Assembly: GCA_019022495.1 (NCBI GenBank)
Contig: JAFEKR010000001.1
Location: forward strand, 4,340,001 to 4,404,000
Length of the DNA: 64,000 bases
Direction of reading: 5' to 3'
Source of the DNA: Epichloe hybrida
Taxonomy: Eukaryota; Ascomycota; Sordariomycetes; Hypocreales; Clavicipitaceae
The notes below the pieces were generated by a model. It was not told where the DNA came from. It was given only the letters and a program-made list of their open reading frames with translations, and ran no database searches. Each line of letters opens with the position of its first letter. Within the stretch, counting starts at the first letter, position 1. Made by a program: the position numbers and the translations under genes. Below, piece after piece: positions 1 to 64,000 of this stretch.

Positions 1-1292
1 GACATGCCCGAGACGCCGGGCGGCCAGATCATCCGCGAGCCCGGCCCGGGCGTCTTCTGCGACGACGCCATGGACCCCGTCATGCAGCTGTGGCCCAAGG
101 CCAGCGACGAGACGAGGACGCGCCTCGTCAGTGATGCCATGAGGGATCTCAACAGCGTCGGCCTCGTGGGCGTCCACGACGCGAGCACCCTGCCCGCCGA
201 CGTCGCCTTGTACAACAGGCTCGCCGACGGCGAGGACTGGACCGTCCGCGTGTACGCCATGCTCGAGTGCGACTCGCGAAACTCGTACTGTCCCGGCGAC
301 GCCACCAGGATAGCCAGGAGCGATTCTCGATTCTGGCTCCAGAGCGTCAAGCTGTTCGCTGGTACGTCGCCAGCCCCCCCCCCAAAAAATGACCCTAAAA
401 GGATGGGAAAAGAAGGACAAAGAAGGACATATAATCCGTATATACACATCTAACCCAATCCAATCACATAGACGGCGCCCTCGGCAGCTGGGGCTCCGCC
501 ATGCTAGAGCCCTACGCCGACAAGCCCAGCTCATCCGGCACTCTCCTCATCAACTCGACCGCAATGGCCGACCTCTCCAAGACCTGGGCCCATGCCGGCT
601 TCCAAGTCAACGTCCACGCCATCGGCGACCGCGCCAACCGCCACGTCATCGACGCCTTCGTCGCCGCCCTCGTCCACGTCTGCCCCGAGGCCTCCCCGGA
701 CAACTACGAGGCCCTCCGCATCTGCCAGGTCAAGCACCGCTTCCGCATCGAGCACGCCCAGATCGTCCACCCGGACGACCAGGAGCGCATGCACCGCATC
801 GGCATCATCCCCTCGCTCCAGCCCACCCACCCCACCGACGACATGCGCTTCGCCCAGCTGAGGCTCGGGCCCGACCGCACCGCCCGCCGCGCCTACCGCA
901 TGCGCTCCTACATCAACATCGCGCCCCTCCTCGGCAGCGACTTCCCCGTCGAGCCGCCCAACCCCTTCCACGGCATCTACGCCGCCGTCACCCGCAAGAA
1001 TCCCGCCACCGGCCGGGGCCTCAACGGCTCCTCGGACGGCTGGCACACCGACGAGGCCCTGACCTTTGACGAGGCCATCTGGGGCTTCACCGGCGCCACC
1101 GCCTACGGTGCTTTCCTCGACGGTAGAGCCGGCTTGATCAGGGACGGCGCCTTTGCTGACTGGGTTGTCCTGGACGAACCAATCGAGGATATCCCCATCG
1201 AGCACCTCCGCACCCTCAAAGTCAGGGAGACGTGGGTTGCCGGCAAAAAGGTCTACGCGAGAGAAAAAGGAACGGATGCCCCAAAAAGTTGA
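1..1292 (+). CDS. Amidohydrolase family 3 (YtcJ-like), 3' part; exons <1-361, 472-1292
   Basis: Predicted metal-dependent hydrolase of the amidohydrolase superfamily, related to bacterial YtcJ; the substrate is unknown. The gene enters from the left edge, so start and N-terminus are missing. Frame 1 is open to 361; a GTACGT donor and a CACATAG acceptor at 470-471 remove an intron of 110 bp and join the codon G|AC, giving the family motif DGALGSWGSAML. Then come HAIGDRANRHVIDAF (metal-ligand His and Asp), RIEHAQIVHPDD (second His block) and LLGSDFPVEPPNPF (catalytic Asp), in the order normal for this family. About 390 residues are visible and the stop is TGA at 1290-1292. The 3' end converges on the acyltransferase gene. 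Family assignment is secure, function is not. Confidence 0.88.
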
Positions 1293-1705
1293 AATAATTT
1301 GCTGTCCTTGTGTAAAATGCTCTTGTGATTTATTACCCGTCATGTTATCGATTTGCATTTGGCCCATGGGAAAAAAAAAATTTCTCCTTTATTCTTATTT
1401 CAACCCATCTTCGTGGCGGACCTTCGTCATTTTGCCGGCAGTTGCAAGTTGTCTCTCCTAATCCGCATCATGTGGAAACTTTCCTCGCACAAATGCCGTC
1501 AGCGGTGCCAAAAAAGAAGAAGAAAAAAAATCTCGAAGAAACATGTGTGTCCTTCGAAGACAGCAACCATCATAAAACCTGACCCGAGCTGCTTTATATA
1601 CCTTCTCGTCGTAGATATGTGTAGTTTGAACCGTTTTGATTCATCAACCTTTCTCCTTCATGCTTCAAGCGTCGACATCTCAAACTATCATTTGTCCGCT
1701 TAATC
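1293..1705. other. Intergenic, 3' ends of convergent genes
   Basis: This holds the 3' flanks of the amidohydrolase and the acyltransferase. It is A/T-rich with A tracts near 1372 and 1525. Short open frames here lack codon structure or family resemblance, so I call no gene. Confidence 0.6.
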
Positions 1706-3340
1706 TCACCTTTCTGAAATACACTTGGTCTCGAACCACTTGGCAAACTTGACTGTGGGAACGTCTACCGCCCTCCAGAACACATCCGCCCACCAAATTA
1801 CAGTTGGGATGCAAAACATGGCACCCAGTACAAAGCCAGCGTTGTACCAGTATCCCTCGACTCCCGTCAGTCCATATGCCATCTTCTCCCAGTGGTAACC
1901 AACTGTATGCATTGCTGGGCCGTGCATAAGGTACAAAGCGTATGAGATCTTGCCCAAGTATTGGACCCCGGCTGAGTTGAAGAACCACTGCCAATTGCGG
2001 GAGTGACCAACAGCAAGGACAAAAGCCACCGCACCTATAGATTGCCAGTATCGGTACTGTTCTTCCGTCCACCACTCAGGGATAAGTGAGGTCAAATACA
2101 CCCATCCGGGAGCCATCTCCCCTCCGTCGTCAGGCTGCGACATCAAATATAAGCCCAAGAGGCTGACTAGGGCCCAGAAGACCCCCTTGAGAAGGCTTTG
2201 TGGTCTAGGAGTTTGCGGCGGCTCACTTTGAGGGAGAGCGGGAGGCGAAACGTGCGCTCCACGAATATGGTCCATCTCCGCGAGCAACATGCCGCAGAAG
2301 AACAAGCATAGTTCCCATCTCGAATGACGATAAGTGAACCACATGATGCCGCCGACAGTTAAGAATCTGACGCTGGTTCGAAGTCGGGCAGTGCCGATGA
2401 TCGTGAGGAAGAGATAGAGGGAACATCGAAATTCCAGCGGAATCGTCCATAAGTGTACATCGTACGCTGGGAAGCACACTGTTAGCAATTAGCTGGCGTT
2501 TTGACGATTTCGATTCTCACATGTAGATCCACCAAACTTATGCCAGCCAAAGACATGAACGAAATTGTACATGTGAATAATCCAGTCTCTAAACTGAGCA
2601 TACGAGGATTCCATGCGGCTGGGATGAGGCTCGACAACGTTCTTCATATACGTGCGATCTTCGGCGAATTCCCTCGTCCACTCGTAAGCTCCGACTCGCA
2701 AAAGGCAGACAATCATGAATGTGGAGATGGCAGTCGGTAGATAGAGTCGTATACCTCGACGGAAGGTCAAAGAGCTCATGGTAGTCGCAAAGTCGGAAAA
2801 GGCTCCATTGCGAATTAGTTTCAGCGGCCGATACGACAACGCATACCCCGAAATGACGAAAAAGATGCATACGGCGGGAGGCCCCTGGTACCATAGCCTC
2901 AAAACAGGAAGTTTCAAGAAGTGATAGTTGTCTTCCTCAGTGCCCCAGGTTTTGGCAATGGTGAAGGCTTGATAGAAGTAATGGCAAAAGAAGACGGTGA
3001 GAGCAGCGAGCCCTCTCATGCCATCCAAATATGCCGTCGGGGCTAGTTTAGGAGGGCATATTTGTTCTCGGGTATGTCTTCTTTGCAGAAAGCTCGGTAT
3101 CAGAAAGACGAGGCCTCGTATAAATAGCCAACGCCAAGACGCGGAAGGTAGTCGATTATAGGAAACCGTAAATGCAGAACTGTGCTTGGGATAACTTGGC
3201 AACTTGACCCTAACGTGACATTGTGATTCGGTGTCACTGATGCTGACATCACTTTCGATTTCGGTGATATGTCGCTCATCTAAAAGTCCTCTTTTCTCTT
3301 CGTGAGAGTGAGTTTGCACAAGTTTGTCGTTTTCCGTCAT
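1706..3340 (-). CDS. Acyltransferase-3 family integral membrane protein; exons 3340-2521, 2466-1706
   Basis: Predicted O-acyltransferase of the OafA/YrhL (acyltransferase 3) family, which moves acyl groups onto sugars or small molecules at a membrane. Fungal members are often found in metabolite clusters, but no cluster is present here. The intron at 2467-2520 (GTGAGA...TTCCCAG) joins T|CG and gives GGSTSYDVHLWTIPLEFR, which matches the family's WTIPVEF block. The family start block DGMRGLAALTVFFCHYF lies near residue 110, preceded by a polar, probably cytosolic N-terminus. Several hydrophobic segments follow, for example AVCIFFVISGYALSY and GVFWALVSLLGLYLM. Total is 526 aa, a usual length. 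Its 3' end faces the amidohydrolase gene. Substrate cannot be inferred. Confidence 0.88.
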
Positions 3341-6042
3341 TTTCCTGCAACGGGAACAGTGCCGTCCATGTATGGCACGTCATATATTGAGAGTCGAAAG
3401 TAAAAGGCAGTCAAGGAGAAGTACAAACTAGAACAAAGGACCGAAAGGAAGCAAAAAAAAGTTGAAGGGTATCGAAGGAAAAGTAGAAAGAGGAAAAAAG
3501 ACAAAGAGAACAAGAAAGACGAAACCGATCGTCAAGGGCCACAGGAGCGAGGTCTAGATGCGGCACTAGACTTTGACACTCTCGACCTGAGCACTTGAAC
3601 ACCGCAGGTTCAGTTCAAAATGCACTGAAGAAGCAGTCAGCTCGTCCACCCCAAATTTTCTTGTGACGGAAACCGTAACAAGATGTGAGCGGGGACAGAC
3701 TCGGGGAGAAATGGAAGAGGGCAGATCAACAAGGTTGACGGAAGAGCGGAGTGAGCAATGACAACACTGCAAATCGTCCTGTTGCTACATTTTCATTCAT
3801 ACAGTGTGCAGGAGGGACATTTCTGAGAAAGAATGTCAATGTGAAAACACTTGAGACCGTGCAGCCACTCCCCCTGCCATCACCTGTTCGCAGCTGACTA
3901 CGGAGTACATACGGACGTATAAGATTACAAGACCGCATAGGCAGCTCCGCATGGGGTGCTCCTTCTTCAGACTCTCAGATGACCAGAATGACGAATCCGC
4001 CCACCACGTTCGAGACGGAGAACTCCGACTGGCCAACAAAGAAGACACATTAACGATAAAAGTCGTCGAAGAAGAAGGACGAGCGAGGCGGAGATTCGTA
4101 ATGCACAGGCATCTTCGTGGAAGGTGCGTTATTGACACCGTGCGTATCCCCTTTGAGTGCGCGAACACCTCAGGCGGGTCGCGGACCCACAATCCTTCCT
4201 GGATAGGTTGCATGTAATAATCCGTACACCGATTTTTTTATGTATTGAGGCAAATAGCAAATAGCCCTTAGTGCCCTAGGCCAAGAAAGGTAGCCAGACT
4301 TCTGTTGTTGAAGGATTGTCTAGCAAAATCAAGTAGTCCGTACCCTTTATCTGCCCTACCCTTGATCTGCCCATAATTATACTCATCCTCATTAGCCTAA
4401 GCCCCTCCCATCCGTATGTACTCCGCCTGAGGTTCGCACACTCAAAGGAATGTGGAGTCACTGTTTCGGCCAAGTTGCAGGTGTCAGGCAAGACGGCATC
4501 AAAACGACACGAACACATTGGGGCAGGAGGAGCCCACAGGAAGCACATTGGGTCTTCATGTCGTGCAATGCGCGGGTCTGGCTCTGTCGCTGTAACAGGC
4601 AAACGCGGAGCTCCTCGATCTTGACGTGTTTCAAATCGCGCCGCTTTATGTAGGTTCACGTCGTCTGGCCTGCCGAGATGGGCGACTTTCTGTCGTTCGT
4701 TTTCTATTCTTGTCCGCTTCTTCCGCGAAACATCCCGCGCCTCCCGGAGGCTCAGACATACTAGCATATCTTCCAACATTCTCACTAGCATCTTGCATCA
4801 AAGGAAAGTCTGTGGCAAGATGTTGGTTCAAAGGCACAGTGTTGTGCAGCACAAACACAGTTGTTGTTTGTCCATCCAAACACATCAGCCACGATGCACT
4901 TGATTCACTCTGGCCTTGATCGGTCGTTCATGCGGATTCGACACAGCCGCTTTATCTTTAGCTGCTCCATAGAACGTCCCTCCCGCACCCCCTCCCTTCT
5001 ACATACACCGGTACCGGTCAGGCAATCCAAATCCTCGTGGCAGAACTAATGATGCAGGCACGCTTTGTGGCTGGGTGTGCCCGTAAAGATCCACTTCATT
5101 TTCGGGGTTTTGCCTGTGCGCTATTGCTCCCTCCCTCACGGACACACTTGTCATCTTTTATTTTCTTTCGGTTCTCATCTGTCGCCACATCTTCTGCAAT
5201 AATGGTCGACGTGTCGTTGGTTGTTGGCTCCAATTTCCCCGGCATCCGCCCGATCTCTCCACGCGCCAGTTGGCCAAAAAAAAAAAAAAAAAAAGGTTCT
5301 AAACCATCGATCAACATGCACACGATCTCACGATCAGATAGAGCATGTCCCCTCCTTTTTGAAACACCATAGCTTGTTGCCCGTGCCGAAGAACTTTGGC
5401 ATCTACGCAAGGGCCTCATTGGCTCAAACACCCCGCCGCTGCAGGGCAGGCGACGACGACAACCCCTTGACGCTCCATCCCGTCGATCTCCGTCTCTCTG
5501 CGACGTTTCGAGCTTTGAAACCCACGGGCAAATGCCTATTTTGAAGACTGGCTTGTGACAACTCTCCAGAGACTAACCACATCTTCCCGAGTGAACGTTT
5601 CTATTTCTGCGGGACACAAGACGCTAAAGCTCAGCGGGCACACGACCATCTAATCCACTTGAGCATGCATGTTTCCGTAGATAAACATCAGGGTCTCCTG
5701 GCTTCCTATTGCCGGACCTCGGCTGTGGCATAGTCCGATGTTCGAGGCCCTGACACGCCAGATAATCCAAAATTCATGACATTTATACAAGACCAGATGT
5801 CTATTTTCCTAATGGCCCAGCACGCGTTTATGCTCCTTCCGAATTATCCCCCATATGCCGCGGGTGATGCCCCGATTCGGGGCCCATCGCTTCCATGATG
5901 CGCCCTGTTAATATAACAGCGCACTGTATATAAATCCTATATTCCCAATTGCATAATCCAAAAGAACGCCGTCGTAAATGCCTGATGATTCATGTTTCTT
6001 GCTCTCTTTTTTTTTTTCAGTTTCCCGGCTTCTCCAAGCCAT
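3341..6042. other. 2.7-kb intergenic region without a supported gene
   Basis: It separates the start of the acyltransferase gene from the 3' end of HEM2. Contents I can see: TACGGAGTA at 3899-3907, an inverted-repeat element at 4150-4448, an A run of about 18 at 5277-5294, and T tracts near 6007-6018. Open frames of up to 171 codons occur on both strands but overlap one another and match no family I know. Confidence 0.5.
4150..4448. mobile_element. MITE-like element with imperfect terminal inverted repeats
   Basis: The left end at 4150-4177 reads CCTTTGAGTGCGCGAAC followed by ACCTCAGGCGG. The right end at 4423-4448 is its reverse complement, with one C/T change and a 2-nt indel. The arms enclose about 245 bp with no coding capacity. 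Size and structure fit a non-autonomous DNA transposon relic. I could not see a clean target-site duplication (flanks GCGTAT and AATGTGG), and no second copy was noticed in this window, so the class is unassigned. Confidence 0.5.
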
Positions 6043-8861
<2,819 letters not shown>

Positions 8862-9790
8862 CTATAAGCCCCTAAGAACAGTGTTATCACGCTTGTCCAA
8901 CCGTGTGTATCTCTGCTTCAGGACCTCCGAAACGCTACGCCTGTCACCACTCGGCCTCTCAAACCGCTGATCCAGCGCCTTTTGCACGGGATTCAGCGCC
9001 GCCAAGTCCACATGTCCGAGGCCAGTGCCCTCGCCAGTCAACCCGACTGCGGACCTGGCCTTGCCCACAGCCTCGGTAGCCTTCTCCTTGCCCTTCTCCA
9101 GCGCCGACTTGACGGCTGTTTCTGCCTCGACGGCCTTCTCGCAGACTTGCTTCTCGGCCCTTTGGGCTTCCCTCCACGCCGCTAGTCGTGCTTGCAAGGC
9201 ATTGTCCTTGACCTTGGCGGCAAAATCTTCCTCCTCTGCCTTGGCCTGTTCAAAGGCCTCCTTTGCTTGGGCCTTGATCTTGCCGGCGGCGGATTCTGCG
9301 CCAGCCTTGGCCCTGTTGGCGCCCGCCTCCAGCCCGGTCTGGACCTTGGCAGCACTGTCCTGCATGGACTCACCGAACGCCGTGGACCAGAGAGACGCGA
9401 TGGTGCCTTCTAATCCTTCGCGGAAGTCTTCCCAGTCGGTGCGTTGCACCCATCTCACGGCGTTCTCGATCTCGTCGTTCCATCGATCCTTGACGACTTC
9501 GATGGCCTCGGCTCGCTTGGCGGCAGCGACCTCGGACCGGGTAGGCGGTAGCGGCTGGGGGATGGGGTCGATGAGGCCTTGGATGGCGAGGGCTTGGGCG
9601 CGCAGAGATCGGCCTTGCTCTTCGCGGTTACGCTGGTGGGCGAGCACAGATAGATACGCGATGGAGAGGGTGAGGGTGGCGCCACCAGTCTGCGCGGAGA
9701 AGATTGGAATTAGCTTTCCATCGAGGAAGAATAGGCCATGAGTACACTGGGAAGTGGAATACTGCGTACGAAACCGGTCACGAAACCCAT
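8862..9790 (-). CDS. MIC12: MICOS complex subunit MIC12 (AIM5-like); exons 9790-9770, 9689-8862
   Basis: Predicted inner-membrane protein of the MICOS complex, which holds cristae junctions together. A tiny first exon (ATGGGTTTC..., 9790-9770) codes MGFVTGF; the intron 9690-9769 (GTACGC...CGCGCAG) brings in TGGATLTLSIAYLSVLAHQRNREEQ. The joined N-terminus, with a glycine-rich transmembrane helix at residues 5-25 and then HQRNREEQGRSLR, is what fungal MIC12/AIM5 proteins show. Next come QPLPPTRSEVAA, WNDEIENAVRWVQRTDW and a long Ala/Lys/Glu coiled coil. Total is 282 aa. It shares a 590-bp divergent intergenic region with the bL17m gene. The first exon is too short for an ORF scan and rests on the splice model. 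Confidence 0.85.
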
Positions 9791-10380
9791 GGTTGGCAGG
9801 CGATTGCGTCGTTGCTCGAATTGGAGACTCGTTGCTCGGAGTTTCGAGGGAGATTATTGGTGGGCTCCGGGAGCACGAGATTTAGCACCGGAGATGGGAT
9901 GGAAAATCGGCGACAATGCGGTGGAACAGAGACTTGAAGAAATCAGTATTTCATCTGCCGCAGCTCATGATGCGCAGCGAGCTTCAATTTGAGCGCAGAA
10001 GCCACGATGCGGCGAGTCAATTAGCACGTGGTGGGAGGGAAATGATTGCGCCTTTTGCCCCGAAATGCTCGGTTGACGTATGTAGTAATACGTCTTGACA
10101 GTTCCCAGGGTACATAATAATAATAATACGCTTCGGCGCGCCGCAGTCGTCCGAGAGCCACAGTTTCTTTTTTCTGAGCCAATCCCGTGTCTGCATCGTT
10201 CACCGCCTGCCCGAACCAGCCAACACAACGCAGACAACGGTCCCTTTTCACGGGATTGGCAAAAGCTCATCGGACCGCTCATCGGAAGCAAGCAAGCAAG
10301 CAAGCAAGCAATTCCCGTCTGTTAACAATGCTGCATTCCATCTCGAATCAAAGTCTCTGAAGAAGAAAAAGAAAGCCATC
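9791..10380. promoter_or_regulatory. Divergent intergenic region between MIC12 and bL17m
   Basis: 590 bp separate two genes that both encode mitochondrial proteins and are transcribed away from each other, so a shared promoter is likely (inference). It contains an AAT repeat at about 10117-10129 and (AAGC)6 at 10286-10311, about 70 bp before the bL17m ATG. No specific factor site is claimed. Confidence 0.5.
10286..10311. repeat. (AAGC)6 tetranucleotide repeat
   Basis: A perfect tetranucleotide run in the probable leader of the bL17m gene. Confidence 0.9.
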
Positions 10381-11168
10381 ATGGCCGGTGGTCTCGTCAA
10401 ATACCGGCATCTCAGCCGCGACTCATCCGCCAGAAAAGCCCTCCTGCGCGGCCTCGTCACCCAGCTGGTCCAGTACGAGCACATCCAGACGACACATGCG
10501 AAAGCAAAGGAGGCCCAGCGACTGGCAGAGAAGCTGATCACGCTGGCCAAAAAGAACAATGAGCCGTGCAGAAGATCTGCTCAGGGAATTCTTTACGTAT
10601 GTCACCGATTTTCACAAGACGGATCGGCCATGTCCCGCAATGAAGTCTGATGGGTCGGTCCACGGGGAGGGATTCAAAAGCCAACTAATTATACCTGTCG
10701 CAGACACCGCATATCCTCCTCCCCAAACTATTTGGCGAGCTAAGAAACAGATATCTCACCCGAGAAGGCGGCTACACACGCGTCACCCGCACAGAACCCA
10801 AAAACACGTACGATCAGGCAGAGAGCTCCATCCTCGAATTCGTCGACGGCCCCAAAGATTCGCGGTTCATGATGACCGCAAAGACGATTGCGAGGGACCG
10901 TCTTCTGGGCCGGGAGCCTACAGCGTTGACAATGCAAAACGCGAAGAAGGTGACGCAGTTTAGAGGACAGAAGGACCTGGACGACATGGTGGAGAGATTT
11001 GTGGCACTGCAGGCGGGAGAATCACCAGTGACGGCGGATGATACGGCGGATGGAGATCATAGTAAAGAGGCGGCTGAGATGGCGGATCGGGAGAGCGCCA
11101 AGGTGAAGGGGCTTATGGGTGATGGTGCGCCCGAGTCGGCAAAGAAGGTGATTAACCTGAAGAGGTAG
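10381..11168 (+). CDS. MRPL8: Mitochondrial large-ribosomal-subunit protein bL17m; exons 10381-10596, 10704-11168
   Basis: Component of the mitochondrial 54S subunit, homologous to bacterial L17. Exon 1 codes MAGGLVKYRHLSRDSSARKA, LLRGLVTQLVQYEHIQTTHAKAKEAQRLAEKLITLAKK, the conserved N-terminal L17 block. The intron 10597-10703 (GTATGT...TCGCAG) leads in phase 0 to TPHILLPKLFGELRNRYLTR and EGGYTRVTRTEP, the second L17 block. The remaining ~110 residues are a fungal C-terminal extension ending KKVINLKR. Total is 226 aa. Translation through the intron would stop early, which supports splicing. It is divergent from MIC12. Confidence 0.94.
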
Positions 11169-11439
11169 GCTGGCGAGCTTGACGGGTGACTGGGCTATGG
11201 AAGTGAAGAGGATGGCTTGAAGCAAGCGAAACGGGTCGCGCTGCCGTGTACAAAAGAATCAAAAAAATTATACGCTGTCACTATGAATCAAGATCATGAC
11301 AATAAACAGCATGTCTGAATGGCCGTCTCATTTCGTTTGCCGCGAACTGATCAAAGCTAAAATGGGATTTTATGTGATGGAACATGCTGCCCAATACTAT
11401 GCAATGTAGCCTTTTCCCTCACAATGCCAAGATATGCAA

Positions 11440-13751
11440 TCATACGAATTCGAATGTATCACCACGTTCTTGAAGCATCTTGCCCACCCTCTTCGACCCA
11501 ACGATTCTTTCCAACTTCATCACATCATACTTGGAAAACATAACCCTGGCAGTTCCCTGGCCCGGCTCAATCTTGAGATCCTGCTCGCTCTTGCCCAGGA
11601 ACTCACCCGCAATCTCCCGATAAAAGATGTGATTGTCGGGCAATCCGTAGAAAATCACGCGTTGCACCCCGCGGAATTGGTACCGTCGGAAATGATGCGC
11701 TCGTTCCGTATACAAGAGCACCCGATGGCGACCAGATAAGAAATGCGAGCGGGCCCGCGATGCATCCGGCACATCAGTGTATTCCGAGACGGCGCCAAAG
11801 GTGACATTGCTCATGATCGCCGAGTTGGCAAAGTAGTTTCGGACACGCACAAAGTCCAGGTAGGATGGGATGAAGAGCAGCGTTCCCGACGCGTCTTTGG
11901 CCCTCTTGACGAGGGTGGGCACGATGGCCGAAACAAAGTATTCGAACCTGGCGTCGGGGTCCTTTTGAACCGAAGGGGACTGAAACCGGGAAAACGTCTG
12001 CTTGGCCTTGATGCCCAGCTGCTGGATCACGCCTTGGTACTCGGGCTGCAGGCGAATCTTGCCAGCCCAGTTATGGCAGTACAGTCGTTGCAGTTCCGCC
12101 AACTCGGGGGTGTTGAACGCCGACAAGACGATGGTCTGTCTAAAGTACTTGGCCCAATCCTCGAGGTACCACGTTCGAAGACGACTGAAGTCGCAACCGT
12201 GGGCATCCTTGGGCTGCAAGTTGAGATGCTCAAATATGTACTCAACGTGTTCCCAGTTCTGCATGAGCAACGCATCGGCCTGGTCGACTATGACCATCTC
12301 AATGGAGCTTAGGAAGTCATAGTCGGGCTTCTTCTTTTCCTCCTCGGAGCCAATGGCCATGCGGAGACCGAGGGGACTGGCGAATAGAATGTCCGAGTTG
12401 TAAAATTGGGAAAAGTACTTGATGGTCTTGCGGGTGAACTTGACGCCAATGCGGAACATGTCGTCGTCATTGCCTTCGAACAGATCTTTGAAATCTTCTG
12501 GTCTGTCTTCACCAAAATTGTTCCCCTTTTCAATGTAAGACTCGTCGAATCTTTTGCGATTTTCTTGTTGAGCGGGATCGCAGAGGTCCCTGATAATATT
12601 GACCATTTTGACGCATGAGTTTCTTGTCGGTAGAAGGAAAAGGACTTTGGGACGAGTGAAGCCCTGGTCGCGTAGCTCTAACTCTGTGTCTTCTCCGTCC
12701 CTGGCTAGCTTGTAGCTGTTCTTGATGACACGGTCTCGCGTTCTAAAAGTTGTCAGCGAATTAGTTGCGAAGTGTATGATGTTGGCGAAAGAAGATGAGT
12801 CACTTACTTGAAGACGTGGTTGAGCGCGTGCAGACAGGCCGCTTGTCGTAACTTATCTGCATTCTTCACCGTCCTGTCGCAGTGGAAGATATCCCTATAT
12901 CCAAAGAGAAGCGGAAGAATTGCCCTATCGGTAGCATCCAGCTTGTTCATCTTCTTAGCTGCCATCTCCTGTAGTTTCTGCTTTAATTTCAGCCCCTCCA
13001 GCCCACAGGGTTGTGTTGCTCCCGCTTTACCACTGCTGCTGCTGCTAGAATCCCCACAATCAACTGCCATAATTGTCGCACGTAATGTCTGAATGAGAGC
13101 TCTACTTGTCGTCCAGCTCTCATCCTTGATAGCCTTGATGGCTTTGTTGACTTGTGAGTCGTCCGGGTGTGCAAAATGTGTGTCAAACGGATCAGATAGG
13201 TTCTCGTCATCTTCAGAGTCAGGCTCATCCTCTTGCTCTGCATCTTCTGCTCCATCAGCTTCGTCAATGTCCTCTCGCTCCTCGTCGTCACTGCCGTCAC
13301 CGGCGTCCATTTCTTCGTCTGGTGAATTCGCAGTAGCTTGTTCTGAGGACACATTGTGTTCCAACTTTCTCCGCTTAGCTTTGTGAGCACTAGAATCGTT
13401 GAACCTTTGCAAGAGCGCCATATACGGGCGCACAGCGGGTTGTCCCTCCTCATCCCCAGAACCGCTATCATCGACATTCTCATCTTGCTCGTCATGAGAG
13501 TCAGCTTCAGATTCAGATTCGGGCTCTCTATGACAAAATTAGCCACAGACACTACACTAGGTTCGAAACTTTTTTCCGCAGAGAAAAGAAAAGACTTACT
13601 CATCCTTGTCAGCTAAGCGATCACCGTCAAATCGCCGTGTTGGTCCCCATCGACTTGAGCCTCCTCGTCCTCCCCCTCTACCTCTGCCTCTCCCACCTCG
13701 GCCCCTGCCTCCACGGCCGCGAAATGTGCCTCCTCGTCCACGAGGTCCCAT
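11440..13751 (-). CDS. UTP25: U3 snoRNA-associated protein UTP25; exons 13751-13600, 13527-12808, 12742-11440
   Basis: DEAD-like but catalytically degenerate helicase-family protein of the nucleolar small-subunit processome, needed for early 18S rRNA cleavages. Exon 1 codes an RGG-rich start ([19 protein letters not shown]). Exon 2 has the acidic stretch ([20 protein letters not shown]) and then [28 protein letters not shown]. Exon 3 starts [29 protein letters not shown], and includes [30 protein letters not shown] and [15 protein letters not shown]. Both introns (13528-13599, 12743-12807) have GTAAGT donors and preserve frame. Total is 724 aa, a normal length. The ATG at 13751 is preceded in frame by a stop. 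An extra upstream exon is possible but not needed. Confidence 0.92.
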
Positions 13752-14200
13752 TCGAACTGTATTTTATATCAAACAGTATGAAGAAAACCACCCATCGTCG
13801 GGGGGGGGGGGGTGAATCAGCAAGGTAAAGAAGACAAAGGCACCAGCGGGACCCGCTAAAAAAGTTGAAACTTCACCCGCAGCCTTGCATGTGCGAGCTA
13901 GAGACGACAGCCTCGCCTAGCCACACTTATGGTGGGGTTGAGAACCGCACTCAGCCACAACTGTCTTCTTATCGTGGCTTATCAAAGCGCACACAACCCC
14001 AGCCCGGAGCCCAGCCAAACTGGTGCAAATAGAAAAATCAGCTTGGCGGGCATCGCGAAAGCACCCAAAAAAAGAACGACCCAGATTGAAAGGTGAACCC
14101 CTCCTCCTCCATCCTCCCCCTTTTTGCCAACCGCCGCCTACGCTCGTACGCAATACTCCTACTTCTCGACCGACCGATCGCTCGACACATATTGCCCAGT
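13752..14200. promoter_or_regulatory. Divergent promoter region UTP25 / eIF3f
   Basis: 449 bp between two translation-related genes transcribed away from each other. It contains a G12 tract at about 13800-13811 and a C/T-rich stretch (14098-14165) just upstream of the eIF3f ATG. Confidence 0.5.
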
Positions 14201-15501
14201 ATGGCCGCCGCCGCTACGGAGCGCTTCATACATCTCGCGCGTCCTTTGACGCACTCAAATGCTGGCCTCCAGTCAAGCATTGCCCCGCTTACCGTCAACA
14301 TCCAGCCCCAGGTACGATGCCTATCTATCCCCCCTCCCCCCTTGGCGAGCAAACACGACATCCACCGAGGCTGTTTTGTCACGAACAAATCGAAGGATAT
14401 GCGCATCATCTCTGTCATCCATGACAACCCGATAGCAATTCCAAGCAACAATAGAATACATGCTGTTTTCAACCCATGACGAGTCTGCTGGCTAACTGAC
14501 CTCCCCCCAATCTTCCAAAGGCCGTCTTCTCCGTCCTCGACCATGCCGTCCGAAGAGACACCCGTGAGAATGCCCAATCCACCCGTGTCATCGGCGCCCT
14601 CGTCGGCACCCGCTCCGAAGATGGCACCGAGGTCGAAGTCCGCTCATGCTTTGCCATCCCCCACACCGAAGAGGAGGATCAAGTCGAGGTGGACGTGGAA
14701 TACCAGAAGAACATGCTGGCCCTGACACTCAAGGCTTCCCCCCGCGAGGTCCTCCTCGGATGGTACACCACCTCGCCCGAGCTGAACAGCTTCAGCGCCT
14801 TGATCCAAAACTTCTTCGCCAGCGCAGAAACTGGAACCGCCCCCCACCCCGCCGTCCACATGACCATCTCCACGGAACCCGGCGAGGACATCCAAACGAG
14901 ATGCTACATCAGCGCTCCCGTGGCAGTCAACGCCGAGCGAGCCGCGGAGAGCTGCCTGTTTATCCAGGTCCCGCACAAGATCCTATACGGCGACGCCGAC
15001 CGAAGCGCCCTGGATGCCGTCGCCAGCGCGCAAAACAACGAGAACCGATCCGCCCCGCTGGTCTCTGACATTGAGAACCTCGGCCGATCAATCGAGCAGA
15101 CGCTCAGCCTGCTGGACCGCGTCAGCGAATGGATCAACGGCGTCCTGGACGAGGAGGAGGAGCCCAACACCGCCCTGGGCCAGTACCTCATGAGCGCCCT
15201 GTCTCTCATGCCCAAGGTCGACGCTTCTCAGATCGAACACGACTTCAACAACCATATCCAGGATGTCCTCATGGTCAGCTACCTGGCCAACACGATCCGC
15301 ACTCAGATCGACCTCTCCCAGCGACTGGCAGTCGCCAATCTGACCAGCAACGACAAGGACGGTGAGGGCAAAGGCGACGGCGACAGGGGCCAGCGCGGGA
15401 ACAAGCGCGGCGGTCGAGGCGGTGCCCGAGGCGGAGGTGGTCAGCAGCGAGAGCCTCGTGAGCCACGAGAACCAAGGGAGCCCCGAGAGCCAGCTGAGTA
15501 A
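14201..15501 (+). CDS. EIF3F: Translation initiation factor eIF3 subunit F; exons 14201-14311, 14521-15501
   Basis: Non-catalytic MPN-domain subunit of eIF3, which organises the 43S preinitiation complex. Exon 1 codes [16 protein letters not shown] and ends NIQPQ. The intron 14312-14520 (GTACGA...TCCAAAG) is in phase 0. Exon 2 opens [39 protein letters not shown], the MPN fold start at about residue 38. It continues [13 protein letters not shown] and the helical tail [20 protein letters not shown] and [17 protein letters not shown]. The JAMM metal ligands of active MPN proteins are absent, as expected for eIF3f. The tail is Gly/Arg-rich and ends in Arg-Glu-Pro repeats. Total is 363 aa. The ATG sits in a good context (CAGTATGGC). 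Confidence 0.95.
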
Positions 15502-16274
15502 ATCTAAATAATTAGGCACAAAAAGATATAAACGCCCAGGAACAGACATTTCCTTATCATGAGGTATGATTGTTTTTATCACGATGCGAGGGCTTCTCTT
15601 AATGAGTAGACTCGCACCACTTTAAACAAGAACCAACCGCAACCGGAATCAAGAAATGCACAAAAAAAAAGGGGGGGGGGGGAATGAAGAGACCGCGACA
15701 CGCCAAAGGTGACCTATTGGCTGGATAAAATCCTATTGACACGGGAGAAGACGCAGCAATGGGGTTTATTTTTCTGTTAAAAGCAAGGAGGAAACAAACC
15801 GTTTTGACCCGGGCACCGTGTTCTGTAACACATCATCTTGGCGTTGTGGGTTGGTCGAACTTCCGTCGACACCTTGAGAAAATTTCCGCTTTTTTCCACC
15901 TTGTCTTTGAAGAACCAAAGCAAACTTATTACATCTGAAGAAATTTAAAATAAAAAGTGGGAAATTTAAAATCACTGTACAAATCTGATGATCGAAAGCC
16001 GAAGAAGATGCGGGCTATTAATGATGTGTGGTGTTCCATCTGGTCGCAAATACGTTTACTCCATGAAAAAACCAAAGAAGCGTAGAAAGAACTTTATTTC
16101 TTTTCGTCATCCTATCCGCCAATAACGCCAATAGAGGTAATGAACATATATATGTATATATGTGTGTGTGCCTTGAAAAAAAAGCCATGCAATGAAAAGA
16201 AACCACCACCGTTCATGCCCCGTGACGCCTTAATTTGCTGGACTTACTACCCTCCAACACCGTATGGATGCACC
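15502..16274. other. Intergenic, 3' ends of eIF3f and the R3H gene
   Basis: Convergent 3' flanks. An A9G12 tract lies at 15662-15682 and a TATATATGTATATATGTGTGTG stretch near 16148-16170. No gene is supported. Confidence 0.6.
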
Positions 16275-18966
16275 CTATATTCCCGACGCTGGCTTTTGTG
16301 GTAGAGTCGTCGGGTTCCCATACGTAGGTAGGTGAGTATACATCTGGTTCGATCCCTGGGATGTTGGAAGCGAGGGTCTTCCCGGAATATGGCCTGGCGG
16401 CATCTGGGACAAATGTTGCTGGGGATGATGTGGAGGGGCCGCATGAGCCATGGCTTGCATTCCTGGTATCGCGGACATGGCTGGCAGCTGAGGCTGTTGC
16501 AAGTGCGGTGAAGGAACATGTGGCATCGCATGGTATCCATGTACTGAGCTGCTTGACCCTTGACGTGCCATGACATATCCTCCTCCATAGACCTGAGACT
16601 GCGGGGGGTAGGCGCCATATGCCAAATGCGGTGGTGTACCGATTTGAGGACTACCATGATGAGATCCAGGGGCAGTGAAGGGAGGTTGAGGTGGAGGCAC
16701 AGAAGGCATGCCGTTCCCTCCAGGCACAAAGGACTGTGTCTTGGGATTGAAGGCATAATTTCTGTTATAGCTTCCCGGTATCGGGTGTTGGCTTTTGGGA
16801 TCATCAGGGTTGATATTGGCCGGCAACTGGCCATATGCGTAGGGAATGCCAACGTGAGGTGGACTTGACGCCGGCGCAGTTGCGCGCGTGGGGTAAGAAG
16901 GTTGGCTATACCCTGGCTGTGTCCAAGCTTGCGGTACAGCAGGGGCGTTCACTGGAGTACCAAAAGTCGTCATCGGGCTCCCGTTTAATGGATAGCGTTG
17001 CTGAGGAGGTTGTTGGGGATACTGCTAGATAAGAAGTTTAGCACAGTTCGTGGCCGCCAAGGCTGACAGGCAGGCTGGCGCGTAGATGTAGGACACTTAC
17101 TTGGGACATCCCGTAAGCGGGATAGTTTGAAGTAGGAGCCATGACAGGCACATTGGGGTAATTGGGAACATGTTGCGGATAGCCAGAAGCCATCTGGGCG
17201 GGATAAGATGCTTGAGGCTGGGGACCGAATTGGCCTGGTGCTGAAGGAACATACTGCGCTTGAGACTGGGGGACCCACGTCTGTTGCTGAGGACCCCAAA
17301 ACGCAGTGTACTGGTTTCTGGAGTCGAAGCTGTCCGAGTCATCACGACGCTGCTTGCCAGTCTTGCCGCGTTTCGTAGTGTTGGGTCTGTTGGTAGCGGA
17401 AACTGAGCTGGTCCGAGACATGCCAGTTTCTCCATCGTTCTCTGGAGAGGCATGTTAGCTAGCGGTTCTCGAGAAAAAATTATCCTGGTGAAGATGGAGT
17501 GGCCCTTACCAGGGATACTATCTTCAGAATTTCCAAATATGCGTTCGCGGGCCAATTTGTACATTTCTTCACGCTCTTCTCGTGATAGTCTAGCCAGTTT
17601 GTCAGCTGTGATTTCTTGTCCTCTCATTTTTTTGTGGTGTGGAGCGAGACATACTTTTGGCTCGCGGCTAGCTTATCTTTTGCTTCACTGCCAGATTCAG
17701 ATCCCGGTTTCGAAGCGCCGGCGCTCGTCAGACCATCTCCGTCTTGACCACGACGCATGATTTTTCTCGGCAGAACAGCGGGGGGTGGTGTGCTGCTGTC
17801 GGGGGCGATGGGTTGGGGGGCCATATTGGCAAGGGAGGGCGGAACACGGCAGAAGGGCGTTCTAAAGATCCGCACCGATCCGATGTGAGGCTCGTAAGAA
17901 TGGGTCATATGATAGTAGTCGGCGAGTTTATGCGTCAACATTCGGCAAAAGGAGTTGGACGGGGGGAGGTCCATGTATGGTTCCCTGTGGAGTGAATTAG
18001 CAAGATTGTGGCTCCCAAGGTACAAACATCATCGGGGACAGCGACAACAACTACCACGTACTTGGAGTCTTGTACAAAATCTATCACGTCCTTCTCCAGT
18101 CTCAATAGAAAATATCGATCTCGAGGGGTTGCCAAGGCATCAAGAAGCTTCTCATCGGGAGCTTGACGATAGATGACATTCAAGACATCAGGGGACCCAT
18201 CCGCACTAAGCGCTGTAGCAGCGCTGAGAGCGGGAACGCGATCCGACGAAGCGCTGGGGGGTGTGAGGATGCCATGTGGCGATGCAGCCATGGCTATCTG
18301 AGCAGCTCTACGGTCAGCCAGATCCCCTGACAGCGCCGCCCTGGTCCTCAGAGCTACATCAGAGCTCATGCGAGATCCGGCAACAAGTGAACCGCGAATG
18401 GAAAAGGTATCGTCGTCTTCTGCGGCAGCCTTCACGCTAGCACTGTCATCAGGACGAAGTGACTCCTTCTCGTCCAGGGCAAATGTTGTTCCGGAAGTAA
18501 TGCTCTTTCCATCCAAACTCTGTGGTTTGGTGCCTAGTTCAGAGCTAGAGTCGCATTTCTGGGACTCGTCTGATCCGCTCTCTTTGCTCAAGTTGGATTT
18601 CTGGTGCTCGGGTATCGAGCAACGGCCATCAACGACAAGGCTAGGAACTTTTGACGCGAGACTGAGATCATTGAGAGATGAAGCTATGACAGCAACTCCA
18701 TTTGATTTAGCTGCCGCATGTCGCCTACTGTCGAAATTGGAGGACCCGTCGGCTATGACGGCCGTTGTAGAGGGAAGACCGTTGGTCTTTACACTAGAAA
18801 GCGATGTGGGAGGAATGTCTTTCTGAACAGACGCCGCAACCTGAGAACAACGTGTTAGAAATAGATTGGGATGCAGAAATGAACGAAATAAACGGGGTGC
18901 AGAAATCGACTTTACCTTTGCGAAAGACGGCTTGGGTATATCCGGGGACACTTGTGTAGTGGCCAT
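16275..18966 (-). CDS. R3H and SUZ domain RNA-binding protein; six exons
   Basis: Predicted single-strand nucleic-acid binding protein of the R3H + SUZ type (relatives: human R3HDM1/2, yeast RBS1), probably acting in mRNA regulation. Exons, 5' to 3': 18966-18916, 18840-18062, 17984-17655, 17622-17510, 17441-17101, 17024-16275; every junction keeps frame and gives 787 aa. Residues 1-240 are Ser-rich and disordered. Then RYFLLRLEKDVIDFVQDSKE, and LPPSNSFCRMLTHKLADYY with the defining R-x3-H (RMLTH). Next is the SUZ-like KGQEITADKLARLSREEREEMYKLARERIFG (about residues 385-415). The C-terminal half is a Pro/Gln/Tyr-rich tail (QQTWVPQSQAQYVPS and similar). The last acceptor is CTAGCAG, allowing either of two sites 3 nt apart. 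Confidence 0.87.
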
Positions 18967-20412
18967 GATTGAAAAGGAGAAGAGAAAAAAAAAGATCCAG
19001 AAGCTGGAATATCCAACCTGAAGGCGCCGCTGATGATGATGATTTTACTAATCGAACAAAGAATGAATCCAGACAGCGGTCGCGAAAAAAAAAAAAAAAA
19101 AGATGTGTCAAACAAGGCCTGAGTCGCAGTCTGGTCTGGGAATCAAGTCGACAGACAGAAGTGACAGGATTTTTTTGAAATATCAAAAATCAGAGAGCAG
19201 CATCGATTGACACGAGAGAGCAGAGGACATTCAGAGTGTTGGTGATCATCGTCGTGACGAGCTAAAACCTGGCTTCGAGCATCGAGTTGGAGATTTTGGA
19301 TTGGGTATCAGTGGGTGCGCGACGAGGGCCGACTGTCGCAGCACAGTGACTGGGCGCCGTTGTCGTCGTCGGTTGTGTACGGACTGAACTGGATAACGAA
19401 ACGCTTCTTTAGTATAGAGTATTCCTAACGAATCCGCGGTGAGATGCGGCCGCAATGGCATGCAAGCAGGCGATGCAACTTTTCGTTGGAGGGGAGGTTG
19501 AATGGACGGTGGGGGCAGGACTTGGGGGACTTTCTTGGGACTGGCAAGAATCGGCAAGAGAACAAGAACTTACTGCAAAGCACGCCAGTGGATCTCCGAC
19601 GAACCCAGGTCGCAATCTGCTGGGGGTCCGGATGGCGGTTCGTGTCGATGGAGAAGGGTCGTGCCAACGGAACGGGTTCTGGAGCAGCGAGAGAGGAAAT
19701 GAGAAGAAGAGAAAAGGAAAGGGACAAGGGAAAAGGGAAAAGAAAGGAGGCTAATATGGACGCCCGCAGTCCAAGGTACGAGCGACTGTGAGGCGAGCAG
19801 TCTGCCCGACTTCTTGTCTGTGTGCGGAGTACATGCAGCCTAAAGTTCATTCAATGTTTGTGCCGTCAGTGCACAGTGGGTGCCTGGGTCGCTCCGTCCT
19901 TAGCGCCCCCGCCGCTACACTACAGCGCCACTATAGCGCCACTACAGCGCGCACACCCGCCAGAACAGACAACCAGACAACCAGACAACCGGACAACCGG
20001 ACAACCGGACAACCGGACAATGGAGCTGTGCTCCTGAAGTCACTCTTCGTCCCAGGTCCTTGGCGCTAGATACATGCGAATAGAATGAGAGCTAGTCTGC
20101 AGATCCGGTGTGTGGAAATGATGGAACTGTGCCCTGGTTGCATTTGTTGCGACGTTGAAGATGTTCAATCTCGTCGCCCAGCAATCTTTCTGACGATCAC
20201 GTGAGCCATCGCTTTGCCCGAGCTTGGTGCACAATTACTGTGAGAGGACGCTCCACCAACATTACACAAGAGCAAGATTCCATCTGCATTAAACTTTTTC
20301 AGAAACTAATAAAAAAAAGAAAGTTTGTCTACATGCAGTTGCCCTAGACTTGCAAAAATCAAACGCCGAAGAGACACCACATTATTTTACCTGAGTCAAT
20401 CCTCTATTGCCT
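18967..20412. promoter_or_regulatory. Divergent intergenic region with minisatellites
   Basis: 1.45 kb between the R3H gene and the zinc-knuckle gene. It contains an A17 run at about 19086-19102, a purine-rich stretch at 19690-19750, a GCGCCACTA repeat at 19914-19946 and the octanucleotide minisatellite at 19969-20020. Short frames on both strands do not look coding. Confidence 0.5.
19969..20020. repeat. Minisatellite, unit GACAACCG/GACAACCA, about 6 copies
   Basis: Six successive 8-bp units; the first two end in A and the rest in G, consistent with recent expansion of one variant. Confidence 0.9.
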
Positions 20413-21387
20413 ATGTACGCATACAGAGGCCGAGGCGGCGGGCCATCCCGGCCAACGCCATCCAATGTACAATGTCAGAAGTGCTTGAAGCGAGATATGT
20501 GAATTCCTACTCCAACACCGTCACAAAAGCAAGTAACTAACTAGTGCAACACGTCACTATTCTTATGAGTGCAAAGCTTCGTCGCAAGAACGACCCTATG
20601 TATCTCGACCTTCGAGATCGCAGCAGTTGCGGAATCCCAAGCTGGTACCCAAGCTGACGAGTGACACGCCAAATCCCCTTGAGAAGAAGTAGGTCATGGA
20701 CCCCGAAGTGCTCTTCTTACATTCCATCTGACCTGTGCTCTCAGAAAGGGTGTAGCCGATGAGATTCTTGCCAAACAAGAAGCTGAGCGCACCAGACAGC
20801 GCGAGCTAGAGGAGCGGGACGAATCTGACTTGGCGCCTTCTCCCAAACGTCCCCGTTCTGTCTCATCTGAGTCCGTGTCTACTACTACGTCTGCTGCTTC
20901 GAGACGCTCGCGATCAGCAAGGCGGTCACCATCGCCACAACTGCCGATGCGCCGCAGACGTAGCCCCTCGTACGACGATGTCCCGAGGGAGGCCTCGCCG
21001 CGGCGCAGCATCAGTCGCAGCCCGTCACCTGCCGGACGCAGGCGTCGCTCACCATCAAGAGACAGCTTATCACCGCGAGATGACTCCGGAGAGCGCCGTT
21101 ATAGACACCGTGAACAGCCTGGTCATGACAGCAGATCACAAAGAGGACGGCGCGGCAGCTTGTCGCGCCCGGATGAGACTGACAACAGACGACGAGTCTC
21201 CTATGGCTCACAGTCTCCAGAGCCGCAAAGCAGGGGGTCGAACCGTGGTGGTCGAGGAGGAAGATGGCGGAACTACAGTGGCAGTAGAGGAAATGAGGTT
21301 GATAGGGCGGCGCCACGCGAGCGCAGCCTGAGCCCGTTCAGTCGCAGACTGGCGATGACACAATCGATGAACAGGGGAGGCAGGTGA
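20413..21387 (+). CDS. Zinc-knuckle protein with RS-rich tail (ZCCHC10-like); exons 20413-20498, 20545-20688, 20745-21387
   Basis: Predicted nuclear zinc-knuckle protein of unknown role; the Arg/Ser tail suggests contact with splicing factors. Exon 1 codes MYAYRGRGGGPSRP and NVQCQKCLKR. The intron 20499-20544 ends AACTAACTAG. Exon 2 codes HYSYECKASSQERPYVSRPSR and NPKLVPKL; compare CQKCLEFGHWTYEC in human ZCCHC10. The intron 20689-20744 (GTAGGT...CTCTCAG) leads to KKGVADEILAKQEAERTRQRE and an RS/RGG tail (RRSPSPQLPMRRRRSPS). Total is 290 aa. The modelled spacing is C-x2-C-x8-H-x4-C, longer than the usual x4, so the exon 1/2 border may be off by a few codons. The 3' end lies 122 bp from that of Cwf18. 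Confidence 0.8.
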
Positions 21388-21509
21388 TGGGTATCGAAAA
21401 TTTCTATTTGTCTCTTTGGAGAGTTGTATGAGACACCCGGGTCTCTCATGACCAGTGCGAACTCGGAATAAAGCCGTTGAAAAGAGGATCTATAATACAT
21501 CAAACTGTG

Positions 21510-22139
21510 TCACGCCAACATGGCTTCATCTTCTTGTCTCTCCCTCTTCTCCTCCTCCTCTTCCTCCTGTTCTCTCACCCTCAGTCCTTCCACCAGGGCT
21601 ATACCGTCCACAGCACCAACGCCATCCCCATCTGTTCCAGCGCTGTCTACCGATGTTGAGCTCGCAGCAGCCTTTGGCGCGCCACTGATCCTTTCTCGCA
21701 CCAATCGAGCTATCGCATTGTCTGTTCTGACGTTTAAGATTTCTAGTTTTGACTCCAAGTTCCGTTTTAGGTCCCAATTGGGTTTCTTTGGTTGTAGCTT
21801 GAGTAAATCTAGGCCTTTGCCATCCTGGGCTTCCTCGGCCGCTTGTTGCCTAATCTTTGATTCCACCTCGGCAGCTTGTTCTTCTAATGTTGGCTTTTCA
21901 AGGTACTCGTTCGGTGCTTGGTCGAAACCCAGCTTGGGGCCCTTTGTTTCTGGATCATAGTTGCGACCTGAGAGGTGTGGTTTCTTTACTTGGACTTCCG
22001 AAGGCTCTGATGGGAGCTGTTCTGTTGTTTCTGCGGCCGGGACCTCGTCGTCGGGCTGCTTTCGTTTCAGGTTTCTGAGTGCCGCAAGACGCGATTTGCG
22101 GTCATCGGAGGCGGCGCTCAACGTATTGAAGGAGGACAT
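21510..22139 (-). CDS. cwf18: Spliceosomal protein Cwf18 (CCDC12 family)
   Basis: Small component of the Prp19/NTC-associated spliceosome. Single exon, 209 aa from MSSFNTLSAASDDRKSRLAA. The C-terminal family block is clear: DLLKLQPKKPNWDLKRNLESK followed by LEILNVRTDNAIARLVRERI, matching the human CCDC12 pattern PRKPDWDLKRD...KRTQRAIAELIRERL. The N-terminal half carries the usual RKSRLAALRNLKRK and NYDPETKGPKLGF. The tail is a Glu-rich run (EEEEEEKRER). I chose Met at 22139; the frame stays open upstream to 22352 but that part is Cys/His-rich leader sequence unlike the family. Its start faces the PPR gene across a promoter with TGTACA repeats. Confidence 0.9.
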   Translation of the reverse strand: MSSFNTLSAASDDRKSRLAALRNLKRKQPDDEVPAAETTEQLPSEPSEVQVKKPHLSGRNYDPETKGPKLGFDQAPNEYLEKPTLEEQAAEVESKIRQQAAEEAQDGKGLDLLKLQPKKPNWDLKRNLESKLEILNVRTDNAIARLVRERISGAPKAAASSTSVDSAGTDGDGVGAVDGIALVEGLRVREQEEEEEEKRERQEDEAMLA

Positions 22140-22525
22140 GACGCGCGAGGCTGCATGTGCGTCGTGGGGGAACGCACGGAAGGAGATGAAGATGTGGTGA
22201 AGACTTGGCCAGAGGCTGAATGGAGGAAAACACAGCCGCCTGCATGTACACCCCACTGTACATCCCACTGTACACCCCCCCCGCTGTACAGTGGTTAGTG
22301 GCGCGTGAATGTACCTGCACCTGCCTGCGTTGGCGCGCTCGCGACTACACATTACAGCGGGACGGGACCCTGGAGGATTCCGGCTGGAACTTTTTCAAAC
22401 ATCGAAACACTGCGGACGCCTCGACCCAGACCTTCATCAGGGCTGCCCCAACATGTGCGCATCGTGATTGATCGTGATAGCTCGTGATTCGCGCAAGGTC
22501 ATGATATATGTGGTGGTCGCTCAAG
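22140..22525. promoter_or_regulatory. Divergent promoter with TGTACA array
   Basis: Between the Cwf18 and PPR start codons. TGTACA occurs at 22245, 22257, 22269 and 22285, the first three at exactly 12-bp steps within a repeated CCCACTGTACAYCC context. The function of the array is unknown. Confidence 0.6.
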
Positions 22526-24994
22526 ATGCGAGCCATTTGCCTTGGTCGAGCCGGCTGCCCACGGCTGCGCTTTGCCCATGGAACCCCAACATGCCTTCGA
22601 TCCGCCACGAGAAAGTCGCAGCAAAGTCTTTTTTCAACATGCTGTCGCAGACCATCTCCAGACCATCAGTCAAGCTCGAAACCGTCCTCATCAGAAAATC
22701 ATTCTCGAGAGGAATCTGGGTTTCTGGCCAGCATCATCGGGAGACAAAGAGGATTGGGTCAGTCGTCGCGGCGGGAGACAAGACAGGACAAGTCCACGAC
22801 TGCGCAGCATGCCTCTCATGGCGACAAGCACATTAACGATACCCGCTCTCCTTCATCTCGCTTCAGCAGCAAACAATCATCGTCTAGAACGACCCGGCCG
22901 CGAGGTCGTCCCCAGTTGAAGCATAGCCAAGGGTCCACTCGAAAACGATCCCAGACCGACCGAGACACATGGGCGCAATGGGGCTATCTCCGACATCAGA
23001 ACTCTGGAGAAGAGCTTCTCGCTGTTCGGAAAGCCTTCAACGCATGGAAGAAGAGATTCTCCAAGATCGGGAGCCAACCGAATCCTGATCGACCATGGGA
23101 GAAAGATGCCGAGTGGTTGCTGGAGCATGAAACCGTGCCAGCCATGCGCTCTGCCTGGCATGAGTTGGACATGACGACTCGGAAAGAAAAGTGGCCGCTC
23201 CTCATGCTATCAAGCATGTGCATAAGCCCCCAGAGAGTGCACTCCGTTCTTGAGGCGACGATGCATCCGCTGCCGCCGGTATACGCCATCAACGACGTTC
23301 TACTATTCATTGCTCGCAACCTGCGCCTCAACGAGGCGAGCACCACACGAGAACGAGTTCTAGAGGCGCAAGAAATCATGGGCTTTCTGAGTAGGATCAT
23401 GACCGAAACTTGGAAAGGCCGCATTCCATTCACACAGAGGGTGTTTGGCCTGTTTGCCAAGGCTTTGCCCGGCGACCAGGCACACGAACTATACATCCTG
23501 CTCCGGGAAAACGGGTACAACCTGCATGCCAACACATTGATTCAATTCGCCAGCAAGTTGGCTGGGGATGCGGCGCACAAAGAAGCAGCCTTCGAAATCC
23601 TTCAGGGACTTTCGGATGCCGGTGCAGACCTGAACGAAGCTCGGCCGTCGAGCGTCATCACATCACTGCTTCATTGCAAAGCACCAGAAGAACGTGGGTT
23701 GGACTGCAAACACAGCTTCAATGCGAAAGATGCGCTCCAGTGCTTTATAGAACGTGGCTTTACGCTCAACGCCATAGCATCAACTGCGTTCCTGGATACT
23801 CTTTGCCAATCGGGCGAGGTGGAAGAAGCCATCAGGTTGGTTTCGCTATTTGCCGAATCCGGTGTCCAACTTGACAAGAAAACATGGACCACGGTCTTCA
23901 GGGGCGCCAAGGGTACCTTGCGAATGGAGCATATCGCCAGGGCCCTCGAACTTGCCAAGATTGCCGACGTACCCATCGTGGACGTTCTCAACAACGCGCT
24001 TCACAGTGCGTTTTTGTTGTCCGAGGTGGAACGGCGCGAGAAGAGACATTCGGGGACGCCGGGGCCGGCCGTCTTCGGCCCGTTGCTACGGATCTATGCC
24101 AAAAGGTTTGATCTAGAACCACTGCAGTGGTGGCTCCCCGACTGCCTACCTCTTCTCCTGGCACAGGGTGCCGGCTCGGGACAACAACAAGGCCTCGTCC
24201 AAGATGAAGCCACGAGAAGACGTTGGGATTTCGAACTGACGATTATCCCCTTCACCGACCAACTCTTCTCCGCTGGCGAAGGCACTAAGCTACGGCCGTC
24301 GTTGACCACAATCGCCATCATGCTGCGAGCCTACATCCGGAGCCTGCAAGAGCCGTACGATGTGATTACGTACTACGAGTTTTTCAAATCAAGGCTCGAA
24401 GAACAGAGCAGAACCCCCTCGCTCGCGACGGCCTCGCGGCTTGTCACGAATCAAGGAAGTCTCATCCACGACACATTCATTCTCGCCATGACGGACCACG
24501 GGGACTTCACGCGGCCGGCCCTCGAGATCTTTGGCGACATGCTCAAGGATCAATCGCGCACGTCCAATGACACGTCGTCAGCCGGAGCGTCGCACGTGGA
24601 CAGCGACGGCTTCGTCGCAGCATCTCGAATCCACCCCGCCCCAACCGTGTTGACATTCACGATTCTCCTGCGGGGCTTGATGAACGGCCGCGACCGCCTG
24701 CTGGCGGAGCAGATCCTTCAAATCATGCGAGAGCATGGCGTCAGCCCAAACCTCGTCACCTGGAACACCATTGTCAGCGGGTACGCGTACATGCAGAACA
24801 TTGCCAGAACGGTGGACACGCTGCAAGACATGGAGGCGACGGGGCTCAAGCCAGACATTTACACATTCAAAGGGTTCGGGAGGCTGAGGGACCAAGGCAG
24901 GGCATTGAAGATCATGGACGGGATAATCGACGCCAATAGACAAAGGATGGCGGATGCCGGAGGGAGGGGGGGTCCGCTTGAAATAACTCGATAA
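22526..24994 (+). CDS. Mitochondrial-type pentatricopeptide-repeat protein
   Basis: Predicted organellar RNA-binding PPR protein. Single exon, 822 aa from Met 22526 (an in-frame ATG at 22508 would add six residues). The start MRAICLGRAGCPRLRFAHG and the Arg/Ser-rich first 150 residues are typical of a mitochondrial presequence. The body is helical-repeat protein. Recognisable PPR units are near the end: PTVLTFTILLRGLMNGRDRL, LAEQILQIMREHGVSPNLVTW, NTIVSGYAYMQNIARTVDTL, QDMEATGLKPDIYTFKGFG. Earlier units (DLNEARPSSVITSLLHCKA, GFTLNAIASTAFLDTLCQSG) are degenerate. The specific ortholog group is not recognised. Its own promoter is shared with Cwf18. Confidence 0.85.
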   Translation: MRAICLGRAGCPRLRFAHGTPTCLRSATRKSQQSLFSTCCRRPSPDHQSSSKPSSSENHSREESGFLASIIGRQRGLGQSSRRETRQDKSTTAQHASHGDKHINDTRSPSSRFSSKQSSSRTTRPRGRPQLKHSQGSTRKRSQTDRDTWAQWGYLRHQNSGEELLAVRKAFNAWKKRFSKIGSQPNPDRPWEKDAEWLLEHETVPAMRSAWHELDMTTRKEKWPLLMLSSMCISPQRVHSVLEATMHPLPPVYAINDVLLFIARNLRLNEASTTRERVLEAQEIMGFLSRIMTETWKGRIPFTQRVFGLFAKALPGDQAHELYILLRENGYNLHANTLIQFASKLAGDAAHKEAAFEILQGLSDAGADLNEARPSSVITSLLHCKAPEERGLDCKHSFNAKDALQCFIERGFTLNAIASTAFLDTLCQSGEVEEAIRLVSLFAESGVQLDKKTWTTVFRGAKGTLRMEHIARALELAKIADVPIVDVLNNALHSAFLLSEVERREKRHSGTPGPAVFGPLLRIYAKRFDLEPLQWWLPDCLPLLLAQGAGSGQQQGLVQDEATRRRWDFELTIIPFTDQLFSAGEGTKLRPSLTTIAIMLRAYIRSLQEPYDVITYYEFFKSRLEEQSRTPSLATASRLVTNQGSLIHDTFILAMTDHGDFTRPALEIFGDMLKDQSRTSNDTSSAGASHVDSDGFVAASRIHPAPTVLTFTILLRGLMNGRDRLLAEQILQIMREHGVSPNLVTWNTIVSGYAYMQNIARTVDTLQDMEATGLKPDIYTFKGFGRLRDQGRALKIMDGIIDANRQRMADAGGRGGPLEITR

Positions 24995-25709
24995 GCCATG
25001 GGTGCATTTTCCGCAACAAAACATGGAAAGTAGTCATGCTCTTATCACATACGCACGTGATCAAAGTATAGGTCCGTCACACGGCGGATTAACGCGCCAA
25101 GCCTCGTTGCCTTTTTCTCAAAGCTCTTGCCATTTTATCATGGGCCAATGTGTTTCGGGAAAAACACGATTCTACTCCGTAACAGTACCCGTACCGCTAC
25201 TTGAATATCATCTTCATAGAAACTAGCGTGTATCTTGCTTACCATAATTCTTTTCTGCAATCAAATCCAACTCGTACCAATTTTTTTTCCCCCGCAAGCT
25301 ACCATGCATGCTCTCAGTCAAAGCACCAGCAAAGCAAAAGCACTGACATCTCCATACTCATATACACTATGCTAAACTAGATTGAATCGTTCCCTAGTTT
25401 CCTTTCAACTTCTGGTCAAACAACAACAGACATCGCGATAAAAACTTTTGCTGCTTCACAAGCGCACACCATGTCCAATGGCAACAGTAGCTAAATTGCC
25501 CGGGCAGCACGACGCTACCAAACAGAAACAAAATAAAAACAAATCAGAGCTGCTGGTATTATACAAAGAGTAACATGTCAGTCGTACACATGGGTATCAA
25601 GACACGGAAATTAGTCAAGGAAAATGGCTTCACAAGTTTTGAAGGACCCGAAAACAAACAAAAATCGGACGGGAACAATCGAAGAAACCCCCCCCTCCCC
25701 CCCCCCCAA
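24995..25709. other. Intergenic, 3' flanks
   Basis: 3' ends of the PPR gene and the Zn2Cys6 fusion gene converge here. TACTCCGTA lies at 25173-25181 and a C-rich run at 25688-25708. No gene seen. Confidence 0.6.
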
Positions 25710-26487
25710 TCACGGTCCTATGCCGCCGATGCCTCGTAGCACACGGGCTGGATTGCCAGCCACAACAGTAAAAGGTGGAACATCCTTTCTTGTCCGTTAG
25801 CCCACTGTTTTTGACTTTCAGTAACAAGAGGTTTCGTGACTAACCTTGGTGACAATAGATCCAGCGCCTACAGTGCTTCCTTTACCAATGGTACGACCAG
25901 GAAGAATCATGGCGCCACCACCAATCCAACAGTCTTGCTCTATAGTGATTCCACGGCCAAATTGAGGGCCTTGTCCACCTTGACGCTTCTTGGGATCAAT
26001 GGGCAGCGACGTCGTGAAAATGCTGACATTGGGTCCAATCACGCAGTTGTCGCCAATCTTCACCTCGCATACGTCGTTAATCGTACAGTTACGTCCCAGG
26101 ACAACATGATGACCGATCGAGATGTTGTAGCCGTAGTCACAGGTAAATGGCGTCTCCACTGCGACATGTCGGCCTACGCGACCAACGTTGGTGACAGGGG
26201 AGGCTTCGCTAGGCGAAACGCGAACAAGATCTCGGGGCTGTAAAATCTCAAGAAAGAGGCGAGCTCGCTCATCGGGGGACACGCCGTTTGTTGGTGGCGA
26301 CGTCAGATTATTGAACCTCCAGCACGCAGCGGCACACCTTTCCCTTTCTAGACACAGTTCCTTGTCGAAGGGGTAAAAGTTTCGCCCGGAAAGCATCTCC
26401 TCCTTTTGTGTTCTTCGTTGAGGGTACTGAGAGTGAGTTTGGGATTGAGGCTGAGGCTGAGTGTGCGACTGTGAGTGACCCTGTGAG

Positions 26488-26521
<34 letters not shown>

Positions 26522-27964
26522 ATTGAGATTGGGAAAGAGCCTGAGAATGGGCTTGGGAATGAGATAGAGCCAGCTGAGCAGCAGCCTGCACATTGCTTGA
26601 CGGGGCCGGCGGGTGAGGTGTTGGGCTGCTCGTTCGTGTCGGGCGGAGAATATTGATCTGCGGTAGGTGATTGCCCGGATGAGGCGTCTCGGGTTCATTT
26701 CCTCGATTGAGGTCATGTAGAGGGGGCACTCGCTGATACTCTTTACCCATCCTTTCGCCAAAGGAAGGAGGTTGTGTATTGGCACTGATGGGGGTAGGGA
26801 AAACATTACCAGCGTTGTATGGGATGGCCGACAATTTATTCTCGGGACTCGTAGCAGACGCGGCGCTCGTCATTGTCGATATTGTCGACGCCGTTGGTCG
26901 GTCATCATCGGTCACCACCAAGGGTCGGCCTTGTGGCGGGTCTATGCGGAGGATCTGGCCACGATAATGAGGGAGCGGCTCCCGCTTTACGGGCTGCGGC
27001 CCATATGCACCATGCTGCGGCATTCCATAGGCTCCAGGTGGAACGTAAGAGGGATCCTTGGACTCGAGCGGTACGGCAGGTGCCTTCGTATCAGGTTTGG
27101 GCCAGCCGGCACCTCTCTGTGGCGGATATCCAGCACATAAGAATCCTCCTCGAATACAGTTTATGCCTGAAAACCTTGATGAGCCGAGAGTACAAGAGTG
27201 GACGCTGAAGACTGAAATGAAAGGATCAACAACTCACATTCCGGTTTTGACTCGTCACATTTCTTCTTCCTCTTGCGGCATGTCAAACAACCAGTTTTTG
27301 TGCGGTTACTGAAGTTTCGTTTCCGCTTTTTGGGATCATGGTGAAGAAGGGAGTCTTGTCGCTGCTCACTTCCATAGGGGCTGCCGTGAGCAGCTGCAGA
27401 CCGGTCCTCGGCATCAGGGCTCGTATTGGTATAGTCGCTATGATCCATCTGGCCTGCCGCTCTGCGCAGAGTTTCTCCTATCTGGTCCTCTGTCTGGCCA
27501 CGAGGTGACGTTGCCGAGGTCTGTTGCGAGTCATGGCCATTCCTTTCTGCTCGCGAATGATGCTGCGTCGGCCAGAAGCTGTCTTTATCTTGCCAATCTT
27601 CTCCATACTGCTTGCTACTTTCCTGGTGGGGAGTTTCGTGCATCTCTCGAGATTCGTTCTGTGATTCAATTGATGTTGCCTCTGGTGTCTGAGCTTTCGT
27701 AGATGCAACTTCACGCCCCAGCTCAATCGAGTTGGATCGTTTGCGCTTCTGACTCGCATCTGCGTTTGCAAAACGTCCTGACGAAACTGGTGGCCGGTGA
27801 ATGTTCTGTATCGACCAGCCATCTTTGCGGAGCGTAGAGGTCTTGGGGGAGCCCTGGTTGTGAGATTTGTCGCCTTCGTCCGAGGTGTCTACTTTGATGC
27901 ACTTCTCCGCGGGAGATTCCGTAGCCTCCGGAGAGCCTCCGTTCAAAGCTGTAAACGCAGACAT
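25710..27964 (-). CDS. Zn2Cys6 DNA-binding domain fused to a maltose-acetyltransferase-like hexapeptide domain; exons 27964-27238, 27166-25845, 25784-25710
   Basis: The 707-aa product has a fungal binuclear zinc cluster at residues 226-253 (C-x2-C-x6-C-x6-C-x2-C-x6-C, starting CLTCRKRKKKCDESK), split by an intron at 27167-27237 inside the fourth Cys codon. A Pro/Ser/Gln-rich linker with QAQAQAQAHSQ repeats follows. A Mac-type helix starts near residue 500 (EEMLSGRNFYPFDKELCLER), then a left-handed beta helix (SIGHHVVLGRNCTINDVCEV, DCWIGGGAMILPGRTIGKGS). The third exon (intron 25785-25844) supplies the family end DVPPFTVVAGNPARVLRGIG. Where active enzymes have a catalytic His (T-H-P), this protein reads TSLPID. 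A regulator that uses a dead enzyme fold for sensing or trimerising is my inference. The frame is open 89 codons upstream of the chosen Met. Confidence 0.88.
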
Positions 27965-29233
27965 TGTTGAAAAGGTGTCGGGGCCTAGTCGGTGGAGAAA
28001 GTTTCCAACTTCTGATTGCACTGAGTAGAGGTGGGTGAACGAGCCCGTTATTCTGTGGTGCCTTGGGCGAATATTCCGAAGCTTCCAAGTAGCAGCGGAC
28101 AATGGACGGCGAGACACCCTTTCGTGAGACGGATCTCTGAAGGCGCAATTCGTAAAACAAGTCGGGGGTCCAGCCCACGGCTTGAGAAGTATTTGACTCG
28201 CAGCTTTCCTTAGATGGCCCCTTATGCTCAATCAGGTTTTTCTTCTTTCCCGCTGTGCCTAGAGTCGTTGTGATGAGCCTTTGCCTTTATTTTAGATTTT
28301 CCTGGTAGACCTGCAGTCAGGAAAATCGAAAGGCAGAGGATGATACAGGCTTGGAGAATACCGACGACAAAGTTATCGCATTAGTCAGAAAAGCTTTTGA
28401 AAATTGGCGCGTTGATCCTCCAGATTCCTAGCTAGGTCGGTGCATGTACAGTCCTTCCAGACTTCCAAATGATGGCGAGAGCAAAGGGCGTCAAAAAGGT
28501 GTGGAACCTTGATTGGTTTGTCCGAGTTTCTATGGTATGAGGTGTAATCGCGTAAGACCAGGGGGTTCGCAGCTGGTCGCGGGAGGGAATGACGAGCTTT
28601 GGTCGGAAGATGATGATTCAGATCCAAATCCCAGGAAGATGCGACACTTGGAAGGACGTCGTTCGAAGGGTGAAGAAAGGTGGAAGGAGGAGGAAGAACA
28701 TCCAGGTTGGGAATATGAGCTAGAATGGAGATGGGGGTACGTTTCGAGAAAAATACTTCCGCACTCGCACCGCACTGTGCCTCACTTTTTTTCTTCAGAA
28801 GGAGAGAAGGGGGAAAAAAGCAGGCAGGTGCGCACAAGATTGCACACAGGTACAACCCAAGTCCGAAGGCAAAGCGGCGTCTGGTGCGTGCGAATTACGC
28901 AAGAAAGAAAGGCTGGGCTTGGGCTGGCAGTTACGGAGCACGAGCGAGCGACTTTGTCGACCGGCAGGGCGCCGAGTCGAGAGACGATCGCTAAGCCCGG
29001 AAGCCGCGCTTTTAGTTCGCTAGTCTCGAGGCGCACAAGATGGATTCGATTCGATGGGCTCGTTGGCGACCTCTGGCGACCTCTGGCGACCTCTGGCGAG
29101 TCCCCGTCCATTTTTCATCCCTTGCCATGTCGCCCTGGCTACATATGCAAAGCTCCAGTCTGTCTACATATTTCGTGGCCCTCGACCTCCAAATTATCGG
29201 GCGGCATGGCGCTTGGTAGGACCACGATGGCCA

Positions 29234-29260
29234 GGGGTGGGGTGGGGTGGGGTGGGGTGG
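29234..29260 (+). repeat. (GGGGT)5 tract, potential G-quadruplex
   Basis: Five perfect GGGGT units plus GG on the plus strand, meeting the G-run criterion for an intramolecular quadruplex with one-base loops. Confidence 0.9.
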
Positions 29261-29467
29261 TGGTGCCCGCGGGACACTGGAAGACTGGAGGGAGGGGCCT
29301 GGGACCAGGACTGCATGAAGCCTGAAGGCCAGGAGGGCGTCTGATGTTCTAATGTTGCTTTGCGCAGTCCCGGGGTGTGGGAGGGGGTGGCAGCAGCTGT
29401 GCTGTTGCTGCCCATTTACATGTATTGCCTCCAAAATGCTGCCTGCAGGTTTGTGGCAGGAGCAATG

Positions 29468-29520
29468 GGCAGGCAAGCAGGCAGACAAGTAGGCAGGCAG
29501 ACAGGCAGGCAGGCAGGCAC
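29468..29520. repeat. GGCA/GACA tetranucleotide-rich repeat
   Basis: Interrupted run of (G)GCA and GACA units, longest perfect part (GGCA)4 near 29504-29519. Confidence 0.85.
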
Positions 29521-32500
29521 AGACATCAGACAGACACATATGCACAGCTACTGCTCTGCTTGCTGTGATGCGAGTCCTTCTTCGCCTTCTTGTTGCTTGT
29601 TCTTGTTCCCGTCCCACCCGGATCTGGCGGGCTGGCGGGCTGGCGGGCTGGTGCTGCGCCGGAACGCAACGCGTCATGCTGCCGGATTTACGGGGAGTCC
29701 GTCTTCCCTGATGTTTGCCGTTAAACGAATCCATGTTCGGAGTACGAGTATGGAGTCAATGCGAATGCGAGCAAACGAGGCGACTTGTCTGTCAGACATT
29801 CTATACTCAAAAGTTGATGCAGTGAGCCGATAGCTGCAATTGGTTGATCCATTCTGCTTTCTGGCTTCTTGTCGTCAGCTCTTGCCTCGTAGCATTGATA
29901 CCCGGCACAGCATGGAAAAGGCGCAATTGCAGTGGCAGTCAAGAATTGTGGGCTGAGACCATTCTTGAATCTTGAGTCACTGACCCCGAGTTCTGTCTGG
30001 GTCGTCGTTGGTTGTTGGGCACTGCCAAATTAAATCCCTTTTGAGTGGCAGTCTGGTGAGGACACTGAGTGAGGACACTGAGAAGGGTGAGGGAGTTGTT
30101 AGTGGCTGGGCGCGACCGCAGCAGGCGGTGTTTGCCGCAACAAGGACCAAGGACCCAAGCTTCCCCACTGCACACCCACTACAGATCACACCTACATGTA
30201 CAGGCTACAGTTGACGGGTGATTGCACTACGCGGCGCTACTCGTTTGACCTGACGGCTGACGGGGCCACACTAGTGCCGCTCGCCAAAATCACCTCGGCC
30301 ATGCTCATCCCATCAACATATCCCCCGCCATCTTGCGTCGGGGTTGCTCTTGCCATCCCACCAGGAAGGGTCCCTACTCCGTACACGCGCAGCCTGTCCC
30401 GACACGCGCCTCGATGTCGTGCACTTCGTCCCCGTCATGCTCCCTTGCCTGGACGCTTGCTTGAGTGCTCTCATCCAGACGCCAGACGTTGCATCTACAT
30501 GTATATTCATTCGCACGACGCGGAGTCCACTTGTTGGAGATTTGTCCGCTGATGCAACCCAAAGCGGATCCGAGTCGGAGTCTCCAGGTCGAAATGGAAC
30601 CCCAGCCTCAGTCCGACTTGCAATTCGACCGAATCGAGGCACGAAGCCGAGTACAATCAATGTTACATGTGGCATGAAAATTCTGTCGATAGAAGCCACC
30701 CTTCTTGTACCGAGTTGCACGTCCGCATCTTTGTGCACCTTTGTGTGGCTAGGCGCCTCGTCTGGAGCAGAGCTTCGGCTATTATGTACTTGGACGAATG
30801 AATATCTTGCAGTCCGTTTCATCAACGGATGCGACAATGCGATGAGGGGACGCATGCCATGCACTACCGCGATAGACGAGCGGACGACAAGACTATTATT
30901 TGGGGACTCGTGTTGGCAGATGACACATTATAGCGACATGTCGTGCACGAACGAGTGGTCGGCATCATCTTTTGTCAATCAGACAAGACCGGTCCTGCGT
31001 AACATGGCTCTCCTAGTTGGAACTCGTCAGTAACTCGTGTCACCTCGAATAGTAGAAAGACGAAGAAGTCTTGTCAAACACACATGCGCCACACAGTACT
31101 ATTCACGGAACTTGGCTCGAGGACAATGTACAGCACGACGTCGTCTGATGGCTTTCCCCCGCATAGTACTCCGTTATTACTCCGTACCCGCGTCAGTAGA
31201 GTAGACCATGGCATGCTGATTGAAAAGCGCATCCATTCCGCCGTTCTCGTCCCGTTCTCATCGAATGAAAGCATGTTCGACATGCCTAGCTGTTCCAGGC
31301 ACGCCAGGCGCAACCATGGCACTGCGGACGGAGCACTGTCCAGTGACAGACGAGCCGTACCCCGTTGCACACATGCACATATAGTGGGGCTGTCATATTA
31401 TTTAACGCCGCGTCTAAACACCGTGCATCTCACACCACCATGGACAGTGGCTTGTTAGCGCCGCAGGGGCCACCGTGATGCTACCACATAAGCGGTTTGT
31501 CTGGTCTGATTGGCCCTCTTCATTCTGCAAACTCAACCCACACCCCCGGCAGCAATAGACGACTGAGACGTGCTTTTGGTGCTCCCTCCCATTGGCAAAC
31601 CTACCACGGAGCCGCCTCGCCAGGTGCGCGTGGCTGGCTCGTCTTACATGGCTAGCCGTAAAGTATCAATTGCCACGACGAAACACGTCACCGTGGCTTG
31701 AGACCAAACGAGTCTGGTCCAAGTGAAATCAAAGCAGCCTTGTTGTTCGCACACTCAGTACCTCACACCCATTTCGACGCCGGGCAAACACGGCACAAGA
31801 CAAGACGAGATGGTCAGGTCAGAGTGAGCGGATAGGCGTTGTGAACTGCTCAAAACTTTTTGACTCAAGCTGCGCGCGACTTCCGTGCCTACTGTGGGAC
31901 TGCGCATAGTACGGAGTACATATGCATAATTACTTAAACATTCGAGGCGACGGACTCGTTCTCTACTCCGTAAGCAAGCGCATCTTCAGACTTGCTGTAG
32001 CGCCACCAAGGTGTTCTAGCGGGCGTCTCTGAGATGCTTTTTTTAGACCTCTTCTCTTCTCTTGTGAAGAAAGGCGCGTGTTCCCAAAGGTCGTCCACCT
32101 CGCGCTGGCCCGGTCGACAGGGCGGTGAAAGTAAAAGTGTGCAGCAACAGCAATATTTATTGCTGCGGGCGACCGTCCTGCTGGACCATCTATCAGATCA
32201 CAAAGGAAGCAATGTGCAATATTATGTACAGGACCACGAGCGGTGTCGAAGACGCAGTCCCAAGAGAGAAGGCGCATCCGTGATTTCTCGTCGGCCAACT
32301 CGGGTGCTCGAAAAGTGGGTCTGCACCCCATCATCCTGCACCAGGGCGCTTGAGGTTATGAAACAGGAAAAGGCTCTCGAGGTTCGCCGACAGCAACAGC
32401 ATCGGCAGATCCAACTTTTTACTGGAAGCGCGCATGGGGGGGCAGGGGGGGGGTGCCGCGGCGGGTGCCCCACAGCCGCTGCGACGCCGCCTTCCTCGCG

Positions 32501-33658
32501 CATCCTTCAGCGACAGCGACCCCTGTTGCCCAGTTCCTGCCTGGCCTTTGCTCTAATGAAGGCATTTAATTTGTACGGATCCGTACGGATTACGGATTGT
32601 GCGTGGACCGCGCCTGCGCACCCACCTGAGAACACGGCACCAGCAGCATTTCCTGTGGACACGACCACAACAAGGAAGGCGCCTGGAGCGTGCCGTTGTC
32701 GGCCCGCTCTGAACCTCCGAACCAAAACCAGACGGCCGGTTTCTGCTTCGACCTGACTGCGAGTTCCAAGTTCGAATCGGGTACCATGAACAAGTACCCC
32801 CCGTAGACGGAGGCCTGTGCCAGAAATACCAGCACTGGAGGAGCTTCGCGCCGGGTGCATGCAGTCCATGTCCGCCGCGTCTGTTTGCATCTCGGCCGGT
32901 CCTGCTCAACCGCAATGCCGACAAAGCAGCCAGTTTCTATTTTCGACATCCCTGATCCAACAGGATGGGTCAATAATGCGTATATTTAGCACCATGGCTT
33001 CATGAGACCATGTACGGATCACGGACTAGACCAACTGAGATGGCTTTTTTTTTCTTTCTTCTTTTCTTCATGCATTGCCTCACCAGCCAATCAAAATGCC
33101 TCAATGCCAGATTACCGCCGTCCCCTGGCGCTCGCCCCCGGGGGAGGGGGGGGGGCAACGTTTTCCGATTCTGGAAGCTTTTGCATCATCTTGATCCGAC
33201 GTCACTGGCTTTCGAGCAAAAGCCATCTCGACAACGCGGCGGCAAGCATACTATCCCAAGACGTCCTCTTGCATCCGAACCTGCAGACTTCCTCAGACTA
33301 CTAGAATCCACCCACCTTCTCGTCCGAGTGCGACCACGTACGAAGTCGGCCAATGACCTCGACAGAAGGTCCCAGACGTGATGTAAAGTGGCGTCACGAT
33401 GGCTTCCTTCTGCTTGCGTTTTCGGGAAGCGCCAAGGCTTGCCTGCTACATGCACGCCATTCATGCAAGGACTGCATTCCCCTGACCTTGGCGAGGGACC
33501 TGGCGAGGATACACTTCTTGCTCAAGAGGGGGAAAACGCGCCTTGACTTTGCACGTCGGGCCGGTCGGTGGTGGGTTGCAGAGCGTGCGCGCCACATGTG
33601 GCATCTGGCATCTGGCATCTGGCACCCGTGGAATAATAAATGACCCTTGCGCCCACGC

Positions 33659-33688
33659 GGATGCGGATGCGGATGCGGATGCGGATGC
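33659..33688. repeat. (GGATGC)5 hexanucleotide repeat
   Basis: Five perfect hexamers. A TGGCATC triple repeat lies 40 bp upstream. Confidence 0.9.
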
Positions 33689-34347
33689 ACAAGCGCTGGG
33701 ATCCGGCACCGAGTATATTTATAGAGACGCCGTTGCTATCATTCAAAAGTGACGCTGCGCGTTCCGCAGGTATTACATGTGCCGTGCGGAAGTACTCCGT
33801 AGACTGTACGCATCAGAACATCTACGAGAGTCTAGAGCAGCCGACTACCAGAGTCACCGACGAAACTTGCCGCTCCCCGGCCCCTTGCGAAGAAATTCCC
33901 CAACTCCTCCCGTCATGCCCAGGCCAGCAACCGCCGAGGCGCACGCACAGTCATCCAAACACAAGCCGGTTTATATGCCTTCTCCCCTTCTAGTTTCCAT
34001 CCATCCTGCTTCATCCAGACACCAGCCGTACGTCGGGCGCCTCCGCTCCGACTGGACGATCCATCGACATGCCGGCCTCGCAGAGTGTTTCAGAATTCTA
34101 TGTACAGCGAAGACGGCACCATCACGCTGGTACCCGCTCATGCACAGATATACAGCACAGCGCCAACATCGTAGGGCTAGGACCATCGAGGGCCCGTCGT
34201 TCAGATTCACATGCAAGTTGCGGTGCGGGCGCGGGGAGATGCAGTCTCCAAGGAAGAAAAAAGTCATTTTGATTCTAGACTCGAGGCACGGCGCTACTGA
34301 TTTTTTATTCCAAAAAGTACGGCGTACACGCCATGCAATGGACGACA

Positions 34348-36342
34348 TCACTTCTTCTGCCTCTTGACGCTCTTGTCACTGACGGTGCTGAATACACTTG
34401 CGCTGCGCTTGTGCGCACCGCTGCTACTTCCCGGTCGGGCCGTCTTGTCCGCTTCACCTGCTTTGGTGGCGGCATCGTCTTGTTTGCGATCCTGTGCTTG
34501 TTCTTCTGTTGCTTCCGCAGATTGTGCAGAGGGGTCGTCGTTGGTCTCGCCTGCGTCGTCGGCGGTGCTCGTTGCTTTGCCGTCGGGCTGGTCTGTGGAG
34601 ATGGGTGCATCTTTGTCGCCGTCTGACTTGGCAGCGGCGTCTTCTTCAGACTTCTTTTCAGAGTCAGCGTCGGCTCGGGCAGGGGGTGGAGGGGGTGGAG
34701 GGGGTCCGTGTAGCTTCTCCCGCTCTGCCCTCTTGGCCTCTTCGACTTTGATTTCGGCGTCAAGCTTGTCGGATACTTTGCGGGCGTCGAGGAGGCTGTT
34801 TACTGCCGCGAGGAGCTGTTCGTACTGGAGGGTCGTGGCGGCGGTTGGCATGGCAAGTTTGGCGGGGACATCTAGTTCGTTGAGCGTGTTGTTGATGCGC
34901 AGCTGTTGTTGGTTGGACTTGTGCGAGAAGAGCTTGTTGATCTTTTCGGTGCGGAACGTAGGGCCTGAACCGAGGCGGTCATGGTGCGTCACGCCGTAGA
35001 CGGCCTCTTCTTGGCTTGTGAGCTTTCTGCGCTCGGGGAGCTGCTGCTTTTCTGCCTGTTGCTGCGCCTTCTTGCTGGCAGCTGTGGGAGTTGACGTCGC
35101 TGCGGTGGACTCGCGCGTGGCTGCGGTTGAGGCGGCCACGCTATCGCGTTTGCCTGATTCGGGAGCTGTCGACGGGTTATGAGGGCCTCCTTGGGCTCCT
35201 GATGCTGCTCCTCCTGTCATCGTCGTCGTTGCTGCTGCTCCTGTTGATCCCGGTGCCGCGCCGCCAGACGGGGTATTGACACCGTCGGTGCCCATGATGG
35301 ACTTTCTCTTTTTGGACTTGTCGACGCTCATGAGGTTTTGTAGTAGCGTCTGCATACCGGCTGACGACTTGAATGTGTTGATGTCTGTCTCTGCTCGTGG
35401 GTAGTCCAGGCGGTTGTACAGCTCTCGCCTCTCCTCGTTGAAGCGCTCACTTCGCGCCAAGATGCGCTTGATTTCGAGAAGCAGCGACTCCTCCTCCCGG
35501 GCCTCCTCCTTTGACCGTGACAGCGTGTTCACGGCGAACTCCTTGCGCAGCTTCTCCTGCTTAGGGTTGAAGTGGGCCATCAGCTCGTGCAGCGCATACT
35601 CCTGCTGCGTCATGTACTGAACTGGTTTCTGGGCCGCCATCATCTTGGCCGCCACCTCGTAGTATCTTGCCTTCAAGTCCTCCATTGACCGTGGTCGCGT
35701 AGCCGGAACAACAGCCTTACTTTCGTCGCCGTCTGCGTCGGTCTCGCCATTCGTCGCCGACGGTGTCCACTCGTATCTATCCCAGATGATGGGCCAGCGA
35801 AGATCAAATTCGCTCGCCATCTCCATCAGGTAATCTGTTTCTTCTTTCGTCCAGTCCTCGTTCTGCAGAGACACGGAGTATTGGTCCCCGCTATACTGGG
35901 GCACTTGGACTCTGACGTTGAACTTGGCAAATGTAGAGTCCTCCAGCTCTTCGGCTTTGGGTGTTTTCTCATGGCCAGGCTGCTGGCCCTCGTGTTGGCG
36001 GTTCGCGCCTCCTATTTGTGGTGCCTGGTCTGCTGCCGCTGGAGCATCTTTCATGTCCTTCCGCCTCCAATGCCTCAGAACTAGGCTCTGGTCGTCGCGT
36101 CCCGAGTTTCTGAACGGCCGGAGCTCCCATCTCGCAGCGGGTTTCCGGCTCGCAAATCGTCTTTTCTTGAACTGTGTGCTTTGTGGGACAATAGCAATGG
36201 GGTTGCCGCCGCCCAGGTTGAGCACTTCGCGAGCGAGGCCCTTGACATTAGGCCGGACTGCAGACGTCTTTTGTTTCTTGGACGGTCGCGGTCCGGAGGA
36301 GTCTCCTAGGTTGAGAACATCGCGGACATCAGAAGATGTCAT
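34348..36342 (-). CDS. SWC4: SWR1/NuA4 subunit SWC4 (DMAP1 family)
   Basis: Shared subunit of the SWR1 H2A.Z-exchange and NuA4 acetyltransferase complexes in the nucleus. Single exon, 664 aa. The start MTSSDVRDVLNLGD is conserved in fungal SWC4, followed by ARWELRPFRNSGRDDQSLVL and KFNVRVQVPQYSGDQY. The SANT-like module NEDWTKEETDYLMEMASEFD with RWPIIWDRYEW is diagnostic (about residues 165-200). The DMAP1 helical region around 240-320 includes RYYEVAAKMM and a KRILARSERFNEERRELYNR coiled coil. The C-terminus is a long Ser/Thr/Ala/Glu-rich disordered tail ending SVKRQKK, longer than in yeast but usual for filamentous fungi. It is divergent from the p24 gene. Confidence 0.95.
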   Translation of the reverse strand: MTSSDVRDVLNLGDSSGPRPSKKQKTSAVRPNVKGLAREVLNLGGGNPIAIVPQSTQFKKRRFASRKPAARWELRPFRNSGRDDQSLVLRHWRRKDMKDAPAAADQAPQIGGANRQHEGQQPGHEKTPKAEELEDSTFAKFNVRVQVPQYSGDQYSVSLQNEDWTKEETDYLMEMASEFDLRWPIIWDRYEWTPSATNGETDADGDESKAVVPATRPRSMEDLKARYYEVAAKMMAAQKPVQYMTQQEYALHELMAHFNPKQEKLRKEFAVNTLSRSKEEAREEESLLLEIKRILARSERFNEERRELYNRLDYPRAETDINTFKSSAGMQTLLQNLMSVDKSKKRKSIMGTDGVNTPSGGAAPGSTGAAATTTMTGGAASGAQGGPHNPSTAPESGKRDSVAASTAATRESTAATSTPTAASKKAQQQAEKQQLPERRKLTSQEEAVYGVTHHDRLGSGPTFRTEKINKLFSHKSNQQQLRINNTLNELDVPAKLAMPTAATTLQYEQLLAAVNSLLDARKVSDKLDAEIKVEEAKRAEREKLHGPPPPPPPPARADADSEKKSEEDAAAKSDGDKDAPISTDQPDGKATSTADDAGETNDDPSAQSAEATEEQAQDRKQDDAATKAGEADKTARPGSSSGAHKRSASVFSTVSDKSVKRQKK

Positions 36343-36990
36343 TTTCGCGAAAAACGAGCAGTGCGCGTCACTGGATAAAGAAAAAACGATTGTGTGGTGG
36401 ACGTCTCTATGTTTTGTGTTCCTTGAAAAAACGGTCGGGAAATGGATTTATAAAAGGTCATCCATCCGCGTCATGGCGCAAGGGCTCGTAGGGCGTAGAA
36501 AACCTCCGAGTTGCAATCGAAGTCGATGCGCGCGTCGTTATTCGATGACGCCGCTGAAAATGCAGATCTATGTTTGTCGTCGTTCCTGTTTATTTCTTCG
36601 GCAGAATCAGCCTGCGGGCGGATCTGGACTTGGCATGTCTGGTCAACTCGCACAGAAGCAGGGGCGCACGTGACCCCTCTGTGAGAGGAGGGGCCCGCAA
36701 CCAGAAAGCCAGAAAGCACTCTGGCACCCCTGACATACACGGGAGGTCCCCGTCTCTTGAACGTGGCAGCTTTCTGGTTGTGACTTGTGAGCACACGTGC
36801 ATTTGTGCATTTGATTTCCGGTGATCGCATCGCAGGGTCAAACAACGTCCCATCCATCCATCCGTCTCCTCCTTCATTCTCCTTCGGCATTCCATCCCTC
36901 CGAAAATCCCTCCGAGGTTTGCACCCGTCGTCACCTACAGAACACCGGGATTTTCCCCAAAGTTGCAGACGGCTCCCACGGAGAAAAAGA
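36343..36990. promoter_or_regulatory. Divergent promoter region SWC4 / p24
   Basis: 648 bp between two start codons. A C/T-rich stretch (36845-36910) precedes the p24 ATG. No specific element is claimed. Confidence 0.5.
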
Positions 36991-37877
36991 ATGAAGTGTT
37001 TCCTCCCTCTCCTGTCGCTGGCCTCGGCCGCACAGGCTCTCTACTTCTTCGTCGACGGCGCCACGCCCAAGTGCTTCTTCGAGGAACTTCCCAAGGACAC
37101 GCTCGTCGTAGGACACTACTCCGCCGAGGAGTACGACGACCGAGTGAATGCGTGGCAACAGCACAGTGGAATCAACATCTTCATTTCCGTCGATGTACGT
37201 CGTATCCTCTTCTCCACGAATGCAGTCTCTGCTTTTCCACACGCACAACGCGCACTTTCAACCACGGAACAAGCCGCCGTTGCCAAGCATTGACAATGAC
37301 TAATCCCTGTGTGACCCTCCAAAAATAGGAAGTCTTCGACAACAACCACCGCATCGTCTCCCAGCGAGGCTCCTCCTCCGGCCGCTTCACCTTCACGTCC
37401 CACGAGTCGGGCGACCACAAGATATGCTTCGTGCCCTCTTCCACCAGCGGTCGCTCGTCATGGCTGTCGTCCCACGGCCCCAACGGCGGCATCAAAATGA
37501 AGTTGGACCTGGCCATTGGCGAGTCCGGCGCCATTGAGAGCAGCGACAAGGACAAGTTGCAGGATATTGCTTCAAGCGTCAAGGACCTCATAGCTAGATT
37601 GCACGACATTCGAAGGGAACAGGTTTTCCAAAGAGTACGTATGCCAGGTTTTCCCTTGTTCCTCCGGGAAGGGGGAACCCCAATCTCCTGCTCTTCTGAC
37701 GAGTCCCTATGCTAACATTTCGCCCAGGAACGCGAAGCCGAATTCCGAGATCAATCCGAGGCTACCAATTCCCGTGTCATTCGATGGATCATCATCCAGC
37801 TCGTTGTCATCGGAGTCACCTGCGCTTGGCAACTTTCGCATCTGCGATCATTCTTCATCAAGCAGAAGCTCACGTGA
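36991..37877 (+). CDS. p24-alpha family (EMP24/GP25L) ER-Golgi cargo receptor; exons 36991-37194, 37329-37634, 37728-37877
   Basis: Type I membrane protein of COPII/COPI vesicles. Residues 1-16 ([16 protein letters not shown]) form a signal peptide. Then the GOLD domain of alpha class: [20 protein letters not shown], and after the first intron [37 protein letters not shown] with the second GOLD Cys. The heptad region [17 protein letters not shown] is followed, after intron 2, by [20 protein letters not shown] and a single transmembrane helix ([14 protein letters not shown]). The tail [10 protein letters not shown] has the FF motif for COPII and a K-x-K-x-x end instead of strict KKXX. Total is 219 aa. 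The closest yeast proteins are ERP1/5/6. Confidence 0.92.
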
Positions 37878-39365
37878 AACATTTTTTTTGCTCTGGAGCA
37901 AAAGGGTGGTCTAGAAACCATATCCACAATGTCCTCTGCAGATAAGACCAGGAGACGTATCGATGATCTAGCCAGGTATTTTCTTTCTTGTGCTCGGAGG
38001 AATCGTCATGTAATATGAGTGGGTGGGTTCTCGGTGGAATTTTCAAAAAAAAGGAAACAACATCCAAAACGAGGAGAATGAAGGCTGGTGCCGGGAGATG
38101 GCACGATTATGAAAACGGACCGGTAGTGTAATCGTTCAATGAATGGTTTCGAACATGAATTATCGTGCTTTACGATGCGACGCCTGTCATTAAAGGGTGC
38201 GGTTTGTCCATTCGCGCATGCACTGCACTGTACGCATCATCCATGTAGCCGGACAGCACTATCAGCTGCATTGGGTGGGAAAAATGTTCAGCAAGTCAGT
38301 CACAAGGCCATGAACGTAGCACCAGGTACTTTTAACTCTTTATTCCATTACGATGTATACCACAAGAGAAACACCAGACCCGGCCTATATGTCCCCACCA
38401 ACACGCAACAACTTGGTCTTCGCCGTGCTCGCACGCTCGCTTTGCCTGCTGGTGGCGTGGAACCACGTTCTGGCAATGCTCTGCATACGAAACAGCAACC
38501 AACGCTCTTCTCTGACGCCTTCCTTGCGGTGGGATAAAACATAGCTCGATGGAGGCTCCTGCAGGCTCCTTTATTACAGAACGTTGCGTATCTTGGCAGT
38601 AGAATGATGTTTAAAAGTGAGAGTGACGTGAGGATCGATTATCGAATATGTCTGATGTCGATGAGAGAAGGCAGAGAGAAATGATATGGAAGGAGAAAAC
38701 GAGGACAAAAACATGAAATTGCGCGCATCAACCCAAAATGCTACCTGTGTCGTGACCGCCTTGCGCCGTGCTTCGCCGCACACTGGAAGTGGCTTAAAGT
38801 ATGGTTTCGTTGTGGAATGCTTGACGTAAAAGTATCAAGTGGAGAAAAGAAGAATGGGAAAAAAAGACTAGGAAATTTTGTCCCGGCCCCAATAGCTTAT
38901 TCTCCCAGAAGGGGGGGCCGCCTCTCAGTAGGACTGCCTCTGATATTTTTGTTTCCTTTTCTTTTTGCTATTATTGGTCATAGGGTGAGGAGCACGCAGT
39001 CCAGATGTGCATTCGGAAGTGAGGTGCGCCGTGGTTCGGTCTGAGGACTTTCCGCGGTAAGGATGCCAATTTTGTCGGTTTCGTCTTCGTCGTCGTCTGT
39101 CGGTACTCTGCATTCGTTGCCGTGGAAGCGCATTATTGGCGGTAGACGAAAGAGGGTTTGAGATTTCCATGCTCGAGCCGTTTCCTGGATTGAAGCTGAA
39201 GTAGTCCTCCGCCGTAATGCCCGACGTCGTCATCGTCTTCAAATTTCTCTGCAGGTGATGGGCAGAATGTGGTGTTTTCACGCGAGGGCCATCGACGTGG
39301 ATGACCTTTGGAATGCTGTCGTAGCACTAGATACAAAAGCAATCCCGAAATCCCGCGGGAGGCAT
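37878..39365. other. Intergenic, 3' ends of p24 and casein kinase genes
   Basis: 1.49 kb between convergent genes. Frames are short (up to 132 codons) and overlap on both strands. No gene or repeat supported. Confidence 0.55.
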
Positions 39366-40861
39366 CTAGCCACAACAGATTGTCTTCATGAATTTTTGGA
39401 ACCCGCTGGGTTGGGGCTCTGCTGATCGGCTGTTAGGCTGGCCCGCTGCAACCATGGGGCTCTGCTGCTGTCCTCTCTGGGGCAGGTTCTGGGCGCTGTT
39501 CTGGAATTGAGCTTGAGTCGAGCCAGCGGGGGTGCCCAAATCGCCTCGGAGACCCCCGACTCCGCTGATCCTCTGCGCCGATATGGCGCCTGGGGCGTTT
39601 GGCCGATCTCTCTTGTTGCCCATTTGCTTGATCGGTGAGGGAGGGGGGGGTTGTGCGGCGTTTAGGCGGGCGACGGTAAGATTCTGTGCTTGCTGGTGAG
39701 AGTTGGTATTCCCAGGACGATGGCCACTGTGCAGTTCCATTTGAGAGGGGCCGGGACGAACGTTTGGGTTGTGGAGGTAGCCAGGCCCATGACTCTTCAT
39801 CGAGTCCCATCCCTTTCCCGAATCCTTGTTGATCTTCATCCAATCGTACTCGCCGTCTTCGACCTCGCCCGTGTTCTTCAGCGACTGAGTGAAGAGGTCA
39901 CGGAGGTAATCGTAGTCCGGGGTATCCTCGAAGCCCAAGTTGCGGACATAGGTTAAGTATTTGGAGAATTCTTCGGGAAATCCCTCGCAAAGGTCCTTGA
40001 TTGCGGTGGTCTGCTTCTTCTCGCCAATCTTTTCATATTTTTGCTTATTTGTGGCAGCCTTGAGACCTTGCCATGGAAGGCCGCCTCGAAGGAAATACAT
40101 GAAAACATGGCCGAGGGCTTCCAGGTCGTCACGTCGTGATTGCTCGCGTCCTAAATGGGTATTGATGCTCATGTATCGCGCGGTTCCTGACAGAGACTTG
40201 CGTTCTCTGTAGGCAATGTGGACCCTCGTCTTGGGGTCGCGGAACTGTTTGGCCATGCCAAAGTCAACGACATGAATCACATTGGAGGCCTTGGTGCCAG
40301 GACGGCCGATCAGGAAGTTGTCGGGCTTGATATCTCGATAGATGAGGTTCTTTTCGTGAATAGTCTGGACCCGGGACAGCATCTGCTTGGCGACCATGAC
40401 GACCGTTTTTATGGTAAAGCGGCGTCCGCAATGGTCGAAAAGATCTTCGAGGGAAGGACCAAGCAAATCAATGACGAGTATGTTGTGAAGGCCTTCCTGG
40501 CCAAAGTAGTAGACATTGGGGATGCCGGCTGAAGTCATCGTCAGTAGAGATGAAGAGGCTACATTGGTCAAGAACGGTAAAGACTTACGACATCCGACAA
40601 GGATTTTGTACGTTCGGTACTCATCTCGGAGCTGGGGAGCGTCACTCTTGCGAGGTTCCTTTGGGCAATTGTCAGTAAACAGCGGAAATGACAGTATGGT
40701 GCGGCGTCATGATCACTATGTGTATTGCGTACGAATTTGATGGCCACTTGCTGGTTGTTCAACAGATTGGTGCCTTCGAAGATGACACCGAATGAACCCT
40801 CTCCGATCTTCTTTCCAACACGGTAGTGGACGCCGACGACATTGGACGACGACGAAGCCAT
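39366..40861 (-). CDS. Casein kinase I, YCK (palmitoylated) type; exons 40861-40733, 40658-40589, 40528-39366
   Basis: Serine/threonine kinase of the CK1 family; the C-terminal Cys pair (MKTICCG) predicts palmitoylation and plasma-membrane location, as in yeast YCK1/2. Exon 1: [20 protein letters not shown] (Gly loop) and QQVAIKF (catalytic Lys). Exon 2: [23 protein letters not shown]. Exon 3: [32 protein letters not shown] (catalytic loop, Tyr in place of His as in CK1), [10 protein letters not shown] and the CK1 signature [20 protein letters not shown]. The tail from about residue 310 is Gln/Pro/Asn-rich. Introns 40659-40732 and 40529-40588 keep frame. Total is 453 aa. Neither the first exon nor the 70-bp second exon forms a stand-alone ORF. 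Confidence 0.94.
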
Positions 40862-41386
40862 GATGATGGGTCGAAATGGACTGCCTTAGGGCAGGTCTCG
40901 TGCGTCGGCGGACGAAAGGTGTTGTGTCGAAAGGGAGTGAGTCAGCAGACAGGCGGGAGAAAAAGAGGAAGGTGAGGTAAAAAATAAAAAAAAAAATGAC
41001 TTTGTTGCGTCGTCAATCAAGGCGGTGGACGGCAACAGGAGCAGCGAGGCTCCTCCTAGGAAACGGGGAAAAGGGGTCAGTCTGGCGAAAGGCTGTTCGT
41101 TGCGATGGCGAGCGTCGGAGCGGGCAAGTCAGCGACGACGGACAAGAATAACCATTTCCGAGACGCCGTGCAGAGAGAAAGCAGCCAAGCGGGAAGAGTG
41201 CCGTGTTGAAATGCAAATTAAGTCTGCCTGTGATGCCGTATGCCGTTGGAGGAGCGGGCAATGCAGAGGCGAGGCTTGGGTCCTGGGTCTCTTGAACAGA
41301 CGAGGGAGACGGGTTCTGGCAAAAAGTGTGGTCTGGTCCGGGACCAGCAGGAGACGGTCAGGGCAGCGTGGCTGGCCCAAGTGCTG

Positions 41387-41439
41387 GCTGGGGCGTGCTG
41401 GGGCGTGCTGGGGCGTGCTGGGGCTTGCTGGGGCTTGCC
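41387..41439. repeat. Minisatellite, unit GGGGCGTGCT / GGGGCTTGCT, 5 copies
   Basis: Three units read CGT and the last two CTT at the same place. Confidence 0.9.
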
Positions 41440-42514
41440 ATCTCGGTGGTTGGTTGCATGTATGTACATAATATCAGGTCGACAGCAGGGATCAATCAAT
41501 GTCTACATGCATGTACATGTACATTGGCACCCCACCGTACAGCAAGCGGCCAAGCGGCCAAGCGGCCAAGCAACTTGCGGCCAAGAGTGACCCCGGCCTC
41601 ACTTGTTCCGGGCAGTGGACCGCGCTGGGCTGCACCGGCTTGCTCTGTTCAGGCAGCCTTTAGCGCCGAGCTCAACTTCACAGCAGAGCGACCCAGACAC
41701 CGTTCCGAGTCAAGCTGTCAAGCCACACACACAGTCACTGTACACCAGTGAACGCTTTTGTTTTGAGGCCTTTGATCATGAAGAAAAGGGCAGCAGCAGA
41801 AGCCGTCTCCCAACGGTTCCATGAACGCACGAAGCTGCCTTTGCAAGTCCGAAATCAATCAGCCCCCGACTTGCCACTGCAACAGAGACGCTCCAGACGG
41901 AGCGCCCGTTTCCACGTCTTCCTTCAATTGCCAGCACCCGCCGATCTGCGCCCCATCGGATCATAAACATAAAAAGCATGCCCCAGTGCTAATTACGTTC
42001 ATGCTGATGATGGGAAGGTGTCCACTTGTTGTTGGGTGTTTTTGTTTTGGCCACCAATTGGCAAGCTCGGGTTTTGCCGAACTCGTCAATCAACCAAGGA
42101 CGCGCGAAGCATTCACAAGAATCACAACACAACAGAACCGCCATGGTCAGCTCACCCGCGCCGCAAGTATCGTTGCGATGATGCGGTAATTTCCATGCGG
42201 TCAACAGGTGGCACTTCCCGTTGCCAACCACGTTAGCAGTCAGTTGCCTACCCGTCGGCTAAAAGCGTTGGAGCAAACTCAAAAGGTACTGGGGGGGTTA
42301 CCGAAAGTTTACGGGTACCTGATTCCTGGCAGACGCGTCGGCAAGTCTATTTGATAGATGGCCGCCTCGGTGTGTCGGTGTGCTGGATGCGGGATGCGGG
42401 ATGTTGAACGTATGATGCATCAGACACCCGACGAGATGACTGCTATCCGAAAGGGTTGCGTCGGGGTAACAACGCGCATGCGCGGTTCTTCATGTGCTTT
42501 CCCGGATTCCCTCC

Positions 42515-42553
42515 GTCACTGCGGAGCGTCACTGCAGAGCGTCACTGCGGAGT
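42515..42553. repeat. 13-bp tandem repeat GTCACTGCGGAGC, 3 copies
   Basis: Three near-identical units, the middle one with CAGAGC. Each contains CGGAG-like sequence also found in the TACGGAGTA word. Confidence 0.85.
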
Positions 42554-43266
42554 AGTCTTCCTACATATATATTTCGATCCAAATGTCTACGGATTATTAC
42601 GTCCGCACGAAGCACCATTTGCCGCGCTACGCCCTAATCTTGCTTGGTCCAGGCAGCCTCCCCATTTTTTCCCAGTATTTTCTAATAATAATCAAAACGA
42701 CGCAACGGCCTATCAGCTCAACTCGCTGGCATGCGCGATCAATTGGCCCGTCAACCGTCGGCGTTTAATCTATGATTGAGACCATTCTACAGCAGAAGGG
42801 CCCCAAACTCCCACAGACCAAAGCACTCTCCCGAGAGGCAACCTATTCTCAATATCAAATTGACCATGTTGGGCCCCTGACTTGTATCTTCATGGTCCCT
42901 CGCCTCGGATTCTACTATGGACCTACCCTGCAGTTTTTGCCAACTTGGACGACATATCACAAGTTCACAACACTCAGACCTCCGTGAATCTGACGGTGAG
43001 GGGGGGGAAGGTGGGTTCTCTTCCCCACTCCTAAACCGGTATTCATGGCCAACATCGATGATGCTGTCTGGTTCATTGCAAAGACATAGATAAATGGTTA
43101 AACACATACACCTGTGTAGGTAGATAGCGGTAGCCTAGCACAGTAGCTACCGCCTTCCCTACTTTTCGTGGCTACTTCCAAGAAGAAATATAACAAATCA
43201 AACCGCCAACTTCCCTGCATTCATCGTTATTTGCCAAGGCAACTCCCAGGCTGAAATCTCCCCAAG

Positions 43267-44493
43267 ATGTCCAAGCCGGAAGATATGCCGCCGATGACGT
43301 ATCGGTTCCTGGGCCGCTCAGGTCTCCAGGTTTCTTCCATTTCTTTGGGAGGATGGCTCACGTACGGCGGCCACGTTGACAGAGGTATGCTCCGGCTGAT
43401 CAGAAAATCTGTTGTAGATGACGAGGTCGCTGTGGAAACATGCCGTGGCTGACCGTTGCCCGCGACAGAGGGCACCTTTGCCTGCATGAAGGCCGCATAT
43501 GATTGCGGCGTCAACTTCTTTGACTGCGCCGAGGCGTACTCTGCTGGAGAGTCGGAGATTGTCATGGGCGAGGCCATCAAGAAGTTTGGCTGGAAGCGAA
43601 ACGATCTCGTCATCTCGACCAAGGTGGGCAAAGCTAAGCAAATTCAGCGTGCTTCTCCAATTCCCATCGTTGCGCAGTCTCATGTTCTTGGTAAAGGCTC
43701 TTTTCACTGACCGTCATACCAAAAGGTCTACTTCGGCCAGGCCTTTGGCGACAACATTGTCAACAACAAGGGGCTTTCCCGAAAACACATTATTGAGGGC
43801 GTCAATGCCTCCCTCGGGCGCATGAAGCTCGAATACGTCGACATCATCTTTGCGCACCGCCCCGATCGCTATACGCCCATGGAGGAGACGGTCCGAGCCT
43901 TCAACCACATCATTGATCAGGGCAAGGCCTTCTACTGGGGCACATCGGATTGGAACGCCGACGAGATTGCCCAGGCGTGGCGATACGCCGACAAGCTGGG
44001 CCTCATTGGCCCCGTCACCGAACAGCCTGCGTACAACATGCTTCAGCGTGAACAGGTCGAAACTGAGTTCGCCCATCTGTACCGCGAGAACAGCCTCGGC
44101 CTGACGGTCTGGTCTCCCATGCGTCAGGGCATCTTGTCTGGGAAATACAAGGACGGAATCCCCGAGGACTCGCGGTTTGCGCAGACGAGCCTCGAGTTCG
44201 TCAAGGGCTACTGGAAGCGCACGAGCCAGGACACGTGGAACGGCATCGTCGAGCAGGTCAACAAGCTGCAGCCCATTGCGGACAAGCTCGACATGAAGCT
44301 GAGCACGCTGGCGCTGGCGTGGGTGCTGAAGAATCCCAACGTCAGCACGGCTATCACGGGAGCCAGCAAGGTGGAGCAGGTGTATGAGAATTGCAGGGCC
44401 GTGGCGGCTGTGGACAAGTTGACGCCCGAGATAATGAATGAAATTGACGAGGTGTTGAACAATAAGCCTCCTGCCATTGCCATGAGACAATGA
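43267..44493 (+). CDS. Aldo-keto reductase, voltage-gated K+ channel beta-subunit type; exons 43267-43384, 43469-43623, 43726-44493
   Basis: NADPH-dependent oxidoreductase of the AKR6-like group; in fungi its substrate and any channel partner are not established. Exon 1: [20 protein letters not shown]. Exon 2: [20 protein letters not shown] then [10 protein letters not shown], with the catalytic Asp and Tyr, and LVISTK with the Lys. Exon 3: [30 protein letters not shown] with the His, [30 protein letters not shown] (NADPH loop) and [10 protein letters not shown]. Introns 43385-43468 (GTATGC...CGACAG) and 43624-43725 (GTGGGC...AAAAG) keep frame. Total is 346 aa. It is followed 444 bp downstream by the nitronate monooxygenase in the same direction; the two products have no known link. 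Confidence 0.93.
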
Positions 44494-44937
44494 GGGCATG
44501 GAAGTTGACAAAGCTGCGTTGCGTTGGGTGTTTGTTACATTCCCCTCAGATCAGACAAGTCGTCAGACGCCACAATATAGAGAGCAACGCCATTGAACAT
44601 GGAGAGTGATTGCGGGAGTGAAACTCTCGTCTATGCATAGAAGCGAGTTCTAGCAAAGTCCTTATTGTTACACGAACTGCCTCTGCTGCCAAATAGGCCT
44701 CATATATTATTCCCATCGGCCAACTCCACCCAGCTTCACTCGGTGCAACACGCCTCACTAACATGTGAGCCCCGATGTTGTATGCAAAGTCGACGGCTCC
44801 GCGAAATGAGTTTGCGAACCTGCCTCTTGCATCCATCATCTACACCCAGGTTTCACACCCAAGCCGGATGAGAAGTCAACCATCCCAAATACGCCCTAGA
44901 TCTTGATCAAGCCAGAAAACAATCCAACATCACCACC
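44494..44937. promoter_or_regulatory. Intergenic, promoter of nitronate monooxygenase
   Basis: 444 bp between two tandem genes. The last 60 bp before the ATG are C/A-rich (CAACATCACCACC). No specific motif is called. Confidence 0.5.
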
Positions 44938-46520
44938 ATGGCCCCCGCCAACATCCAGAAATGGTTCCCGTGGACCAAGTCGCCCCTCATCTGCAACGGG
45001 CCGATGCTCAACGTCGTGACGCCCAAGCTGGCCTCGGAAGTGAGCAAGGCCGGCGGCCTCGGTAAGAATGCTCGCAAACCGCACACACACACACACATTT
45101 TCACCGCCAGATTTTTTCTTGACCAACGAGCCCCGCCACTGATTTTTCTTTGTCGTCCTCGCAGGCTTCCTCGCATCCGCCTTTGACGCAGCCCCTCAGT
45201 CAGCGCACCTCACGACACTCACGTCGGACCTGACCGAGTCGCAGGCGCTCCTCGGCAAGACAACGTCGGGCCTGATCAACGTGGGCGTCAGCTTCATCAC
45301 CGGGCACGAGAGCATATCGCACTTCCGCGAGACGGCGCTGCCCGTCCTGACGCGGCTCCGGCCCGCGGCCCTGTGGCTCTTCGCGCCCCCCGACGACGCC
45401 GTGAGGCCCCACGGCGCAATCATCCGGGCCGTCAAGAGCCTGGATCCCGCGCCCAGGATCTTCGTGCAGGTGGGCAACGTGGCGGCCGCGAGGGAAGCCG
45501 TCATCGACGGCGCAGACGTGCTCGTATGCCAGGGCATCGACGCCGGCGGGCACCAGTTCCGAAGGGGCACGGGGGTAGTGAGCTTCGTGCCCGAGGTCAG
45601 GAACCTCCTGGAAGACGAGTTTGCCGACACCCAGGTCGCCGTCCTGGGGGCGGGCGGCATCGCTGACGAGAGAGGCGTCGCTGCGGCCATGGCGCTAGGT
45701 ACGGCCCCCCTTCTGTGCAACTTTTTCTTTCCCAATTCATCTTGCTCAAAAACTACTCCACGCGCCTTTGATCTGTGTGGGAGAGGGGGGAAGGGGGGGC
45801 GCGCAAGTGTTGGCTAACTGGTAGGTAACCCTAGGCGCGGATGGCGTCGTCATGGGCACAAGGGTACGTGATATATTTCTACTACTTGCCGAGAACTGGC
45901 CATGTTTCTGCCCCAGTCGCAGTCTTCTTTTTTTCATGTTCTTTTTCGCTCTGACTATTCTCCCAACAAAATCCAGTTTACTGTCGCCTCGGAATCCTGC
46001 TATCCCGAGTTCCGGAAACAGCTCGTGCTGAGCACCGTGGACGGCGGCTCATCAACCCTCAAGTAAGCGAGCCAATCTACGAAAAAAAAAAAAAAAAAAG
46101 AGGACAACCAACTTCTAGATCTACCCACAAGAAAACTTACGTATGCGCAGGTCTCCGTTCAATGACCAGATCAACAAGTCGAGTCTGTGGGGTCCCCTCT
46201 ACGACGGTCGAGCCATCATGAGTACTATTCATGAGCAGTTCCTGAAGGGCGCGACGGTGCAGGAGCTGCAGAGGAGCTTGAAGGAGGACTACTCTGGTGA
46301 GGAGGCGGCCAAGCTTGTTAGCACGTGGGCGTAAGTTGACCCTATCAACCGACGACAAAGTCTTGCCGTGATACGAGCACTGACTAACTTGTTGTTCGTT
46401 GCAAACCATAGTGGAACAGGGGTGGGACTCGTCAAGTCAGTCAAGCCAGCCGGTGAGATTGTCACGGAAGTGCGTGAAGGCGCCAAAGACAGGATTCGGA
46501 AGCTTGCAGGAAAGTTGTAA
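44938..46520 (+). CDS. Nitronate monooxygenase (2-nitropropane dioxygenase family); six exons
   Basis: FMN-dependent enzyme that oxidises alkyl nitronates, protecting against nitro-toxins such as 3-nitropropionate. Exons: 44938-45061, 45165-45698, 45835-45863, 45977-46062, 46151-46330, 46412-46520; all junctions keep frame and give 353 aa. Motifs in order: KSPLICNGPMLNVVTPKLAS, SKAGGLGFLASAF, IFVQVGNVAAAREAVIDGAD, GIDAGGHQF (catalytic His), VAVLGAGGIADERGVAAAMA, and the 29-bp exon 3, which supplies GADGVVMGTR of the phosphate-binding site. Then FTVASESCYPEFRKQL and SLWGPLYDGRAIMSTI. C-terminal YSGEEAAKLVSTWAGTGVGL is typical. Many small exons explain why only exon 2 forms a long open frame. 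Confidence 0.93.
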
Positions 46521-46759
46521 ATTGCCCTCAATCCTCACGAACCAAGGACAGTACGTAGTGTAGTGTAGTGTAGTGCACGGCAGTTTGACACAAAATGCGC
46601 ATCATCGCCACAAACAAGCTTCTTCTTTTCAGCAATGGCACTCTGGTATTTCGTCTATGCTCCTGAAGCATGTGGTACAAAACGAGATGATTACCCTCGT
46701 TGTATGTTACATGAACACGTCCAGTCCACCTTCCCAAAACATTCCCAAAGGCAAATCAT

Positions 46760-47426
46760 TTACAAGTTAGCCTTGGACTTGGCCTTCTTCAGGATAGGAT
46801 CCAGCTTGGTAGCCTTCATGATGTCACCCTTGACCTTGAGCTTGCCAGACATGAAGAGACGCTGGGGGTTGGCAGAGCCCTCGATGAGCTTGCCAAAGTC
46901 TTCGTCGGAGAGGAGCAGGGTGACTTTTTATTCCCATCCAGTGTCAGCTCATGTGTCAAGCTTCCATCATTGATTTTTTTTTTGGAATTTTGGGGAAAGA
47001 GAGAAATGCTCAAAACTCACCAGTGGGCTTGCCGACACCCTTGCCAACACGGCCAGTCTCCTTGAGGTCGACGTGCCAGCTCTCGCTCTCACCAGACTTG
47101 TTCTTGAGGGTAAAGGCAAAGACGCCGTTGCCCTGCTTGATGGCGTCCTTGCGCTCGCTGTCGGAGCCGGAGAGCACGCTGTCGATGGCGTCGAAAGCGC
47201 TGGAGGAGGGGAACTTGTCTGGATTGAGAAAGTCAGCATAGTACTCACGCCCCTGCGATGCGATGCCGCTGCTTCGTTCAACTCTTTGTGCGATTTCCTT
47301 GTGTTTTTTCTTCTTCTAGCGTTCTTCGGTCGTCGCAGAGCATGTGAAGGCGGCGTCGAAGGAAAGACGTCAAGAAGTCCACTGTGTGACGGAGAGGAGA
47401 TGGTACGCACCGTTGGCGAGACCCAT
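46760..47426 (-). CDS. SCP2 sterol-carrier domain protein; exons 47426-47411, 47218-47021, 46923-46760
   Basis: Stand-alone SCP2 lipid-transfer domain of 125 aa, usually in peroxisomes. Exon 1 is only 16 nt (ATGGGTCTCGCCAACG). The 192-bp intron 47219-47410 joins G|AC to give MGLANDKFPSSSAFDAIDSV. Exon 2 continues IKQGNGVFAFTLKNKSGESE, SWHVDLKETGRVGKGVGKPT. The intron 46924-47020 leads to VTLLLSDEDFGKLIEGSANP, QRLFMSGKLKVKGDIMKATK and LDPILKKAKSKANL. The order GVFAF, W-x-VDLK, VTLLLSDEDF and SGKLKVKGD is diagnostic. The final tripeptide ANL is a weak match to the peroxisomal SKL/AKL signal. The gene converges on the nitronate monooxygenase; TACTCCGTA lies 312 bp upstream of the ATG. Confidence 0.9.
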
Positions 47427-48394
47427 TTTGGCGGTTTAAGTGAGGGTAAGGCAGAGGCGTTGGACAGGGATGAGAACTGTTGATTCGGAAGATGAGTTTG
47501 GAGGTTTGTGAAGGGCGGGCGGATGGGGAAGGAGCATCTGAAGTAGTCTGGAAGGAGATGGGTTGTAGGACCGGAATCACTGGACGGCATGTGATGGTTA
47601 CCTCGGCCTGTACCTCATGTGTTGCTGGGCTGGGTGATGGTCGTAGACTAACTCAAGGCAGTTGGAACAAGATCCACAGCCTGGTGCCTCTTGTGCTGGA
47701 TGGCCCTCGGCACATATAGTGCGGAGTAATCCCTCCCTACTCCGTAATGCGACAAAAAAAATCGTCGTCGGGTTCGGGTACGTACCCTCAAGCCCAGCAA
47801 TCCCCTCCGCTGCGTCCTCGGCTTGTTCCCCCCCGTGCGTCGCCACTCACTAAACCCTTGTTGGAAACTCATTCGACCTCGATCGATTTCTTTCGTTTTT
47901 CCGATGTCGACTCTCACGTGCGCTGTGTCGAATGCCCAGACCTACGAACATGCCGGATTCTCAACTTTCGCTCTCTACAAACAAAAAAAAAAGTAAAAAA
48001 AAAAAAGCTAGGATATGGGAGTCATGATACAGTGGAATGTGTCGTTGGATATTGTACATCAGAGATAGGTAGTCGATGCCCTTTTCCTTCGCCACGTCCT
48101 TGTCTATCGCGACCCGACTTTTCGTATATTCAACATGCGTCTACTTGGTCAGGCAAGCGCCTGCAAACCACGATTCATCACCCATCATATGCGAGAGTGC
48201 ATGCAAGGCTCTCTCTCTCCTGTCCTGCCTTCAGTGGCCTTTACTTTATAGTTCCCAGACTGGAACCCCAAAATCCCGCTGCTGGGGCCAGTGCTCCGGC
48301 CTATAAGAATCAACCATGTTAGCAAAAGTGCTAGCAACCGACACCTAGTGGACAACCGGCCGGACTCATCAACGACCTCTTTGCACCCCATGCC
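47427..48394. other. Intergenic between SCP2 promoter and LETM1-like 3' end
   Basis: Contains the SCP2 leader, a CGGAGTA/TACTCCG hairpin at 47722-47744, and A tracts near 47984-48005. Short frames only. Confidence 0.5.
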
Positions 48395-49469
48395 TCAGGA
48401 TTGCCTGGCGAAGGGGTTGGGGGGGGGGGGTACACAACGCGTGAACGTACCTCGTCAGCAACAACGTAGCCATTCTCCTCCTCCTCTCGGAAATATCCTC
48501 TGCGGCCGTCAACCGCAGCCAATCGCCCAGCCAGCTCCTCAAATCAGTCTCACTCTTCCCCATAACATCAATGCCTCGCTCTGCACACGCAATTCGCAAC
48601 TCCTCCGTCTCCAAGCCCATGGGACCACCGTCCTCAATGAGATTCTTGTCATCGCCCTCCAGAAAAGCCATTCGTAGTCGCCCCTTGATCTGCCACATGC
48701 CCGGGGGCGTGAAGCCCAGACGATCCCACATGGTCCCTGACAAGTGCAAGCTCCTGAGGACGTGTTTTCTCGCGACGGCCGGAGTTATGCGAGGACTGAG
48801 CACCCCGTGCGGGAACTGCGTCTCGAGCTCATCAAAAGCCGTTCGACGGCGCTGCTCGGCCTTTACCAGACCAGAGTACTGCTGCTTCGGTATGCGGCAG
48901 GTGAAAGGCACCACACCGTCAACATATATGACTGCCAGTGCGGTGAATTCCCCAATGACGAGGAGCATGAGCCCGAAGAGCGGGAGACGGAGCATATCGT
49001 GTCGCACGCGCCAGAGGAGCACCCAATCGGCGCGGGAGAAGGTCTTGGGAACGTAGTGCGGCTTCCAGATCGAGGGCCGGTCGTCTGCCGGTGTCTTTGC
49101 GAGCTTCTCCTTTAGTAAGCGTCGGTTCGCTAGCACCGCTTTCAACCCATCTTTGTAGAATCGCAGGTACCCCTTTCCGAGCTGGAAGAGGTATTGGAAC
49201 GTCGAATCGGATGTGCTTCGCTGGGGGACGTCGAGAAACGGCGGTCGTGTCGAGGCTGGCGGGTTGAGGAGAGGGCTTTTCGTGACTCGGGTCTCACGAT
49301 GGCTGCTGTGTGTGTTCCTGCTGCTGTGGGCTTGGCGTTGCTGCTGACTGATGAGGAGCAAGGAAATTGAACAAGGGCTGTGGAGTTGTAATTTCAAGGC
49401 TGAGTGATGGGCGAGGGCGCAGCTTGCGCGGGAGGGTGCGCAGCGCCGCCAGGGAATTTGCGCACTCAT
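48395..49469 (-). CDS. LETM1-like inner-membrane protein; exons 49469-48451, 48404-48395
   Basis: Predicted mitochondrial protein with a LETM1 ribosome-binding-like domain, related to the YLH47/MDM38 group (ion homeostasis, membrane insertion of mitochondrially made proteins). From MSAQIPWRRCAPSRASCALA, an Arg/Ser-rich presequence, it has LFQLGKGYLRFYKDGLKAVL, TFSRADWVLLWRVRHDMLRL and a transmembrane helix PLFGLMLLVIGEFTALAVIY (about 165-185). The LETM1 part ends MGLETEELRIACAERGIDVM, TDLRSWLGDWLRL. A GTACGT donor at 48450 and acceptor at 48405 end the protein as LLLTRQS (342 aa); if unspliced, about 24 other residues would follow. That last exon is uncertain. The open frame extends upstream to 49709 without family resemblance. 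Confidence 0.8.
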
Positions 49470-50220
49470 GGCGCTTGATTTCCTTTTTTTAAGAGTGCGC
49501 TTTACGTGAAGTTGAGGTGGAAGTTTAATAAATTTGGGAGACGTCAGAGGCTGGGAGCTCCGATTTGGAGTTTCACGCTGGATCTGATTGGTTCGGTGTG
49601 GGGCATCAGATGGCTGGGAACGTGTCAACGAGTCATGGTGACAAGACAAATTGCTTGAAATCACTCGGCATGCGTGGACATGTATCATCAATAGTATTAC
49701 TTCAGTCAAAGTCCATCTCGTTTATACGTACTCCGTAGCTCCGTGGAGATTGTTTCATTTTTCAAGCCATCCATGGGTCCAGCTCGCAGCTGTTTTAGTA
49801 TGAGTGCCGAACATCAAATACACCTTACTCGGTCATCAGTAAAAGAACAGAAATTAAATTTCTACGAGATTTGACAATTTCGAGCCAATATTTCCATCTC
49901 CAGTTGGCCAAGCTAGTGTTTCATTTGAAGTGGTGGAATTCCCCTTACCCAGGCTGTTAACATCTCCGAGACTACCTCATTTCGGTGACTAATGCCGAAT
50001 TGCCGATTCTGGGAGCATACCCACCCACCTTCGAGAAATCACGACATCGACCACTTTTGCTACTTTGCCATGGAATGAAAAGTCTTTTTGGCATTTCTGA
50101 AATAACCATGGTTAATTGAGTACAATTGATCGATTTAATTCAAAACGACCGAAGCAAAGATGGTGCGGAATGATTCATGGGCTCGCAAGCGCCGCTCGCC
50201 TTTTTATTTCATTTTAATAA
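49470..50220. promoter_or_regulatory. Divergent promoter region LETM1-like / fRMsr
   Basis: 751 bp, A/T-rich between 49800 and 50220. TACTCCGTA at 49729-49737 is 260 bp upstream of the LETM1-like ATG. An upstream first exon of the reductase gene could hide here. Confidence 0.5.
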
Positions 50221-50998
50221 ATGCGGCTGACAAATGACAAGGTCCATGCGGATGCGTCCAACTTCTCCCACGGCATCACAAAGGACGATGCGTATGAGCA
50301 GGTGCTGATGCAGGCGGAGGGTTTGTGTATAGACCAGCGCAACTGGGTGAGTTTACATCACGCGTGCTTCACACGTTGAAGAATACTGTATATGTTAATT
50401 CTGAGAGTAGGTTTGGTGAGCACAACAACTTCATGTGGCATGTGCTTGTATGAGACTCAATAATCTGACTCTGCCGTCACAGCAACTTGGCCAATGCTGC
50501 ATCTCTGCTTTGGCACGCGTACAAATCATTACGAGCCCCAAGCAAGGAAGTCAATTGGGCAGGTACGACTCCTTCTATCTTCGGAATCGCGGCTTGTGGA
50601 TGGGGTCGTCCCGAAATACGAATCTAATCGTCACCCAAATCGACATAGGTTTTTACGTTCTTGACCCATCATCTACAAAAGCACAACTCATATTGGGTCC
50701 ATTCCAAGGCAAAGTTGCTTGTCAAACCATACAGTTCGGCAAAGGCGTCTGCGGAGCTGCTGCTGCCTCGCAAGAGACGCAGTTGGTTGCGGATGTGGAC
50801 ATGTTTCCGGGTCACATTGCTTGTGACGGCGACAGCAAGAGCGAGATTGTAGTGCCAATTCTGGCAGAGAAAGATGGTGAGAAGAAGGTGGTGGCTATCA
50901 TTGATGTAGATTGCGCCGTTGAGAATGGATTCGACGAAGTGGACAGGAAATATCTGGAGGAGTTGGCGTTGTTGTTGGGCAAGAGCTGTGATTGGTAA
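50221..50998 (+). CDS. Free methionine-(R)-sulfoxide reductase (GAF domain); exons 50221-50346, 50411-50415, 50483-50562, 50649-50998
   Basis: Cytosolic antioxidant enzyme that reduces free Met-R-sulfoxide. Exon 1 ends QVLMQAEGLCIDQRNW. A 5-nt exon GTTTG between AGTAG and GTGAGC adds Val plus part of Cys, giving NWVCNLANAASLLWHAY as in the family; without it the frame breaks. Exon 3 continues SKEVNWAG; exon 4 FYVLDPSSTKAQLILGPFQG, KVACQTIQFGKGVCGAAAAS, MFPGHIACDGDSKSEIVVPI and GFDEVDRKYLEELALLLGKS. Cys95, Cys105 and Cys129 match the three redox cysteines of the yeast enzyme (91, 101, 125). Total is 186 aa. The start MRLTNDKVHADASNF has a few residues before the usual VHADASNF, so the first codon is less sure. 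Confidence 0.9.
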
Positions 50999-52702
50999 AA
51001 TAGGGGGCACTGGGCCTTCATGAACTAACGCGTCGGAATAAAAATAGAACAAACATTCCATTAGGACTTTCCAACGCTGTGATGGTGTGATACTACTATG
51101 GTTGTTTATCGCCATCTTGTCTCGACCTTGTGCAAGACACGAAAATGATATGATGTGTGCCTCATACATTCCATACATTCTCGGCATAAAATAATGACGC
51201 TATGAAATGACTTCTGAGAGGTCTTGTCTCAAAGCCTCGATTGACTCTGTTTTCCACAATGCCAACCCCGGAAGACCCTGGAGTCGAGCACTGAGACAGC
51301 TGTTGTGGCCGTGGCGACGGGCAAAGGCGTCTAGATCTCTTGTCTCAGGGGATCTCCAAATAGGCCTGTTAGCAACCGTTGCGACGATAAGTTCATGTTT
51401 ACCTGTCTTCCACACCTCGATGAGCACGCGGCGCGCCTCATTGGCCAACGACAGCCCAGCTCAGCCCAGTTCGCTTCTGTGTGCCGCGAAGGCGACGTCA
51501 GCAGCGACGCTAGCAACGCATCGAACACGCCAGCTTCGGGGCGCTGCACAACTTTGACAGGTCGATCTGATCTCCTTTGCAGGTGTCAAGGCCTCGGAAA
51601 AGACTACTTTGCTGGTGTGTCTGGTGTGTCTGGTGTGTTGCATGGTCTTGAATCATGCTTGAATGCCAGCTGGATTTGGGCATCGTCATTTTGGCTAGTG
51701 CTCTGCTTTGGCGATGGACGATTTGCCCCTTGGCGTCGATATCAGTAGCGTTGAAGAGTAACTCCTTGGAGCAGAGTTATCGGTTGCCCAGGGGAGGGAG
51801 GTGAGCAACTCTAATCTCACCTCGGCCCTGGATCTGGGATCCTGGGTTGGGTGGGTGCTGGTGGAGAAGGAATTCGATTTGACGCGGCGGGTGACGGAGA
51901 TCGGGGACCAAGACAAAAAGTGGCACTTGTCTGGCGTTGAATGCATTGACTTGATCGAAATCGAACATTGAAATGTGCACAGGCCACAGCCCGATTTTCC
52001 AGGGCCACGAGCCACTCATGGCGGCGCTTCATCTCACCAGCCACCTTGTTTTGATCGTCGCCCCGCCCGGCCAGCCTTCCCACGCTGCCCGCTGCCCTCT
52101 TCCGCCTCTGTTTCTCCCCGTTCCAGGCGCTTGCAGGGGATTTGATCCACGACCTCATCCCAGTAGATCCCAGCGCAGCGCCGCATCCATTCTCCCAACC
52201 ACTCGATCCACCCCTGGCACTTCTCCTGGCGCAACCCAAGCTCACTCAGACAGCTGATTATATGTACGCACAGCTTCCCACGGCGAAGTACATTCCAGCT
52301 GGCAAAAAAATGTGACACCCTTTTTCTCTGCTTCCCTTTCTTCTTCTTCTTCTTCTCCCTATTCTTCATTGTTTTCTGTGTGTGTCGAGCTTATTGTCTT
52401 CGCCGTTTTCGACACGATTCGGCTCATCCTTTTCATATCTCTCACGATTTCACTGCGTTACACGAGTGTCTAGTTTAAACTTCGCCCTCGCACTCTTACG
52501 CCTCCACCGCTCCTTTGGACTGATACCATACGCCACACGTCCTTGTAAACATAAAGGAAAAGGACGACATATCGTTATCGAATTCTAGGCCAACCGTGTT
52601 CACGCCTCAGCTCGCCTCAGCTTGCCTCAGCTCGTCTCAGCTTACTAAACAGGTCTTTCGGCCACGACACTAGAGCGTGCGCGAAGCTCAGTGTCAGCAA
52701 TC
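50999..52702. other. 1.7-kb intergenic region
   Basis: Holds the reductase 3' flank and the long leader or promoter of the C2 gene. It includes a (TTC)6 run near 52337-52356 and GCCTCAGCTY x4 at 52604-52642, about 60 bp before the C2 ATG. No gene supported. Confidence 0.55.
52604..52642. repeat. 10-bp tandem repeat GCCTCAGCTY, 4 copies
   Basis: Four units with a C/T alternation at the last base, in the probable 5' UTR of the C2-domain gene. Confidence 0.85.
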
Positions 52703-55510
52703 ATGACAGCCAAGTCAAAGACATTCGCCCTCAACGGTGGGCACACCGCAGGCATCTTCGCCGATATGACAGTTGATGGGCCGGTCATTGGCACCTTGGT
52801 GGCTGTGGTTGACCGGGCGAAAAACCTGCCCAACAGAAAGACTATTGGAAAACAGGACCCGTATTGTGCGGCAAGATTGGGGAAGGAGGCCAAGAAGACG
52901 ACGACTGACATTCGAGGAGGCCAAACGCCGAAATGGTAAGTCATCTTTGCATTTTCATCGGTATAGCAGCAAATCACCGACGCAAGGATGATGTGACGAC
53001 GATACTCCACATTGAAATGCGACAAATTGTTGACTAGATACAGGGACCAAGAACTTCGCTTTACGGTACACGATTCACCAGACTACTACCAACTCAAGAT
53101 GTCCGTCTTTACCGACGACAAGAAGACCGACTTGATTGGAGAGGCTTGGATCGATTTGAAAGGCATAATTGTTTCTGGAGGCGGTCAGAATGACATGTGG
53201 CAGGGTCTGACGTGTCGGGGCAAATATGCTGGCGAGATCAGAGTAGAGATTACCTTCTACGACAGCAGGCCGCGGCCAGAAAGACCGGCTGCCAAGCAGA
53301 GGCAACAGGCTGCTACAGAGCCAGATACTGGTTCGTTGAGGCAGAAGACAGCCGTCAAGAGGCGTCCCCTGCCGTCAGATCCTGTGACGGGCGAGGCACC
53401 CGCTACTCCTACTGCGGTTCCCACCCCTCAAGAGCAGCTTCACACTCCTCGATCCCACGCTAAATCTGCATCGCACTCAGCGTACATCCCGACCCATTCG
53501 CCGCTTCAGTCTGTAGAGTACAGCACGCCTCCTCAGGGCGCCCGACCGCTGACATCAAGGGATCCTTATACCCCATCACCACATTCCGCCCATCGTCATG
53601 GCCATCGCGTAAGCGACTTACATGCAACACCTTCACGGGCCCAAGACGAACGCTATGGCGAAAGGTATCAGACGTCTCCTTATGACCATCAGGAACCGTA
53701 CGGCTCACAAACTTCCTTTTCCGAAATTCATGAGTTGCCTGATGATCGGGGAATACCGTCTCCCTTTGACCATGAGGCACCCCCTCCACCTCCAGCACAT
53801 CGTTCAAGACAAAGCAGCGCAGGCCCTGATGCAAATCATCACTTTGAACACCATGAAATCTCTCCGCAAAAATCACCGATGCCGATGCCGATGCGAAAGG
53901 ACGTATTAAAGAGTGAGGCTCACAGGCAGTCCATAACCGCGTACCCCGGCCAACCCGTTTTCAAGGCATACGAACCATCAATGTCGGCACCCATGCAAAC
54001 TGCTTCCCGACATGATTCGCCTTCTACACACAATTTGTCCCGTAGTCCTGGTTATAGCCCCAGCTACAGCCCTCACCACAGGTCTATGCAGCCCACGGTC
54101 GAGGATGTTCCAGACTCACCAAGCGCATCGTACAGACAAGACGGTTCGCGCGTGGCAGCACGTCAGGATGAGCTGGGCCATCACCCCAACCCCGGCAAGT
54201 CCTCGCAAATCGTGAGCCGCTCTTCTGTTGCGTCCGGCCAGTACCATGATGGCCATTCTTTACTTTACGATCCTCGGGACCACCCCGACTATGCTGCCCT
54301 CACGTCGTCAGTCTCACCATTGTCTGCTGCGGACTACTCGAATACGTCGTCACAGATTTCTTACAACTCACAACCGAGCCACCACGTGCGCCCTAGCCGG
54401 CACAGTGAACCTGAGCTTTTCCGTTTTCATCAATCGCCAGGCTATGGACCGCCAGAAGTCCCTCCATCATTGTCCCCAGGTTTTGATCTGGCACCCTCTC
54501 AAGAGTATTCTGAAGGCTTTCATCACGATCGCCGGTATGACGAGCGGTATAATGCTGCTCAACATACGACTCCTACGCGTGGACGATATCACAGTGAGGG
54601 ACCACCTTCCTACACAGATTCACCATACACCTACACACCACAGTCTTGTGATGGACGATCTGTCGTGACGTACTCCAGCCGACCAGCTCAACAAGTGACG
54701 AGAGCCAGGAACTCCTCAAGCCCCACTCGCAACCCGCAGCACGCGATTCGCAGGAAATCCGTGAGCCCAGCGCCGCCATCAGCTGAGAACAGGCGCTTGT
54801 CTGATACTCCATTCGGTCCAGACTCATATGATGCATTCAACACCAGCATGACTTCACTTGAAGCAGTATCTACTCTGTCAGAGAAGATGGATCCCAATGC
54901 GAAAATCATAGGGCATGATGGTCGAGAAGTTGACCTGTCTGACTATTTGCCCATGGAGACGTGGGCCCCAGAGCCCGAGCCCAAGGGCAAAGCCAAGCAG
55001 GCGTCACCGGAGCCTCGTGCCAGGCCATCACCTGCGGGGGCGCAGCCCATGCCGAGGAGCGGTCGGAGACCTCTTCGTATCAAGGTTCGTCCGGGATCGA
55101 TGTCCGCACTACAACAAACTTCCGCGCTGCCGAGTTACGGACAGGCAGATGACATTCGAACGCCTCCCCCCAGCGGTCGCAACCGTCTTCAAAAGAAGTC
55201 CCCCCGAGGATCCTCCGTTCATGGTGGTCATTCGGCGTCCATGTCGAGCCCATTGCTCCCGATCTCGCCGGAAAATTATCAGGAGAGACTGGTCCAGTAC
55301 ACTCCCACGAGGGGCCGTGACAGAGGAAGCTCTTATGATTATCCCAACGAGAACTACGCACCACACTATGGCACAGGGCCACCGATTCCAGCCAAGGTGC
55401 CTCTAGCGATCATGAGTGGTGCCAATGGCGGCGTGGACTCGTCGCTCATGGAAGAGTTGCAGCGAATTGACATTGGCACTGGGCGATCCAGACGTCGTGG
55501 AGGATATTAA
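52703..55510 (+). CDS. C2-domain protein with long disordered tail (Inn1/Fic1-like); exons 52703-52935, 53044-55510
   Basis: 899-aa protein with an N-terminal C2 domain (about residues 25-140) and a Pro/Ser/His/Tyr-rich tail. C2 blocks: GTLVAVVDRAKNLPNRKTIG, KQDPYCAARLGKEAKKTTTD, then across the intron (52936-53043, joining TG|G) PKWDQELRFTVHDSPDYYQL, and DDKKTDLIGEAWIDLKGIIV. The tail has PxxP-like segments (PSPAGAQPMPRSGRRPLRIK) and ends RIDIGTGRSRRRGGY. This design matches fungal ingression proteins Inn1/Fic1 that couple the actomyosin ring to septum synthesis; the C2 similarity is good but that role is inference. The GTG-led frame from 52691 is not used; ATG at 52703 is. Confidence 0.82.
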
Positions 55511-56257
55511 AAGGGAAAAGTATGCGTCGTAATGATTTGAGAAGAGAAGCCTCGGTTTGTTTACCACATTTACAGGTCTAGGGGGGACATGGCGTTTTTA
55601 GAGCACCCCAAGTATATAGACTGGGCACACATTAGGCATGTAGGAATCGGATGAAGTAGAACTAATAAACAGGATTTCAAATGAAGTCTTAACCTACCAA
55701 GTGGCTATATTTGAAAGAAAAAAAAGGGTGAGCGACACCGACGACTTTGTACATTTGATTACCACGAGTCTAGCACTGTGTATTATTGTCTTTTATAATG
55801 AGATCGTGTTAGACGAGTTTATCCAGCTGGGGAATATTTGCAGTGCTGCGTTTACTCTTGTACTATAGAAAGATGGCAACGTACGCTGACCCGAGAGCGA
55901 AAGGCAAGGAGAGGAAAAACACACATGTACTCCGTACAAAAGATAGTATTGCACCTCACCATTGCTTAAGAAGCCTGCCAGCTGCTGCCGCAGCACCTCA
56001 CACTTCGGGGAAGTTGATTAGGTCCCTCTGAACGTGTAATCTGCGCTAAGCCTATTTTGGAAAGAGTGGATTTGCCCCGCCGCAAACTTTCCCTTCCCTT
56101 CTGCTTATCGAACAGGGCAGAAAAAAAAAATCACAGCTCACCCAACCACTTTTCACTGAGGGTGTTGTGCGGTGTGCAAGTTAAACCACCCATTTCAGGC
56201 CAGGCTCGCAAAAAGACGACAGAACCACATCTTCAGCACGCAAAATTGAGAAGCACA
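55511..56257. other. Intergenic between C2 gene and UTP15
   Basis: 747 bp of 3' UTR and promoter sequence. TACTCCGTA at 55928-55936 lies 322 bp upstream of the UTP15 ATG. The frame is open upstream of that ATG to 56057 but is Lys/Ser-rich leader. Confidence 0.55.
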
Positions 56258-57847
56258 ATGGCAGCGGCTCAGGTGGGACCCCTCCCACAAGTCAAGTTGC
56301 CCTCTGGCCCATCGCCAGTCACGGCCGAGCAGCGATACTGGAAGACGTTCAAGAACCAGCTGCTCATCCCGTCGCCGACAAGCTACCCCGTAACCAACAT
56401 CTCCCACAACAGCGACTCCTTTGTCGTAACGACGGGCACGCGAGTGCAAATATACTCGAACCGCACACGGAAATTAGTCAAGACTATTACGCGCTTTGGC
56501 GATGTCGCTAGGAGCGGAAATATTCGCAGAGATGGCAAGGTCCTCGTAGCGGGTGACGACACGGGTCGCATGCAAGTCTTTGATGTGAACTCTAGAGCGA
56601 TTCTGAAGACGTGGATGGAGCACAAGCAGCCTGTTTGGACGACAAAGTTCTCGCCCACGGAGCTGACAACGCTGTTGAGCGCCAGTGATGATCGGACGGT
56701 CCGCCTGTGGGACTTGCCCAGCAATGAGGCGACGACGACGTTTGTGGGACACGATGATTATGTGCGGTGTGCGGACTTCATGCCGGGCACCATGTCGAAC
56801 ATGGTTGTTTCGGGGAGTTACGATTCCACGGTCAAGCTGTGGGATCCCAGGACAGGGAACAACTCTGCTGTCATGACTTTCAAGCACGCTACGCCAATTG
56901 AGGATGTGCTTTCGATGCCGTCGGGCACGACAGTACTCGCGGCGGCAGGAAACTCGGTGAGCGTGTTGGATCTGGTTGCCGCGAGGCCGCTACACATGAT
57001 TACCAACCACCAAAAGACGGTGACGTCTCTGAGCCTAGCGTCCCACGGTCAGCGCTTGGTAACGGGGGGTCTGGAAGGCCACGTCAAGGTGTTTGAGACG
57101 ACGGGCTGGAACGTCGTCCACAGCGTCAAGTACCAGTCGCCCATCTTGTCGCTGCAAGTCATCTCTTGTGGCGACGGGGCCGAAGCCAGCGATCGCCACT
57201 TGGCAGTTGGTATGCAGTCCGGCGTGCTGAGCATCAAGACTCGCCTTACCAGCGCGGGGGCCAGCCGCGAGCGAGAGCGAGAGAAGGAAATGTCTGCGCT
57301 TCTCGCGGGCACAATCGGCTCACATGACGCAAAGAAGTCGAAACGAAAGCGACGAATCGAAGCCGCCAGCCGCTTGGACCTCGTGGGCGAAGGGGCTGAT
57401 GTGGTCATCGCCAACGAGCCTCGTTTGTCGAGGAAAAAGGAACGACCCTGGCAGAAGGACCTGCGTCATGCCCGATACAGCAGTGCCCTGGATCAGGTGC
57501 TGGATCGTACATCGCTCGAGTATTCGCCCATCAATGTGCTCACGCTGCTGCTGGCGTTGCGTCACCGAAGCGCAATGCGTGACGCCCTCGAGCATAGAGA
57601 CGAAGTCAGTGTTGAGCCGGTTCTCAAATGGGTGTGCGCTCATATCTGCGACCCCCGGTACGTCAGCGTTTGCGTCGAGGTGGGATTGCATTTGCTCGAC
57701 CTGTATGCCGAGTATGTGGGGGACTCTGCCGAGTTGCGCGAGGGCTTCAGGACGCTGCATAGACGGGTGAAGAGTGAGGCTGAGTATGCCCAGGTTGCGT
57801 GTCAGACGAGGGGGATGCTGGAGAGCTTGGTGGTTGGTGCCATGTAA
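56258..57847 (+). CDS. UTP15: U3 snoRNA-associated protein 15 (WD40)
   Basis: t-UTP/UtpA subunit of the small-subunit processome, linking rRNA transcription to processing in the nucleolus. Single exon, 529 aa. It starts MAAAQVGPLPQVKLPSGPSP, then VTAEQRYWKTFKNQLLIPSP. WD40 units follow: VFDVNSRAILKTWMEHKQPV, LSASDDRTVRLWDLPSNEAT, VVSGSYDSTVKLWDPRTGNN, LVTGGLEGHVKVFETTGWNV. The UTP15 C-terminal domain is at about 410-527 (ALDQVLDRTSLEYSPINVLT, LLLALRHRSAMRDALEHRDE). I chose this Met because the family begins with a short leader before RYWK; the open frame extends to 56057 without resemblance. A second processome gene, UTP25, is 43 kb away; this is not a cluster. Confidence 0.95.
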   Translation: MAAAQVGPLPQVKLPSGPSPVTAEQRYWKTFKNQLLIPSPTSYPVTNISHNSDSFVVTTGTRVQIYSNRTRKLVKTITRFGDVARSGNIRRDGKVLVAGDDTGRMQVFDVNSRAILKTWMEHKQPVWTTKFSPTELTTLLSASDDRTVRLWDLPSNEATTTFVGHDDYVRCADFMPGTMSNMVVSGSYDSTVKLWDPRTGNNSAVMTFKHATPIEDVLSMPSGTTVLAAAGNSVSVLDLVAARPLHMITNHQKTVTSLSLASHGQRLVTGGLEGHVKVFETTGWNVVHSVKYQSPILSLQVISCGDGAEASDRHLAVGMQSGVLSIKTRLTSAGASREREREKEMSALLAGTIGSHDAKKSKRKRRIEAASRLDLVGEGADVVIANEPRLSRKKERPWQKDLRHARYSSALDQVLDRTSLEYSPINVLTLLLALRHRSAMRDALEHRDEVSVEPVLKWVCAHICDPRYVSVCVEVGLHLLDLYAEYVGDSAELREGFRTLHRRVKSEAEYAQVACQTRGMLESLVVGAM

Positions 57848-58506
57848 AACGGTGGATGGGTAGATGGGGGGTGAAACATCGTGTACCTTTTTTTTTCTGT
57901 CTCTTTCTTCCTTGTCAGGCTTTTCGCATTGCAGAGGCGTTCCGGACGGAAAACGGTTGTATCAATTCCTGGATTCACATGGAAGGGATGTGTTTGTGAC
58001 TACCATGGTGGATGGTGGATGGTGGGTGCGTTGTGCCTGCGTTGCAATACAAGTGATTGTCCGGTCGGTTTGTATTCAGCTCAACTAAATGTCCCGGGTA
58101 TTACAAAAAAGACGGAACTTTTTACTTGTTTCCAGGTAGTTTGTGCATGATATGCTGATAGTGTTGTGAACTCTATGACATTGTGCGTGTGGATGTGTGT
58201 GTGCTGTGCCTGCCTTTGAAGGAAAGTTACAATTTAGCAGGTTAACGGCGCGGTACATTGAAAACTCGATAACAACACCATGGACTTGGATAAATCGACC
58301 GGCTTGGAAAGTTGAACGACAAGTTCTGACTTTTGACATGTTCTTCTCTCGGGTGCCGTGGTAATGATAAATGGCGTAGCCCCGTAATAACCCCCGTCAC
58401 CCACCAAGCTCCGAGCTCCAACCCAACGTCAAGTCAAGTTTCACTCCAACTTGCAACAAGCAAGCTCCTCCACGTACAAGCTGCCAACACGGCCACAGCC
58501 ACCACC
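57848..58506. promoter_or_regulatory. Intergenic, UTP15 3' flank and p25 promoter
   Basis: 659 bp. Repeated ATGGTGGATGGTGG near 58003-58027; C/A-rich stretch just before the p25 ATG. No gene. Confidence 0.55.
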
Positions 58507-58941
58507 ATGTCTCGCCGTCCAGCAAAAGGCGACTACATAGAGACAGTAAGACCTGCTCCACGCAACCACCTTTCCCCCCCGCCCGCCTCGCGTCGCAGCT
58601 GATACTTTTCTTCTTCTTCCCCCCTCCCCCCCCAGGACACAGGCAACAAGGTCGCCCGCAAAGCCATACTCGTCGGCACCCAAAACATCATGCTCGGCGG
58701 CAAGACGGTCATACAGCCCGAAGTCATGATACGAGGGGACCTCGTCCGCACGGCGAGTTCGTCGTCGTCGACGACGACGCCTTCCTCGGGTGCTGCCTCG
58801 ACGGCCGTCGCGATAGGCCGCTACTGCTTCCTCGCGCGGGGCGTCCTGCTCCGCCCGCCGGGGCGCATGTACAAGGGCGCGTATACGTACATGGCTTGGG
58901 GGAGTGTTCGGGCGCGTACTTTGGGGCGAGCCATTCTATAA
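58507..58941 (+). pseudogene. Dynactin subunit p25 (DCTN5), 3'-truncated; exons 58507-58545, 58636-58941
   Basis: The p25 subunit sits on the pointed-end cap of dynactin and is a left-handed beta-helix protein of about 180-190 aa. Exon 1 gives MSRRPAKGDYIET; the intron 58546-58635 (GTAAGA...CCCCCAG) leads to DTGNKVARKAILVGTQNIML, GGKTVIQPEVMIRGDLVR and GRYCFLARGVLLRPPGRMYK, GAYTYM. Homology stops after this Met (58891-58893), where the family continues PL-x-IGDNVFVG. The frame then runs antisense through the amine oxidase gene for 15 codons to a stop at 58941. About half the protein is missing. A Ser/Thr/Ala insert (TASSSSSTTTPSSG) is present in the helix. Either a real deletion or an assembly join; see the junction finding. 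Confidence 0.82.
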
Positions 58942-60237
58942 AGCCACGGACTTTTTGGCCCTGATGGGACTTGAGCCAAAAGGCGTGTGGGAAGCTGATG
59001 TAGACCTGGTCTTGGTCAGCCTAGTAGTGAGCGAAGTGGTGGAGTTGCTTGGTTGCTCTCACCTTCTCCAGGCATCCGTAGCCGATGGAGTTGATGGCCT
59101 GTGTTAGTCGGGGGGGAAGAGCAGGCACAAAGGCGGACGAGTTCCTTTTAAGCCAGCCTAGAGGTGTTGTGATGACTGCTTCATCGAATGATAGACTCTC
59201 GCCACTGACGAGCTGTATCTCTACTTTGCCGCCTATGTCTGATGGATACCGTATCTGCTTTGCTTCGGAACGAAACCTGATGTCAGCTCCGGCGAGGGCC
59301 GGGGCAGCAACGTGGTCGAGTATCTTCTGATATGTACCGCCACAAAAGAGGTTATCTGATGATGATGGTGATGATGATGATGGCGATCAGCGCTTTATTC
59401 CAGAGAAGAAAACGCGGTTTCGCGACATTGTTTGTCCTACCTCCTTCAATGCATTCCTCTAGCCAGAAGTATTTCAGACTTTGACGAGAAATCGGGCTGC
59501 CGATGAAGGAACCCCATTTTTCAGCCATATCCAGAACAATCTCTCGATTCCTTTCGAATTCTGCATCCGTCCCGGGAGTGATTTCCGGTATTTTTTCGCG
59601 GAAAAAGTCAAGCAAGCTCTTGTTGACGTCAGTCTCGGCCCCCAAATCGTTCGAATGCTCGAAAGCCTGCTGCACAACGTCCCATACCGTGGTGCTGTAC
59701 GTTTTGCCTTCATCACCAGGTAACAGGTCGCCCGCAGAGGTGTAAACGCCGGTGTTATCGGCCAATCTTCCCACCGGAGTATCGGTGCTGTTGGCTAGGT
59801 CAAGAATGGGGTTATCGTCAGTGCCGTGAATCCAGTTGGGGCCAAGATCAACCAAGTGACCGTTGGCAAGCATTTGCTGATGAACCCGGCCGCCAACGCG
59901 GTCTCTAGCTTCCAAGATGGTGACGCTGAACCCATTTTGGAGGAGAATTTCTGCACAGCGGAGGCCAGACAGACCGGCACCTACGATGGCGACATGAGGA
60001 TTGGATGCGGAGGAGCATGTACGCTATAGTGAACGGCGGTATAAGTGAATGATGCGCATGCTCATGATGAGTCGGCGCGGTGCTCAATGAAGCGGGAATG
60101 GAGCGCTGACAAAACCACATGCGAATACGATTGACAGAACAGGGCGTCCCAAAATCCCAAAAAAAAGCATGACGGGTTCCTGCTCCGGCCTACCGTCGGC
60201 GGCATACCTTTGTGAGATTGGATTCCGCCGGCGCCAT
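58724..60237 (-). pseudogene. FAD amine oxidase (polyamine oxidase type), 3'-truncated; exons 60237-60208, 60023-59441, 59355-59063, 59005-58724
   Basis: Flavin amine oxidase, probably acting on polyamines. Exon 1 (MAPAESNLTK) and exon 2 give PHVAIVGAGLSGLRCAEILL, the GxGxxG FAD fold, then ARDRVGGRVHQQ and LGPNWIHGTDDNP. Exon 3: DNLFCGGTYQKILDHVAAPA and FDEAVITTPLGWLK. Exon 4: VYISFPHAFWLKSHQGQKVR, GFIEWLAPKYAPEHSPK. Family resemblance ends near 58895, after about 340 of the usual 480-520 residues, so the C-terminal FAD-contact region (the GEHT...GY-x-EGA block) is missing. The reading frame then continues antisense through p25 to a stop at 58724. Introns 60024-60207, 59356-59440 and 59006-59062 keep frame. 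Exon 1 is the least certain. Confidence 0.82.
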
Positions 60238-61412
60238 TGCTGTGCCATCTGCTAGACTATCACGGCTGGACCAACTAGAGAGCAAGGCCAATCTGAGGTC
60301 CTCGTAGATTCTGGAGGAGTTGCGTTGGGACGAGCTAGGGCGGCAATTTGAGTGAGCATCCATGAGTATCAGAGATGCTGAGATAAGCTTTGTGGGCGGC
60401 CGGGATTGGTGAACTTGCGCGCGCCAAATAAAGAATTAAATCAAGACGCAGAGCAAGCGACGGGCTTGATGTTTGTTGAAGCGTGGGCACATGATGGGCG
60501 TGCAGCATGGGTCGGCATGGCCGGCATGGCATGAGACAGGCTGAGCCCAACGAAGTATGCATGGGGCTAGCATAGGCGGCGGAGGGATCTGCAATCTACG
60601 AGGGAAGAGGGATGCAGCAACGAGGAAGCCAGATAATGGTCTTGATATGAGCTGGTATAATCTGGTGGCCACTTGCGTCGGGCTCATCGACGCTTGCGGG
60701 CTCCAATCAAGTCGCGGCATGGCAGCTGGGTTGTGTCGCAGGTGGATGGCCAAGTCAGGTGGTGTTCAGTGCTCCGTGTTCACTATTGTTGAAGTCATCA
60801 CGAGCCGGCATCAATGGGAGCGCGGGCCCGCTGCAGCAGTCGTCTGCAGCAGTCTGTCTGTCTGTCGTAGCTCCTGTAGCCTCTGTAATAATAGCTCCTG
60901 TTGACTCAACTCAACTCAACTGAATGTGAGAGGAGAAGTGCGCAAGCTCTGGTCACACTGCCCCGCCGGAGCTCCATCTTTAATGCCCATTAGGAAATGG
61001 CTAATGCTGCATGTGCCGAGCTTGTTCGCGCCACGGGTCGATGCCACCCACCATCGATGCCACCATCGATACCCCCATTGTACAATAGAATCATTCGCTT
61101 TCGGCACTGCAACTCACGTTGAAAAACATTACTGCCATCACCCGTACACGATACCACCGATACGAAAATGCAGACTGACTCCGACTAGGACTGGCTCTGT
61201 TGCTTCCAACTTCATCCAGGCAACCGTCCTCTCCCAAACACCCTCCTTGGGCCTTGGGCTGGACCCGCAGTATGACTTGCCTCCCCGCGTCTGGCATAGA
61301 GCTGGTCATCTCGTAGCGACTGCGCTTTTCTTCTGCCGAAGAATAGACCACGACTACGTCGGAAAAGTCTACACGGGCCCAAAATTTGAGATACGTCCTG
61401 GCAGCCATCGCC
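60238..61412. promoter_or_regulatory. Divergent region amine oxidase / ATG2
   Basis: 1.18 kb between two start codons. ACTCAACTCAACTCAACT at about 60904-60921 and two CCACCATCGAT units near 61048-61070. No gene supported. Confidence 0.5.
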
Positions 61413-64000
61413 ATGGCGTCGCTATTCCAGTCCTTCCGGGGCTCCGGCATGCCCAAGCGCCTGCTTCGGTATGCCCTCTCACGCCTGGACCTGCTGGATG
61501 CCGAAGCACTCGATATGGACAATCTCGATTTGGCACTGGGAAGAAACACAGTCTTTGAATTCAGAGATGTAGGCATCAAACTAAAAGTATGTTGGTCGTC
61601 CTCTCACAGAAGCGTTGGTCCTCACGTGCTAATGCAACTACGGATAGAAGCTCCAGAAGCTGCTCAGCCTACCTCCCACGTTCGGTCTCGAGAAAGCCAA
61701 GGTTCTTCTGCTTCGTATCACCATACCGATAGACTTCTATACCAGCCCGATAATAGTCGAAGTAGAAGGAATCGATGTTCGCTTGAAAGTGCTGGGTGAC
61801 GACGCCTCCAAGTCAGCTCAGGCATCGAGGACACAGCCACAAGATCCGACATCTTTCGTCCCTAATACGACCGACTTAGCGCAGTCCTTTTTGGAACAAG
61901 AGCCAATTTCGGAAAGGAGGCAGCTCGAAAGCGCCTTGGCGGCGGAAACCAACGATTTAGGTGCCTCAGTGGCCGCAAGTGACGATGGGAGTGAAGATGA
62001 TTCGCATTTCGGCACAGGCCAGCAGCTTTCGTTACCCGGTTTCCTCACCGATTTCTTGCAAGGAATTATCGACAGAACCCAGGTCATGATCAGAAATGTT
62101 GCGTTTCAGCTGGAGCTGGAAGTGCCGGCCGAGTTGAATTCGTCAAGACTGGAGCCAGTGACTTTTCAGATCACCATGGGACAGGTCGCGGCAGAGGGAA
62201 TTACTTCTGGTGCCGAGACTGGCAAAGATGGCTCACCATCAATAGTCCACCAGGAAGGCAACCGACATTTGTCTCTCTCAGATATCCGAGCTTGTCTTGT
62301 ATCCGAAACCGACGCCTTTGCTGGACTGACTCGTTCAACACCAACGGCCTCACCTTCTCCCGCCTCCTCGCCAGCCATGACACGAAGCCTGCCTTCCCGA
62401 GAAACCACCTTTCTCTCTCAGGGGAGTTTCCACGAACAGCCCATGGCGGCCCTTCAAGAGAGCTTTCGCGAGCGGCTTTCTGATGATGCCGAGTCTGATG
62501 GTTCCGACTACCCTCTTGCTGATAGCGAGGATGCATTCGCCATTCCATACGATATGTCAGATGTGGAACGTGCTCTAGAGACTGATCCCGAAAACGATCT
62601 GGACGAACCGGGACCATCAACACCCCGAGCATCAACATACCTCGGCATCCACGACCTGACGCAGTCGCCGGCTCTTTCTCATTCCTCAGTGGCTGATGCC
62701 GACCGCCTGTCGCCAACGCAGTCGGAGACTGCTAGCCAACTGCTAGCAATAGGCATGGCTTCAGATATCCACAGCATCGCAAATGCTCAACACCATCATG
62801 AAGCTACTTTCCCCGATTTGAGCCTGTCTAGCTCCCACAGTGAGAGGACTCGCACTCCAAGTTGGCAACCTGGTTCAATAGCTGCGTCTGTGGATGAACT
62901 GACTCAGTCGCACTTGTACAGCCACGAAGAAGCAGAGAGCATGTACATGAGTGCCTTCTCACAAGCTTGTGAGCCTTCAAAGTCTCTGGGCAAGGAAGAA
63001 TTAGTGCAACCCGAAAAGTCCGACGAAGGTCCAGAAACTGGGAGAGCCGACAAACATCATGAGGCACTACCATCTCCAATCCTTGAAAGAACCCAAGCCG
63101 TTGATTCGTCCCCGCAAACGACAGATGAGAAAATGACCGAGGAAACTTTACAGACAGCAGAAATGAGCCGGCCAGAGGACGAGTCCTCTGCGGAGACGAA
63201 ACCACGATCACCAGTGATGCCAGGAGCATGGGATGAGAGCACAGACGATAGCCCCCAGCCTACTTTTGCGGCGGCTCAAAACACCACCGAGCTAGTTCCA
63301 GGGTCTATTGATCAAGCCAAGGCCGAATCTGACACAGACAGCAGCCTATCATCACCCGCTTTCAGCCGAGCGTCGTTGTTACCATCGAAAGAGGGAAATG
63401 CCCCAGACGCCGCTGATGATCTAGGAGATGATGGCATTGCCACCCCTAAAAGTCCGCCAAAGCTCATCAAGGAGATACTGCGGCTTGACCATGTTTCGGT
63501 GTATATCCAATCACAAAAACAGCATGTGCATATTCAGGTCGACCGCCCCGAGTCACTAAGTGAGATGTCGCAGACGTTGGGCCAGTCCTCCATCTACCCA
63601 CAAGCGCCAGGAGCATTTTCAATACATAGTTCTTCCTCTCCAAGACATCCGCAGCACCCAAACAAGGACTCAAACGACAGCACAGCTTCTGGACAATTGA
63701 AAGTAAAGCTCTCACCAATGATCATAAACTTCGACGCGTCTATCGCCTTTCTCTTGGCCATGGTTGTGGAGAGGCTACTGAAAGCTGTGAAGAGTGACAA
63801 GCCACCTGCTGCAGACGAATCACCTTTGGCACCTCGGGATACCAAGTCGGCCCCTGGACCTCGCATTCAAGTAGCCGCCGAAGAAATAACCGTTAATTTC
63901 CTGAACAGATTAGGTGGGGTTATCAATCATTCGCCGCCTCACAGAGGTTCCTCGTCTTTTATCAACAATCAAGAAGTTCTTCTGAACATGACACTACTTG
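61413..64000 (+). CDS. ATG2: Autophagy-related protein 2, 5' part; exons 61413-61586, 61648->64000
   Basis: Bridge-like lipid-transfer protein that feeds the growing phagophore from the ER. The first 842 residues (of about 2000 or more) are visible; the gene leaves the window in frame. Exon 1: [56 protein letters not shown], the chorein-N start. The intron 61587-61647 (GTATGT...GGATAG) leads to [20 protein letters not shown] and [20 protein letters not shown], then GIDVRLKV. Further on come [20 protein letters not shown] and [12 protein letters not shown], a long Ser/Glu-rich disordered stretch (about 300-640), and [36 protein letters not shown]. It is divergent from the truncated amine oxidase. 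Confidence 0.93.

What the first reader, a model, noticed from the sequence alone, without database searches (positions are those of the whole stretch)
58860..58945. Head-on junction truncating two conserved genes (dynactin p25 and an amine oxidase)
Seen: p25 resemblance runs on the plus strand to the Met at 58891-58893, and amine-oxidase resemblance runs on the minus strand to about 58895; each then reads antisense through the other. Known: both families normally continue for 90-180 further residues. Inference: the two genes were convergent neighbours and a deletion removed both 3' ends, with only a few shared bases (ATGG) at the join; an assembly error would look the same. If real, the dynactin pointed-end cap would lack a working p25 unless another copy exists.
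Basis: partly seen in the sequence, partly recalled or inferred. Interest (0 to 1): 0.75.

Follow-up and report, generated by a model that had tools for sequence, protein, structure and literature searches.

The report
One damaged copy, one intact copy
In the assembled genome of a hybrid grass endophyte fungus, one of its two copies of a neighbouring gene pair is missing the 1.1-kb stretch that held both genes' ends, but the copy inherited from the other parent is intact, so the fungus should still make both proteins, and the gap may even be an assembly error.

Summary
The window belongs to an allodiploid: contig C1 (8,313,425 bp) and the 79.9-Mb total identify the published Epichloe hybrida Lp1 assembly. 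The homeologous stretch on contig C91 carries the complete convergent pair, p25 (195 aa) and amine oxidase (499 aa), 319 bp apart. Against it C1 lacks 1,084 bp (266 bp of p25, the spacer, 499 bp of amine oxidase) plus 11 bp in small gaps beside the join. The lost DNA has no other match in the assembly. A public protein, P0033, equals the C1 p25 for 68 of 68 residues and runs on intact, so the truncation is derived or artificial.

Two origins remain: assembly error (0.5) or a real deletion in one redundant copy (0.42), a kind already documented for Lp1. The frayed p25 edge (three collinear gaps in 28 nt) resembles uncorrected Nanopore sequence and tips me slightly to error. The shared bases at the join are TCG (58908-58910), not ATGG. 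Either way an intact p25 gene is present. Ordinary; low interest.

The parts
58507..58545 (+). p25 (DCTN5) exon 1, C1 copy
   Evidence: ATG, GT donor at 58546; same structure on C91
58636..58893 (+). p25 exon 2, cleanly retained part (to Met codon 58891-58893; 99 native residues with exon 1)
   Evidence: collinear with C91 to this base; Pfam DCTN5 match
58894..58910 (+). frayed p25 edge: 17 bases matching the next 28 bases of p25 with gaps of 2, 5 and 4 nt
   Evidence: gapped match found at this one site only in 9.5 kb, both strands; 18-base pattern found nowhere else in the assembly with up to 1 mismatch
58908..58910 (.). join; TCG shared by the p25 side and the amine-oxidase side
   Evidence: comparison with C91 on both sides
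58911..58941 (+). readthrough of the p25 frame antisense through amine-oxidase exon 4, stop 58939-58941
   Evidence: translation
58908..59005 (-). amine oxidase exon 4, retained part (residue 334 is the last native one)
   Evidence: collinear with C91
58724..58907 (-). readthrough of the amine-oxidase frame antisense through p25 (61-residue tail), stop ends at 58724
   Evidence: translation
59063..59355 (-). amine oxidase exon 3
   Evidence: splice signals shared with C91; Pfam PF01593 match
59441..60023 (-). amine oxidase exon 2 (FAD-binding N-terminal part)
   Evidence: splice signals; Pfam PF01593, NAD_binding_8
60208..60237 (-). amine oxidase exon 1
   Evidence: ATG and GT donor shared with C91

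Best explanation
The window is one subgenome of the allodiploid fungus Epichloe hybrida Lp1. At this place its copy of the convergent p25 / amine-oxidase pair lacks 1,084 bp (plus 11 bp in small gaps) compared with the homeologous copy on contig C91, which cuts both reading frames, while the C91 copy is complete. p25 and the amine oxidase should therefore be supplied by the other parent's copy, and the dynactin pointed end need not lack p25. Shown: the join, the intact homeolog, no other match for the missing DNA in the assembly, and an intact C1-type p25 in a public protein set. Inferred: supply of protein from C91. Open: whether the gap is in the fungus or only in the assembly. I lean slightly to an assembly/consensus error (0.50) over a real deletion in a redundant copy (0.42). 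The confidence given here is for the common core (one copy cut, other copy intact).
For: The junction DNA finds its own place plus two pieces on C91 that lie 1.1 kb further apart. C91 is collinear with window 9516-64000 and beyond (94% identity over 81,432 aligned bases). Intact p25 and amine-oxidase frames on C91. The deleted stretch matches only C91. Contig length 8,313,425 and total 79.9 Mb equal those published for Lp1, described as a diploid interspecific hybrid. Dynactin p62 is also found twice, on C1 and C57. AT-rich blocks (at least three of five 1-kb bins under 35% GC) in 7 of 20 sampled 5-kb stretches, 17 of the 20 from C1 and 3 from C91, as described for E. festucae (passages of PMC6374014).
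Against: No expression data: that C91 p25 and amine oxidase are transcribed is inferred from intact frames. The genome here has 156 contigs, the paper says 158 scaffolds. That C1 and C91 share nuclei rests on the literature on Lp1, not on a test here.
Confidence: 0.93

Rival explanations
1. The gap is an assembly or consensus error. The C1 chromosome carries an intact pair; a stretch poorly covered by short reads was bridged by raw Nanopore sequence that skipped about 1.1 kb.
For: The 17 bases at the join match the following 28 bases of p25 with gaps only (2, 5, 4 nt) and no mismatch; of 20,000 shuffles a fraction of 0.0003 reach that score, and within 9.5 kb, both strands, only this one site does. 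Scattered small gaps of this sort look like uncorrected Nanopore sequence (my reading, not tested). The paper's assemblies combined the longest Nanopore reads at 25-fold coverage with Illumina and 454 reads in MaSuRCA 3.4.1 (passage). P0033 is an intact C1-type p25. The retained parts show no decay: dN/dS 0.13 and 0.31 against 0.15 and 0.24 for two intact neighbours.
Against: Only three bases are shared at the join, so this is not a collapse between repeats. All 10 C91 ORFs of 400 aa or more that have a hit of at least 80% identity on C1 are covered by one uninterrupted match; in the other direction 9 of 10 C1 ORFs of that size are covered to over 90% by one match and the tenth to 82%, so the consensus is generally good. 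Clusters of three or more indels within 25 bp are not rare between the homeologs: 101 in the whole alignment, coding and non-coding not separated, 80 listed, which weakens the argument from the frayed edge. The source of P0033 is unknown and may be a parent species.
Confidence: 0.5
2. A real deletion of about 1.1 kb in one homeolog, by end joining at 3 shared bases (TCG), tolerated because the other subgenome supplies both genes; it arose in the hybrid or in the strain of the parent that founded it.
For: Cox et al. 2014 (PMC3945203; [quoted passage not shown] The join lies inside a long contig that is collinear with C91 on both sides.
Against: A join backed by short reads should not carry three extra small gaps in 28 nt of a coding exon; these gaps show no shared bases of their own (by eye, alignment). 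An intact C1-type p25 is known. No reads were available.
Confidence: 0.42
3. The C1 genes are complete through a distant spliced 3' exon.
Against: The missing stretch matches only C91, and on C91 the lost parts lie within single uninterrupted last exons.
Confidence: 0.02

Closest known systems
Homeolog-specific gene deletions in Epichloe hybrida Lp1 (Cox et al. 2014, PMC3945203)
   Same: Same strain; one parental copy lost, the other kept; some neighbouring genes lost together
   Different: Here only the 3' parts of two convergent genes are missing. The paper's cases were found by RNA reads and PCR-RFLP, mostly as whole genes (for one cluster a remaining fragment is proposed), and it says partial deletions are difficult to diagnose. 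Which parent C1 represents was not determined here.
Loss of single homeologs by deletion in the fungal hybrid Verticillium longisporum (PMC8406199, passages)
   Same: Allodiploid fungus losing one of two copies by deletion
   Different: Different genus; counted as whole genes and gene clusters
Dynactin subunit 5 / p25 (PF21711)
   Same: C91 copy matches over profile 10-161 of 182
   Different: C1 copy matches 10-55 only and lacks the hexapeptide part
Flavin-containing amine oxidase (PF01593)
   Same: C1 exon 2 and exon 3 frames match; C91 exon 4 matches profile 286-437 of 443
   Different: C1 exon 4 with its readthrough has no Pfam match

Membership tests
Dynactin p25 (DCTN5), C1 copy as a working member | full left-handed beta-helix with hexapeptide repeats | tested here: not met
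   ends after 99 native residues; the hexapeptide match of the C91 copy lies at residues 117-149
Dynactin p25 (DCTN5), C91 copy | near full-length match to PF21711 and to solved DCTN5 chains | tested here: met
   132.3 bits, cut-off 40; matches solved dynactin subunit 5, E 1.5e-37
Flavin amine oxidase, C1 copy as a working member | C-terminal part of the FAD-binding domain (GEHTAP region, residue 461 on C91; motif role recalled) | tested here: not met
   native part ends at residue 334 of 499
Flavin amine oxidase, C91 copy | intact frame and PF01593 match towards the C-terminus | tested here: met
   499-aa spliced frame; exon 4 matches PF01593 286-437 of 443; enzyme activity not tested
Post-hybridisation homeolog deletion of Lp1 | other parental copy intact | tested here: met
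   C91 pair intact
Post-hybridisation homeolog deletion of Lp1 | orthologue intact in the donor parent | tested here: inconclusive
   P0033 is an intact C1-type p25 (68 of 68 residues identical), source organism not given
Post-hybridisation homeolog deletion of Lp1 | deletion present in genomic DNA (reads or PCR) | not testable with these tools
   no reads held

The most novel reading that the evidence does not exclude
A real partial deletion has fused the ends of two convergent homeologs in Lp1, so that two truncated genes without their own 3' ends are transcribed into each other and p25 dosage is halved, a class of loss that the published expression-based survey of Lp1 said it could hardly see.
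Probability: 0.35. Interest if true: 0.25.

Novelty: new member of a known kind. Interest (0 to 1): 0.12.

Why it matters
If real, it is one worked example of partial homeolog loss in a young fungal allopolyploid, the kind the published survey of Lp1 named as difficult to diagnose. If artificial, it is a warning that single-copy truncations in this hybrid assembly need read support before being counted as gene loss. In neither case is dynactin function expected to be lost.

Tried and rejected
Tried and dropped: (1) CATG or ATGG as the shared bases, based on reading 58894-58907 as amine-oxidase sequence (my note still says CATG). Rejected: the residues this would give (EHSPKP) break a motif that reads D-S/T-N-P in 7 of the 8 amine-oxidase relatives I fetched and S-N-P in the eighth, and the gapped p25 match scores higher than the amine-oxidase one (12.3 against 5.9). 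(2) Filler copied from elsewhere: no other site in the assembly with up to 1 mismatch. (3) Finding the same join in the 5.8-billion-protein set with the 114-aa C1 frame: none among the best 120 listed of 301. That set is clustered at 90%, so absence is weak evidence. (4) Relaxed selection as a clock: no clear excess. (5) Naming the parent of C1: not achieved. (6) Other interrupted frames as a yardstick (non-overlapping ORFs of 200 aa or more). From C91: 40 ORFs, 38 with a hit, 29 covered to 85% by one match, 2 without hit, 9 partial. Of those 9, 2 lie at this join (one is an antisense frame), 2 were looked at (one fits an intron difference, one at about 10.65 kb is unresolved), 5 were not examined. 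From C1: 45 ORFs, 41 with a hit, 29 covered to 85%, 4 without hit, 12 partial; of the 12 only the place near 90.4 kb was looked at, the same as from C91. The p25 frame itself was dropped from that count because a longer antisense frame overlaps it. (7) Papers seen but not used for a claim: passages of PMC11042379; listings.

Full report
What was checked. The junction region was read and searched against the whole genome of the window (G000, 79,862,988 bases, 156 contigs). The 86 bases of the finding match themselves and two places on contig C91: query 1-34 at 2,018,084-2,018,117 and query 49-86 at 2,019,227-2,019,264. The surrounding 4.5 kb match the same C91 stretch at 91% (left) and 85% (right) identity. 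C91 is collinear with the window from 9516 onward, with 94% identity over 81,432 aligned bases and 823 indel events.

Which organism. The contig that holds the window, C1, is 8,313,425 bp long. The paper PMC7922272 (sections 5 and 17 and passages seen) gives 8,313,425 bp as the largest contig of the 79.9-Mb assembly of Epichloe hybrida Lp1, a diploid interspecific hybrid. It counts 158 scaffolds, against 156 contigs here. The best-listed named protein relatives are Clavicipitaceae, and 7 of 20 sampled 5-kb stretches hold AT-rich blocks, as described for E. festucae (passages of PMC6374014). Dynactin p62, another subunit, is also found in two copies, on C1 and C57.

Anatomy. On C91 the p25 gene has two exons (C91 2,017,742-2,018,411) and encodes 195 residues. 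The amine oxidase lies convergent (start at 2,020,525, stop ending at 2,018,731), has four exons and encodes 499 residues; the spacer is 319 bp (gene models are mine, from splice signals). Consecutive locus tags put the same two genes side by side in Claviceps citrina, C. africana, C. maximensis and Conoideocrella luteorostrata, so adjacency is old; orientation there was not seen. On C1 both genes keep their upstream exons, splice sites and frames, but the sequence jumps from p25 exon 2 into amine-oxidase exon 4. Clean p25 homology ends at 58893; 58894-58910 match the next 28 bases of p25 with gaps of 2, 5 and 4 nt; amine-oxidase homology begins at 58908, so TCG is shared. The main gap is 1,084 bp of C91 sequence: 266 bp of p25, 319 bp of spacer, 499 bp of amine oxidase (arithmetic on the coordinates). 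p25 keeps 99 native residues (97 of the 195 of C91 are lost), and the amine oxidase keeps 334 of 499. Both frames then run antisense through the partner to a stop.

Consequence. The C1 p25 lacks the hexapeptide part of its beta-helix, and the C1 amine oxidase lacks its C-terminal third, so neither should work (inference). The intact C91 genes remove the prediction that the dynactin pointed end lacks p25. [quoted passage not shown] Expression of the C91 copies is inferred, not shown.

Derived or artificial. A protein of source 'lgn' (which I take to be assembled public reads; recalled), P0033, is identical to the C1 p25 for 68 of 68 residues, including the variable Ser/Thr stretch, and then continues as normal p25. 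So the C1-type allele is intact somewhere: in a parent, another strain or Lp1 itself. The organism is not given; the cluster has 2 member sequences and its longest contig is 12,107 bases. The missing DNA matches only C91. The retained coding parts show no clear decay (dN/dS 0.13 and 0.31; two intact neighbours 0.15 and 0.24).

Real or not. For a real deletion: Lp1 is reported to have lost at least 20 genes from one parental copy, several as neighbours, and partial losses were said to be difficult to diagnose (PMC3945203, sections 8, 9, 21, abstract and passages). For an assembly error: the paper's assemblies combined 25-fold Nanopore reads with short reads, and the p25 edge at the join is frayed in a way that looks to me like uncorrected Nanopore sequence; the resemblance to p25 is unlikely to be chance (fraction 0.0003 of 20,000 shuffles; one site in 9.5 kb). 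A short-read-backed real join should be clean. Against error: all 10 C91 ORFs of at least 400 aa with a good hit are uninterrupted, and 9 of 10 C1 ORFs of that size are covered to over 90%; and clusters of three or more small indels within 25 bp occur 101 times in the homeolog alignment (coding and non-coding not separated; many of the 80 shown lie in the less similar stretches at 29-34 and 41-47 kb), so the frayed edge is suggestive, not proof. The label 'new member of a known kind' applies if the deletion is real; if the error reading holds it is not a real feature.

Literature. A search for papers with both Epichloe and dynactin gave one paper, about Arp1 as a growth marker (listing only). 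The accession of the Lp1 assembly appears in one held paper, PMC7922272. The main text of PMC3945203 does not contain the words dynactin or amine oxidase. Within these searches I found no report of this particular truncation; supplements were not searched.

Noticed in passing
window 1-9515: This part has no match (E up to 1e-20) in the adjoining 12 kb of C91, so the collinearity of the two subgenomes breaks at window 9516 (C91 1,966,586).
   Followed up: no
window 9516-64000 and C1 beyond, against C91: Of 16 indels of 40 bp or more between the homeologs in one alignment, 14 are sequence missing from C1 and 2 from C91 (the present gap is split into 2 of the 14). The five others of about 200 bp or more were printed but not tested for genes or repeats.
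   Followed up: partly
window 59356-59440: Amine-oxidase intron 2 holds a run of CAT/ATC-like triplets and differs in length between the homeologs (85 against 72 bp).
   Followed up: no
window 10640-10700: A 5-nt and a 1-nt difference between the homeologs lie within a 348-aa C91 frame; not resolved whether coding.
   Followed up: partly
P0160 (protein set): An amine-oxidase fragment 92% like C91 and matching the C1 retained part in 52 of 54 residues reads across intron 3 as if spliced, so it may stem from a transcript of a related endophyte.
   Followed up: partly
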